NCBI GenBank assembly: GCA_905233525.1 | Contig: CAJOEW010000022.1 | Span: 1,729-43,476 of the forward strand | DNA: 41,748 nucleotides | Origin: an uncultured Synergistales bacterium | GTDB taxonomy: Bacteria; Synergistota; Synergistia; Synergistales; Aminobacteriaceae | Direction: 5' to 3' | The notes under the pieces: model-generated | What the model was told of the DNA's origin: nothing | Seen by the model: only the letters and a program-made list of their open reading frames with translations | The model's database searches: none | Translations under genes and position numbers: made by a program | In this document: piece after piece, positions 1 to 41,748 of the stretch | Layout of the letters: the number at the start of each line of letters is the position of its first letter | Position numbering within the stretch: the stretch's first letter is position 1

Positions 1-56
1 CACATCTCAAGCTCGCCTGTTAAAAATTCAAGCTCTTTTTTTCTGATTGATTTCAT
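1..56 (-). CDS. N-terminal fragment of an unidentified protein (runs off left edge)
   Basis: An ATG at 56-54 on the minus strand opens a frame that stays open to the window edge and encodes a charged start, MKSIRKKELEFLTGELEM. It lies 10 bp after the metG stop codon, on the same strand, so it is probably the next gene of the metG transcription unit. Eighteen residues are too few to identify the family. Confidence 0.5.
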   Translation of the reverse strand, partial: MKSIRKKELEFLTGELEM

Positions 57-66
57 GTTTTTATTC

Positions 67-2010
67 TTAGCTCACTCTGCTGCCCAATGGTATACCGTCG
101 AGATTTTCAGGTATAACGAGAGTCAACGCTTCTGCATTGCCGTCGATTTTTTTACTTGCAGCTAAGATCATTCCGTTGCTTTCGATTCCGCATAATTTAG
201 CCGGTTTCAAATTCGTTACGAGGATAATATTTTTACCGATAAGCTCATCAGTTTTAAAGAAATTTTTTATGCCTGAACAGACCGTACGTTTTTCATAGCC
301 TAAATCAATTTCAAGCTTGTATAATTTCTTTGATTTTTTAATTTCTTCAGCGCTTATGATTTTTCCTACACGCAACTCAATTTTTCTGAAGTCATCGATT
401 GAAATTTCCGGCTCGTGTTCAGGTTCCTGTTCTTGCGTCTGATTTTGAGGAGCCTTTTTAGCGTCTTGAGCCTTCTGCCATTCATCAAGATCAATGCGCG
501 GGAATAATACCTCTGATTTTTTGATGACATTGCCGGCGGAATTTCCCCATTTAAAATTTTTATAAAGCATTGTTACAGGATCTTGTTCTATTCCGAGCTG
601 GCTGTAAATCCTTTGAGACGTTCGAGGCATGAACGGAGCAATTAACAAGCCTGATAATCTCAAAGCCTCGTATAAATTTAATAACACGTAATTTAATTTT
701 GCTTTACTTTCGTCAGAATTTTCTTTAGCTAATTTCCATGGCGTTGTCTCATCAATAAATTTATTAGCGCGGCTGATGAACTCCCAAATAATTTTTAAAG
801 CTTCGTCAAATGCATATTTATTCATGGCCTCATCAACGCGTGTTAATATTTTTTCGGACATGGTGCTTAAATCGGACTCGGCATTATCGCATTCAGGGAC
901 TTTAGCGCCGCAATAATTATTTATCATTTGAAGCGTACGGTTTAATAAATTTCCCAAGTCATTTGCTAAATCGCTGTTAATTCTTCCAACGAGAGCCGAT
1001 TCTGAAAAATTCCCGTCATTTCCGAAAGGTATTTCACGCATTAAAAAATATCTGAATTGATCGAGGCCGTATTCTTCAACCATTTTAAACGGATCGATTA
1101 CGTTGCCTTTAGTCTTGCTCATTTTTTCGCCTTCGTAAGTCCACCAGCCGTGAGCAATTATTTCAGCCGGTAAATTTATTCCGAGCGCCAATAACATTAA
1201 AGGCCATGTCACGCAATGGAATCTGATAATATCTTTACCAACCATATGACGGACGCAAGGCCAAAAATTTTTAAAGTCATCGGAATTTTCATCAGGATAA
1301 CCGAGTGCAGCCATATAATTAACGAGAGCATCAAACCAGACATAAATTACATGTTTTTCATCACCAGGCACAGGTATTCCCCATTTTAGACTTGTGCGTG
1401 AAACTGATTGATCATGAACTCCGCCGCGTAAGAAGCTCATAATTTCGTTATATCTGATTTCGGGTAAGATTGCTTTAGCGTTTTGTTCATAAAATTTTAT
1501 CAAGTCAGGAATATATTTAGAGCCTTTGAAAAAATAGCTTTCTTCTTCCATAATTTTTAGAGGCCGGCCGCATTGAGGACAGGTTTTATTTTCACCCATA
1601 CTATTTTCAGGCACATAAGTTTCACACGGCACGCAGTAATAACCTGAATAAGTGCCTTTGTAAATATCGCCCTGATCGAGTAATTTTTTAAACACGGCCT
1701 GAACTGCTTTAACATGTCTTTGTTCTGTCGTGCGTATAAAATCGTCGTTGCTTATGTTTAAAATTTTCCAGAGCCTCTTAAAATTCAAATGTATATCATC
1801 AACGAGTTCTTGAGGCGTAATATTTTTTGATAGTGCTTTTTCCTGAATCTTTTGTCCGTGTTCGTCAGTACCTGTTAAGAATTTTACATTATAGCCGCTC
1901 ATGCGTTTATATCTTGCGATAACGTCACATGCGATCGTAGTATAAGCGTGGCCGATGTGAGGAATATCATTAACGTAATAGATCGGCGTTGTTATAAAAA
2001 AATTTTTCAA
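67..2010 (-). CDS. metG: Methionyl-tRNA synthetase with C-terminal tRNA-binding domain
   Basis: Class I aminoacyl-tRNA synthetase that charges tRNA-Met in the cytoplasm. The HIGH-type signature (PHIGH) is at residues 17-21, the KMSKS-type loop reads KMSKTKGN, and a CVPC/CPQC zinc-knuckle pair lies in the connective region. The last 100 or so residues (from SIDDFRKIELRVGKI) are an EMAP/Trbp111-like OB fold that aids dimerisation and tRNA binding. At 647 aa this is the normal length for the domain-fused form. The start codon is TTG. A good Shine-Dalgarno sequence (GGAGG, 2027-2023) lies 12 nt upstream, a long spacing, and there is no in-frame ATG nearby. Transcription probably starts from the palindromic -10 box at 2047-2054 shared with rarA. 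Confidence 0.97.
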   Translation of the reverse strand: MKNFFITTPIYYVNDIPHIGHAYTTIACDVIARYKRMSGYNVKFLTGTDEHGQKIQEKALSKNITPQELVDDIHLNFKRLWKILNISNDDFIRTTEQRHVKAVQAVFKKLLDQGDIYKGTYSGYYCVPCETYVPENSMGENKTCPQCGRPLKIMEEESYFFKGSKYIPDLIKFYEQNAKAILPEIRYNEIMSFLRGGVHDQSVSRTSLKWGIPVPGDEKHVIYVWFDALVNYMAALGYPDENSDDFKNFWPCVRHMVGKDIIRFHCVTWPLMLLALGINLPAEIIAHGWWTYEGEKMSKTKGNVIDPFKMVEEYGLDQFRYFLMREIPFGNDGNFSESALVGRINSDLANDLGNLLNRTLQMINNYCGAKVPECDNAESDLSTMSEKILTRVDEAMNKYAFDEALKIIWEFISRANKFIDETTPWKLAKENSDESKAKLNYVLLNLYEALRLSGLLIAPFMPRTSQRIYSQLGIEQDPVTMLYKNFKWGNSAGNVIKKSEVLFPRIDLDEWQKAQDAKKAPQNQTQEQEPEHEPEISIDDFRKIELRVGKIISAEEIKKSKKLYKLEIDLGYEKRTVCSGIKNFFKTDELIGKNIILVTNLKPAKLCGIESNGMILAASKKIDGNAEALTLVIPENLDGIPLGSRVS

Positions 2011-2046
2011 GATGAAAAAAAACCTCCTTCAAAATTCATGAAAGAA

Positions 2047-2054
2047 ATTATAAT
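2047..2054. promoter_or_regulatory. Palindromic -10 box between metG and rarA
   Basis: ATTATAAT is its own reverse complement, so a TATAAT hexamer is presented to both strands in the 50-bp gap between the divergent genes. On the minus strand it would give metG a short leader containing its Shine-Dalgarno. On the plus strand it sits only 6 nt before the rarA ATG, so an rarA transcript from it would be essentially leaderless. No strong -35 is visible on either side (CTTCAA at 2027-2032 is the best plus-strand candidate). Confidence 0.5.
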
Positions 2055-2060
2055 AGCACT

Positions 2061-3350
2061 ATGATCGAAGAAAATAATTTATTTTCAAATTTGAGCGTCC
2101 AGCCTTTAGCAGCGCGGTTACGTCCAAAAGATTTAAATGATTTTGTCGGACAGGAGCATTTATTAGGCGAAGGCAAAATTTTACGGCGTATGATTGATAG
2201 CGATAAAATCCCGTCGATGATTTTTTTTGGGCCTCCTGGAGTTGGTAAAACGACTTTAGCCGGAATAATTGCGAATCGTACGAAGGCGGAATTTATAAAT
2301 TTTTCAGCAGTTAACAGCGGCATAAAAGAAATTAAAAACGTAATGCAGCAAGCCGAACACAATCGAAATTTTGGAATGAGGACGCTGTTATTTATCGATG
2401 AGATTCACAGATTTAACAAGGCTCAACAAGATGCTTTTTTACCATTTGTGGAGCGAGGCAGCATAATTTTAATTGGAGCCACGACGGAGAATCCATCATT
2501 TGAAATCAACAGCGCTTTATTATCACGTTGCAGAGTTTTTATTTTGAAAGCCTTAACGCCTGATAACGTTGTCGAATTATTAAAGCGGGCGAATAAAATT
2601 TATAATCTTGAAATTTCCGAAGAGCTTTTAAGAAATTTAGCAATATTTTCAAACGGTGACGCGCGGTCAGCATTATCGGTATTTGAAATGATAGCTATGA
2701 CCGGTGAAAAAATTATCACGCCTGAAATTATTGAGCAGTGCACATCAAGACGATCGCTTTTATACGATAAGAACGGTGAAGAGCATTATAATTTGATCTC
2801 AGCTTTACACAAATCGATGAGAAATTCTGATCCTGACGCTGCGATTTACTGGTTAACGAGAATGCTTGAATCAGGTGAAGATCCGTTATATATAGCTCGG
2901 CGTGTAATAAGATTTGCGAGTGAAGATATCGGCCTTGCAGAACCTCACGCTCTTGAAATGGCTGTAGCTGCTTATAACGCATGTCATTATATTGGTATGC
3001 CAGAGTGCGGAATAAATTTAGCTCAAGCCGTTGTTCATATGTCGATTTGTCCAAAATCTAATGCTCTTTACGCTGCATATAACAAAGCAAGAAACGACGC
3101 TGTAAAAAATTTAGCTTCGCCTGTGCCATTATGGTTAAGGAATGCGCCTACGGCTTTAATGAAAAATTTAGGTTACGGCAAAAATTATAAATACGCTCAT
3201 GATTATGAAGACCGTATAACAAAAATGCAATGTTTACCGGATGAATTGCGCGAGCGTGAATATTACGAGCCGTCAGAGCAAGGAGCGGAATTAAATTATA
3301 AAAAGCGTCTCGAAAAAATAAAGGCGTATAAAAAAAATCTCCCGTCATAA
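2061..3350 (+). CDS. rarA: Replication-associated recombination protein RarA (MgsA, AAA+ ATPase)
   Basis: RarA/MgsA acts at stalled replication forks as a clamp-loader-like AAA+ ATPase. The protein has Walker A GPPGVGKTT near residue 59, Walker B LLFIDEIHRF near residue 109, a sensor-type GATTENPSFEIN motif, and the C-terminal helical and tetramerisation region typical of the family. Its 429 aa is normal length. There is no Shine-Dalgarno before the ATG; instead TATAAT ends 6 nt upstream, so initiation may be leaderless. The last codons overlap the hairpin that terminates the opposing carbamoyltransferase operon. Confidence 0.96.
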   Translation: MIEENNLFSNLSVQPLAARLRPKDLNDFVGQEHLLGEGKILRRMIDSDKIPSMIFFGPPGVGKTTLAGIIANRTKAEFINFSAVNSGIKEIKNVMQQAEHNRNFGMRTLLFIDEIHRFNKAQQDAFLPFVERGSIILIGATTENPSFEINSALLSRCRVFILKALTPDNVVELLKRANKIYNLEISEELLRNLAIFSNGDARSALSVFEMIAMTGEKIITPEIIEQCTSRRSLLYDKNGEEHYNLISALHKSMRNSDPDAAIYWLTRMLESGEDPLYIARRVIRFASEDIGLAEPHALEMAVAAYNACHYIGMPECGINLAQAVVHMSICPKSNALYAAYNKARNDAVKNLASPVPLWLRNAPTALMKNLGYGKNYKYAHDYEDRITKMQCLPDELREREYYEPSEQGAELNYKKRLEKIKAYKKNLPS

Positions 3351-3364
3351 ATTTCAAACGGGAG
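3331..3364 (-). terminator. Rho-independent terminator of the carbamoyltransferase operon, inside the rarA 3' end
   Basis: CTCCCGT (3339-3345) and ACGGGAG (3358-3364) form a 7-bp stem with a 12-nt loop. Read leftward, the hairpin is followed by A and then eight or so T (3338-3331), a good terminator for the leftward operon ending at 3391. The left arm and T-tract lie inside the last codons of rarA. There is no T-tract on the rightward side. Confidence 0.75.
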
Positions 3365-3390
3365 GCCATGCGAATTTTATTTAAAATTTT

Positions 3391-3747
3391 TTACATCATG
3401 TAATTATAAAGATCTGTGCTTGTGAAAGTATTAACGCGTTCAGTTTTAGATTTTCTATACGCAGCTAACAAAGCCGGTGTGAATTTTTTTGCTTGAGCGT
3501 CATTCTGCCATAATTTTGAGAGATTTTCGGAGAAGTCAGAGAATTCGCCCGACTCGTAAATTGTTAAAGCGCTGTCGAGATGTTTAGATGTTTCATAATT
3601 TACGAAATAAGACTCAGAATCATTATCTATCACAGGAAATTTATAACCGTCCTGTTCAGATTTAGCGATGTCAAAAATTTTTTGTTTTTCCGTTGCGAGT
3701 TTAGCCTTTAAATTTTCAGAGCTGTTAGTATTATTAGTCGAGTTCAT
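3391..3747 (-). CDS. Hypothetical protein, 118 aa, downstream partner of carbamoyltransferase
   Basis: Family not recognised. The frame extends further upstream, but the supported start is the ATG at 3747, with GGAG at 3759-3756 and an 8-nt spacer. That ATG overlaps the last codons of the carbamoyltransferase, indicating translational coupling. The product is soluble, with a Ser/Asn-rich N-terminus, a Lys/Glu-rich helix, and a helical C-terminal half (KFTPALLAAYRKSK) ending in LYNYMM. There is no signal peptide or membrane segment. It could be an accessory subunit for the carbamoyltransferase or unrelated; the sequence does not decide. Confidence 0.75.
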   Translation of the reverse strand: MNSTNNTNSSENLKAKLATEKQKIFDIAKSEQDGYKFPVIDNDSESYFVNYETSKHLDSALTIYESGEFSDFSENLSKLWQNDAQAKKFTPALLAAYRKSKTERVNTFTSTDLYNYMM

Positions 3748-5572
3748 AGCGTTTTCTCCAATCCTCATCATTTTGTAATTTCGGCTGTTGTTCTTTGTAG
3801 AGTAAATAATTTTCAAGCACTAAGCAATCCATTTCAGTGCGCATGAAACATAAATAAGCGTCTTTTGGAGTGCATACAATTGGCTCGCCTCTGACATTGA
3901 ACGAAGTATTTATGAGTACAGCGCAGCCTGTGAGCTTTTCAAATTCTTTAATGAGTCCGTGAAATTTAGGATTAGTATTTGCGTCAACGGTTTGAACTCG
4001 TGCAGAATAATCTATATGAGTTACGGCCGGAATATCAGATCTTTTAGCATTAACTACCGGTAACATATCGTCGTCATAATTTTTCAAGAACTGTTCTTTA
4101 TCAAAAGGCAGCCTGCGGTTTTCAACGACGTTAGCAACGAGCAGCATATAAGGGCTGTCAGTATTCATTTCGAAATAATCACTGACTCTTTCACGCAACA
4201 CAGCCGGAGCGAAAGGTCTAAAGGACTCGCGGTATTTAATTTTGAGATTTAAAATCGACTGCATTTTTTCAGAGCGAGGATCTCCTAAAATTGTACGGTT
4301 ACCTAAAGCGCGCGGGCCATATTCCATTTTATCCTGGAACCAGCCAATAACTTTACCGTCAGCAATTTCTTTAGCGACAGTTTCAAAAAGTTTTTGATCG
4401 TCATCAAAGAAGACTGCTTTAAAATTATTTTGCGATAAAAATTTTGATATTTCGTCATTTGAGAAAGCAGCGCCTAAATAACTTCCGTTTTGAGAATCAT
4501 GGCCTGTAATAATTCTTTCGCCGTTAAATTTATTATAATAAGCATACAGAGCACAGCCTAAAGCTCCTCCAGCGTCACCTGCAGCCGGTTGAATCCAGAT
4601 GTGATCAAAAATTTGTTCTTTTAAAATTTTACCGTTAGCCACGCAATTTAAAGCGACTCCACCAGCCATTACGAGATTATTTTCGCCTGTGATATTTTTA
4701 GCAGAACGGGCGAGCTTTAAAATTATTTCCTCAGTAATTTTTTGGGCTGATGCTGCGATATCCATTTCTCTGCGGGTGATTCTGGATTCCATTTTACGAG
4801 CCTGACCTCCGAACAACGCAGCGAATTTATCATTAGTCATGAACTTACCTTTATAAAAATCGAAGTATTCAAGATTCAATCTAAAGGAGCCGTCATTTTT
4901 GATATCAATAATATTATCTTTAATGGCATTATAAAAAACCGGTTCACCATAAGGAGCGAGTCCCATAAATTTATAATCGCCTGAATTAACTTTGAAGCCG
5001 CAAAAAGCAGTGAACGCGCTGTACATCAATCCCAACGAATGAGGATAATCGATCTCTTTAATGACTTTAATATATTTATTTTGTCCGTGGCCTATTGTAG
5101 TCGTAGCCCATTCGCCAACGCCGTCAATTGTGAGCACGGCAGCATTTTCAAAAGGAGACGGATAAAAAGCTGAAGCGCCGTGAGAAATATGATGTTCGAG
5201 CGTTAATAATTTATCTTCACGTCCTAACACGCCGTAATGTTCACGTAATCTTCTATCGACAGCGAGCCTTGAAAAAATTATGTCATCGAGTCTTTCATTA
5301 ACGATATAATCTGATTCTCCAGCGAGAGCGATTACGTTATGAATATATCTATCGAGCGTTAATAAAGGCTGATCATAATAGACTACTGCATCGGCTTCAT
5401 ACATTTTGATATTTGCTGACGCTAAACAGAAATCAATGGCATTAAAAGGTATTGAATTATCATGTTTAATTCTTGTGAAGCGTTCTTCCTGGGCGGCTGC
5501 TAAAATTTTTCCGTCCTCAATAATTGCAGCGGCTGAATCGTGATAGAGACCGGAAATCCCTAGTATTTTCAC
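3734..5572 (-). CDS. NodU/CmcH-family carbamoyltransferase
   Basis: This family transfers a carbamoyl group from carbamoyl phosphate to a hydroxyl on a sugar or natural product, via a carbamoyl-adenylate. The N-terminal half (KILGISGLYHDSAAAI to about residue 340) has the family's kinase-fold core, including HHISHGASAFYPSPF with the conserved histidines and GGVALNCVANGKI. The C-terminal half (from about residue 385, GWFQDKMEYGPRALGNRTIL) is the carbamoyltransferase C-terminal domain, ending CTPKDAYLCFMRTEMDCLVL. Its 612 aa is normal. The GTG start overlaps the TAG stop of the upstream SGNH gene by one base and has AGGAGG 8 nt upstream, so the two are translationally coupled. The acceptor is unknown; a cell-surface glycan is the likeliest guess given the partner. 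Confidence 0.93.
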   Translation of the reverse strand: MKILGISGLYHDSAAAIIEDGKILAAAQEERFTRIKHDNSIPFNAIDFCLASANIKMYEADAVVYYDQPLLTLDRYIHNVIALAGESDYIVNERLDDIIFSRLAVDRRLREHYGVLGREDKLLTLEHHISHGASAFYPSPFENAAVLTIDGVGEWATTTIGHGQNKYIKVIKEIDYPHSLGLMYSAFTAFCGFKVNSGDYKFMGLAPYGEPVFYNAIKDNIIDIKNDGSFRLNLEYFDFYKGKFMTNDKFAALFGGQARKMESRITRREMDIAASAQKITEEIILKLARSAKNITGENNLVMAGGVALNCVANGKILKEQIFDHIWIQPAAGDAGGALGCALYAYYNKFNGERIITGHDSQNGSYLGAAFSNDEISKFLSQNNFKAVFFDDDQKLFETVAKEIADGKVIGWFQDKMEYGPRALGNRTILGDPRSEKMQSILNLKIKYRESFRPFAPAVLRERVSDYFEMNTDSPYMLLVANVVENRRLPFDKEQFLKNYDDDMLPVVNAKRSDIPAVTHIDYSARVQTVDANTNPKFHGLIKEFEKLTGCAVLINTSFNVRGEPIVCTPKDAYLCFMRTEMDCLVLENYLLYKEQQPKLQNDEDWRKRYELD

Positions 5573-7173
5573 TAAATTTTCCTCCTGTTTTTATTTTCTA
5601 TAGCATTCAGGACAAACGGCAGAATTTTTTGAGCGATTATCCTGTTACCTTTCTCGTATACGTGGCAACAATCGTAATAAACATTGTCATGACCGTCAAA
5701 TATATGTGTAAAGTCATGAATGTGTAAATTTTCGCCTTCTTGTGAAATAAACGCAGACACATTTTCAAAGAACGAATTTATTCGCGGCATGTTTTTGTAC
5801 AGAAATAAAATATCTCTCGTTAACAGCGTTTTATTTACCGGCTGGAAGAACCCGTGAAATTCTATATTAAATCCTTTGCATACCAAGGACATAATTTTTT
5901 CACAGTCGATCCAAAAATCGGCTTTTGACTTATTATTTTGAACTCCTAAGCTTAAATCAGTCAACGGCAGCATAGACATATACGTGTTTTTAATTTTGCC
6001 GTGTTTGATGAGCTTGCTAAAAATATCCGGCATATAATCCCTAATGTACGGATGAGCTTCAACATCATAGCGTCCGAAACCATTATCAAGCATAGGAATG
6101 TCATTTATACCGCTGTAACTCAAAATTAAGTCAGGCCGAATCACAATACAATCTCTAATGAGTTTTATTACTTCCTGCGACACTGTATAACTTGACACTC
6201 CGCCGGAATAAATTTTCGCTGGTATTTTAAGCTCTTTCAGCATCTCACAGAGTGTTTCAGGCCAGCTTTTAATATTCTCGACATATGGATCAGATGTAGA
6301 GCCGCCCAAAACAGCTATTTTAAAAACATCGTTCTCATCATCCGAAATTTTATTCTCGAATATAGCAAAACCTGGATGATCATCTTCATTTCTAGCATAA
6401 CCCAACAACGGATCATAAGCATTTATAAATCTGGTGCTGCACTGAGGAATTTTACGTCTGCCGTTCTTGAATATATCAACAGCGCTAAAGCCATTCTCAA
6501 CTAATGTTCCCTCAATTTTTGTATGGGCTTGTCTGTCAGTTATATAGAATAAAAATGAATCAGGCTGTTCATAAAAAAGTTCATCGATTTTCTTGACATA
6601 TTTTTTATAACGCTCATCGATTTTATAAGATCTATCAGGATTATAATCAAGAATTACTCCGTATAAAATTTCAGGCGCTTCATGTTCAATTATTTTCAAG
6701 TAATGTTCTGTGAATTCATTAAAGCCGAAGAAAACAATTTTTTTATCAGCGTGAAATCTTTTTAAATACATTATGTCTTTTTTTGCGTTACGTTTTATAT
6801 CGTATTTTTCAAATACCGGTATCAATTTCGGAAATTTATTAACAAGGCGTTTCACTATTCGTTCTTTGACATAATTTCTAAAAAATGCTGCGAGCCAATG
6901 TCGAAACGATAAAATTTTTAAGTTTTTGAATATGTCTTTGATAGCTTTTTTACCGAACAAAACGATCATATTATTTTCATCAATGCCATAATGTTTAAGC
7001 ACGTCAATATAATCAGCAGTTTCAATAACAAATAAATGTGAAGCCTTATCATCGTCCGGAATCTCATCCAAATCAACGGCAGTGAAAAATCTTGCAAAAT
7101 CCGAATCATTTTTTAAACAAGAACGCTTTACATCACCTGCAAAATCATTCTCGGAAAAGATCATTATTTTCAA
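5572..7173 (-). CDS. SGNH/GDSL-type hydrolase-like protein, two-domain
   Basis: The C-terminal part has the SGNH blocks: AVLGGSTSDPY (block I nucleophile Ser, about residue 290), a conserved Gly in SGGVSS, SGIND (Gly/Asn block III, about residue 355) and YYDCCHVYEKGN (Asp-x-x-His dyad, about residue 505). Such proteins are esterases or O-acyltransferases acting on glycans. The N-terminal 240 residues contain a Rossmann-like stretch (KIVFFGFNEFTEHYLK) resembling sugar-nucleotide-binding folds; its function is not clear. No signal peptide is seen, so it is probably cytoplasmic. The start is TTG, with AAGGCGG 12 nt upstream and TATAAT at 7214-7209. It is the first gene of the operon with the carbamoyltransferase and the 118-aa protein. 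Confidence 0.8.
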   Translation of the reverse strand: MKIMIFSENDFAGDVKRSCLKNDSDFARFFTAVDLDEIPDDDKASHLFVIETADYIDVLKHYGIDENNMIVLFGKKAIKDIFKNLKILSFRHWLAAFFRNYVKERIVKRLVNKFPKLIPVFEKYDIKRNAKKDIMYLKRFHADKKIVFFGFNEFTEHYLKIIEHEAPEILYGVILDYNPDRSYKIDERYKKYVKKIDELFYEQPDSFLFYITDRQAHTKIEGTLVENGFSAVDIFKNGRRKIPQCSTRFINAYDPLLGYARNEDDHPGFAIFENKISDDENDVFKIAVLGGSTSDPYVENIKSWPETLCEMLKELKIPAKIYSGGVSSYTVSQEVIKLIRDCIVIRPDLILSYSGINDIPMLDNGFGRYDVEAHPYIRDYMPDIFSKLIKHGKIKNTYMSMLPLTDLSLGVQNNKSKADFWIDCEKIMSLVCKGFNIEFHGFFQPVNKTLLTRDILFLYKNMPRINSFFENVSAFISQEGENLHIHDFTHIFDGHDNVYYDCCHVYEKGNRIIAQKILPFVLNAIENKNRRKI

Positions 7174-7208
7174 TTGAGTAAAAAACCGCCTTTCACGAAC
7201 TTTTGTAA

Positions 7209-7214
7209 ATTATA
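7209..7214 (-). promoter_or_regulatory. Probable -10 of the SGNH/carbamoyltransferase operon
   Basis: On the minus strand this reads TATAAT, about 35 bp before the TTG start at 7173. It gives a leader of about 28 nt that holds the Shine-Dalgarno. No convincing -35 is seen. Confidence 0.45.
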
Positions 7215-7282
7215 ACCTATTTAAAATTCGTGAGTTTTATGTTTGCGCTTTAATTTATGATTGGAGCGTGAAAAATTTACTT

Positions 7283-8782
7283 TTAGCCGTCGCCGAATAA
7301 TCCTAAAATATCTGAAAGATCGACGTTATAATTTTCTTCTTCCTCGCGTTGTTTAAGTGCTTGTAATTCGTCTTTGAGTTTCTTTTGAGCTTTTACTATG
7401 CTTAACGCCTGATCAAGACATTTAATCGCAGTATTTATATAGCCGTGTTCCTGTAAAATCACAGCCGCGTTCGTTATAAAACCGCCTAAGAACGCACCAA
7501 ATTTTTTTTCTTTCGCAGACTCTGGAGTATCGCCCTCGTCGCCGTTAGTGAATTTATTTGCAAATTGTACAGCGAATTTTTCAACTTGCCACGATAATAA
7601 ATCTTTACTGATAAGTCCCAACTCATCAAGCATTTTGTCAAATTGAGTCTTAGTCGAAATCGCATCAACATATCTTTCGCCGGAAGTGAAATCGTATTTT
7701 AAAACTAATCCGCCTTCGTCTGTTTTATTATCTTGATTCGCTTGAGTGTTTATATTTTCTTGTTCATGCTCTGAATTTTCCTGAGTGTCTTCATTTTCTT
7801 GCAACGGTTCTGACTCTTCCTGTACGTTTTCGTTTTCTTGCACCGATTCTGATTCTTCTTTAACGCTTTCATTTTCTTGCGCCGGCTCTGATTCTTCCTG
7901 TACGTTTTCATTTTCCTGTGCTGGCTCTGAAATTTCTTGTGCACTATTATTTTCTTGCATTAGTTCCGAATCTTCTTGCATGTTTTCGTTTTCTTGGACG
8001 CTTTCAAATTCTTGTTCTTGTTCTTGAATTTCTTGTATAACTTCGATCTCAACTTCAGGATCAGTCGCTAATCCAGTCTCAATAATTTCCTGTACAGTGT
8101 CATTATTATTTGTTTTTTCGTTATTTTGAGGCTCGCTTATATTTTCATCGATCGCAGGCTCTAATTCTTGAATTGAATTTTCTTGCACGTTTTCAATTTC
8201 TTGCGCAAGTTCTGAATTCACCTGCTCATTCTCGATTTCTTGCACAAGCTCCAAACTTTCTTGCTCGTCCTCAATTTCCTGTGCAAACTCTGAATTTTCC
8301 TGCTCGCTTTCAATTTCCTGCACAAGCTCCGAATTTTCCTGCTCGCTTTCAAAATTTTGCTCGGATTCTAATTCTTCCTGTATGTTCTCAATATCTGATA
8401 CAGGCTCCAAAATTTCCACACCGTCAGGAAGCACAGCGACAGGCTCAAGAACTTCAAGCTCTCCTAAAAGATCGCCGTCAAGCCCTGAAGCCTGCGCACG
8501 CTCTAATTTTTCAAGATTATTTTTTATATTATCGCCTTCGTCAGCTCGCTGTAGTATTACTCTCTCTGAAACACCACCGCCCAAATCAACCGGAACATCA
8601 AGAACAACCGTCTCAACTTCCACGACTGGCGACTCCTCCGAAATATTCATAGGAACTTCAAGCGTAATGCGTTCAGTTTCCATAGCAAGCTCCTCAATTT
8701 CAGGAACTGGCTCAGATAATTTTATATCTTCAAGATCATTATCATTATTATCAAGAGGCGCGGCTGTTTTCAGAAAAGGCAT
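7283..8782 (-). CDS. Acidic Glu/Gln-rich tandem-repeat protein, 499 aa
   Basis: Family not recognised. The chain has an acidic N-terminal region (1-148), a block of four 13-residue repeats of the type ENSELVQEIESEQ (about 149-200), an acidic linker, a second block of seven 13-residue repeats of the type QENENVQEESEPA (about 263-353), and a non-repetitive C-terminal domain of about 140 residues (from GGLVLKYDFTSGERY). That domain is helical, has a TPR-like stretch (YINTAIKCLDQALSIV), and ends in a basic/acidic helix and ILGLFGDG. There is no signal peptide or TM segment. The ATG lies 3 nt after the htpG stop with AGGTGAT as Shine-Dalgarno, so it belongs to the htpG transcription unit. The repeats are probably an extended or coiled linker. 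Confidence 0.85.
   Translation of the reverse strand: MPFLKTAAPLDNNDNDLEDIKLSEPVPEIEELAMETERITLEVPMNISEESPVVEVETVVLDVPVDLGGGVSERVILQRADEGDNIKNNLEKLERAQASGLDGDLLGELEVLEPVAVLPDGVEILEPVSDIENIQEELESEQNFESEQENSELVQEIESEQENSEFAQEIEDEQESLELVQEIENEQVNSELAQEIENVQENSIQELEPAIDENISEPQNNEKTNNNDTVQEIIETGLATDPEVEIEVIQEIQEQEQEFESVQENENMQEDSELMQENNSAQEISEPAQENENVQEESEPAQENESVKEESESVQENENVQEESEPLQENEDTQENSEHEQENINTQANQDNKTDEGGLVLKYDFTSGERYVDAISTKTQFDKMLDELGLISKDLLSWQVEKFAVQFANKFTNGDEGDTPESAKEKKFGAFLGGFITNAAVILQEHGYINTAIKCLDQALSIVKAQKKLKDELQALKQREEEENYNVDLSDILGLFGDG
7724..7996 (-). repeat. 39-bp coding tandem repeat, block B (7 copies)
   Basis: Seven consecutive 13-codon units (QENxxxQExSExx) encode residues 263-353 of the acidic repeat protein. 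The period is exactly 39 bp and copies differ at several positions, so they are degenerate rather than freshly expanded. Length changes would stay in frame. Confidence 0.8.
8183..8338 (-). repeat. 39-bp coding tandem repeat, block A (4 copies)
   Basis: Four 13-codon units (ENSELVQEIESEQ type) encode residues 149-200. The period is the same as block B but the consensus differs, suggesting independent amplification or old divergence. Confidence 0.75.
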
Positions 8783-8785
8783 TTG

Positions 8786-10648
8786 TTAATCACCTATCGC
8801 TATCGAAATTAAATTATTAACGCGCTTCACGTATTCAGCAGGATCTTTTATTTGCGCACCTTCAAGTATTAAAGCTTCATCATACAAAACATTTATAACA
8901 TCACGCATTTTTTTATCACCGCTCAAATCCGAACTCATTAACTTCTTTACAACAGGATGAGCAATATTTAATTCAAGAACACGCTTTTGTTCAGGGAATG
9001 TTTGTCCGGCTGCTCTGAATAAATTTTCCATTTGAATTGACATTCCGTTCGCACGCTCGCGCAAACATGAAGCCGAACTCGTTAAACTTAATGACGGCTT
9101 AACATCCTCAAGCTTATCGCCCAAAATTTCAAGAGCTATTTTTTTCAATGGCTCAAAATCTTTTTCGACTGCCTTTAATTTTTCGTCAAGCTCTTTCTGT
9201 TCGTCAGGCGTGGCAGGATTTACATCGTTTTGAGCAATGTTAATAAGCTTGTAATCTTGATCCTTCAATGCAAAATCAGCCTGAGCTAATATAACTTCAT
9301 CGACTGGATCGGTCATCAACAGTACTTCAATATTTTTATCGGTAAACGCTTCTAATTTAGGTGAAGCTTTCAAAGCCGTTATATTATCGCGTCCGGCAAG
9401 GCAATAAATTCCAGGCTGCTGATCTTTCATTCTGGATTTATATTCGTCAAGCGTCGTCCATTCGTCATTTAACGTAGTCTTGAATAACGCAATGTCAAGA
9501 ATATTTTTAACGTGTTCATTGTCCTGAATAATGCCTTCTTTGAAAACACGTCCAAACGCTGTCCAGAACTTTATATATTTTTCGCGGTCATTCTCAAATA
9601 ATTTCTTAAGCTCGTTGAAAATTTTTCTCTGAGTGCTGCGCTTGATGATTTTTATGATCGGTTCTTCCTGTAAAATCTCGCGCGAAATGTTTAAAGGCAA
9701 ATCCTCCGAATCTATAACGCCTCTCATAAAACGCATATATTGAGGGATTAAATCCTTACAATCGTTCATTATGAAGACACGGTTAATATATAAACTTATT
9801 CCGCCGCTCTCAGGATTCATAAATAAATCAAAAGGTGCTTCTGACGGAATAAACAACAATCCTTTGAAATTCGTTGAGCCTTCAGCATTGAGCCTAATAT
9901 GCATCAAAGGATCCCGCCAGTCTTTTGCAACGTGCTTATAAAATTCTTTGTATTCGTCCTCTGTAACTTCGTTTTCCGGTTTTTGCCATATGGCTTTTTG
10001 AGAATTTATAGCCTTATCTTTAAAAATTACAGGCCATGAAATAAAATCTGAATACTTATTTACAATATCGCGTATAATCCATTCATCGGCATAATTTTTT
10101 AATTCGCTGTCGTTTCTTAAATATAATTTTACTGTCGTTCCGCATTCAGGCCGCTGTTCTTCGTCCGTGCTGATTGTAAAACCGTTCACACCGTCCGAAA
10201 TAAATTTACACGTCGTATCAGTTCCGATTTTACGCGTAACTACTTCGACTTTATCAGCAACCATGAAAACCGAATAAAAACCTACACCGAACTGACCTAT
10301 TAAATTATTATTATCTTTAGCGGATTCGAGAGCTTTTAAAAATTCTTTCGTTCCTGATTTTGCTATCGTACCTAAATAATTTACAAGATCATCGCGCGAC
10401 ATTCCTATACCGTTATCGCTGATTGATAATGTCTTTTTATCAGGATCGGCTTCAATTTTTATCTCAGGATTTGAATTTTCTGCTAACTCCTGATTTTTTA
10501 ATATCTCTATACGCCTTTTATCCAGCGCGTCTGAAGCATTTGAGATAAGCTCACGCAAAAATATATCCCTGTTCGAATATACAGAATTAATCATGAGCTT
10601 TAATAATTCAGCTGCTTCTGTTTGAAACTGTAATTTTTCCTCACTCAT
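8786..10648 (-). CDS. htpG: Molecular chaperone HtpG (Hsp90)
   Basis: Cytoplasmic ATP-dependent chaperone. The N-terminal GHKL ATPase domain shows ELISNASDALDKRR, DNGIGM and GQFGVGFYSVFMVAD. The middle domain includes LPLNISREILQ and the C-terminal dimerisation domain runs to the end. Starting from the ATG at 10648 it is 620 aa, normal for bacterial HtpG. A GTG at 10660 would add four residues; neither start has a clear Shine-Dalgarno, and the ATG fits the family's usual N-terminus (MSEEKLQFQTEA). It lies 67 bp after rpmF, and a TTGACG at 10709-10704 could be the -35 of a separate promoter, although no good -10 follows. Confidence 0.97.
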   Translation of the reverse strand: MSEEKLQFQTEAAELLKLMINSVYSNRDIFLRELISNASDALDKRRIEILKNQELAENSNPEIKIEADPDKKTLSISDNGIGMSRDDLVNYLGTIAKSGTKEFLKALESAKDNNNLIGQFGVGFYSVFMVADKVEVVTRKIGTDTTCKFISDGVNGFTISTDEEQRPECGTTVKLYLRNDSELKNYADEWIIRDIVNKYSDFISWPVIFKDKAINSQKAIWQKPENEVTEDEYKEFYKHVAKDWRDPLMHIRLNAEGSTNFKGLLFIPSEAPFDLFMNPESGGISLYINRVFIMNDCKDLIPQYMRFMRGVIDSEDLPLNISREILQEEPIIKIIKRSTQRKIFNELKKLFENDREKYIKFWTAFGRVFKEGIIQDNEHVKNILDIALFKTTLNDEWTTLDEYKSRMKDQQPGIYCLAGRDNITALKASPKLEAFTDKNIEVLLMTDPVDEVILAQADFALKDQDYKLINIAQNDVNPATPDEQKELDEKLKAVEKDFEPLKKIALEILGDKLEDVKPSLSLTSSASCLRERANGMSIQMENLFRAAGQTFPEQKRVLELNIAHPVVKKLMSSDLSGDKKMRDVINVLYDEALILEGAQIKDPAEYVKRVNNLISIAIGD

Positions 10649-10715
10649 TTTGAAAATCACAAGCCGGGAATCTTCGACCTAAATTTTTTCGATCTGATCC
10701 CCGTCAATTCATTAA

Positions 10716-10916
10716 CTAGCTCGCGGCTTCTGCTGTCTTCATCTTGATTACCTGTCTGCCTTTGTAATAACCGCATGACAAACAAGCATGATGAACTCTC
10801 ATTACTTCGCCACAATTCGGACATTTTTTTGTCTCAGCCGCGTTCAATGCTCCGAGCCATTTAGCTTTTCTCTGGGCTGTTCTGGCATGAGACGTTTTAC
10901 GTTTTGGTGTTGCCAT
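10716..10916 (-). CDS. rpmF: 50S ribosomal protein L32
   Basis: 66 aa with the L32 N-terminus (MATPKRKTSHARTAQRKA) and a zinc-ribbon of two Cys pairs, CPNC and CLSC, as in the Zn-binding form. Its AGGAGG Shine-Dalgarno is made by the last codons of yceD, which ends 2 bp before the ATG, so yceD and rpmF are tightly coupled, as in most bacteria. Confidence 0.97.
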   Translation of the reverse strand: MATPKRKTSHARTAQRKAKWLGALNAAETKKCPNCGEVMRVHHACLSCGYYKGRQVIKMKTAEAAS

Positions 10917-10918
10917 TG

Positions 10919-11431
10919 CTAAAAATCCTCCTGTATGAAATTGCGCAACTCCTCAAGACGCGGATCAATATTCTTTTTTGAGCAGTTACAAGTAACCTCA
11001 TTTAAATCGGCTCCGCATTCAGGACATAAGCCGGCGCAATCTTCTTTACATAAAATTTTCATCGGAATCAATGTAAAAATGCTCTCGATGATCTGAGGCA
11101 TTATATCTAAATTTCTTCCGAAATGCTCTATTTCAACGGGAAGATACAGATCGTCATCTTCGATCGCTCCATCTCCACCGGTGTAATACAAATATTCAAG
11201 CTCGTCGGAAATTTCAAGCTCGCAATCTTTTAAACACCTTGCACACTGACCGATCAATTTAAATTCAGCGGATATATTTACATTCAATAAATCACTATCA
11301 AGCCAATGCGCAAGAACATCAAAACTAAGGCCGTCAGGAAATTTAAATAACTGGCCTTCAAATGTGAGATCGCCCGCCGAAAATTCGCACGAAGCATCAA
11401 TAAATGTCTCAGTATCTCCAATCGGCGGCAA
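10919..11431 (-). CDS. yceD: YceD / DUF177 family protein (23S rRNA accumulation factor)
   Basis: 170 aa with the family's cysteine signatures, GQCARCLKDCELEI near the middle and CKEDCAGLCPECGADLN near the C-terminus, suggesting metal binding. YceD homologues pair with rpmF and affect 23S rRNA accumulation and ribosome assembly. The only usable initiation codon in the open frame is TTG at 11431. It has no Shine-Dalgarno, and a TATAAT sequence sits four bases before it, so the start is uncertain. It lies 32 bp after ackA. Confidence 0.88.
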   Translation of the reverse strand: MPPIGDTETFIDASCEFSAGDLTFEGQLFKFPDGLSFDVLAHWLDSDLLNVNISAEFKLIGQCARCLKDCELEISDELEYLYYTGGDGAIEDDDLYLPVEIEHFGRNLDIMPQIIESIFTLIPMKILCKEDCAGLCPECGADLNEVTCNCSKKNIDPRLEELRNFIQEDF

Positions 11432-11463
11432 CGGTATTATAAAATTTAATTCGTCTAGATTGC

Positions 11464-12657
11464 TTAAGCTGTAAGGCGTTTTGTATCCCTTGCTATCATT
11501 AACTCTTCATTTGTAGGAATTACAACAACCGTAACTTTTGAATCATCAGCGCTCACAATAGCTTCTTTACCGCGGATATTATTTTTCTCAGGATCGATCT
11601 TAACGCCCATAAATTCAAGCTGTTTGCAAACTCCTGCACGCGTTGTAGCACTATTTTCGCCTATACCTGCAGTGAAAACGATCACATCGAGTCCGCCCAT
11701 AGCAACTGTATAAGCTCCGATATATTTTGCGATACCGTATTCAAGAATATTTATAGCAAGTTTGGCGCGTTCATTACCTTTATCGGCTGCTTCTTCAACG
11801 TCGCGTAAATCACTGCTAACGCCTGAAACTCCAAGTAAACCGCTCTTTTTGTTCATGAAGTCGTTCATTTCGTCAGCTGTGTAATTCGTAACCTTCTGAA
11901 TAAACGGAACGATCGCAGGATCCATATCGCCGGTACGTGTTCCCATTAAAACGCCTGCTAAAGGTGTTAAGCCCATTGATGTGTCAATGCATTTGCCGTA
12001 TTTAACAGCTGATATAGAACTGCCGTTACCTAAATGACACGTGACCATTTTAAGGCCTTTTGATGATTTACCTAAAAATTCAGCCGCTCTCAATGAAACA
12101 AAATGATGGCTCGTTCCATGCGCGCCGTAACGTCTGATTCTGTTCTTCTCGTAAAATTCGTAAGGCACTCCATACATATAAGCATAATCAGGCATAGTCT
12201 GATGAAACGCCGTATCAAAAACAACTACGTTCGGCATTTTGGGCAGTGCGTGCTGAATTGCTTCAATACCCATAATATGTCCGGGATTATGCAAAGGAGC
12301 AAGCGGTATACATTTTTTGATCGCGTCCATAACTTCGTCAGTAACAATCACGGACTTTTTGAAATAATCTCCGCCCGAAACGATTCTATGACCGGCTGCG
12401 GAAATTTCATCAAGCGATTTAACTACGCCATGATCTTTATCAAGCAGCGCCTCAAGCACCAAATTCATAGCGACTTTATGATCTTTAATAGGCGTTACAA
12501 CTGTATAAGGTTCCGCGCCTGTTTTAACGTGCTTCATCTGTGAGCCTTCGATACCTATACGTTCAACAAGACCTTTGGCTAAAACGTTCTCGGTATCCAT
12601 ATCAAACAACTGGTACTTCAGGGAAGAGCTGCCGCAATTTATTACGAGAATTTTCAT
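11464..12657 (-). CDS. ackA: Acetate kinase
   Basis: Converts acetyl phosphate and ADP to acetate and ATP, the substrate-level phosphorylation step expected of an amino-acid or organic-acid fermenter. The 397-aa ASKHA protein starts with the adenylate-binding MKILVINCGSSSLKY and carries family motifs CHLGNGSSISAV, DTSMGLTPLAGVLMGTRTGD and the C-terminal GIGENS. No phosphotransacetylase gene is in the window. No clear Shine-Dalgarno precedes the ATG; a TATAGT lies five bases upstream. tRNA-Ser is 45 bp upstream on the same strand, so read-through from its promoter is possible. Confidence 0.97.
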   Translation of the reverse strand: MKILVINCGSSSLKYQLFDMDTENVLAKGLVERIGIEGSQMKHVKTGAEPYTVVTPIKDHKVAMNLVLEALLDKDHGVVKSLDEISAAGHRIVSGGDYFKKSVIVTDEVMDAIKKCIPLAPLHNPGHIMGIEAIQHALPKMPNVVVFDTAFHQTMPDYAYMYGVPYEFYEKNRIRRYGAHGTSHHFVSLRAAEFLGKSSKGLKMVTCHLGNGSSISAVKYGKCIDTSMGLTPLAGVLMGTRTGDMDPAIVPFIQKVTNYTADEMNDFMNKKSGLLGVSGVSSDLRDVEEAADKGNERAKLAINILEYGIAKYIGAYTVAMGGLDVIVFTAGIGENSATTRAGVCKQLEFMGVKIDPEKNNIRGKEAIVSADDSKVTVVVIPTNEELMIARDTKRLTA

Positions 12658-12702
12658 GACGTACTATATACCCGCTTTCTTGTGAGATTTGCTTAAAAAA
12701 AA

Positions 12703-12792
12703 TGGCGGAGATGTAGAGATTTGAACTCTAGGAACGAAAACTCGTTCAGTTGATTTCGAGTCAACCGCCTTCGACCGCTCGGCCACATCTCC
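12703..12792 (-). tRNA. tRNA-Ser (anticodon CGA)
   Basis: On the minus strand the 90-nt sequence folds as a class II tRNA. The acceptor stem is GGAGATG/CATCTCC with discriminator G and a genome-encoded CCA. The D-arm is GGCCGAGCGGTC, the anticodon stem-loop GTTGA-CTCGAAA-TCAAC reads CGA, the long variable arm is GAACGAGTTTTCGTTC, and the T-arm contains GTTCAAAT. The long variable arm is the serine identity element. A T-run follows directly after CCA. Confidence 0.95.
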
Positions 12793-12819
12793 GTTTTAAA
12801 ATGATCAAAACGATTCGGG

Positions 12820-12848
12820 ATTATACAAACTTTTGAATAAACTTGCAA
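12820..12848 (-). promoter_or_regulatory. Promoter of tRNA-Ser
   Basis: TTGCAA (12848-12843) and TATAAT (12825-12820) on the minus strand are separated by 17 bp. This is the best sigma-70-type promoter in the window. It would start transcription about 20 bp before the mature tRNA 5' end. Confidence 0.7.
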
Positions 12849-12862
12849 ATATTTCATAACTG

Positions 12863-13231
12863 TTAACACCATTCAAGAAGCTGTTTTAAAATTTTGTCCG
12901 CTGTTTCCTGATGTTTCCTTTGATATGTATGACCGGTCTGCTCAATGAAAATGAGTTTATTTTTATCAGCGTTCGGCATGTGAGCATTTAAATTACGCAG
13001 AAATTCAGAAGGATCGCCGCCGCCTCTTCGAATTTGATCAAGAATGATATTATTTTCGTGCTCTGTTACGTTTGACATCATGTAATCAAGATTGGCAGGC
13101 GATAACAGAAAAAAATGCTCCGCTCGCTTATCATGAGTGCCTGATAAATAATATATAACTTTGTTAGCGCCGAGTGAATGACCTGACAAAATAATGCCTC
13201 GCTCAGTCGGGATATTTAGTTTGATCATCAT
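12863..13231 (-). pseudogene. Alpha/beta-hydrolase fragment (N-terminus missing)
   Basis: 122 aa open frame with the nucleophile elbow GHSLG (GIILSGHSLGANKVIYYLSG), followed by material typical of the DUF1749-like alpha/beta hydrolases (HFFLLSPANLDYM) and a C-terminal histidine region (QTGHTYQRKHQETA). The roughly 90 residues expected before the nucleophile elbow are absent. Instead the frame begins inside the 3' end of the adjacent oxidoreductase remnant. It is probably a relic left after a deletion joined two genes; a functional protein is unlikely but not excluded. Confidence 0.7.
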
Positions 13232-13514
13232 AGTAAATCACGCTCTTTGAAAATGCATTTATGCGCTGGTGAAGAATAACAGGCGTTACATGATACACAC
13301 TTTTTGATAACGCGCCGGCATCTTCAAAAATTTTATTCGGCCAGTCAGGTTCACATAATAACGGCCTTGATAACGAGATCATTTTAATGTTCGTATGATT
13401 CAAAACTTCCTCGATTTTGTCAGCGCTTAGAAAGCCTTCCCATGTTGCAGAACGTACAAGACGATTCTTAACAGTTAAATTTTTCAACTTGACCGGCTCA
13501 AATATTTTGTTCAA
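13203..13514 (-). pseudogene. Old-yellow-enzyme-type oxidoreductase with large internal deletion
   Basis: The first 31 residues (IFEPVKLKNLTVKNRLVRSATWEGF) match the N-terminus of NADH:flavin oxidoreductases, including the RSATWEG FMN-site motif. The next residues (LNHTNIKMISLSRPLLCEPDWPNK) match the part near the barrel's C-terminal end. About 250 residues between them are missing, in frame. The gene keeps a TTG start with GAAAGGA 9 nt upstream. Its tail overlaps the hydrolase fragment in another frame. A 103-residue product could not form the TIM barrel. Confidence 0.75.
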
Positions 13515-13645
13515 TCGTAAAATTCCTTTCGTGTGTGAAATTTAATCGATGTTATATATTATGAATTATTCGGCAATAGATATAACAAGCAAGCTCAAAA
13601 TTTTAAATATCAGATTTTCAGAACATTTAACGTTTATTTGCGTAT

Positions 13646-13675
13646 TTGCGATTATTTATGCGATTGTGATATATT
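13646..13675 (+). promoter_or_regulatory. Probable putP promoter
   Basis: TTGCGA (13646-13651) and TATATT (13670-13675) with an 18-bp spacer lie about 40 bp before the putP ATG. Their position inside the upstream open frame is one reason for rejecting the longer start at 13549. Confidence 0.5.
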
Positions 13676-13713
13676 CTCGCGGATTTTTCATAAAGGAGTT
13701 GTTATTTTTTCTC

Positions 13714-15198
13714 ATGAGTAATTATCAAGAGATAAGCATGTTCATTTTATATTTGGTGTTCATGCTTGGAGTAGGTTTTTATTTCTTCTTCAAGAGTAAG
13801 AATCAAACTGAGAAAGGATATTTTTTAGGCGACCGCAAAATGGGAGCATGGGTTGCAGCATTATCAGCCGGCGCTTCTGATATGAGTGCATGGGTTTTAA
13901 TGGGACTGCCTACATCAATTTATGCGGCTGGCCTTGGTCAAATTTGGATCGCTGTCGGTTTAGCAATAGGTTACACATTGAGCTGGATATTTGAAGCTCC
14001 GCGCTTGAGATGTTTCTCAATAGAAGCTAACGACTCGATCACTATACCGCAATATTTAACAAACAGATTTTTATCAAAATCAAAGGCTCTGCAAATTATT
14101 TCAGCCGTTGTATTTTTAATAGCTTATACAATTTACGCGGCATCAAGTATAAAAGCGTGCGGAACATTATTTAACACCGTTACAGGATTAGAGACACGTA
14201 CAGCAATGTATTTAGCGGCCGTGATTGTAATCAGTTATACATTTTTGGGAGGCTTTTCGGCTGTATCATGGACTGATTTTTTTCAGGGAATGCTAATTCT
14301 TGCGGCAATGCTTACCGTTCCGATCGCTGCTTATGTAATGATTGACGCAGGCACTCAGGCAGCAGCAGTACAAAAAATTGCAGCAGAGACTCCTAATTTC
14401 TGGAATTTATTTACAAATTGGCAGGATATTATTTCCGGTCTTGGATGGGGATTAGGCTACTTTGGAATGCCGCATATTATTATCAGATTCATGTCGATTA
14501 ACTCTCAGCAGGAATTACGCAAATCAGCCAAAATCGGAATCACATGGACGTTAATAATTTTAATATTCGCTGCAATGGTCGGAATCGTTGGGCGTATGTT
14601 CTTAGGATTCGAGGCTGATATAAATCAAAATTCACTCGTGTTTGTGACAATGACGCGTAAAATTTTCCCGGCATTATTATCAGGAATTTTATTATCAGCA
14701 GTTTTAGCGGCGGCCATGTCAACAGCTGACAGTCAATTATTAGCGGCGGCTTCAGCTTTTGCGAGCGATGTATATAGACCGCTCATACGCAGAGACACGG
14801 CATCAAGTAAAGAAATGTTATGGGCAAGCCGTACAGTTGTATTGATAATAGCTTTAATAGCGTTATACATTGCTACGAGTCCGGATAAGAACGCAAATAT
14901 GATAATGTCGCTCGTGTCGAATGCCTGGGGAGTTTTTGGTGCGGCGTTTGGTCCTTCGATAGTATTGAGTTTATTCTGGAGGCGCTTTACATTTTCAGGA
15001 GCTATAGCTGGAATCGCAACAGGTGCAATTGTTGATATAGCCTGGTTAATGTATATGTCAGATACCGGCGTTTATGAAATTGTCCCTGGATTTTTTGCAG
15101 GTTTGATCGTTGCGTTCGTCGTAGCTTTATTATCACCGAAACCGCGTGCAGAAGTCGAACAGCTTTTTGATAAAGCCGTAAGCATATCGAAAGCATAA
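13714..15198 (+). CDS. putP: Sodium/proline symporter PutP
   Basis: Solute:sodium symporter family, 494 aa with about 13 membrane segments. It imports proline with Na+ for catabolism or osmoprotection. PutP-type features include FFLGDRKMGAW-like text after TM1 (GYFLGDRKMGAWVAALSAGASDMSAW), SWIFEAPRLR, and the Na+ site region in TM8 (LAAAMSTADSQLLAAASAFASDVYR). The frame is open from 13549, but the ATG at 13714 matches the family N-terminus and has AAAGGAG at 13692-13698, 15 nt away, which is a long spacer. The 55 residues upstream are hydrophobic but unlike the family. A strong terminator follows. Confidence 0.93.
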   Translation: MSNYQEISMFILYLVFMLGVGFYFFFKSKNQTEKGYFLGDRKMGAWVAALSAGASDMSAWVLMGLPTSIYAAGLGQIWIAVGLAIGYTLSWIFEAPRLRCFSIEANDSITIPQYLTNRFLSKSKALQIISAVVFLIAYTIYAASSIKACGTLFNTVTGLETRTAMYLAAVIVISYTFLGGFSAVSWTDFFQGMLILAAMLTVPIAAYVMIDAGTQAAAVQKIAAETPNFWNLFTNWQDIISGLGWGLGYFGMPHIIIRFMSINSQQELRKSAKIGITWTLIILIFAAMVGIVGRMFLGFEADINQNSLVFVTMTRKIFPALLSGILLSAVLAAAMSTADSQLLAAASAFASDVYRPLIRRDTASSKEMLWASRTVVLIIALIALYIATSPDKNANMIMSLVSNAWGVFGAAFGPSIVLSLFWRRFTFSGAIAGIATGAIVDIAWLMYMSDTGVYEIVPGFFAGLIVAFVVALLSPKPRAEVEQLFDKAVSISKA

Positions 15199-15229
15199 GG
15201 AAATTTTTTAACAGGTTTTAAATTTTTTG

Positions 15230-15263
15230 ACAGTCCTTCAAATTTTCGGAGGGCTGTTTTTTT
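15230..15263 (+). terminator. Rho-independent terminator of putP
   Basis: ACAGTCCTTC (15230-15239) pairs with GGAGGGCTGT (15248-15257), a 10-bp stem with some G-U pairs and an 8-nt loop, followed by T7. Confidence 0.85.
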
Positions 15264-15291
15264 GTCCAAAACTTCCGCGAATTTTCCAGCG

Positions 15292-15300
15292 TGATAAAAT
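15292..15300 (+). promoter_or_regulatory. Extended -10 promoter before ybaB
   Basis: TGATAAAAT is an extended -10 element (TG, one base, TAAAAT). No clear -35 is present. It would drive the ybaB-recR-ispDF-gltX unit with a leader of about 40 nt. The same TGATAAAAT occurs upstream of the rhodanese gene on the minus strand, near 38287-38295. Confidence 0.45.
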
Positions 15301-15346
15301 CTAAGGCACTCACAAAAATTTTTAAGGAGCGTGCAAATTTTTTATC

Positions 15347-15661
15347 ATGAAAATAAATAACTTGATGAAACAATTTAATCAAATGCAGTCGCAAATGCAA
15401 AACATGCAGGATCAATTGGCTGAAGAAAAAATAAATGTCAGTGTCGGAGGCGGAATGATTAACGCTGTTTTTAACGGTAAAGGCGAAATGATGAGCATAG
15501 CTATAGATCCTGAAGTAATTAACCCAAATGATAAAGACATGCTTGAAGATTTAATAATATCAGCTGTAAATGACGGTATTGAAAAAAGCCGCAAACTCGC
15601 TGAAGATCAAACAGGCAAATTATTAGGCGGATTAAGCTCAATGATTCCCGGACTGCGTTAA
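15347..15661 (+). CDS. YbaB/EbfC family nucleoid-associated protein
   Basis: 104 aa with the family layout: an N-terminal amphipathic helix rich in Met and Gln (MKQFNQMQSQMQNMQDQLAE), a central beta segment (VGGGMINAVFNGKGEMMSIAIDPEV) and a C-terminal helix ending LGGLSSMIPGLR. It binds DNA as a dimer and is almost always encoded just before recR, as here (recR starts 3 nt after). The best Shine-Dalgarno-like sequence (AAGGAG, 15324-15329) is 17 nt from the ATG, unusually far. Confidence 0.93.
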   Translation: MKINNLMKQFNQMQSQMQNMQDQLAEEKINVSVGGGMINAVFNGKGEMMSIAIDPEVINPNDKDMLEDLIISAVNDGIEKSRKLAEDQTGKLLGGLSSMIPGLR

Positions 15662-15664
15662 AAA

Positions 15665-16270
15665 ATGGATCCTATCGGCGAACTTGTTAACGTATTCAAA
15701 AAATTTCCGGGTATAGGCACAAAGAGCGCACGCAGAATAGCTTTTTACTTGCTCAAAAAAGATAAACAAGAGCTTGTAAATCTCGGACGTATGATCGCGA
15801 CGCTCAAGAATGATTTATATAAATGCAAGTATTGCGGAAATATTTCTAATTCTGATCCTTGTCCGATATGTAAAGATCCGTTGAGAGATAAAAAAATTTT
15901 ATGCGTCGTTGAAGATATTGAGAGCCTTTCAGCTTTTGAACAGGCAGGAATTTATAACGGCTTGTATCATGTTTTAGGAGAACATATTTCACCATTTGAC
16001 GGCCATGATATTAGCGATGAGTGCCTGGATTTTTTGATCGAGCACATAAAAAAATTAGGTGAAGCTGAAATAATTATAGCTACAAATCCCGTAATGGAAG
16101 GCGAATTAACTTTTTATGCCATCGTCAACGCAATAAAAGACTCCGGCGTTAAGTTCAAAAAAATTTCGCGTATAGCTTCAGGAATTCCGATCGGAGGCTC
16201 AATAGAATTTGCAGACAAGATCACTTTACACACAGCTTTAGACGGACGGACACAAATTAAACTGGATTAG
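15665..16270 (+). CDS. recR: Recombination protein RecR
   Basis: 201 aa. N-terminal helix-hairpin-helix (KKFPGIGTKSARRIAFYLL), a Cys4 zinc finger (CKYCGN and CPICKD), the TOPRIM domain beginning with LCVVEDIESLSAFEQAG, and the C-terminal Walker-B-like region. It works with RecO and RecF to load RecA at gaps. It is coupled to ybaB upstream and ispDF downstream (3 bp). Confidence 0.97.
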   Translation: MDPIGELVNVFKKFPGIGTKSARRIAFYLLKKDKQELVNLGRMIATLKNDLYKCKYCGNISNSDPCPICKDPLRDKKILCVVEDIESLSAFEQAGIYNGLYHVLGEHISPFDGHDISDECLDFLIEHIKKLGEAEIIIATNPVMEGELTFYAIVNAIKDSGVKFKKISRIASGIPIGGSIEFADKITLHTALDGRTQIKLD

Positions 16271-16273
16271 GAC

Positions 16274-17383
16274 ATGAAAAATTTTTCATTTATTATCGTA
16301 GCAGGCGGTTCAGGTTCAAGAATGGGCGGTGTGCAAAAACAATTTTTAAAATTGGGCGCTCGTCAGGTTTGGGAATGGAGTGCACGCGCCGCCGAAAAAT
16401 TGGAAGCCGTTAAAGAAATAATACTAGTGATTCCGGAAGGCCAATCAGTAAAATTTAATTCAATTAAGAAATTTATAACAGTTACAGGCGGAACGACTCG
16501 TCCTCAATCAGTTTTGAACGGTCTTAAAAATTCGTCGTGCGATTTCGTTATGATTCATGACGCTGCGAGGCCGTTTATATCTGAAAATTTATTACATGGC
16601 CTCATGAATAACACGTATGAACACGCAGGAGCAATACCTGTTCTGCCAGTGAGTGACGCTCTCAAAAAAATTGACTCTGACGGAATAAATATTATTAACC
16701 GTGAAGGAATATATATCACACAAACGCCTCAATGTTTTTATAAAAGCGAGCTTGAAAAAATTTTGACTCAATACAATAACGTAAAAGACGAGGCCGAAGC
16801 ATGGTTAAACGCCGGTAAAAAATTAAATTACATCGACGGCGAACGGTTAAATTTTAAAATTACATGGCCGGAGGATATGAACATGGCTAGAGCTTTAATC
16901 GCAGGTGAAAAAATTATCACGCGTTCCGGAATTGGTTACGACGTTCATAAATTAACGCCAGGCCGTAAATTGATTTTAGGCGGTGTTGAAATAAAAGATT
17001 CGCCGGTCGGATTATTAGGACACAGCGACGCGGATATATTAACTCACGCTGTAATGGATGCAGTTTTAGGAGCTGCCGGTCTTCCTGACATAGGTAATTT
17101 ATTTCCAGCCAGCGATGAAAAATATAAAGGCGCTTCGAGTTTGAAATTATTTCAGGAAGTTTTGAGGCTTGTTAATGATAACGGCTGGTCAGTTGATTAT
17201 GTTGATGCCGTGATCGAAGCCCAAATCCCTAGATTAAATAAATATATGACTGAAATAAAAGACAGTTTGAAAAATTTTGCGGAGGTCAACTTGAAATTTA
17301 AATCAGCAGAAGAAATTGATGATGCCGGCTTAGGTTTAGCTATGAAGGCTTGGGCAGTAGCGCAGGTGAGCAGAAATGATTAA
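16274..17383 (+). CDS. ispDF: Bifunctional IspD-IspF (MEP isoprenoid pathway)
   Basis: Residues 1 to about 210 are 2-C-methyl-D-erythritol 4-phosphate cytidylyltransferase: IIVAGGSGSRMGGVQKQF nucleotide loop, MIHDAARPFIS and TQTPQCF. Residues from about 215 are 2-C-methyl-D-erythritol 2,4-cyclodiphosphate synthase: GIGYDVHKL metal ligands, LLGHSDADILTHAVMDA and the E-rich C-terminus. The two enzymes act two steps apart, separated by IspE, which is not in the window. At 369 aa it is a normal fusion length. It overlaps gltX by 8 bp. Confidence 0.96.
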   Translation: MKNFSFIIVAGGSGSRMGGVQKQFLKLGARQVWEWSARAAEKLEAVKEIILVIPEGQSVKFNSIKKFITVTGGTTRPQSVLNGLKNSSCDFVMIHDAARPFISENLLHGLMNNTYEHAGAIPVLPVSDALKKIDSDGINIINREGIYITQTPQCFYKSELEKILTQYNNVKDEAEAWLNAGKKLNYIDGERLNFKITWPEDMNMARALIAGEKIITRSGIGYDVHKLTPGRKLILGGVEIKDSPVGLLGHSDADILTHAVMDAVLGAAGLPDIGNLFPASDEKYKGASSLKLFQEVLRLVNDNGWSVDYVDAVIEAQIPRLNKYMTEIKDSLKNFAEVNLKFKSAEEIDDAGLGLAMKAWAVAQVSRND

Positions 17384-18740
17384 AACGCGTTTTGCACCAT
17401 CACCTACCGGCGGTTTACATATTGGAGGAGCAAGAACGGCATTATTTAATTATTTATTCGCGCGTTCAAATCCTGACGGAAAATTTATTTTAAGAATTGA
17501 TGACACCGATCAAGAGCGCTCAAAAAAAGAATACGAGATAAATTTAATACGTGATATAAAATGGCTTGGAATAACTTGGGACGGCGAGCCATTTAATCAG
17601 AGCGCAAGACTTGAAATTTATAACAAGTATATCGAAGAATTAAAATCGCGCGGTTTAATTTATCCATGTTTCTGCAGCGATGAAAGATTACATGAAATGC
17701 GGGAAGAGCAATTAAAAAATAATCAGCCTCCAAAATATGACGGACATTGCAGAAATTTAACTCAAGACGAAATAAACCAGCGCATTCAATCCGGTGAAAG
17801 GCCATGTTACAGATTAAAGCTTCCTGAAAATTATTCAGCCGAATTTGATGACGTTGTTCGAGGTGTTCAAAATTTCCCTGCCGGCACGATCGGAGATTTT
17901 GTTATTCAACGCAGCGACGGAATGCCTACGTATATATTTGCTTCAGCTGTTGACGATTATTTAACTGAGATCACTCACATAATACGAGGCGATGAACATA
18001 TACCTAATACGGCGCGTCAAGTTGCGATTTTAGATTTATTATCATGGCGGCGGCCTGTATTTGCTCATATTCCGATGGTGTTGTCAAATGATAAGCGCAA
18101 GCTAAGTAAACGCACCGGCTCAAAAACTATTGAAGAATATCGCAGCGACGGATATTTACCTGAGTCATTATTAGCGTATTTATCAACATTGAGCTGGACG
18201 GCTGAAAATGATACGGATTTATTAAATCTTGATGACATGGCGAAAAATTTTAAGCTCGAAAAAATTGTAAAGTCTTCGCCGATTCATGATGAAACGCATT
18301 TATTATACTGGCAGAAAAAAGCAATGAGCTTAAAAAATCCTGATTATATTGCTGATCAAATAATAGCTCTTGATTCAAAATTTGCTGATCAGAAAAATAA
18401 TTTAGCGATGTTAATTCCTGAACTTGTTAATGATTCGCCGTTTATAAAATCTCTTGGTGAGTCATTAAAATTTTTAATCGAAGCTCCATTAAAAAATAAT
18501 ATTAAAAATTCATGGGATAAAGCTCTCGCAGAAGGGATATTAAATTTATCTGAATGGGACGCTGAACACATTGAGAATTATTTACGCGCTTTTATGAAGT
18601 CGAATAAATTAAAAGGCCGTGAATTTTTTCATCCGATCAGAATTTCATTAACAGGCATTGAACATGGTGCGCCATTGCCGTTAATAATATATGCTTTAGG
18701 GCGTGAAACGAGTTATACAAGATTATTAAATGCGGAGTGA
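17376..18740 (+). CDS. gltX: Glutamyl-tRNA synthetase
   Basis: Class I synthetase, 454 aa, slightly short for bacterial GluRS. The HIGH-type motif is in APSPTGGLHIGGARTALFNY at the N-terminus, the KMSKS loop is KLSKRTGS, and the C-terminal helical anticodon-binding cage follows. Only one copy is in the window, so whether it is discriminating or also charges tRNA-Gln cannot be told. It starts inside the ispDF end, so it is translationally coupled. Confidence 0.96.
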   Translation: MIKTRFAPSPTGGLHIGGARTALFNYLFARSNPDGKFILRIDDTDQERSKKEYEINLIRDIKWLGITWDGEPFNQSARLEIYNKYIEELKSRGLIYPCFCSDERLHEMREEQLKNNQPPKYDGHCRNLTQDEINQRIQSGERPCYRLKLPENYSAEFDDVVRGVQNFPAGTIGDFVIQRSDGMPTYIFASAVDDYLTEITHIIRGDEHIPNTARQVAILDLLSWRRPVFAHIPMVLSNDKRKLSKRTGSKTIEEYRSDGYLPESLLAYLSTLSWTAENDTDLLNLDDMAKNFKLEKIVKSSPIHDETHLLYWQKKAMSLKNPDYIADQIIALDSKFADQKNNLAMLIPELVNDSPFIKSLGESLKFLIEAPLKNNIKNSWDKALAEGILNLSEWDAEHIENYLRAFMKSNKLKGREFFHPIRISLTGIEHGAPLPLIIYALGRETSYTRLLNAE

Positions 18741-18746
18741 TTTTTA

Positions 18747-18989
18747 ATGAGCGATAACGAATTTGATAATGACATTGATAACGATTACGAAGACGGCGGG
18801 CGCGGAGCTGTTGTGTTTTCGCATAATAGGAACTGCGACAATAATTTATGGTTTGGCCGTCTAGCGCTTGATGAATTTGAGGGCTATGTCGATAACGATT
18901 TTATTATGGATCCCGGACTATTTCATTATTACGAGGAAGTAATAGAAAATTTCTGGCCTTCATTTGTAATTGACAGTTCTTATTCATGA
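18747..18989 (+). CDS. Small acidic hypothetical protein, 80 aa
   Basis: Family not recognised. The very acidic N-terminus (DNEFDNDIDNDYEDGG) is followed by an aromatic, Asp-rich remainder (NLWFGRLALDEFEGY, FHYYEEVIENFWPSF). There is no signal peptide or TM segment. GGAG of the gltX end serves as Shine-Dalgarno, 6 bp separate it from gltX, and 17 bp from tsaD. Position, spacing and composition support a real gene; function is unknown. Confidence 0.65.
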   Translation: MSDNEFDNDIDNDYEDGGRGAVVFSHNRNCDNNLWFGRLALDEFEGYVDNDFIMDPGLFHYYEEVIENFWPSFVIDSSYS

Positions 18990-19006
18990 GTTTGATAATT
19001 TAATAA

Positions 19007-19962
19007 ATGCTGACACTTGGAATTGAAACGAGCTGTGATGATTCCGGCGTGGCTTTGCTTCGTGATGGTAAAGAAGTTATCTGCGAATATTTATCGAGTC
19101 AAATAAAAGATCATTCGAAATTCGGCGGAGTCATTCCGGAATTTGCAGCGCGTAAACATTTAGAGAATTTATTGCCATTGATTGACGCGGCTGTAAAAAA
19201 TCTTGCTGACGGTCAAAAAATAGATTTAAATTGATGGTCGGAGTTCAAACAGCGATCGCATTGTCGCAAGTCTGGAAAATTCCTTTAATCGGAGTGAATC
19301 ATTTAGAAGGCCATTTATTTGCGCCTTTAATTGAAAATCAAGATTTAAAGCCTCCGTTCTTATCCGTAATAATTTCGGGCGGACATACAGAAATAATACT
19401 TGTAAAAAATTTCGGCGAGTATGAATTTTTAGGAGGCACCCGCGATGATGCAGCAGGAGAAGCTTATGACAAGGCGGCGAAAATTTTAGGACTTGAATAT
19501 CCAGGAGGACCCATTATCGATAAATTAGCGAGCGAGGGAAATTCTGAGGCGTTTAATTTTCCAGTTCCTTTAAAAAATACGCATGAGATTGAATTTAGCT
19601 TCAGCGGTTTAAAAACGGCTGTATTATGGCAGATAAAAAAACTTAACGCGAATAATTTACAGATACCAATTAAAGATATATGCGCGTCGTTTCAAAAAGC
19701 AGTTATTGAAGCTTTAATGAGTAAAATAAAATTGGCGGTGCGTCTGACAGGAGTTAAGAATGTTGCGATTTCCGGCGGTGTTGCTGCTAATAACGGATTA
19801 CGCGAAAAATTAAAAGCTCAAAAGAATTTTCAAGCATATATCCCTAAAATATCGCGCTGTACAGATAATGCAGTAATGATAGCCTTAGCTGGCTATAACG
19901 CATATTCACGAGGAGTCCGCACGGAAAATATTTCGCCAGATCCGTCGTTGCATGAGCTTTGA
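19007..19962 (+). pseudogene. tsaD: tsaD (t6A threonylcarbamoyltransferase) with internal deletion and frameshift
   Basis: TsaD installs the threonylcarbamoyl group of t6A37 on ANN-decoding tRNAs. Frame one (19007-19234) gives the N-terminus, MLTLGIETSCDDSGVALL through SKFGGVIPEFAARKHL to QKIDLN and a stop. The second frame (from 19231) resumes at MVGVQTAIAL with the metal-binding NHLEGH, ISGGHTE, DDAAGEAYDKAAK, FSFSGLK and SGGVAANNGLR. Between them about 12 residues are missing, those normally reading IAVTxGPGLxGxL, a loss of roughly 34 bp that also shifts the frame. The rest is well preserved, so the lesion is recent or is an assembly error. Two separate proteins forming a split enzyme is unlikely because the lost loop is conserved. 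Confidence 0.85.
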
Positions 19963-19988
19963 TATTTTCATTAGGAGGATTTTATTTT

Positions 19989-21208
19989 ATGATACATAGT
20001 AATGAGGTTGACAAAATCAATAATTTGCGCTCACAATTGATCAGAGATCAGAGATCAGAGATCAGAGATCAGAGATCAGAGATCAGAGCCTTCATCATGC
20101 TTTAAATTTTGTTGAAAGATGGGATAATGAACGCGCTTACACCTGGTCAGGAACTCCGCACGGTTTATTTACAGAGCTGTCGAATTTTACAAGAGTCAAT
20201 GACGTACCGTTATCAAGAAATTTTTTTGTGAGGTCTGCTTTTTTTCTGCAGCGTGTATACGATAAGCTTACACACTCGTTTAATTTTGGGCTTCTCGACG
20301 CTAAATTAAGTGAGCTGCAATTAAAACGCTCTGAAAAAATTGATCCTGAAGGCCCTTGCTTGATGTTCTCAGCTTATGAGACAAAATATCTTGCAAACAC
20401 TTACATGTACCAGGATATGACAGTGGATTATGTGTATAGAATGTGGAAATCAAAATCAGATTTGAGCAAATTCACGCCGTTGCCTCTTAAAACAAAAGAG
20501 CGTGTAGTTTTAAAGCGCCTCGAAAAAAATAAACGTGTTAATGAAAATTGCCGCGGCTTGTTCACAATGTCAAAATGGCTTGCGAATGACATGATCGAAA
20601 ATATGGGCTTACCTCCTGAAAAAATTCACTATGTCGGCGGAGGCTGTAATATTGATACTAATCTGATCGACACGTCAAAAAAGAATGGACGCAGATTTTT
20701 ATTTGTCGGCAAAGATTTTGAACGTAAAGGCGGAATAACTGTCATAGAGGCTTTTAAAATCTTGCGTGAGAAATATAACGACATAGAATTATATATAGTC
20801 GGCTCAAAAGATATTCCGGACAATTTAAAAAATATCAGCGGCGTTTATAATCCTGGTTTATTGCCGTATAAAGAAGTTGCGGAATTATTTAACTTGTGTG
20901 ATTTTTTTGTGCTGCCTTCACAATTTGAGGCTTACGGCATTGTTTTTGCGGAAGCTTTAATATTTGGTCTGCCTTGCATTGGAAAAAATATTTATGCCAT
21001 GCCGGAATTTATCGAAAATGATTTTAACGGCTATTTAATTAACGATAACGATCCTGAAGAATTATGCTCACGAATGGAACAATTACTACAAGAGCGAGGG
21101 CGGTTAGTTTCAAATGTTCAAAACATGCGCGATGCTTATATAAAAAAATATTCATGGCGCAGTGTTGTTTTAAGAATGCTTGATGTTTTTAGGCGCGACG
21201 GATTTTAA
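19989..21208 (+). CDS. Phase-variable GT4-family glycosyltransferase (OFF in this sequence)
   Basis: ATG at 19989 has a strong Shine-Dalgarno (AGGAGG, 19973-19978, 10-nt spacer). From it, translation enters the GATCAGA repeat tract and stops at 20103 after 38 codons. The frame of the enzyme is open from 20024, reads through the tract and continues (SLHHALNFVERWDNER, TWSGTPHGLFTELSNF) into the glycosyltransferase. One more repeat, or two fewer, joins the start to it and gives 408 aa with eight copies. The C-terminal half is a GT4 GT-B domain: RRFLFVGKDFERKGG, SGVYNPGLLPYKEV, and the donor-site FVLPSQFEAYGIVFAEALIFGLPCI. The likely role is surface polysaccharide synthesis. A GTG at 20228 could restart internally but has no Shine-Dalgarno. 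Confidence 0.85.
20039..20087 (+). repeat. Heptanucleotide simple repeat (GATCAGA)x7
   Basis: Seven perfect, uninterrupted copies (49 bp) begin 50 bp after the start codon of the glycosyltransferase. Seven is 1 modulo 3, so each gain or loss changes the frame. In frame the tract encodes repeats of IRDQRSE. Each unit carries one GATC. Confidence 0.98.
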
Positions 21209-21220
21209 ATTAAACAAAAA

Positions 21221-21265
21221 ACTCCTGCTTGTTAATAATTTATTTCGGCAGGAGTAATTTTTTTT
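21221..21265. terminator. Bidirectional terminator, copy 1 of a repeated module
   Basis: ACTCCTGC (21221-21228) pairs with GCAGGAGT (21248-21255), an 8-bp stem with a 19-nt loop, flanked by T8 rightward (21258-21265) and an A-run leftward. It serves the glycosyltransferase on the plus strand and the 49-aa gene on the minus strand. Its sequence is nearly the same as the hairpin at 37719-37751 read on the other strand. Confidence 0.85.
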
Positions 21266-21310
21266 ATTTATATACGTCGCAGATCGGTATGTTGAAGTTT
21301 GTCTAACTGT

Positions 21311-21460
21311 TTACGCGCTAATTTTGTGTACGTCATCGCAATCATCAACGTATTCAGCAAGCAGCCTCAAAGCTAATTGATCAGGAGTCTCATCGCTTTT
21401 ACCTGCCCAATATTTTACCCGTTGTTCTAATTCCGGCGATAAATTGATTTGAACTTGCAT
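21311..21460 (-). CDS. Small ribbon-helix-helix-like protein, 49 aa
   Basis: The ATG at 21460 opens a 49-codon frame starting MQVQINLSPELEQRVKYWA, followed by a helix (DETPDQLALRLLAEYVDD) and an acidic tail. A short strand of alternating residues, then two helices, is the layout of CopG/Arc-type ribbon-helix-helix DNA-binding proteins and some antitoxins. It begins 5 bp after the dedA stop; GGAG inside the dedA end lies 14 nt upstream. No toxin gene is adjacent. The terminator at 21221 follows. Confidence 0.7.
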   Translation of the reverse strand: MQVQINLSPELEQRVKYWAGKSDETPDQLALRLLAEYVDDCDDVHKISA

Positions 21461-21465
21461 TTTAA

Positions 21466-22089
21466 TTATTTCATCTCCGTATTATTCTTTTTATGTTTCA
21501 CGATCAAATAATAAATTATTCCGATCACACAAGCTAATGCAACACAGCCAATGCTTATAACGTGTAAGTATTGCGATAATAAAGCTTGATGTTCACCTAA
21601 TAAATATCCGGCTATCGTTAAAACTATTACCCAGGCTCCGGCACCGATCGTCGTAAATAATAAAAATGTCTTCATAGGCATACGCGCAATTCCTGCCGGT
21701 AATGATATGTATTGTCGAATGACTGGCAATAATCTCCCTACAAGTGTACTGACATGGCCATGTTTTAAAAAAAATTGTTCGGCCTTGTTAATCGATTGTT
21801 CGGATATGAAAAAATATTTGCCGTACTTTAACAAAAACGGCCGGCCTAATTTTACAGCGAGCCAATAATTAAAAAGCGCGCCAAATAAACTTCCGGCAAT
21901 ACCTGATAATAAAGCTAATGTTAGTGACATTTCGCCCTTCCATGCAAGATAACCGGCCGGCGGCATTACAACTTCACTGGGAAAAGGAAAGAATGAGCTT
22001 TCTAAAAACATAAGCGCAATTATTCCTGTATATCCCATTTTTCCAATCGTGTTTACAAGCCATGTTACAAGCGCGCTTAAAATACTCAT
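21466..22089 (-). CDS. DedA family membrane protein
   Basis: 207 aa, about five membrane segments. The family signatures are [20 protein letters not shown] near the N-terminus and the re-entrant motif [20 protein letters not shown] in the middle. DedA proteins are thought to be proton-dependent lipid (undecaprenyl phosphate or phospholipid) transporters important for envelope homeostasis. The ATG is 5 bp after glpX with GAGGCG as Shine-Dalgarno, so it is cotranscribed with glpX. Confidence 0.94.
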
Positions 22090-22094
22090 CTTAG

Positions 22095-23111
22095 TTAATT
22101 CGCCTCGTTGACTGTAGGATCGTATTCGATATTTTCGCCCATTTCAGCTAATTTTTTACGTGAATGAACTGCTGAAATATATCTGATTGTACCGGTTTTT
22201 CCGCGCATGCATAAAGAATTGGTCTCAATGTGTTCGCCGTGATAGTGAACGCCTTTTAATAAATCACCGTCAGAACCTCCGGCAGCTGCAAAAAATACGT
22301 TATCGCTCTTCACAAGATCATTAAGCGTTAAAACAGTTTCGCGCGTAATTCCTCTTGCGTTAGCTTTTTGTTCGTCCTGATCATTTCTGAAATATGGCGT
22401 GCATTGCATATTACCGTCAAGACATTTCACAGCGCACGCAGTTATTACAGCTTCTGGCGAGCCTCCGATACCTAATAATAAATCCGCTGTTTCATGGCCT
22501 GTCAAACATGTCATTAAAGCTCCATATACATCGCCGTCACCTATTAAACGAATGCGGGCACCCATAGCTCTGACTTTACGTAATATACTTTCATTTCTTG
22601 GACGGTCTAACATTACAACCGTAGTTTCATGAATAGCTTTACCTTTAGCTTTCGCGACGATCCTGACGTTAAATTCTACAGGCGCTTGAATATCAATATA
22701 ACTCGCAGCTTCAGGACCTGTTACGATTTTGTTCAAATAAAATAAATCCTGCGGACTGAACATTGAATTACGAGGCGCAGCAGCTATAACACTTAATGCT
22801 CCGTCTTGACCTTGAGCCATTAAACGAGTCCCATCAATCGGATCAACTGCTATATCAACTTCAGAGCCGGCTCCAGTTCCGACTTCTTCACCGTTAAATA
22901 ACATCGGCGCTTCATCTTTTTCACCTTCACCGATAACAATAACGCCTTTCATATCAACACCATGAAGAGCAAATCTCATAGCCTCAACTGCAGCGCGGTC
23001 AACTTCGTTTTTATTACCAAGACCAAACCAACGCCCTGAAGCCATAACAGCAGCTTCCGCCGCACGAACAAGTTCCATCGCTAAATTTTTATCTTCTGCA
23101 AATAATGCCAT
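22095..23111 (-). CDS. glpX: Fructose-1,6-bisphosphatase class II (GlpX)
   Basis: Gluconeogenic phosphatase of the lithium-sensitive superfamily. Metal and substrate motifs are visible: [39 protein letters not shown] and GIGGSPEAV. The frame extends to 23135, but those extra codons contain the Shine-Dalgarno itself (GGGAGG, 23130-23125). The ATG at 23111, 13 nt after it, matches the family start ([17 protein letters not shown]) and gives 338 aa, the usual length. Confidence 0.95.
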
Positions 23112-23230
23112 TTTAAAAAAATAACCTCCCATCAAATTTTATAAATACTTGTGAGAGATTATATAGCAAAGAGTCTTTATAGACTTTACAGAATCATTAA
23201 TAAATCGTTTAGAAATTATACACACACGGT

Positions 23231-23238
23231 ATTATAAT
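23231..23238 (+). promoter_or_regulatory. Probable -10 of rplY-pth
   Basis: A perfect palindromic ATTATAAT contains TATAAT at 23233-23238. The leader of about 45 nt would contain a small hairpin (GCAGT...ACTGC, about 23247-23264) just before the rplY Shine-Dalgarno. The -35 is weak. Confidence 0.5.
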
Positions 23239-23289
23239 TACGCGCGGCAGTTTTTGAGACTGCAATATTTATACAGCGGAGGTTAAATC

Positions 23290-23952
23290 ATGTCAGAACT
23301 GGTAACAGTCGAAATGGAAGCCAGAGAAAAAACCGGTAAAGGTGAAAATGGCCGCTTACGTCGTTCGGGTTATGTGCCATGCATTTTATACGGACCTGAG
23401 ATCAAAGAAAATATCAAGGGCAAATTAAAACTTAAAGACGTTCAAAAAATTTTGGCCGGTCGTTGGGAATCAACTCGTTTAAATGTTAAACTGCCTGACG
23501 GAAATGAAGAGATGTGCATTATTCGTGAAGCACAGCGCCATCCTTTGAATGATATGCCGTTACATATTGATTTCCTGCATTTGGTCAGAGGACGCAAAAT
23601 TAACGTTAATATTCCTGTCGAAGTTATTGGCCGCGATGATTCTCAGGGTGTTAAAGACGGCGGAGTCCTTGAAGTCGTTCGTGAGCTTGAAGTATCAACA
23701 TTACCGATGAATATTCCAGATGTAATTAAAGTCGATGTTTCAAATTTAGCGATCGGCGATTCGATTCATGCTAAAGATTTGAATTTACCTGAAGGCGTTG
23801 AATTACTCGTTGAGCCTGATGAAGTCGTTGCTATCGTCGTAACATCAAGAGGCGTTGAAGATGCTGCACCTGAAGAAGAAGCACCAGCTGCCGCAGATGT
23901 TGAAGTTGTTGCAAAAGGTAAAGCAGCTAAAGAAGACGAAGCAGCAGAATAA
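23290..23952 (+). CDS. rplY: 50S ribosomal protein L25/general stress protein Ctc
   Basis: 220 aa, the long Ctc/TL5 form. The N-terminal L25 5S-rRNA-binding domain (VEMEAREKTGKGENGRLRRSGYVPCILYG) is followed by the TL5 beta domain (NVNIPVEVIGRD...LEVSTLPMNIPD) and an acidic Ala/Glu-rich tail (from about residue 190). GGAGG lies 7 nt before the ATG. pth follows 15 bp downstream, a conserved pairing. Confidence 0.96.
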   Translation: MSELVTVEMEAREKTGKGENGRLRRSGYVPCILYGPEIKENIKGKLKLKDVQKILAGRWESTRLNVKLPDGNEEMCIIREAQRHPLNDMPLHIDFLHLVRGRKINVNIPVEVIGRDDSQGVKDGGVLEVVRELEVSTLPMNIPDVIKVDVSNLAIGDSIHAKDLNLPEGVELLVEPDEVVAIVVTSRGVEDAAPEEEAPAAADVEVVAKGKAAKEDEAAE

Positions 23953-23967
23953 TTTTTTATTATCACT

Positions 23968-24510
23968 ATGAAAATTATCGCCGGTCTTGGAAATCCGGGA
24001 ATTAAATACGCTTTCACCAGACATAATACCGGCTGGCTATGTATTGAACATTTTGCCAATAATAACAATTTCGGCGAGCCATCTAAAAAATTTGACGGCG
24101 AATTATGGAGGCACGGAGATTTAATACTTCTTCGGCCTCTTACTTTTATGAATGCCAGCGGAATTTGTTTAAGGCAGGTTGTAAATTTTTATAAAACCGA
24201 TCTTGAAAACGTGTTAATAATTTATGATGACATGGCCTTAAATTTCGGTAAGCTCAGGTTACGCGCTCAAGGCAGTGCGGGAGGCCATAACGGTTTAAAA
24301 TCAATAATAGCTGAACTCGGAAGTATGAATATCCCGCGCTTAAGAGTCGGTATAGATAAAAAACAAGGCAGCATGATCGATTACGTATTAAGCGATTTCA
24401 ATGACGATGAACGAAAATTATTACCTGATATTCTTGATAACGTCGAATCTGCTGTAAAAATATGGCTCAATAATGACATACAGCGGGCAATGACGTTAAT
24501 AAATGCTTAA
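23968..24510 (+). CDS. pth: Peptidyl-tRNA hydrolase
   Basis: 180 aa. It recycles peptidyl-tRNA released from stalled ribosomes. Catalytic and substrate residues are all in place: GLGNPGIKYAFTRHNTGW (Asn and the catalytic His), RPLTFMNASG, the Asp of IIYDDMAL, and GSAGGHNGLKSI. Cotranscribed with rplY. Confidence 0.97.
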   Translation: MKIIAGLGNPGIKYAFTRHNTGWLCIEHFANNNNFGEPSKKFDGELWRHGDLILLRPLTFMNASGICLRQVVNFYKTDLENVLIIYDDMALNFGKLRLRAQGSAGGHNGLKSIIAELGSMNIPRLRVGIDKKQGSMIDYVLSDFNDDERKLLPDILDNVESAVKIWLNNDIQRAMTLINA

Positions 24511-24514
24511 ATTT

Positions 24515-25033
24515 TTAATATATCCTCGTGTAAATCGCTCCTTCCGGTGTTAATTTGCTGCGCATTAAGAAAATTTCTTTACACTCGAATTTTACAGCCG
24601 GCGGATTTTCAAGCAAGATTCTCATTTCGTCCGGCGTTGGAAATTTTTGTTTTAACCTTGCTAAAGTGATATGAGCTTTAAATTTTCTGCGGTCGCGTTC
24701 TAGTTCTGCGTGTTCAAAAATTTTTTCATTTACGATTTTCGCAAGCCTTGTTAATTTTTCGTTACCGCCTGATAAACATACAACACCGGCAAATGTTTCA
24801 AGCTTGTTAAATGCGATTTCGAACGGATCAAATTTTATTTCGTCAAGAGCATTTTTTACACGCTCAATAATTTCAGGCTTCTGTTCACCTAAAAATTTTA
24901 ACGTGATATGAAGCTGATCGCGCCTTGACCATCTGAAATTTTTTAAATACGCTCCTGTCTCATTAACATAGCGCATAATTTTTAAGGCTTCGTCATCAGA
25001 GACAGGAACAGCTATAAATGAACGTATTAACAT
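24515..25033 (-). CDS. thpR: RNA 2',3'-cyclic phosphodiesterase (ThpR / 2H family)
   Basis: 172 aa 2H phosphoesterase with two His-x-Thr motifs, QLHITLKFLGEQ and KAHITLARLKQ, and the N-terminus RSFIAVPVSD typical of ThpR. It opens 2',3'-cyclic phosphates on RNA ends. It lies 4 bp after the nitroreductase stop, so the two are an operon, and it converges on pth. Confidence 0.95.
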   Translation of the reverse strand: MLIRSFIAVPVSDDEALKIMRYVNETGAYLKNFRWSRRDQLHITLKFLGEQKPEIIERVKNALDEIKFDPFEIAFNKLETFAGVVCLSGGNEKLTRLAKIVNEKIFEHAELERDRRKFKAHITLARLKQKFPTPDEMRILLENPPAVKFECKEIFLMRSKLTPEGAIYTRIY

Positions 25034-25037
25034 GAAT

Positions 25038-25553
25038 TTATTTAAAGCTCACTAATTCGTCAAAAGCTTTTTTAGTAAAATGCCTTTCAGTCGGTGCAGC
25101 GTCATCAGCAGGATAACCAACAGGAAATAATGCGACAATATCATAGCCGTTCATTTCAGGGAATAATTTTTTTAATTCAGGCTCGTCAAAAAATCCTACC
25201 CATGTTGAGCCTAAGCCTATATCCTGAATTTCAAGCATAATATGAGTAGCAATGATCGAAGCGTCAACATCTTCAAAATTTCTTTCATCAAACGGACGAG
25301 TAAAAGCTTCTTCTGAATCTCCGCCAACGGCAATTATTACAGGCGCATTAAAATGACACGGCGTGATCTTACGAACTTTTGATAAAGCCTCTTCGCTTTC
25401 AAACACCCAAATTTTAAACGGCTGTGAATTTTTCGCTGTTGGTGCAATTATTCCTGCCTCTAAAATTTTTTCAAGCTTATCGCGTTCAACCGGTGTATCT
25501 TTAAATTTACGGCATGAAAATCTTTTTTTTGCGAGTTCTAAAAATTCGCTCAT
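25038..25553 (-). CDS. Nitroreductase family FMN protein
   Basis: 171 aa, the short single-domain nitroreductase fold. FMN-contact motifs are RFSCRKFKDTPVE at the N-terminus, APTAKNSQPF, and GLGSTWVGFF near the C-terminus. No ferredoxin domain is fused. Substrate is unknown; such proteins reduce flavins, nitro compounds or quinones. Divergent from the DUF362 gene, with an AGGAGG 6 nt or so before its ATG. Confidence 0.92.
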   Translation of the reverse strand: MSEFLELAKKRFSCRKFKDTPVERDKLEKILEAGIIAPTAKNSQPFKIWVFESEEALSKVRKITPCHFNAPVIIAVGGDSEEAFTRPFDERNFEDVDASIIATHIMLEIQDIGLGSTWVGFFDEPELKKLFPEMNGYDIVALFPVGYPADDAAPTERHFTKKAFDELVSFK

Positions 25554-25585
25554 GTTTAAAAAAATCCTCCTAAATAATTTTTTTT

Positions 25586-25593
25586 ATTATAAT
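25586..25593. promoter_or_regulatory. Palindromic -10 between nitroreductase and DUF362 genes
   Basis: ATTATAAT sits in the 64-bp divergent gap, 25 bp before the DUF362 ATG and 33 bp before the nitroreductase ATG. Both genes have good Shine-Dalgarno sequences between this box and their starts, so a shared bidirectional promoter is plausible. Confidence 0.5.
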
Positions 25594-25617
25594 GCCAAAT
25601 CTAAAGGAGGTTATAAA

Positions 25618-26679
25618 ATGAGCAAGATTTTTAATATTTACGGCAATGACGCTCACGAAATGACATTAAAATTATTACAGGAAGCTGACGCAATAAAACT
25701 CGTGCCGCAAAAAAATTTTACCGTTGCTTTAAAACCTAATCTCGTTGTCGGCGGCGATCCTGATAACGGTGCTACAACTCATGGAGGCGTTTTAAGTGCC
25801 TGCATTGAATATTTCAGGGATAACGGCGTTAAAAATATAAGCATAATCGAGGGAAGCTGGGTTGGTGCTGAAACAATGCGATCAATGAAACGCGCCGGAT
25901 ATGATGAGATTTGTAAAAAATATCACGTAGAATTTTTTGACTTGAAACACGACAAAACACAAAGCATTCAAACGAAAATCGGAGCGATCGCAATTTGCCA
26001 GCGTGCTTTGAATACCGGTTTACTTGTAAATTTGCCGGTCTTAAAAGGACATTGCCAAACCGTTATGACATGCGCATTAAAAAATTTAAAAGGCTGTTTA
26101 CCGGATAATGAGAAACGCAGATTTCATTCATTAGGCTTAACAAAACCGATCGCTGCGTTAGGTGCCGTTATGCGTCCAAAATTAAATATAGTCGACAGCA
26201 TTTGCGGAGATCTGAATTTTGAAGAGGGCGGCAATCCAATTCGTACAAACCGGATGTTTTTGGGCTTCGATCCTGTTCAAATTGACTCATACGGCTGTAA
26301 TTTAATGGGATTAAATTTAGATCAAGTTCCTTATATAAAATTGGCACAAGATTACGGAGCAGGAAGCATTTTAATAAATCCTGACGATATTATAAATTTA
26401 AACGAGCCTGAAAATTCAAGAACATATCCGCGGGCTTCAGGCACTGTTGCAAATCTGACGCGCAATGTAAATGAAAATTCAGCGTGTTCAGCTTGTTATG
26501 CGAGTCTCGTCAGAGCTTTAAGTGTGAATCCTAAAGGCCGTAATTTAAAAATTTGTATAGGCCAAGGCTGGAAAGGAAAAAATTTCGACGGACTTGGAAT
26601 CGGTAATTGCTGTTCATGCGCTTCAAAAAATGTTAAAGGCTGTCCTCCGAGCGCTGTTGATATTGCAAATAGCTTTTAA
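25618..26679 (+). CDS. DUF362 family protein with Cys-rich C-terminus
   Basis: 353 aa from the ATG at 25618, chosen because AAAGGAGG lies 7 nt upstream; the frame is open further upstream but without support. The DUF362 core carries VALKPNLVVGG, GVLSACIEYFRDNGVKNISIIEGS, LLVNLPVLKGH and MTCALKNLKGCLP. The C-terminal 70 residues hold two Cys clusters (ACSACYASL and NCCSCASKNVKGCPP) that could bind an iron-sulfur cluster. The family is common in anaerobes, with no firm biochemical role. It is monocistronic, with a terminator at 26782. Confidence 0.9.
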   Translation: MSKIFNIYGNDAHEMTLKLLQEADAIKLVPQKNFTVALKPNLVVGGDPDNGATTHGGVLSACIEYFRDNGVKNISIIEGSWVGAETMRSMKRAGYDEICKKYHVEFFDLKHDKTQSIQTKIGAIAICQRALNTGLLVNLPVLKGHCQTVMTCALKNLKGCLPDNEKRRFHSLGLTKPIAALGAVMRPKLNIVDSICGDLNFEEGGNPIRTNRMFLGFDPVQIDSYGCNLMGLNLDQVPYIKLAQDYGAGSILINPDDIINLNEPENSRTYPRASGTVANLTRNVNENSACSACYASLVRALSVNPKGRNLKICIGQGWKGKNFDGLGIGNCCSCASKNVKGCPPSAVDIANSF

Positions 26680-26781
26680 ATATTTTGATTTGAGATAAAA
26701 TATCACGCGCAAATATTTTTTATGTTAAAACGAATTTTTTGCACGCGCGTCATCGAAACCTGGAATCCTTTCCCCTATTCA

Positions 26782-26842
26782 GCGCAGTACTCTTTAAATT
26801 TCAATCAAGATTATTTTTAGGGAGTACCGCGCGGTTTTTTTT
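26782..26842 (+). terminator. Strong long-stem terminator after the DUF362 gene
   Basis: GCGC-A-GTACTC (26782-26792) pairs with GAGTAC-C-GCGC (26822-26832), ten pairs with one A-C mismatch, a 29-nt A/T-rich loop, then GG and T8 (26835-26842). The 100 bases before it hold a second inverted pair (ACGCGC near 26704, GCGCGT near 26745), so the region could also be a small RNA. Confidence 0.75.
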
Positions 26843-26905
26843 GTTTATTTGCAAGCATGATATATCTCGCAAAATAATATAACCTCAAAAATATAAAACG
26901 CCTGA

Positions 26906-28663
26906 TTATTTTTTCTGCTTTAACGATCTTCGAGCCTTATTTATAAAAAATATCATGGCCGTAATAATAATTACTCCTGCGAATGAAAATGCGAATCCTG
27001 CGTTACAACCACTTCCGGACGAACTCAAATGAACCGGCATATGCATATCACGATCAAGAACGTCAAGCGCAGCCTTTACATCAAGCATTCCTGTACGTGA
27101 AATATTTTTCAGATCTGATAATTGGCTGTAGATTTTAGAGTAATTTCTTGCTATTTCAAGCCCAACACAAAATTTCGTATAATCATCGCCCAAATATTCA
27201 GCCAAATATTCAGTATCTTCTGACGTAAAATCAATCGGAATATCTTTAATTAAGTCGCTTGATATATTATATATCTGTGCTATTTCTTTCAGCATAAGAT
27301 CCCATGAAAACGGAGATGCAACAGGATTTATATCAGAGCTTGCACCTTCTAATAAAGCGTTTTTGATTTGCGAAGGTTTAGCATTTGGATAAAATGATTG
27401 AAGTAAAGCAGCCGCTCCGACTACATGAGGCGCAGCCATTGATGTCCCTGACTTAAGGCAGTAAAATCCGGGATTTTCTTGGGCAATGGGCGAATTCGTA
27501 CTCAAAATATTTACACCTGGCGCAGTTATGTCGACACTATTTCCCCAATTGGTAAATCTTGCAGGGCTTCCGTCATAATCAATAGCTCCAACAACGATCA
27601 TATTATCAAGATCAGGGAAAGAAGGCGGATATATATAATGATCTTTGCTGAAATTTCCTTGCACTCCTTCAGCTTTAGAATCAAAAGGAGCAGGCTGGCC
27701 GACTTCAAGTCCCTCATTTCCAGCTGCTACGACAATTAAAGTTCTGTTCAGGCTGTCAAAAGTTTTAAAGGCTTGATAAAGTACTTCTCCTTTCATTTCC
27801 TCAGGCGTGTATTCAACCCAAAGACCAAGCGATATATTTACAGCAGCAAGTTTCATATCAGGATCATTTTCAAGCAGCGATGTTAAATAATCAAGAGCGC
27901 TCACCAACATATAGGTAAATACTTCGTACATGTCTTCGTTTTCATCGTCACTCGTATCAGCAATCAAATGACCAACAAATGACAGCGGAATAATTTTCAC
28001 GTTCCAATTTACGCCGACGACACCAATATTATTATTACCAACGGCTCCGATCGTTCCTGAAATGTGTGTTCCATGACCTACGAGATCATTTGACCATAAA
28101 TCATTTACTTCAAGGGCGGCATTATATCCAAGATCAGACGCGATATTTTTATTTAAATCTTCGTGAGGATATACAGCCGTATCAATTACAGCGACGTAAA
28201 TATTATCACTGCCCTGCGTCGTCTCCCAAGCTTCGGGCGCTCTGATTGCTTTTATTCCCCATAATTCATCAAAGCTTGTATCATTTGGAATTACGCCCGT
28301 TGAGTTAAGCTTAATGCTTTTAATTTTACGGTTAGGCGAAGCTGTTATGACATCAGGGCGTTTTTTAAGCTCTTTGATCAAATTTTCAGCCGTTGAATTT
28401 CTCGAACGTATCAGCGCAAAAATTCTTCCGTCTGCTGTTGAAAGAGCCTTATATATTTTTACCAGATCGGCATCAACTTCTTCGGCGGCCTGTTTAATAT
28501 AATTCGTCAATTCGCTCTCATCATCAAGGGCAGCTACACTCACGCTCGCATTTTCAGGAACGCGGAATATTACAAGGACTTCACGGTCAGCACTGACATT
28601 ACCTGCGAATCCAACAGAAGCAAATAACATTACAAACAACAACGCAATAAAAATTTTTCTCAT
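26906..28663 (-). CDS. Secreted subtilase (S8) with Synergist-CTERM anchor
   Basis: 585 aa. An N-terminal signal peptide (1 to about 20, ending SVGFA) precedes a propeptide-like region with an I9-like stretch (30-110). The S8 catalytic domain follows, with Asp161 (VIDTAV), His197 (GHGTH), oxyanion Asn316 (AAGNEG) and Ser408 (GTSMAAPH). The usual Asp-Thr-Gly is Asp-Thr-Ala here. A helical region follows, then the C-terminal tripartite tail: SSSGSGCNAG with Cys553, a hydrophobic helix and a basic end. This tail matches the Synergist-CTERM type, thought to be processed and lipid- or envelope-anchored. It is the last gene of the six-gene operon, 18 bp after nfeD, so it may act on envelope proteins. 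Confidence 0.95.
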   Translation of the reverse strand: MRKIFIALLFVMLFASVGFAGNVSADREVLVIFRVPENASVSVAALDDESELTNYIKQAAEEVDADLVKIYKALSTADGRIFALIRSRNSTAENLIKELKKRPDVITASPNRKIKSIKLNSTGVIPNDTSFDELWGIKAIRAPEAWETTQGSDNIYVAVIDTAVYPHEDLNKNIASDLGYNAALEVNDLWSNDLVGHGTHISGTIGAVGNNNIGVVGVNWNVKIIPLSFVGHLIADTSDDENEDMYEVFTYMLVSALDYLTSLLENDPDMKLAAVNISLGLWVEYTPEEMKGEVLYQAFKTFDSLNRTLIVVAAGNEGLEVGQPAPFDSKAEGVQGNFSKDHYIYPPSFPDLDNMIVVGAIDYDGSPARFTNWGNSVDITAPGVNILSTNSPIAQENPGFYCLKSGTSMAAPHVVGAAALLQSFYPNAKPSQIKNALLEGASSDINPVASPFSWDLMLKEIAQIYNISSDLIKDIPIDFTSEDTEYLAEYLGDDYTKFCVGLEIARNYSKIYSQLSDLKNISRTGMLDVKAALDVLDRDMHMPVHLSSSGSGCNAGFAFSFAGVIIITAMIFFINKARRSLKQKK

Positions 28664-28681
28664 GAAAAAAACTCCCGAATA

Positions 28682-29968
28682 TTATTTATCACACGGCGCT
28701 ATTATTAAAATCATGCCGTCAATATTTTTCACAACAGCTTTTGAGCCTGCTTGAATTATTCCATTTTCTGAACGAGCCTGCCAAATTTCACCGCGGCATG
28801 AAACCTGACCGGATATATTTGCGTCAACGTCCGATAAAGTTTTCACGGTCAAGCCTGCCATACCTTGAGAGCCTGTAGAAATTCTGCGCCTGAAATTCTT
28901 CAAAGCAAGCCATATCAGAAATATAAAACAGCTTCCGATTCCGATAATAGCTCCATAAAATGCTGACGTTGAAATTTTTAATAATTCACCGCCGTCAGAT
29001 GTCTTAAATAAAAATATTCCTCCAATGATAATAACTGGGAGTCCGGCTAAAGTTAAAAGACCTGATGTTCCTGCGAAAATGTCAGCTAAAATTAACAAAG
29101 CGCCGGCCAAAATTAAAACCGCTCCAGCCCAACCGAACGGCAAAATTTTTAAACCAATCGCACCCAATAAAACCATTATTGCGCCTAACGTACCTAACAT
29201 AAATCCGCCAGGTATTATTATTTCTAAGAATATGGCCATGATTCCGCCGCTTAATAATAAATATGCGATATCAGGACTTGAAATAAACTGCACGATTTTT
29301 TCCGGTAAAGTCATATTTAAGCGAGTGATTGTAATTTCTTCGTCAAGCTCTATTTTTTGCATGCGGCTTCCGATTTTTATATAACGTCCTGATAATGCGC
29401 TTATCAATGAATTTAAATCGGGCGCAATTATTTCAATAACACCTTCTCTTAATGCTTCGCCGGCTGTCAATGAAATGCTCTCATCGATCATTCTTAAAGC
29501 TGTATCTTGATTTCGGCCTCGCATTTGAACGATCGAACGCATTTGAGCCTGTAAATCATTCATAACTTTTTTACTCATATCGCCGTCAATATTTTCGCCT
29601 GAAGCTTGAACGGGATGAGCTGCGCCTATATTACTGTTTGGAGTCATCGCAGCAATATCTGAAGCCTGAACGATAAAAGCTCCTGCTGAAGCTGCACGGC
29701 CTGACACAAAAACAATTACAGGCACGCGTGAATTTACGATTGATAAAACGATTCCCCGCATGGCCTCAACTAATCCGCCTGGTGTATCAAGCTGGAATAT
29801 TATTAAATCTGCTTCGTCCTGTTCTGATTTTGAAATAGCCTGCTGTACAAAATCTTCCATTTGAGCGCTGACAGTACCATTTAATTCAGCTAGATATATT
29901 TTGCTCGAAGCTGAAGCCTGATTTACAAATGCGAGAATAAAAATTATTATGCACAAAAATTTTTTCAT
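28682..29968 (-). CDS. Long-form NfeD (ClpP-type serine protease membrane protein)
   Basis: 428 aa. Signal peptide, then a ClpP/SppA-like protease domain (about 22-215) with the nucleophile Ser in SGRAASAGAFI and a Lys in the DGDMSKKVMND stretch. Four or five membrane segments follow (about 235-370), then a C-terminal OB-fold NfeD domain (GLTVKTLSDVDANISGQV to IIAPCDK). The family cleaves membrane stomatin-like proteins, but no stomatin partner gene is adjacent. The ATG is 3 bp after der, so it is coupled. Confidence 0.94.
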   Translation of the reverse strand: MKKFLCIIIFILAFVNQASASSKIYLAELNGTVSAQMEDFVQQAISKSEQDEADLIIFQLDTPGGLVEAMRGIVLSIVNSRVPVIVFVSGRAASAGAFIVQASDIAAMTPNSNIGAAHPVQASGENIDGDMSKKVMNDLQAQMRSIVQMRGRNQDTALRMIDESISLTAGEALREGVIEIIAPDLNSLISALSGRYIKIGSRMQKIELDEEITITRLNMTLPEKIVQFISSPDIAYLLLSGGIMAIFLEIIIPGGFMLGTLGAIMVLLGAIGLKILPFGWAGAVLILAGALLILADIFAGTSGLLTLAGLPVIIIGGIFLFKTSDGGELLKISTSAFYGAIIGIGSCFIFLIWLALKNFRRRISTGSQGMAGLTVKTLSDVDANISGQVSCRGEIWQARSENGIIQAGSKAVVKNIDGMILIIAPCDK

Positions 29969-29971
29969 GGC

Positions 29972-31297
29972 CTAATCTTTCTCCTTACCGCGCCAAAAAA
30001 CTCTGATCGGTGTTCCTGAAAAATCATCAAGATCGCGAATTTTATTTTTAACGTGATTTTCAAACGATGTGCCGGCTAATTCAGGACTGTTCACGAAAAA
30101 TATAAACGTCGGCGGCTCATTCTCAGCTTGTGAACAATAATATACTTTTAACGTACGGCCTTTTTTATCCGACGGTAAACGATCAAAAGCTAATACATCG
30201 CGCATAAGCCTGTTTAAAATATTTGTTTGAATGCGCCTTTTACGGTTATTAAAAGCTTTCATGACGGCAGGAATAATTTTATTAGCTCCTCGGCCGTTGA
30301 GCGCTGATATAAAAATTATTTGGGCGAAATTTGCAAAAGGCATTTCATCGCGAATCTTTTTAATCAATTTATCAGCGTTATTTATTTTCGGATCGAGCAA
30401 GTCCCATTTATTTATAATAATTACTAAGCCTTTACCTTTTTGAATTACATGAGCGGCTATTTTTTTATCCTGATCTGTACACGGTTCTGAAGCGTCCATT
30501 AAAAATAATGCTACGTCCGAACGGTCAACAGCTGATAAAGTTCTGACAAACGAATAATATTCAAGATCGCCGTCAAATTTGCTTTTACGTCTTAATCCTG
30601 CTGTATCAATAATTTTAAACGCCTGTTCGTTAATTATTACGTGCGTATCAACCGGATCTCTTGTTGTGCCTGCGATGGGACTAACTAAAGATCTTTCAGA
30701 GCCGGCCAAACGATTCAAGAGCGATGATTTACCAACGTTAGGTTTACCGACTATAGCCAATCTAATTTCGTCAGGCTCATCTGAAAATTCTTGAGCATTA
30801 TCATTCGGCAGTAAGTCTATAATCAAATCGCACAGTTCATATAAATTTCTTTTGTGCAATGCGCTGATCGGTATAACGTTTTCAAATCCTAGTGAGTAAG
30901 CTTCGTTAGCTTCGTCGTCATGTTTTGGATCGTCGAGTTTATTTACAGCAACGATAACAGGTTTATTACCAGCCTTACGAATGAAGCCGGCTATTTCTTC
31001 ATCAGCTGTTGTAACTCCGTCGCGGCCATTTATGATCATTAAAATTAAATCGCATTCATTTACGGCTTCGTCAACATGATTTTTAATGCCTGCTGAAAAT
31101 TCGTTATCTTCTCCAAAAATTCCGCCGGTATCAATAACATAAAAGCTGCGATCATTATATTCAACTTCACCGTATAATCTGTCACGAGTCACGCCCGGCA
31201 TATCATCTACTATAGCTTCACGCTTACCGATTAAACGATTAAATAACGATGATTTACCAACGTTAGGACGGCCAATAATTGCTACTATACTTGACAT
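29972..31297 (-). CDS. der: Ribosome biogenesis GTPase Der (EngA)
   Basis: 441 aa with two tandem G domains and a C-terminal KH-like domain, the normal layout. G1 motifs GRPNVGKSSLFN (near residue 8) and GKPNVGKSSLLN (near residue 188), G3 DTGG and DTAG, G4 NKLD and NKWD. It acts in 50S assembly. Fourth gene of the leftward operon, 12 bp after the asparaginase-like gene. Confidence 0.98.
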   Translation of the reverse strand: MSSIVAIIGRPNVGKSSLFNRLIGKREAIVDDMPGVTRDRLYGEVEYNDRSFYVIDTGGIFGEDNEFSAGIKNHVDEAVNECDLILMIINGRDGVTTADEEIAGFIRKAGNKPVIVAVNKLDDPKHDDEANEAYSLGFENVIPISALHKRNLYELCDLIIDLLPNDNAQEFSDEPDEIRLAIVGKPNVGKSSLLNRLAGSERSLVSPIAGTTRDPVDTHVIINEQAFKIIDTAGLRRKSKFDGDLEYYSFVRTLSAVDRSDVALFLMDASEPCTDQDKKIAAHVIQKGKGLVIIINKWDLLDPKINNADKLIKKIRDEMPFANFAQIIFISALNGRGANKIIPAVMKAFNNRKRRIQTNILNRLMRDVLAFDRLPSDKKGRTLKVYYCSQAENEPPTFIFFVNSPELAGTSFENHVKNKIRDLDDFSGTPIRVFWRGKEKD

Positions 31298-31309
31298 AAT
31301 TGCACTCTC

Positions 31310-32293
31310 TTATTTTTTATTCATGTATTTTGCAAGATCGTCGCCCTTCAATCCTGCAGCCATACCTACAGCCAATCTAATACGAGCCTGATACGGTGAT
31401 AACATCCCTGCGCTGATTAAACCCATGTCTAACATTTGAGCCGCGCTTCCTTCGAAATCTTCATTTGACTGCACACAGCCGAAAGGATAACGCGATGTCA
31501 ATACGATCGGAATTTCTGACTTCAAAATTTTTTTCAACATAGGCACCCACGTTGAAGGCAGATCACCATCGCCAAAACCTGATACGATTAAGCCGTCAAG
31601 CTCTTCAAATCTTTTATCAAGCAGCGATTTTAAAATAATATCTCCGTCACCAAATGAAGCCGTAATAATCGGAATGTTGCGAGCTAAAGGACTTATCAGT
31701 TTTTGAACATGTCTGTGCCGCGGCGTTCTCAATGATATAAAATCTCCTGAAGGCTGCGAATAAATTCCAAGAGGCGATTCAGGAAAAGCTAGCACTCCTC
31801 CGCGGTCAAAATTAGAAATCTGCAAGACATCCGCCGGCGCATAAATACCATCTCTGACACAAATTAAACTGCCTTTACCGGTACACACTCCTGATAAAAC
31901 AGCCCTGACAGCTTGAGATAATCTCGTCGGCGTTTCGCTCTCATGCATGTCTGAATAAAAGATCGAGCCTGTAAAAATTATTGGCGGATTCAAATCCCAA
32001 ATCAAATCAGCAAAATAAGCAAGCTCCGTTAATCCGTGTACACCGCAGGTAACAACAACACCGGCTGCACCTTCGTTATTTATAAATCCTGCGGCCATGT
32101 CTATAACTTCACCGCACATTCTTAACGTATAATTTGATATCGGCTGCGAACTCCATTTTTGAAAAACTATATGCTCGCGTAAATCTTCCGGAAATATGTT
32201 AAAAATTTCCTCGTCCGATAATTCCGAGCCGTCCCTATGTTTAACAATACGGCCTCCGGCGAGCAAAATTATTACTTTGTCTCTATTTTCCAT
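31310..32293 (-). CDS. Asparaginase-fold protein lacking catalytic threonines
   Basis: 327 aa with the overall asparaginase/GatD fold pattern: N-terminal VIILLAGGRIV, PPIIFTGSIFYSD, GIYAPADVLQ and the C-terminal domain entry GLIVSGFGDGDLP. The two catalytic motifs are altered. The nucleophile loop Gly-Gly-Thr-Ile reads Gly-Gly-Arg-Ile, and the second motif (His-Gly-Thr-Asp-Thr in active enzymes) reads Cys-Gly-Val-His-Gly-Leu. It should not hydrolyse asparagine by the known mechanism. It may be a binding protein or have another active site. The gene is intact and sits in a conserved-looking operon, so it is not simply decaying. Confidence 0.8.
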   Translation of the reverse strand: MENRDKVIILLAGGRIVKHRDGSELSDEEIFNIFPEDLREHIVFQKWSSQPISNYTLRMCGEVIDMAAGFINNEGAAGVVVTCGVHGLTELAYFADLIWDLNPPIIFTGSIFYSDMHESETPTRLSQAVRAVLSGVCTGKGSLICVRDGIYAPADVLQISNFDRGGVLAFPESPLGIYSQPSGDFISLRTPRHRHVQKLISPLARNIPIITASFGDGDIILKSLLDKRFEELDGLIVSGFGDGDLPSTWVPMLKKILKSEIPIVLTSRYPFGCVQSNEDFEGSAAQMLDMGLISAGMLSPYQARIRLAVGMAAGLKGDDLAKYMNKK

Positions 32294-32327
32294 TATGAAA
32301 AAAATAATCTCCTGTTCTGAAAAGTTG

Positions 32328-32963
32328 TTAATAGCCTAAATTTTCGCCGACGATAAAAATTTTATATTTACGGCCTTTCAATGGCATCTCTAAAATTAAA
32401 ACAGCTCTGCACATTCTCGCGTCATCTCTGCAATCAACACAATGACCGGCTTTTACGCAGGCTGTTAATTCATTTTGGCGTACAGCATTAGGAATCGTTG
32501 CGGCCTTAGCTCTTTTGATACCGTCCGTTAAATCAAAAGTTAATTTATTTAGTCCGATAACGAAAATCACGGTGCTGTCTCCCCATACAGTACAGGCAAC
32601 GCGATTTCCAGAGCCGTCGATGTTAATTATTTCGCCTGAACGTGTGACCGCATTAGCACTTGTTAAAAAATAATCCGATGAGTTTTCAGCGTAGCGGGCG
32701 GCTTTCATTTCAGCTTTCGACAGTCCTCCCCAATGCTGGTTAATTTTATTTCCGCGAGCCTGTAATTTTTCGATCGCTCCGATTTGCCTTATAGTGACTG
32801 AACCAGGAATACCAACGCTTGAATTTTCAGGTATAAGTTCAAGAATTTTTTTAAGCGCGTCATCACCTGTAGCAACGTATTCAGCATCGAAACCGCGGTT
32901 TTTAAGAGCTTTTACAAGATCACCTCCGATAATTTCATTTGCTTTGTTAATAATTTCCGACAT
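32328..32963 (-). CDS. LUD domain protein (LutC-like, DUF162)
   Basis: 211 aa LUD-domain protein: ENSSVGIPGSVTIRQIGAIEKLQARG, YFLTSANAVTRSGEIINIDGSGNRVA and VIFVIGLNKLTFDLTDGIKRAK are typical. A Cys-rich segment near the C-terminus (CVKAGHCVDCRDDARMC) could hold an iron-sulfur cluster. LutC partners in lactate oxidation (LutA, LutB) are absent from the window, so this is a stand-alone form. The ATG is 10 bp after the TPR gene. Confidence 0.9.
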   Translation of the reverse strand: MSEIINKANEIIGGDLVKALKNRGFDAEYVATGDDALKKILELIPENSSVGIPGSVTIRQIGAIEKLQARGNKINQHWGGLSKAEMKAARYAENSSDYFLTSANAVTRSGEIINIDGSGNRVACTVWGDSTVIFVIGLNKLTFDLTDGIKRAKAATIPNAVRQNELTACVKAGHCVDCRDDARMCRAVLILEMPLKGRKYKIFIVGENLGY

Positions 32964-32972
32964 GATTAAAAT

Positions 32973-34511
32973 TTAGTTCTCCTGTTCTAAAAAATATAAA
33001 GCCATTCTTATCGTAGGCTCATTACCAAAAATTACACGAGCGTTTTCAAGAATCCGTCTAGCGTCATTTTTCAAGCCTTTCCCTCTGTACGAATCAGCAA
33101 GACCAAGCCACGCCCTGACATCATCGCCTTGTAATTGCAGAGCGTCAAAAAAACTTGTAAAAGCGCCGTCGAAATCTTTTTTAATTAAAAAATTACTGCC
33201 TGTTCTAATGAGCGTCTCAAAATCGTATTTGACATCAAGCGGATTTTTTTTAACATTCGCAGAATTTTCAGGATCTAAAGGAATTATTAAGGCCGTTTGA
33301 TTTTCAGGAACGCTTTCAATTTCCTGCGATGTTGTTTGAACGCCGGCAGAATTATTTTTTTCAAGCTCTGTTGATCTCAATCGTTCAAGCTCATTTAAAG
33401 CCGTTTGTCTGTGTTCTGTTTCGTCAGGCGGTAATAATTTTAAATACTCGTTCCAAGCTATATCAGCTGTTTTCATATGGCCGGCATGTTCTGCAGAGCG
33501 AGCGATACCTGTTAAAAATAATATTACATTCGGATAAAGCTTATAACCTTTTTGATATAACTGCGTGGCGGAATCGTAATCGCCTGCTTCAAATAATTTT
33601 GCAGCTCGTGAGTTCAAACCGTCAGGTGAATTTCTTTCAAGCAGCCATAAAGCACCGAACACGCCCATTAAAATTATCAGCATGAACGAGCATAATAATA
33701 TAATTCTTGGCCTGTAAATATTTTTATGAATATCCGGCTCATGTTCTTTTATTTCTGCTGCTCTATTGCGCCTGACCTGTAAAATTTTTTGGAGGCGGTC
33801 TGTAAATTTATTATTGCGTTGTAATTCGTTATCTTCGACATGTGAAATATTATTCGAGCCTGTTATATCGGTCCATAATTCTGTAGGAGGATCCAGATTT
33901 ATATTTTTTCTGTAAGCATTTTCAATATCGATAGAGTCAGAATCATCATAGCGATCATTTTCAGGCGTGTGAATAAATTCTTCGTGAACGTCTTCAATAT
34001 TTTGCGGCTGTTCTTGAATTTGATCGTGTTCAAAATCCTGATCGTCTTGTGAAATATTTTCGTGTTCAACTTCCAGAGGCGAGCGTCCCAAATTTTGATC
34101 ATCCAGCGAAATATTTTCCTGTTTGATTTCCAAATTCGGCTGTTCTGAATTCTGATCATCGCGTGAAATATTTTCCTGTTCAATTTTGATTTGAGAACGT
34201 TCTAAATTTTGATCGTCCTGTGAAATATCTTCGTGTTCAATTTCCAGAGGCGAGCGTCCCAAATCCTGATCGTCTTGTGAAATATTTTCATGCTCGATTT
34301 TTTCAGGTTCGTCTTTAATTTTTTGTTCCGGCGGATTTTCTTTTGAGGGCTTTGTGTAATCTAACTTGCTAAAATCTAGCTGCGGATATGTTTCAGAAAT
34401 TGGAGCGAGCAGCAAAACACCCGTTCCATCAGAATTTTTACCCATATCCTTTTCAGGCTGGGAACTGGTTTTATAATTACCGTTAAGCCAGTCCATTAAA
34501 TCCTGATTCAA
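32973..34511 (-). CDS. Membrane TPR protein with acidic 19-residue repeats
   Basis: 512 aa, family not recognised as a whole. Residues 1-69 are low complexity. Residues 70-164 are five 19-residue repeats of the type LEIEHENISQDDQNLGRSP. A second acidic region runs to 230, a basic stretch (LQVRRNRAAEIK) precedes one TM helix at about 268-291, and the C-terminal 220 residues contain TPR-like repeats (AAKLFEAGDYDSATQLYQKGYKLYP and DFDGAFTSFFDALQLQGDDVRAWLGLAD). Positive charges before the TM put the acidic N-terminus in the cytoplasm and the TPRs outside. The start is TTG with GGGGTGAG upstream. It is the first gene of the operon ending with the S8 peptidase. Confidence 0.85.
   Translation of the reverse strand: MNQDLMDWLNGNYKTSSQPEKDMGKNSDGTGVLLLAPISETYPQLDFSKLDYTKPSKENPPEQKIKDEPEKIEHENISQDDQDLGRSPLEIEHEDISQDDQNLERSQIKIEQENISRDDQNSEQPNLEIKQENISLDDQNLGRSPLEVEHENISQDDQDFEHDQIQEQPQNIEDVHEEFIHTPENDRYDDSDSIDIENAYRKNINLDPPTELWTDITGSNNISHVEDNELQRNNKFTDRLQKILQVRRNRAAEIKEHEPDIHKNIYRPRIILLCSFMLIILMGVFGALWLLERNSPDGLNSRAAKLFEAGDYDSATQLYQKGYKLYPNVILFLTGIARSAEHAGHMKTADIAWNEYLKLLPPDETEHRQTALNELERLRSTELEKNNSAGVQTTSQEIESVPENQTALIIPLDPENSANVKKNPLDVKYDFETLIRTGSNFLIKKDFDGAFTSFFDALQLQGDDVRAWLGLADSYRGKGLKNDARRILENARVIFGNEPTIRMALYFLEQEN
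34020..34304 (-). repeat. 57-bp coding tandem repeat (5 copies)
   Basis: Five head-to-tail 19-codon units encode residues 70-164 of the TPR membrane protein. Copies share HENISQDDQ-type cores with several substitutions. Changes in copy number would keep the frame. Confidence 0.85.
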
Positions 34512-34678
34512 AAAAACTCACCCCGCTTTTAAAGCTGAAAGTTTAGCAATAAATTCAGATAACGGCAATCAAAAACAGCTTTACAAGATTTTTCAGGACA
34601 TTATGTTTTAATTTTCCGTGCTGAATTTTTTGAAGAGCATATGATTTTAAAATTTTAATCGAGCTTTATTCCAGATAT

Positions 34679-34715
34679 AAAAAACGCACCAGCCTTTTTA
34701 AATTTGGCCAATGCG
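34679..34715 (-). terminator. Terminator of the DJ-1 gene
   Basis: CGCATTGGCC and GGCTGGTGCG (minus strand, 34715-34706 and 34694-34685) form a 10-bp stem with some G-U pairs and an 11-nt loop, followed by T6 leftward. The 160 bases from here to the TPR gene start contain only its probable promoter region. Confidence 0.75.
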
Positions 34716-34735
34716 CTAAAATTTTTTTAAGTAAA

Positions 34736-35284
34736 TTATTTTATGAGCGGAATTAAAAATCCTTCTGCAACTTCATCAGCGATAGCTTTACCGCATAAAA
34801 TTTCTAACAGCTTCAAAGCAAAAAACGGTGTTATTGCAGGGCCTTTACCGGTTGTTATGTGGCCGTCTGTTTCTACGATGTGATCTCCGATTACTGCACC
34901 GGTTAAGCGATTTTCAAGAGTCGGATAACATACGGCTTTGACTCCGTTTAAAATTCCAGCTTCAGCCAATGCAACAGGAGCAGCACAGATCGCACCGATC
35001 AATTTTCTCTCAGCGTCATATTTTTTGATAAGCTCGCGTAATCCTAAATGATTCGCAATCTCAACAGTACCGCCGGGAAGTATTATCATGTCAAATTTTT
35101 TATCTTTAGCATTCTCAAATAATTCTTCTGCTGTGACGTGAATATTATTTTTTGAACGAACATCAAGCCGTCCCATAAGCGAAATAATTTCTACAAGGAC
35201 TCCGCCGCGTCTTAAAATATCAACTGTAGTTAATGCCTCTGTCTCTTCGAAGCCGTCAATTAAAAAAATTCCTGCAGTCTTCAT
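34736..35284 (-). CDS. DJ-1/PfpI family protein
   Basis: 182 aa, DJ-1/ThiJ branch. The conserved Glu is in DGFEETEALTTVDILRRGG, the elbow Cys in GAICAAPVALAEAG, and the family's PGG motif in MIILPGGTVE. Members are deglycases, chaperones or small-molecule hydrolases; the specific activity cannot be told. Its promoter is probably TATAAT at 35312-35307, with AGAGGTGAT just downstream as Shine-Dalgarno. Confidence 0.93.
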   Translation of the reverse strand: MKTAGIFLIDGFEETEALTTVDILRRGGVLVEIISLMGRLDVRSKNNIHVTAEELFENAKDKKFDMIILPGGTVEIANHLGLRELIKKYDAERKLIGAICAAPVALAEAGILNGVKAVCYPTLENRLTGAVIGDHIVETDGHITTGKGPAITPFFALKLLEILCGKAIADEVAEGFLIPLIK

Positions 35285-35357
35285 TTTTCAAATCACCTCT
35301 GAAATTATTATAGCTCAAAGCTTAATTTGATAACTTGCATATAAAATTATTCACGCG

Positions 35358-36149
35358 TTATTTTTTTGCTCGTACATGTAAAAACGTATTGAACTCGCAA
35401 TAAGGCACTGAGAATTTAATATTTTCAGGCATATCGAATTTATACGCTATGAACCAGAAAACAGCAGCAGCACGTCCGGAAGCTAAGGCCGCCGCTCTTG
35501 AAACTGCGTGAACGTTTGTCGTAGATATATTTATTTTTAATCTGCGTCCGATCTCTGCAAGCACTGCCGTGTTAAATCCTGCTGGGTTACCGTCAGGAGC
35601 AACATAATCAATCGGAGGAACATCACCCGTTAAAGCGACTTTAATTACACCAGCGCCAGGGAAATGATCAAATTTTACGGCCTGTTCTTTTTTCTCAGAG
35701 TGAAAACCTAAATATTCATTCTCAAGTCTTTCAAGTGTCCTGTCAGCCCGCATTGATAATAACGTCTCGTCAAATTTTTTGCGCAAATCGTCGTTACTGT
35801 CAAGGAATCCAAAAACAAAGCCGTATCTCCCTGAACGAATGACGCAGGAAATTTCATAATCAGGATTATTATCAACGAAGTATTCTGCAACAGGTTCAGG
35901 TAAAGCAATTTCATCGACTTCATTTGCAACAAGAGCCATTAACATCGCGGCGAGGTCGTCATAAAATAAATACGTGTCTGAATCGCCGTGATCTCCTTTC
36001 ATGACTGTCCAGCGCCATTGTTGTGAAAGATCTTTTCTACCGATATTTGAGTTTCCTGCTTTTGAGAGCATGCCGATTTTAAGACCTTCAGCAAATGCGG
36101 AACAGCTGCACGACAAAATTAAAACACATACGATTAAAAATTTTCTCAT
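35358..36149 (-). CDS. Periplasmic solute-binding-like protein, paralogue 1
   Basis: 263 aa. Signal peptide (ends CSAFA). The next 130 residues resemble the C-terminal half of SBP_bac_3 domains (FYDDLAAMLMALVANEVDEIALPEPVAEY and DDLRKKFDETLLSMRADRTLERLENEYL). The last 110 resemble the N-terminal half (IKVALTGDVPPIDYVAPDGNPAGFNTAVLAEIGRR split by a loop, then ALASGRAAAVFWF and FSVPY). Half-domain order is therefore reversed. No permease or ATPase gene is nearby, so it may be a sensor or orphan binder. It is the second gene of a tandem pair, 10 bp after its paralogue. Confidence 0.8.
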   Translation of the reverse strand: MRKFLIVCVLILSCSCSAFAEGLKIGMLSKAGNSNIGRKDLSQQWRWTVMKGDHGDSDTYLFYDDLAAMLMALVANEVDEIALPEPVAEYFVDNNPDYEISCVIRSGRYGFVFGFLDSNDDLRKKFDETLLSMRADRTLERLENEYLGFHSEKKEQAVKFDHFPGAGVIKVALTGDVPPIDYVAPDGNPAGFNTAVLAEIGRRLKINISTTNVHAVSRAAALASGRAAAVFWFIAYKFDMPENIKFSVPYCEFNTFLHVRAKK

Positions 36150-36159
36150 TTTTTAAAAA

Positions 36160-36987
36160 TCACCTCTTTGATAATTTTACACTCACGGGCGTTTGTTTTT
36201 TCCTGCTGATGTGTAAAAACGTGTTGAATCTGTAATAAGGCATTGAGAATATAATATTTTCGTTGCTGTCGAAAAGTCCTAATATAAACCAAAAAACAAC
36301 ATCGGCACGTCCTGACAATAATGTTGGGACTCGTGAAGCTGTATGAACATTTACAAGACTGATATTTAAATGAAGCCTGCGTCCGATTTCTGAAAGTAAA
36401 GCCGTGCTGAAACCTGCTGCTTTACCGTAAGGCGTGAAGTAATCGATCGGAGGTATATCACCGGTTACAGCTACTTTGACCATTCCTGCGCCTGGAAATG
36501 TTTTAAATTTTACGATGTTATTTCTTTTTTCGAGAGGTCTGGCTAAATATTCGTCTTCTATTTTTTTGAGCGTTCTGTCTTGTGTCATTTCGGCAAGTAC
36601 TTGATTAAATTTCCGGCATAATTCTGCGTTAGCTCTATGAAAACCAAAAACGAAACCAATATTTACAGGAACACGCATAGCGCAGGAAATTTCATAATCA
36701 GGATTTATCAGCGTTATATATTCAGCAATAATATCCGGTGCATTTGATTCATCTATATCGCCTTCACTAAGAGCCATTAAAATCGAAGCGCTGTCATCAA
36801 AAAATATATATTTATCCTGCGTGCTGTGATCAGATTTTTCAACTGACCAACGCCAAGAATTTTTTACGCCGGCATTAAATCTGCTTTCATCGGCTGCTCT
36901 GGCAAGTATTCCAATCTTGAGACCTTCAGCACATGCACAAGACGCAAGCGCAAAAATCAAAACGCAGGCAGCAAATAATTTTTTCAT
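36160..36987 (-). CDS. Periplasmic solute-binding-like protein, paralogue 2
   Basis: 275 aa. It aligns end to end with the next gene (EGLKIGILAR, NPDYEISCAMR, FPGAGMVKVAVTGDIPPIDY, LSEIGRRL, PYYRFNTFLH), so the pair is a tandem duplication. The signal peptide contains LASC, which could be a lipobox, but an AxA-type site (ACA) just after is equally possible. Half-domain order is the same unusual one. GAGGTGAT lies 6 nt before the ATG; a TATAAT lies close upstream (about 37014-37009). First gene of the pair. Confidence 0.8.
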   Translation of the reverse strand: MKKLFAACVLIFALASCACAEGLKIGILARAADESRFNAGVKNSWRWSVEKSDHSTQDKYIFFDDSASILMALSEGDIDESNAPDIIAEYITLINPDYEISCAMRVPVNIGFVFGFHRANAELCRKFNQVLAEMTQDRTLKKIEDEYLARPLEKRNNIVKFKTFPGAGMVKVAVTGDIPPIDYFTPYGKAAGFSTALLSEIGRRLHLNISLVNVHTASRVPTLLSGRADVVFWFILGLFDSNENIIFSMPYYRFNTFLHISRKKQTPVSVKLSKR

Positions 36988-37074
36988 AACGAGATCACCT
37001 CTGGAAAATTATTATAGCTTGAAAATTTCAGACGGCTTTAATTTTTATCAAGTATGCATTTTTTTGAGCGTGTA

Positions 37075-37082
37075 ATTATAAT
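37075..37082 (+). promoter_or_regulatory. Probable -10 of the cytidylate-kinase-like gene
   Basis: Another palindromic ATTATAAT, 22 bp before the ATG at 37105, with GAGGTGA between. The divergent solute-binding gene has its own TATAAT nearer its start. Confidence 0.45.
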
Positions 37083-37104
37083 TTTAACGAGGTGAAAATT
37101 TTAC

Positions 37105-37710
37105 ATGAGCAAAATTATTACAATAGGACGCGAATTCGGAAGCGGAGGCCGTGAGCTTGGAGGGCGTATAGCTGAAATTTTAGGTTATGCTTATTACGAC
37201 CGTGAAATAATAATCGAAATAGCAAAGCGCACTTCATTATCAGAAACTTACGTAAAAAATATAACTGAGCATAAGCCTGTGATACCATTTCCATTACATA
37301 CGAGCCGTACGTTTTGGGCGGTAATGCCTGATTTTGATCAAGTCGTTCAAAAAGAGCAGCATAATATAATCCGCGAGATATCCCAAAAATCTGACTGTGT
37401 GATCGTCGGGCGTTGTGCTGATTATATTTTGCGTGATGAAAAACCTTTCAGAATATTTGTATATTCCGAGCTTGAGAGCAAAATTAAACGCTGCATTGAA
37501 AAAGGTAACGCCGATTACGAAAACAGCGAGTCATTGAGCGAAAAGGAATTAAAACAGAAAATCGCACAAGTCAACCGCGCGCGTGCAGGCTATTATGAAT
37601 TTTACACCGGCCAAAAATGGGGAGATAAAGCCTATTACGATTTATGCATAAACACAACGAACTGCGACATAAATAAATTAGCTGAGGCCGTCGCGAAAAT
37701 CTGCCAGTAA
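37105..37710 (+). CDS. Cytidylate kinase-like family protein
   Basis: 201 aa of the AAK6-like cytidylate kinase family: IITIGREFGSGGRELG (P-loop variant), AEILGYAYYDREII, and CVIVGRCADYIL followed by FRIFVYS. The C-terminal RARAGYYEFYTGQKWG is conserved in the group. Not the housekeeping Cmk; the true substrate is uncertain. Monocistronic, ending in the terminator at 37719. Confidence 0.9.
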   Translation: MSKIITIGREFGSGGRELGGRIAEILGYAYYDREIIIEIAKRTSLSETYVKNITEHKPVIPFPLHTSRTFWAVMPDFDQVVQKEQHNIIREISQKSDCVIVGRCADYILRDEKPFRIFVYSELESKIKRCIEKGNADYENSESLSEKELKQKIAQVNRARAGYYEFYTGQKWGDKAYYDLCINTTNCDINKLAEAVAKICQ

Positions 37711-37756
37711 AAAAAATTACTCCTGCCGAAATAATTTCAATAAGCAGGAGTTTTTT
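37709..37756. terminator. Bidirectional terminator, copy 2 of a repeated module
   Basis: ACTCCTGC (37719-37726) and GCAGGAGT (37744-37751), 17-nt loop, T6 rightward, A8 leftward. It separates two convergent genes. On the minus strand it matches the module at 21221 through the arms, half the loop and the T-tract. Confidence 0.85.
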
Positions 37757-37769
37757 ATCCGTTTAAAAA

Positions 37770-38252
37770 TTATTCCCAGCCTGTCTCATGATCTTCAGGA
37801 TATAATTTGTTATAAGGATCTTTGATCCAGTCTATGACGCTTCCGCGGTAACTTTTAATCTTTAAAGGATCATAGCCGAATTCACTTACAAGCGCTTCTC
37901 CGAATTTTTCAGAGCTGTTACCGTCCGTGCAATATAAAATTATTATGTTAGTCTTCGTTAATCCTGACTTAGCAAGCGCAGCAACGACGGCATTTATTCC
38001 GAGATCGTCCAATGGAAAATTTATAGCGCCTTCGATATGTCCTCCAGGTATTCCATGAGCGGGCGATTTTCCCCAAAAAATTTCCTCTGAACGTGTATCA
38101 ACAACAACATAACCAGGCTTGCCGATGTTTTCTTTTAGATATGCCTGATCTACAATTTCGACACGAGGCGATAAAGCATTCAGCATTAACGATACTATTA
38201 ACACCACTGTAAATATTATAGGCGCAGCTATTTCAGCTCTTACTGTTTTCAT
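37770..38252 (-). CDS. Membrane-anchored rhodanese-domain protein
   Basis: 160 aa. One N-terminal TM or uncleaved signal anchor (PIIFTVVLIVSLMLNAL) is followed by a rhodanese domain with VVVDTRSEEIF, GHIEGAINFPLDDL and the active-site Cys in ILYCTDGNSSEKFG. The loop is longer than in thiosulfate sulfurtransferases, so substrate is unclear. GGAG lies 9 nt before the ATG and TGATAAAAT upstream, so it has its own promoter. Confidence 0.9.
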   Translation of the reverse strand: MKTVRAEIAAPIIFTVVLIVSLMLNALSPRVEIVDQAYLKENIGKPGYVVVDTRSEEIFWGKSPAHGIPGGHIEGAINFPLDDLGINAVVAALAKSGLTKTNIIILYCTDGNSSEKFGEALVSEFGYDPLKIKSYRGSVIDWIKDPYNKLYPEDHETGWE

Positions 38253-38331
38253 TTTGAGAAGCTCCTTCTAATTATTCCGAGATAATATTTTATCAGCTGT
38301 AAGCATTCGCACGCGGTTAAATGATCAAAAT

Positions 38332-39498
38332 TTACGAAGCCGATTCAATTTTTGACAGTCTCCTATAATTCATAAGCGACAAAATATCAAGCATTACGAA
38401 CGTAATTAAGATCGCTGCCATTCCGCCGTTAAATCCGTAAAATTCTGAAAGCACACCTGTTAAAAACGGCATTAACATAGCTCCTGATGTTCCGATTGAA
38501 AATATAAAGCCTATCGCCATCGGATATTTATTTGAATACGGAGCAGCCAATGTATAAATAACAGAGCTTATACCGGATAAAAATAATCCTGTGAATATGA
38601 CAGTGAGCGTTATAGGAGTCATTCCTGAAACGATAAGCATTACAGCAAAACATATCGTAGAGCCAAAACTTAATATAAGCATTAACATTCTTTGCGAAAT
38701 AAATTTTGACACGACCGAACAAATAACGCGCCCGATAAACATTACAAACCATAGGAGCGCAGCCATGGATTGAGCGAAATCTGAAGGCATGTTTTTATTT
38801 TCAAGATAAGTTACAAGCCAGCCGTTAATCGAATATTCACAGCATAAATAAAAAAACATTGAGAACGATATTGCAAAAAATCCGCGCTCTCTAAAAAATC
38901 CGAATTTATCATCGTGAGCTGTCTTGCCTTCAGGTTCAGGAGCGTTATGATCAAAATCTGACAGCAATAATAAAATTACAGGCACTACAGCTATTAAAGC
39001 CATTATTAAAAGTCCTGTTCGCCAGCCTGAAATATTTCTAGCACACACAAAAATTAAAGGCGATGACACTGCACCAAATGCAAACATAGACTGCAATACA
39101 CCTTGAGCTACAGGATTTCCGTCTGTTAATAAATTCATGAAGCCTGAACAAAAACTTATAGCTCCGCCGCGTCCGAAACCCATTAAAAGACAAACGCACA
39201 TTAAAAATAAAGAGCTGTCGACATCAACCGTAAATAAAAAAATTGCCACGGACATAAGAACTGACAATAAAGTTATAGCTGCTTTACGTCCGTATTTAAG
39301 ACTTATAAAACCGAAAGACAGACCTGAAATTAAATTACCGCTCGAATAAATCAATAACAACGTTCCGCCGAACGCAGCCGAAAATTTATAAGTCTCACTC
39401 AAATCAGGCAATATCGATCCTAACAATAGACTAACCATTCCGCAGCAGAAGACTAGTATAAAAATTGAAGTAATTAAAAATTTTTTGGACTTAAACAT
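38332..39498 (-). CDS. MFS transporter
   Basis: 388 aa, 12 predicted membrane segments. The loop 2-3 signature is GFISLKYGRKAAI and the second half has the weaker equivalent GRVICSVVSKF. The overall text resembles sugar- or glucarate-type MFS permeases, but the substrate cannot be assigned. Its ATG overlaps the end of yigZ by 8 bp, so it is the third gene of the HIT / YigZ unit. Confidence 0.9.
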   Translation of the reverse strand: MFKSKKFLITSIFILVFCCGMVSLLLGSILPDLSETYKFSAAFGGTLLLIYSSGNLISGLSFGFISLKYGRKAAITLLSVLMSVAIFLFTVDVDSSLFLMCVCLLMGFGRGGAISFCSGFMNLLTDGNPVAQGVLQSMFAFGAVSSPLIFVCARNISGWRTGLLIMALIAVVPVILLLLSDFDHNAPEPEGKTAHDDKFGFFRERGFFAISFSMFFYLCCEYSINGWLVTYLENKNMPSDFAQSMAALLWFVMFIGRVICSVVSKFISQRMLMLILSFGSTICFAVMLIVSGMTPITLTVIFTGLFLSGISSVIYTLAAPYSNKYPMAIGFIFSIGTSGAMLMPFLTGVLSEFYGFNGGMAAILITFVMLDILSLMNYRRLSKIESAS

Positions 39499-40099
39499 AT
39501 TTTAATAAACCTCTCAAATTTAATTCATCAAGCTTAATTTTAAGGCTGTCACATTCATTAACGGGAACATCGGCATCAAAAAAGATCTCTTGTGAAAATT
39601 CCGGCCTGATATTTATCGCGTGATGAGTTTCAAATATTTTATTAACAGCGCTAAATAAATTATATTCAAACGTTATTTTAAAATTCCTTGTGAAAAATTT
39701 TTTGACCGGCTCGCATTCTTGTAAAGCCTTTTTAGCGACATCTCCATAAGCATCAATTAGACCGCGCGTGCCTAATTTAACTCCTCCGAAATAACGTGTT
39801 ACGATGATCATTACGTTAATTATCTCAGAATGTTTTATGGCGGCTAAAATTGGTTTACCTGCTGTTCCTGAAGGTTCGCCGTCGTCTGATGAGTATTCTA
39901 TAAAATTTTTAACGTCCTCAGCTCCTATAATGAACGCTCTGCAATTATGTGTAGCGTCTCTATGAGAACTGAGGATCGAATTTAAAAATTCGCGCGTTTC
40001 AATTTCGTTACAACATTTTTTCAAGCTGGCAATAAAAATCGAGCGTTTTATTTTTTCTTCAATAACGACTGATTTTGACGGCTCGTTATACGCATTCAT
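39491..40099 (-). CDS. yigZ: YigZ / IMPACT family protein
   Basis: 202 aa. N-terminal UPF0029 domain with RDATHNCRAFIIG, SSDDGEPSGTAGKPIL and TRYFGGVKLGTRGLIDAYG; C-terminal ferredoxin-like DUF1949 (from about residue 140). Thought to bind nucleic acid or ribosomes; the role in bacteria is unclear. Overlaps the HIT gene end by 14 bp. Confidence 0.94.
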   Translation of the reverse strand: MNAYNEPSKSVVIEEKIKRSIFIASLKKCCNEIETREFLNSILSSHRDATHNCRAFIIGAEDVKNFIEYSSDDGEPSGTAGKPILAAIKHSEIINVMIIVTRYFGGVKLGTRGLIDAYGDVAKKALQECEPVKKFFTRNFKITFEYNLFSAVNKIFETHHAINIRPEFSQEIFFDADVPVNECDSLKIKLDELNLRGLLKYV

Positions 40100-40574
40100 T
40101 CCAAGCTTGTTTAATACTGCGCCATGTATTTTCTATTGCATCAGATAAAACGCGTGTATCAGACAGCACCGGCATAAAATTATTATCACCATTCCAGCGC
40201 GGCACGATATGTCTATGTAAATGTCCTGCAACACCTGCGCCGGCTGATTGACCCAAATTTATGCCCATGTTAAAGCCGTCGGGATGCATTAAATTTTTCA
40301 AGACTTTAACGGCGGTGCAGCTCATTGAATGTAATTCGAGCGCCTCATCATTTGATAAGCTTTCGTAAATATTCGTGTGTCTATACGGAATTATCATTAA
40401 ATGGCCAGGATTATACGGATATAAATTCATGATAGCGAAACAAAATTTTCCTCTGTGAATAATAAAATGTTCATCATCATGATTTTCAGCAGGGAAATCG
40501 CAAAATATACAACCTTCATGTTTTGGAGCCTGTATATAAGACATTCTCCACGTGGCGTAAAGCTGCTGCGGCAT
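40086..40574 (-). CDS. HIT family hydrolase (Ap4A-type)
   Basis: 162 aa. The histidine triad is GHLHRHIVPRW, the N-terminal zinc-like pair is CIFC, and PYNPGHLMIIPYRH is conserved. This subgroup hydrolyses nucleoside phosphates such as Ap4A or ADP conjugates. ATG with AAGGAGG 10 nt upstream and TATAAT at 40611-40606. First gene of the unit with yigZ and the MFS transporter. The 230-bp gap upstream, to the acyltransferase, holds only this promoter and a small AGGCA/TGCCT hairpin. Confidence 0.94.
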   Translation of the reverse strand: MPQQLYATWRMSYIQAPKHEGCIFCDFPAENHDDEHFIIHRGKFCFAIMNLYPYNPGHLMIIPYRHTNIYESLSNDEALELHSMSCTAVKVLKNLMHPDGFNMGINLGQSAGAGVAGHLHRHIVPRWNGDNNFMPVLSDTRVLSDAIENTWRSIKQAWNECV

Positions 40575-40804
40575 TAAAAAACAACCTCCTTAAGAATTTT
40601 TGAATATTATAAGCTTCATTTATGATCGTTGCGTACAAAATTGAGGAGGTGTGATATATTCAGCGCATTTATTTTAAAATTTCAAGCCAGGCAAAAAATT
40701 CTGCCTTCCATAAAAATTTAAAGAACGCGTTAAATTTTACTCTCACGTTATAATTTTATGCAGGCAGTTTATAATTGCGCTTAATCTCGAATGGAAAATA
40801 ATCC

Positions 40805-41748
40805 TTAAGCTAATTTACTTTCAATTGACTTCGAATATTTAATTAACGGTCTTTCTACAAATTTTGTGACTAAATACGAAAATATTGCAACTAGACTGAA
40901 CCTGATTAAAAAATTAACATATGGGTTGTAATTCAAAATTTCTGCAGGAAAATATTTCACCATAAATCCGTACAAAACGTCCATCGATAAAAATATTATG
41001 AAACTTATATCGCCCAGTTTAGATAACGGATAGAACGAAAATTTAAGTTTGGCCATGACGAAAAATATAAAAAGCCCAAAGTTATAAGACGTAATATAAG
41101 CAATAGGTCTACTGGCACCAGGCAACGGAACATAATAAGATAGATACACCGAAATCACAAAAAACACTTCAAAAATTATTAACGCGTACAGAAAAGTTAA
41201 AGGTGTTATAGTTCCGCTGTGTGTCATTTCATAGTAGTACATTCCTATGAAAGCTACGGCTGTCAAAAAGAAAAATGCTGTTGGAATTCTTCGGCCTATT
41301 CTAAACCTTATGTAACCAGCGATTAAAGCCAACGTCATTATAAAAATTAACGTCATTAAAGCTCTCGTTCTGCTGCGTGTAAAAAATTTAACTCCAGTAA
41401 ACGCAATCATTACAAAAAATGTCAACATCATGGGCATCATCCAGGTTGAAGGGATAACAGGCTTTGCAAATGACCTCAAAAACTCTGCTAACATTGTCAT
41501 ATTCACTAAAATTTGCCAAAATGGGATCATTCCGCCGACAAAAATAAAAAGAAACATTAAAAACCAGTACACAGGATATAATCTAACGAACCTATTAAAT
41601 AAATATTGTTTTATATTACGATTTTCACGAGATGTTACTGTTAAATAACCTGCCATTAAAAAGAAAAGAACAACACCAATTCGACCAATCATCACACGTC
41701 CGCCCATATGTACGAAACTCGCAATAACCCCGTCTAAGGGCGTGTGAT
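40805..41748 (-). CDS. Acyltransferase-3 family membrane protein (5' end beyond the window)
   Basis: The frame is open from the window edge through 314 codons. It reads SFVHMGGRVMIGRIGVVLFF, LMAGYLTV, FNRFVRLYPVYW and ends FVERPLIKYSKS, the hallmarks of the acyltransferase-3 (OafA/NodX-like) family. These enzymes O-acylate surface glycans or exopolysaccharides. About nine membrane segments are present. The ATG at 41707 inside the frame is unlikely to be the start, because the family's N-terminal helix and catalytic His lie before it, beyond the edge. Confidence 0.88.
   Translation of the reverse strand, partial: HTPLDGVIASFVHMGGRVMIGRIGVVLFFLMAGYLTVTSRENRNIKQYLFNRFVRLYPVYWFLMFLFIFVGGMIPFWQILVNMTMLAEFLRSFAKPVIPSTWMMPMMLTFFVMIAFTGVKFFTRSRTRALMTLIFIMTLALIAGYIRFRIGRRIPTAFFFLTAVAFIGMYYYEMTHSGTITPLTFLYALIIFEVFFVISVYLSYYVPLPGASRPIAYITSYNFGLFIFFVMAKLKFSFYPLSKLGDISFIIFLSMDVLYGFMVKYFPAEILNYNPYVNFLIRFSLVAIFSYLVTKFVERPLIKYSKSIESKLA

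Follow-up and report, generated by a model that had tools for sequence, protein, structure and literature searches.

A probable repeat-switched glycosyltransferase gene, predicted to be OFF, and the common leader of a probable genus-wide set of surface-polysaccharide switches in Synergistota

Main finding

The window, a stretch of 41,748 nucleotides from an uncultured Synergistales bacterium, contains a gene for a GT4-family glycosyltransferase whose reading frame depends on the copy number of a heptanucleotide, GATCAGA. The comparisons below indicate that this is very probably a contingency gene in the OFF phase, switched by slippage, and that it is one of many repeat-switched genes for surface polysaccharide across the genus that have a leader in common. 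The window gene would fall into class I, where the enzyme is joined directly to the array; class II arrays sit in a short leader ORF. The original prediction of a contingency gene in the OFF state is supported, but its single-gene framing was too small.

The glycosyltransferase gene and its array

The features of the locus are as follows.

19007-19962, plus strand: tsaD, the upstream neighbour, outside the switch itself; its 3' slot holds other repeat-switched genes in relatives
19973-19978, plus strand: Shine-Dalgarno sequence AGGAGG, 10 nt before the ATG at 19989 (from the sequence)
19989-20105, plus strand: ORF of the present OFF phase, from the ATG for 38 codons through the array to a stop (from translation)
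20008-20013, plus strand: -35-like TTGACA of the conserved leader element, with GAGG (20004-20007) in front; the element precedes nearly all arrays of the genus
20032-20037, plus strand: -10-like CACAAT after a spacer of 18, ending 1 nt before the array; two mismatches to TTGACA/TATAAT in all
20039-20088, plus strand: perfect heptanucleotide array, (GATCAGA)7.1 (TRF, three sense frames)
20090-21208, plus strand: intact frame of a GT4-family glycosyltransferase with 372 codons beyond the array; 8 or 5 copies would select it (Pfam, orthologues L021 and L022)

Seven perfect units behind a well-initiated start codon had been predicted, and TRF reports 7.1 copies of period 7 over 50 nt with a 100% match, 50 nt downstream of an ATG that is preceded by AGGAGG. 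Translation of the current ATG frame (frame 1) gives 38 codons, MIHSNEVDKINNLRSQLIRDQRSEIRDQRSEIRAFIML*, with the stop ending at 20105, exactly as foreseen. Frame 3 is open across the GT4 enzyme to 21208, and there is no ATG, GTG or TTG between the last upstream stop and the array. The enzyme frame is offset by +2 relative to the ATG frame; therefore, 8 copies (+7 nt) or 5 copies (-14 nt) restore the frame, which bears out the arithmetic of one extra unit or two fewer. The array is free of stop codons in all three sense frames, and no terminator was found in the 150 nt 3' of it.

The assignment to GT4 is confirmed by a Glycos_transf_1 domain (PF00534; E 4.2e-28, residues 197-337) in Pfam, and the enzyme is similar in sequence to solved GT4 enzymes. 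A search with the GT4 protein against the genome contig collection returned no relative. The original prediction had overlooked the element TTGACA-N18-CACAAT (20008-20037) just 5' of the array. The window leader is unlike the common form described below in two respects: the start codon precedes TTGACA, and CACAAT stands in place of TATAAT. Two coding minisatellites, with units of 39 and 57 bp (multiples of three), occupy 7754-8352 and 34027-34300 of the window, in minus-strand ORFs (7283-8782 and 32973-34511) whose frame length variation would keep.

Orthologues and selection

Among 60 relatives, close orthologues were found in two species of the same genus, G033 (56% identity) and G031 (50%). 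The G033 orthologue has (AGACAGC)11.9 at the start of the enzyme and is read in frame from its ATG for 406 codons, i.e. it is ON, and this is the in-frame form that had been expected among orthologues. The G031 orthologue has (CTTCGGG)2.3 at the same place and is out of frame, i.e. off. Both carry other heptamers at the homologous site, so it is the length of seven and the location that persist, while the units themselves have been exchanged. Mismatches between the window genome (G000) and G033 are 0.35, 0.27 and 0.60 at codon positions 1, 2 and 3, respectively, so that third positions differ most. The accumulated stops and frameshifts that had been named as the mark of decay are absent from the 372 codons. 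The codon pattern thus points to a gene that is kept and not decaying, as originally proposed.

The tsaD neighbour and its 3' slot

In the tsaD gene (19007-19962), some 23 residues are missing (TsaD 65-87, with VTRGPGLMGS among them), and there is a frameshift near 19200-19235. tsaD is usually essential, and a second strong tsaD match was not found in this genome; the defect is either an assembly error or a broken copy. Because of this deletion with frameshift in the adjoining gene, a local assembly error is also possible near the window array. The slot directly 3' of tsaD, which holds the GT4 gene here, holds repeat-switched acyltransferases in G002, G003 and G030, and in G012 a TCTGT x 13.4 array stands at a contig start beside tsaD. 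It is one chromosomal slot for different contingency genes.

Repeat arrays in this genome and in sister species

Arrays were taken as perfect, with a period of 4-15, at least 2.8 copies and at least 16 nt, and counts per genome are estimates from pattern searches and sampled stretches. Sampling 245 kb of this genome yielded only six heptamer and three hexamer arrays, and 573 kb of sister species contain 15 heptamer arrays, both samples including stretches picked for holding arrays. No heptamer array was found in 400 kb from other genera of the order. The contrast of 6 in 245 kb with none in 400 kb means that the window array is not due to chance. A further 800 kb of sister species holds 15 period-7 arrays at the same threshold; those with five copies or more carry the leader, and the rest are short (about three copies).

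This genome has GATCAGA arrays at three loci; besides the window array, one lies ahead of a GT2 gene and one at the end of a contig, and these two have a leader sequence in common. The two loci outside the window (C5 and C9), like the other heptamers elsewhere in the genome, had been overlooked by the original prediction. The idea that the species has one repeat unit of its own was abandoned, since units differ both inside a genome and from genome to genome. A small paralogous family is formed by four near-identical leaders on C6, C9, C46 and C58 of G000 (L324, L189, L327 and L328), which carry CGCACAT arrays of 3.4-5.4 copies and, in at least three of the four cases, precede GT8-like sequence. 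Another kind of repeat is seen in G020 (L269-L273), where short TAGGAGT/TAGGAGG arrays (about three copies) contain stops and look like Shine-Dalgarno motifs in tandem.

Contig ends hold at least ten arrays, for example in G000 (C5), G029 (C11 and C23), G010 (C7 and C15) and G033 (C75). They may fit copy-number heterogeneity, and also arrays too long to assemble. The frequency of arrays of 5, 7 or 8 nt at contig ends is far above expectation (L001 at the end of G000 C5, L051/L055, L053/L069, the start of L227, and L161).

The common leader

In its common form the leader consists of a Shine-Dalgarno sequence, TTGACA, a start codon and TATAAT, in this order, followed by an array of 5-, 7- or 8-mers. 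TTGACA, followed after 16-19 nt by a TATAAT-like hexamer that ends 0-8 nt before the array, is present within two mismatches at 15 of 19 arrays, compared with 0.7% of shuffles and one of 186 ordinary gene starts. In an independent later sample, the same limit holds for every array of five or more copies, seven in number. The pattern AGGA-N1..5-TTGACA-N16..18-TATAAT has about 150 exact matches, some of them overlapping, in 37 genomes of the genus, compared with a single match across 24 genomes from other genera and two when the pattern is reversed as a control. Most of the sampled leaders (58 of 68) run directly into a tandem array, compared with 55 of 1246 control TATAAT sites (4%). The arrays behind the 58 leaders comprise 45 heptamers, 12 pentamers and one octamer, with no 4-, 6- or 9-mers. 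By eye, two leaders without an array look like tRNA promoters.

The distinct units are free of stops in the three sense frames in 34 of 34 cases, and in antisense in 23 of 34. The leader start codon mostly lies 10-11 nt after AGGA, and a start codon within range is found in 75% of the leaders as against 39% of shuffled spacers. TATAAT falls into only two frames relative to this start (30 and 11 of 41); the third, never seen, is by our reading the one containing TAA. To judge by these sequence features, the arrays of the genus are translated. A further -10-like element 10-40 nt before AGGA, present in 25 of 35 cases with about five expected, could be the source of the translated transcript. An RNA started at the inner promoter element would have no ribosome-binding site.

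Simple frame switching does not account for a consensus promoter within a translated leader. Possibly, the inner element is a second promoter, a sigma-dependent pause or a destabilising element. A tentative extension of this idea, which we would favour less than its rejection, is a composite cassette in which a consensus sigma70 element is embedded in the translated leader with its -10 ending at the repeat. It might either pause RNA polymerase so that the ribosome catches up, enabling frame-dependent antitermination or coupling, or fire into the repeat and raise its instability, and, with units that keep changing, it would have been put to use again and again at dozens of surface genes in the genus.

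Two classes of loci

Class I, which includes the window gene, has the enzyme immediately behind the array. Class II loci have the array in a short leader ORF, and some 30-135 nt past the array comes the gene's own start codon. At 15 of the 16 class II loci studied, one of the array frames ends -2 to +11 nt from the gene start, most frequently in the form ATGA, compared with 24% of ordinary first genes by chance; in a larger automated set that has some loci in common with the first, 22 of 27 show it. Between array and gene, 9 of the 16 loci (versus 9.8% of controls) have a hairpin with a T-run, and at the loci with a hairpin the remaining frames mostly stop before it.

For loci with an assignable leader start, the ON state is found in 4 of 19 in class I and 7 of 21 in class II (11 of 40 in total), and these calls agree with random phase. 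The genes behind the arrays that are matched in Pfam belong to GT2, GT4, GT8, LicD, Acyl_transf_3, MBOAT, Bac_transf and methyltransferases including FkbM, and such genes are predicted to make or modify surface polysaccharide. At two class II loci Pfam gave no match for the downstream protein. On C75 of G033, GNAT-like, carrier-protein-like and HAD/FkbH-like genes, named by eye only, lie behind arrays.

Proposed mechanism and alternatives

Under the contingency-gene reading, ribosomes would start at the ATG at 19989 and read into the GATCAGA array, and slipped-strand mispairing would add or remove units of 7 nt, so that the frame of the GT4 enzyme would be chosen at random. About one copy number in three would then be ON, and with 7 copies translation would end at 20105. 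At class II loci, one frame would as a rule end on the gene's own start codon and so allow re-initiation; at 9 of the 16 loci, the frame that ends at the gene start would also carry the ribosome across the terminator-like hairpin. In living populations the copy number presumably changes, with slippage as the likely cause, and the GT4 product would be expected to alter a surface glycan.

The alternative that survives best, though it is unlikely, is a transcriptional one, in which TTGACA/TATAAT is a working promoter, the array spans the start site and copy number tunes promoter output or the mRNA, as for the heptamers of Haemophilus influenzae hmw. It draws on the near-consensus -35/-10 directly 5' of the 15 arrays and of all seven in the independent sample, and on the inclusion of tRNA promoters among the other perfect matches to the element. 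However, in class I an RNA starting in the array would be untranslatable, because the N-terminus of the enzyme directly adjoins the array and no start codon separates the two. Further against it are the freedom from sense stops in all units and the matched leader and gene frames of class II. Moreover, the array lies 3' of the -35/-10 element, and therefore its copy number leaves the -35/-10 spacing unchanged.

Much less probable is a plain pseudogene, i.e. a frameshifted glycosyltransferase with an accidental repeat. The sole sequence of the species is OFF and the adjoining tsaD is disrupted, as this alternative would have it, but the open 372 codons with their purifying pattern by codon position, the heptamer arrays that two orthologues, one of them in frame, carry at the corresponding position, and the same leader at about 150 places in sister species all speak against it. 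The least credible alternative is that the array is a useful N-terminal linker, (DQRSEIR)n, and the loss of frame a sequencing or assembly error: heptamers do give 7-residue peptide repeats in every frame and assembly errors are common at repeats, but the same pattern recurs at many loci in many assemblies with about one third ON, the unit and hence the peptide differs between orthologues, and class II arrays are separate from the enzyme altogether.

Implications

If the contingency-gene reading is correct, standardised repeat switches, many per genome, appear to govern the surface-polysaccharide chemistry of an uncultured genus. With dozens of similar switches on surface sugar genes in sister species, the genus seems able to reshuffle its surface by chance. 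Because the leader is stereotyped, such loci can be found by a simple DNA pattern and their ON or OFF state called from the sequence, and they offer many natural examples for testing the interplay of frame, translational coupling and attenuation. They also raise a testable question, namely the reason for a consensus promoter element exactly at the repeat.

Comparison with known systems

Repeat-based phase variation is known mainly in pathogens with small genomes, such as Haemophilus, Neisseria and Campylobacter.

The O-acetyltransferase gene neuO of the CUS-3 prophage of Escherichia coli K1 has an array of the heptanucleotide AAGACTC in its 5' coding region, and gives full-length product only at every third copy number (PMC13001214). 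Likewise, the window gene has a perfect heptamer array soon after its start codon, within the 5' coding region of a frame-set enzyme; the array is free of stops in all frames, every third copy number gives the full-length enzyme, and an orthologue is in frame with 11.9 copies. The neuO product modifies a surface polysaccharide. neuO is, however, one cargo gene of a prophage with one unit, whereas the gene here is a chromosomal glycosyltransferase gene in an unrelated lineage, and its set spans the genus, counts at least 34 units and has a common leader.

In Streptococcus gallolyticus pil1/pil3, pentamer repeats lie in a leader ORF, and the frame decides whether the ribosome gets as far as a terminator hairpin and disrupts it (PMC3894217). 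The class II loci of sister species have the same anatomy as the pil1 attenuator: their repeat lies in a separate short leader ORF, and in 9 of 16 of them a hairpin like an intrinsic terminator stands between repeat and gene. The window gene has neither, its array being fused to the enzyme with no terminator, and pil1 is no model for it. Also, pil1 regulates pili, and the long leader ORF of class II usually ends on the gene start (often ATGA), which adds possible translational coupling.

The lic loci of H. influenzae carry tetramer repeats. The repeat-controlled genes of that species are like those of this genus in acting on the surface, and the genus includes a LicD-family gene (G022). In H. 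influenzae, heptamers are found upstream of hmw1A and hmw2A, in the promoter and outside the coding sequence (PMC2651432). Tetramers dominate there and the hmw copy number acts on the geometry or activity of a promoter ahead of an intact gene, whereas this genus has 5-, 7- and 8-mers, and the window heptamer lies in the coding sequence, with the frame of the gene depending on its copy number.

GATCAGA in four or more copies also occurs in contigs of Acidobacteriaceae, Planctomycetota, Roseiflexaceae, Ignavibacteria and others (L080-L158). Since 60 of 86 such arrays lie outside long ORFs and the promoter element of the leader is present in just 2 of 165 flanks, the unit was dropped as a sign of descent shared with other phyla.

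A literature search turned up neither a description of such a genus-wide leader cassette nor any paper joining Synergistota and phase variation, though such work may exist. Therefore, while heptamer contingency genes (neuO) and repeat-controlled attenuation (pil1) are both known, the genus-wide cassette that brings such switches under one leader appears to be new.
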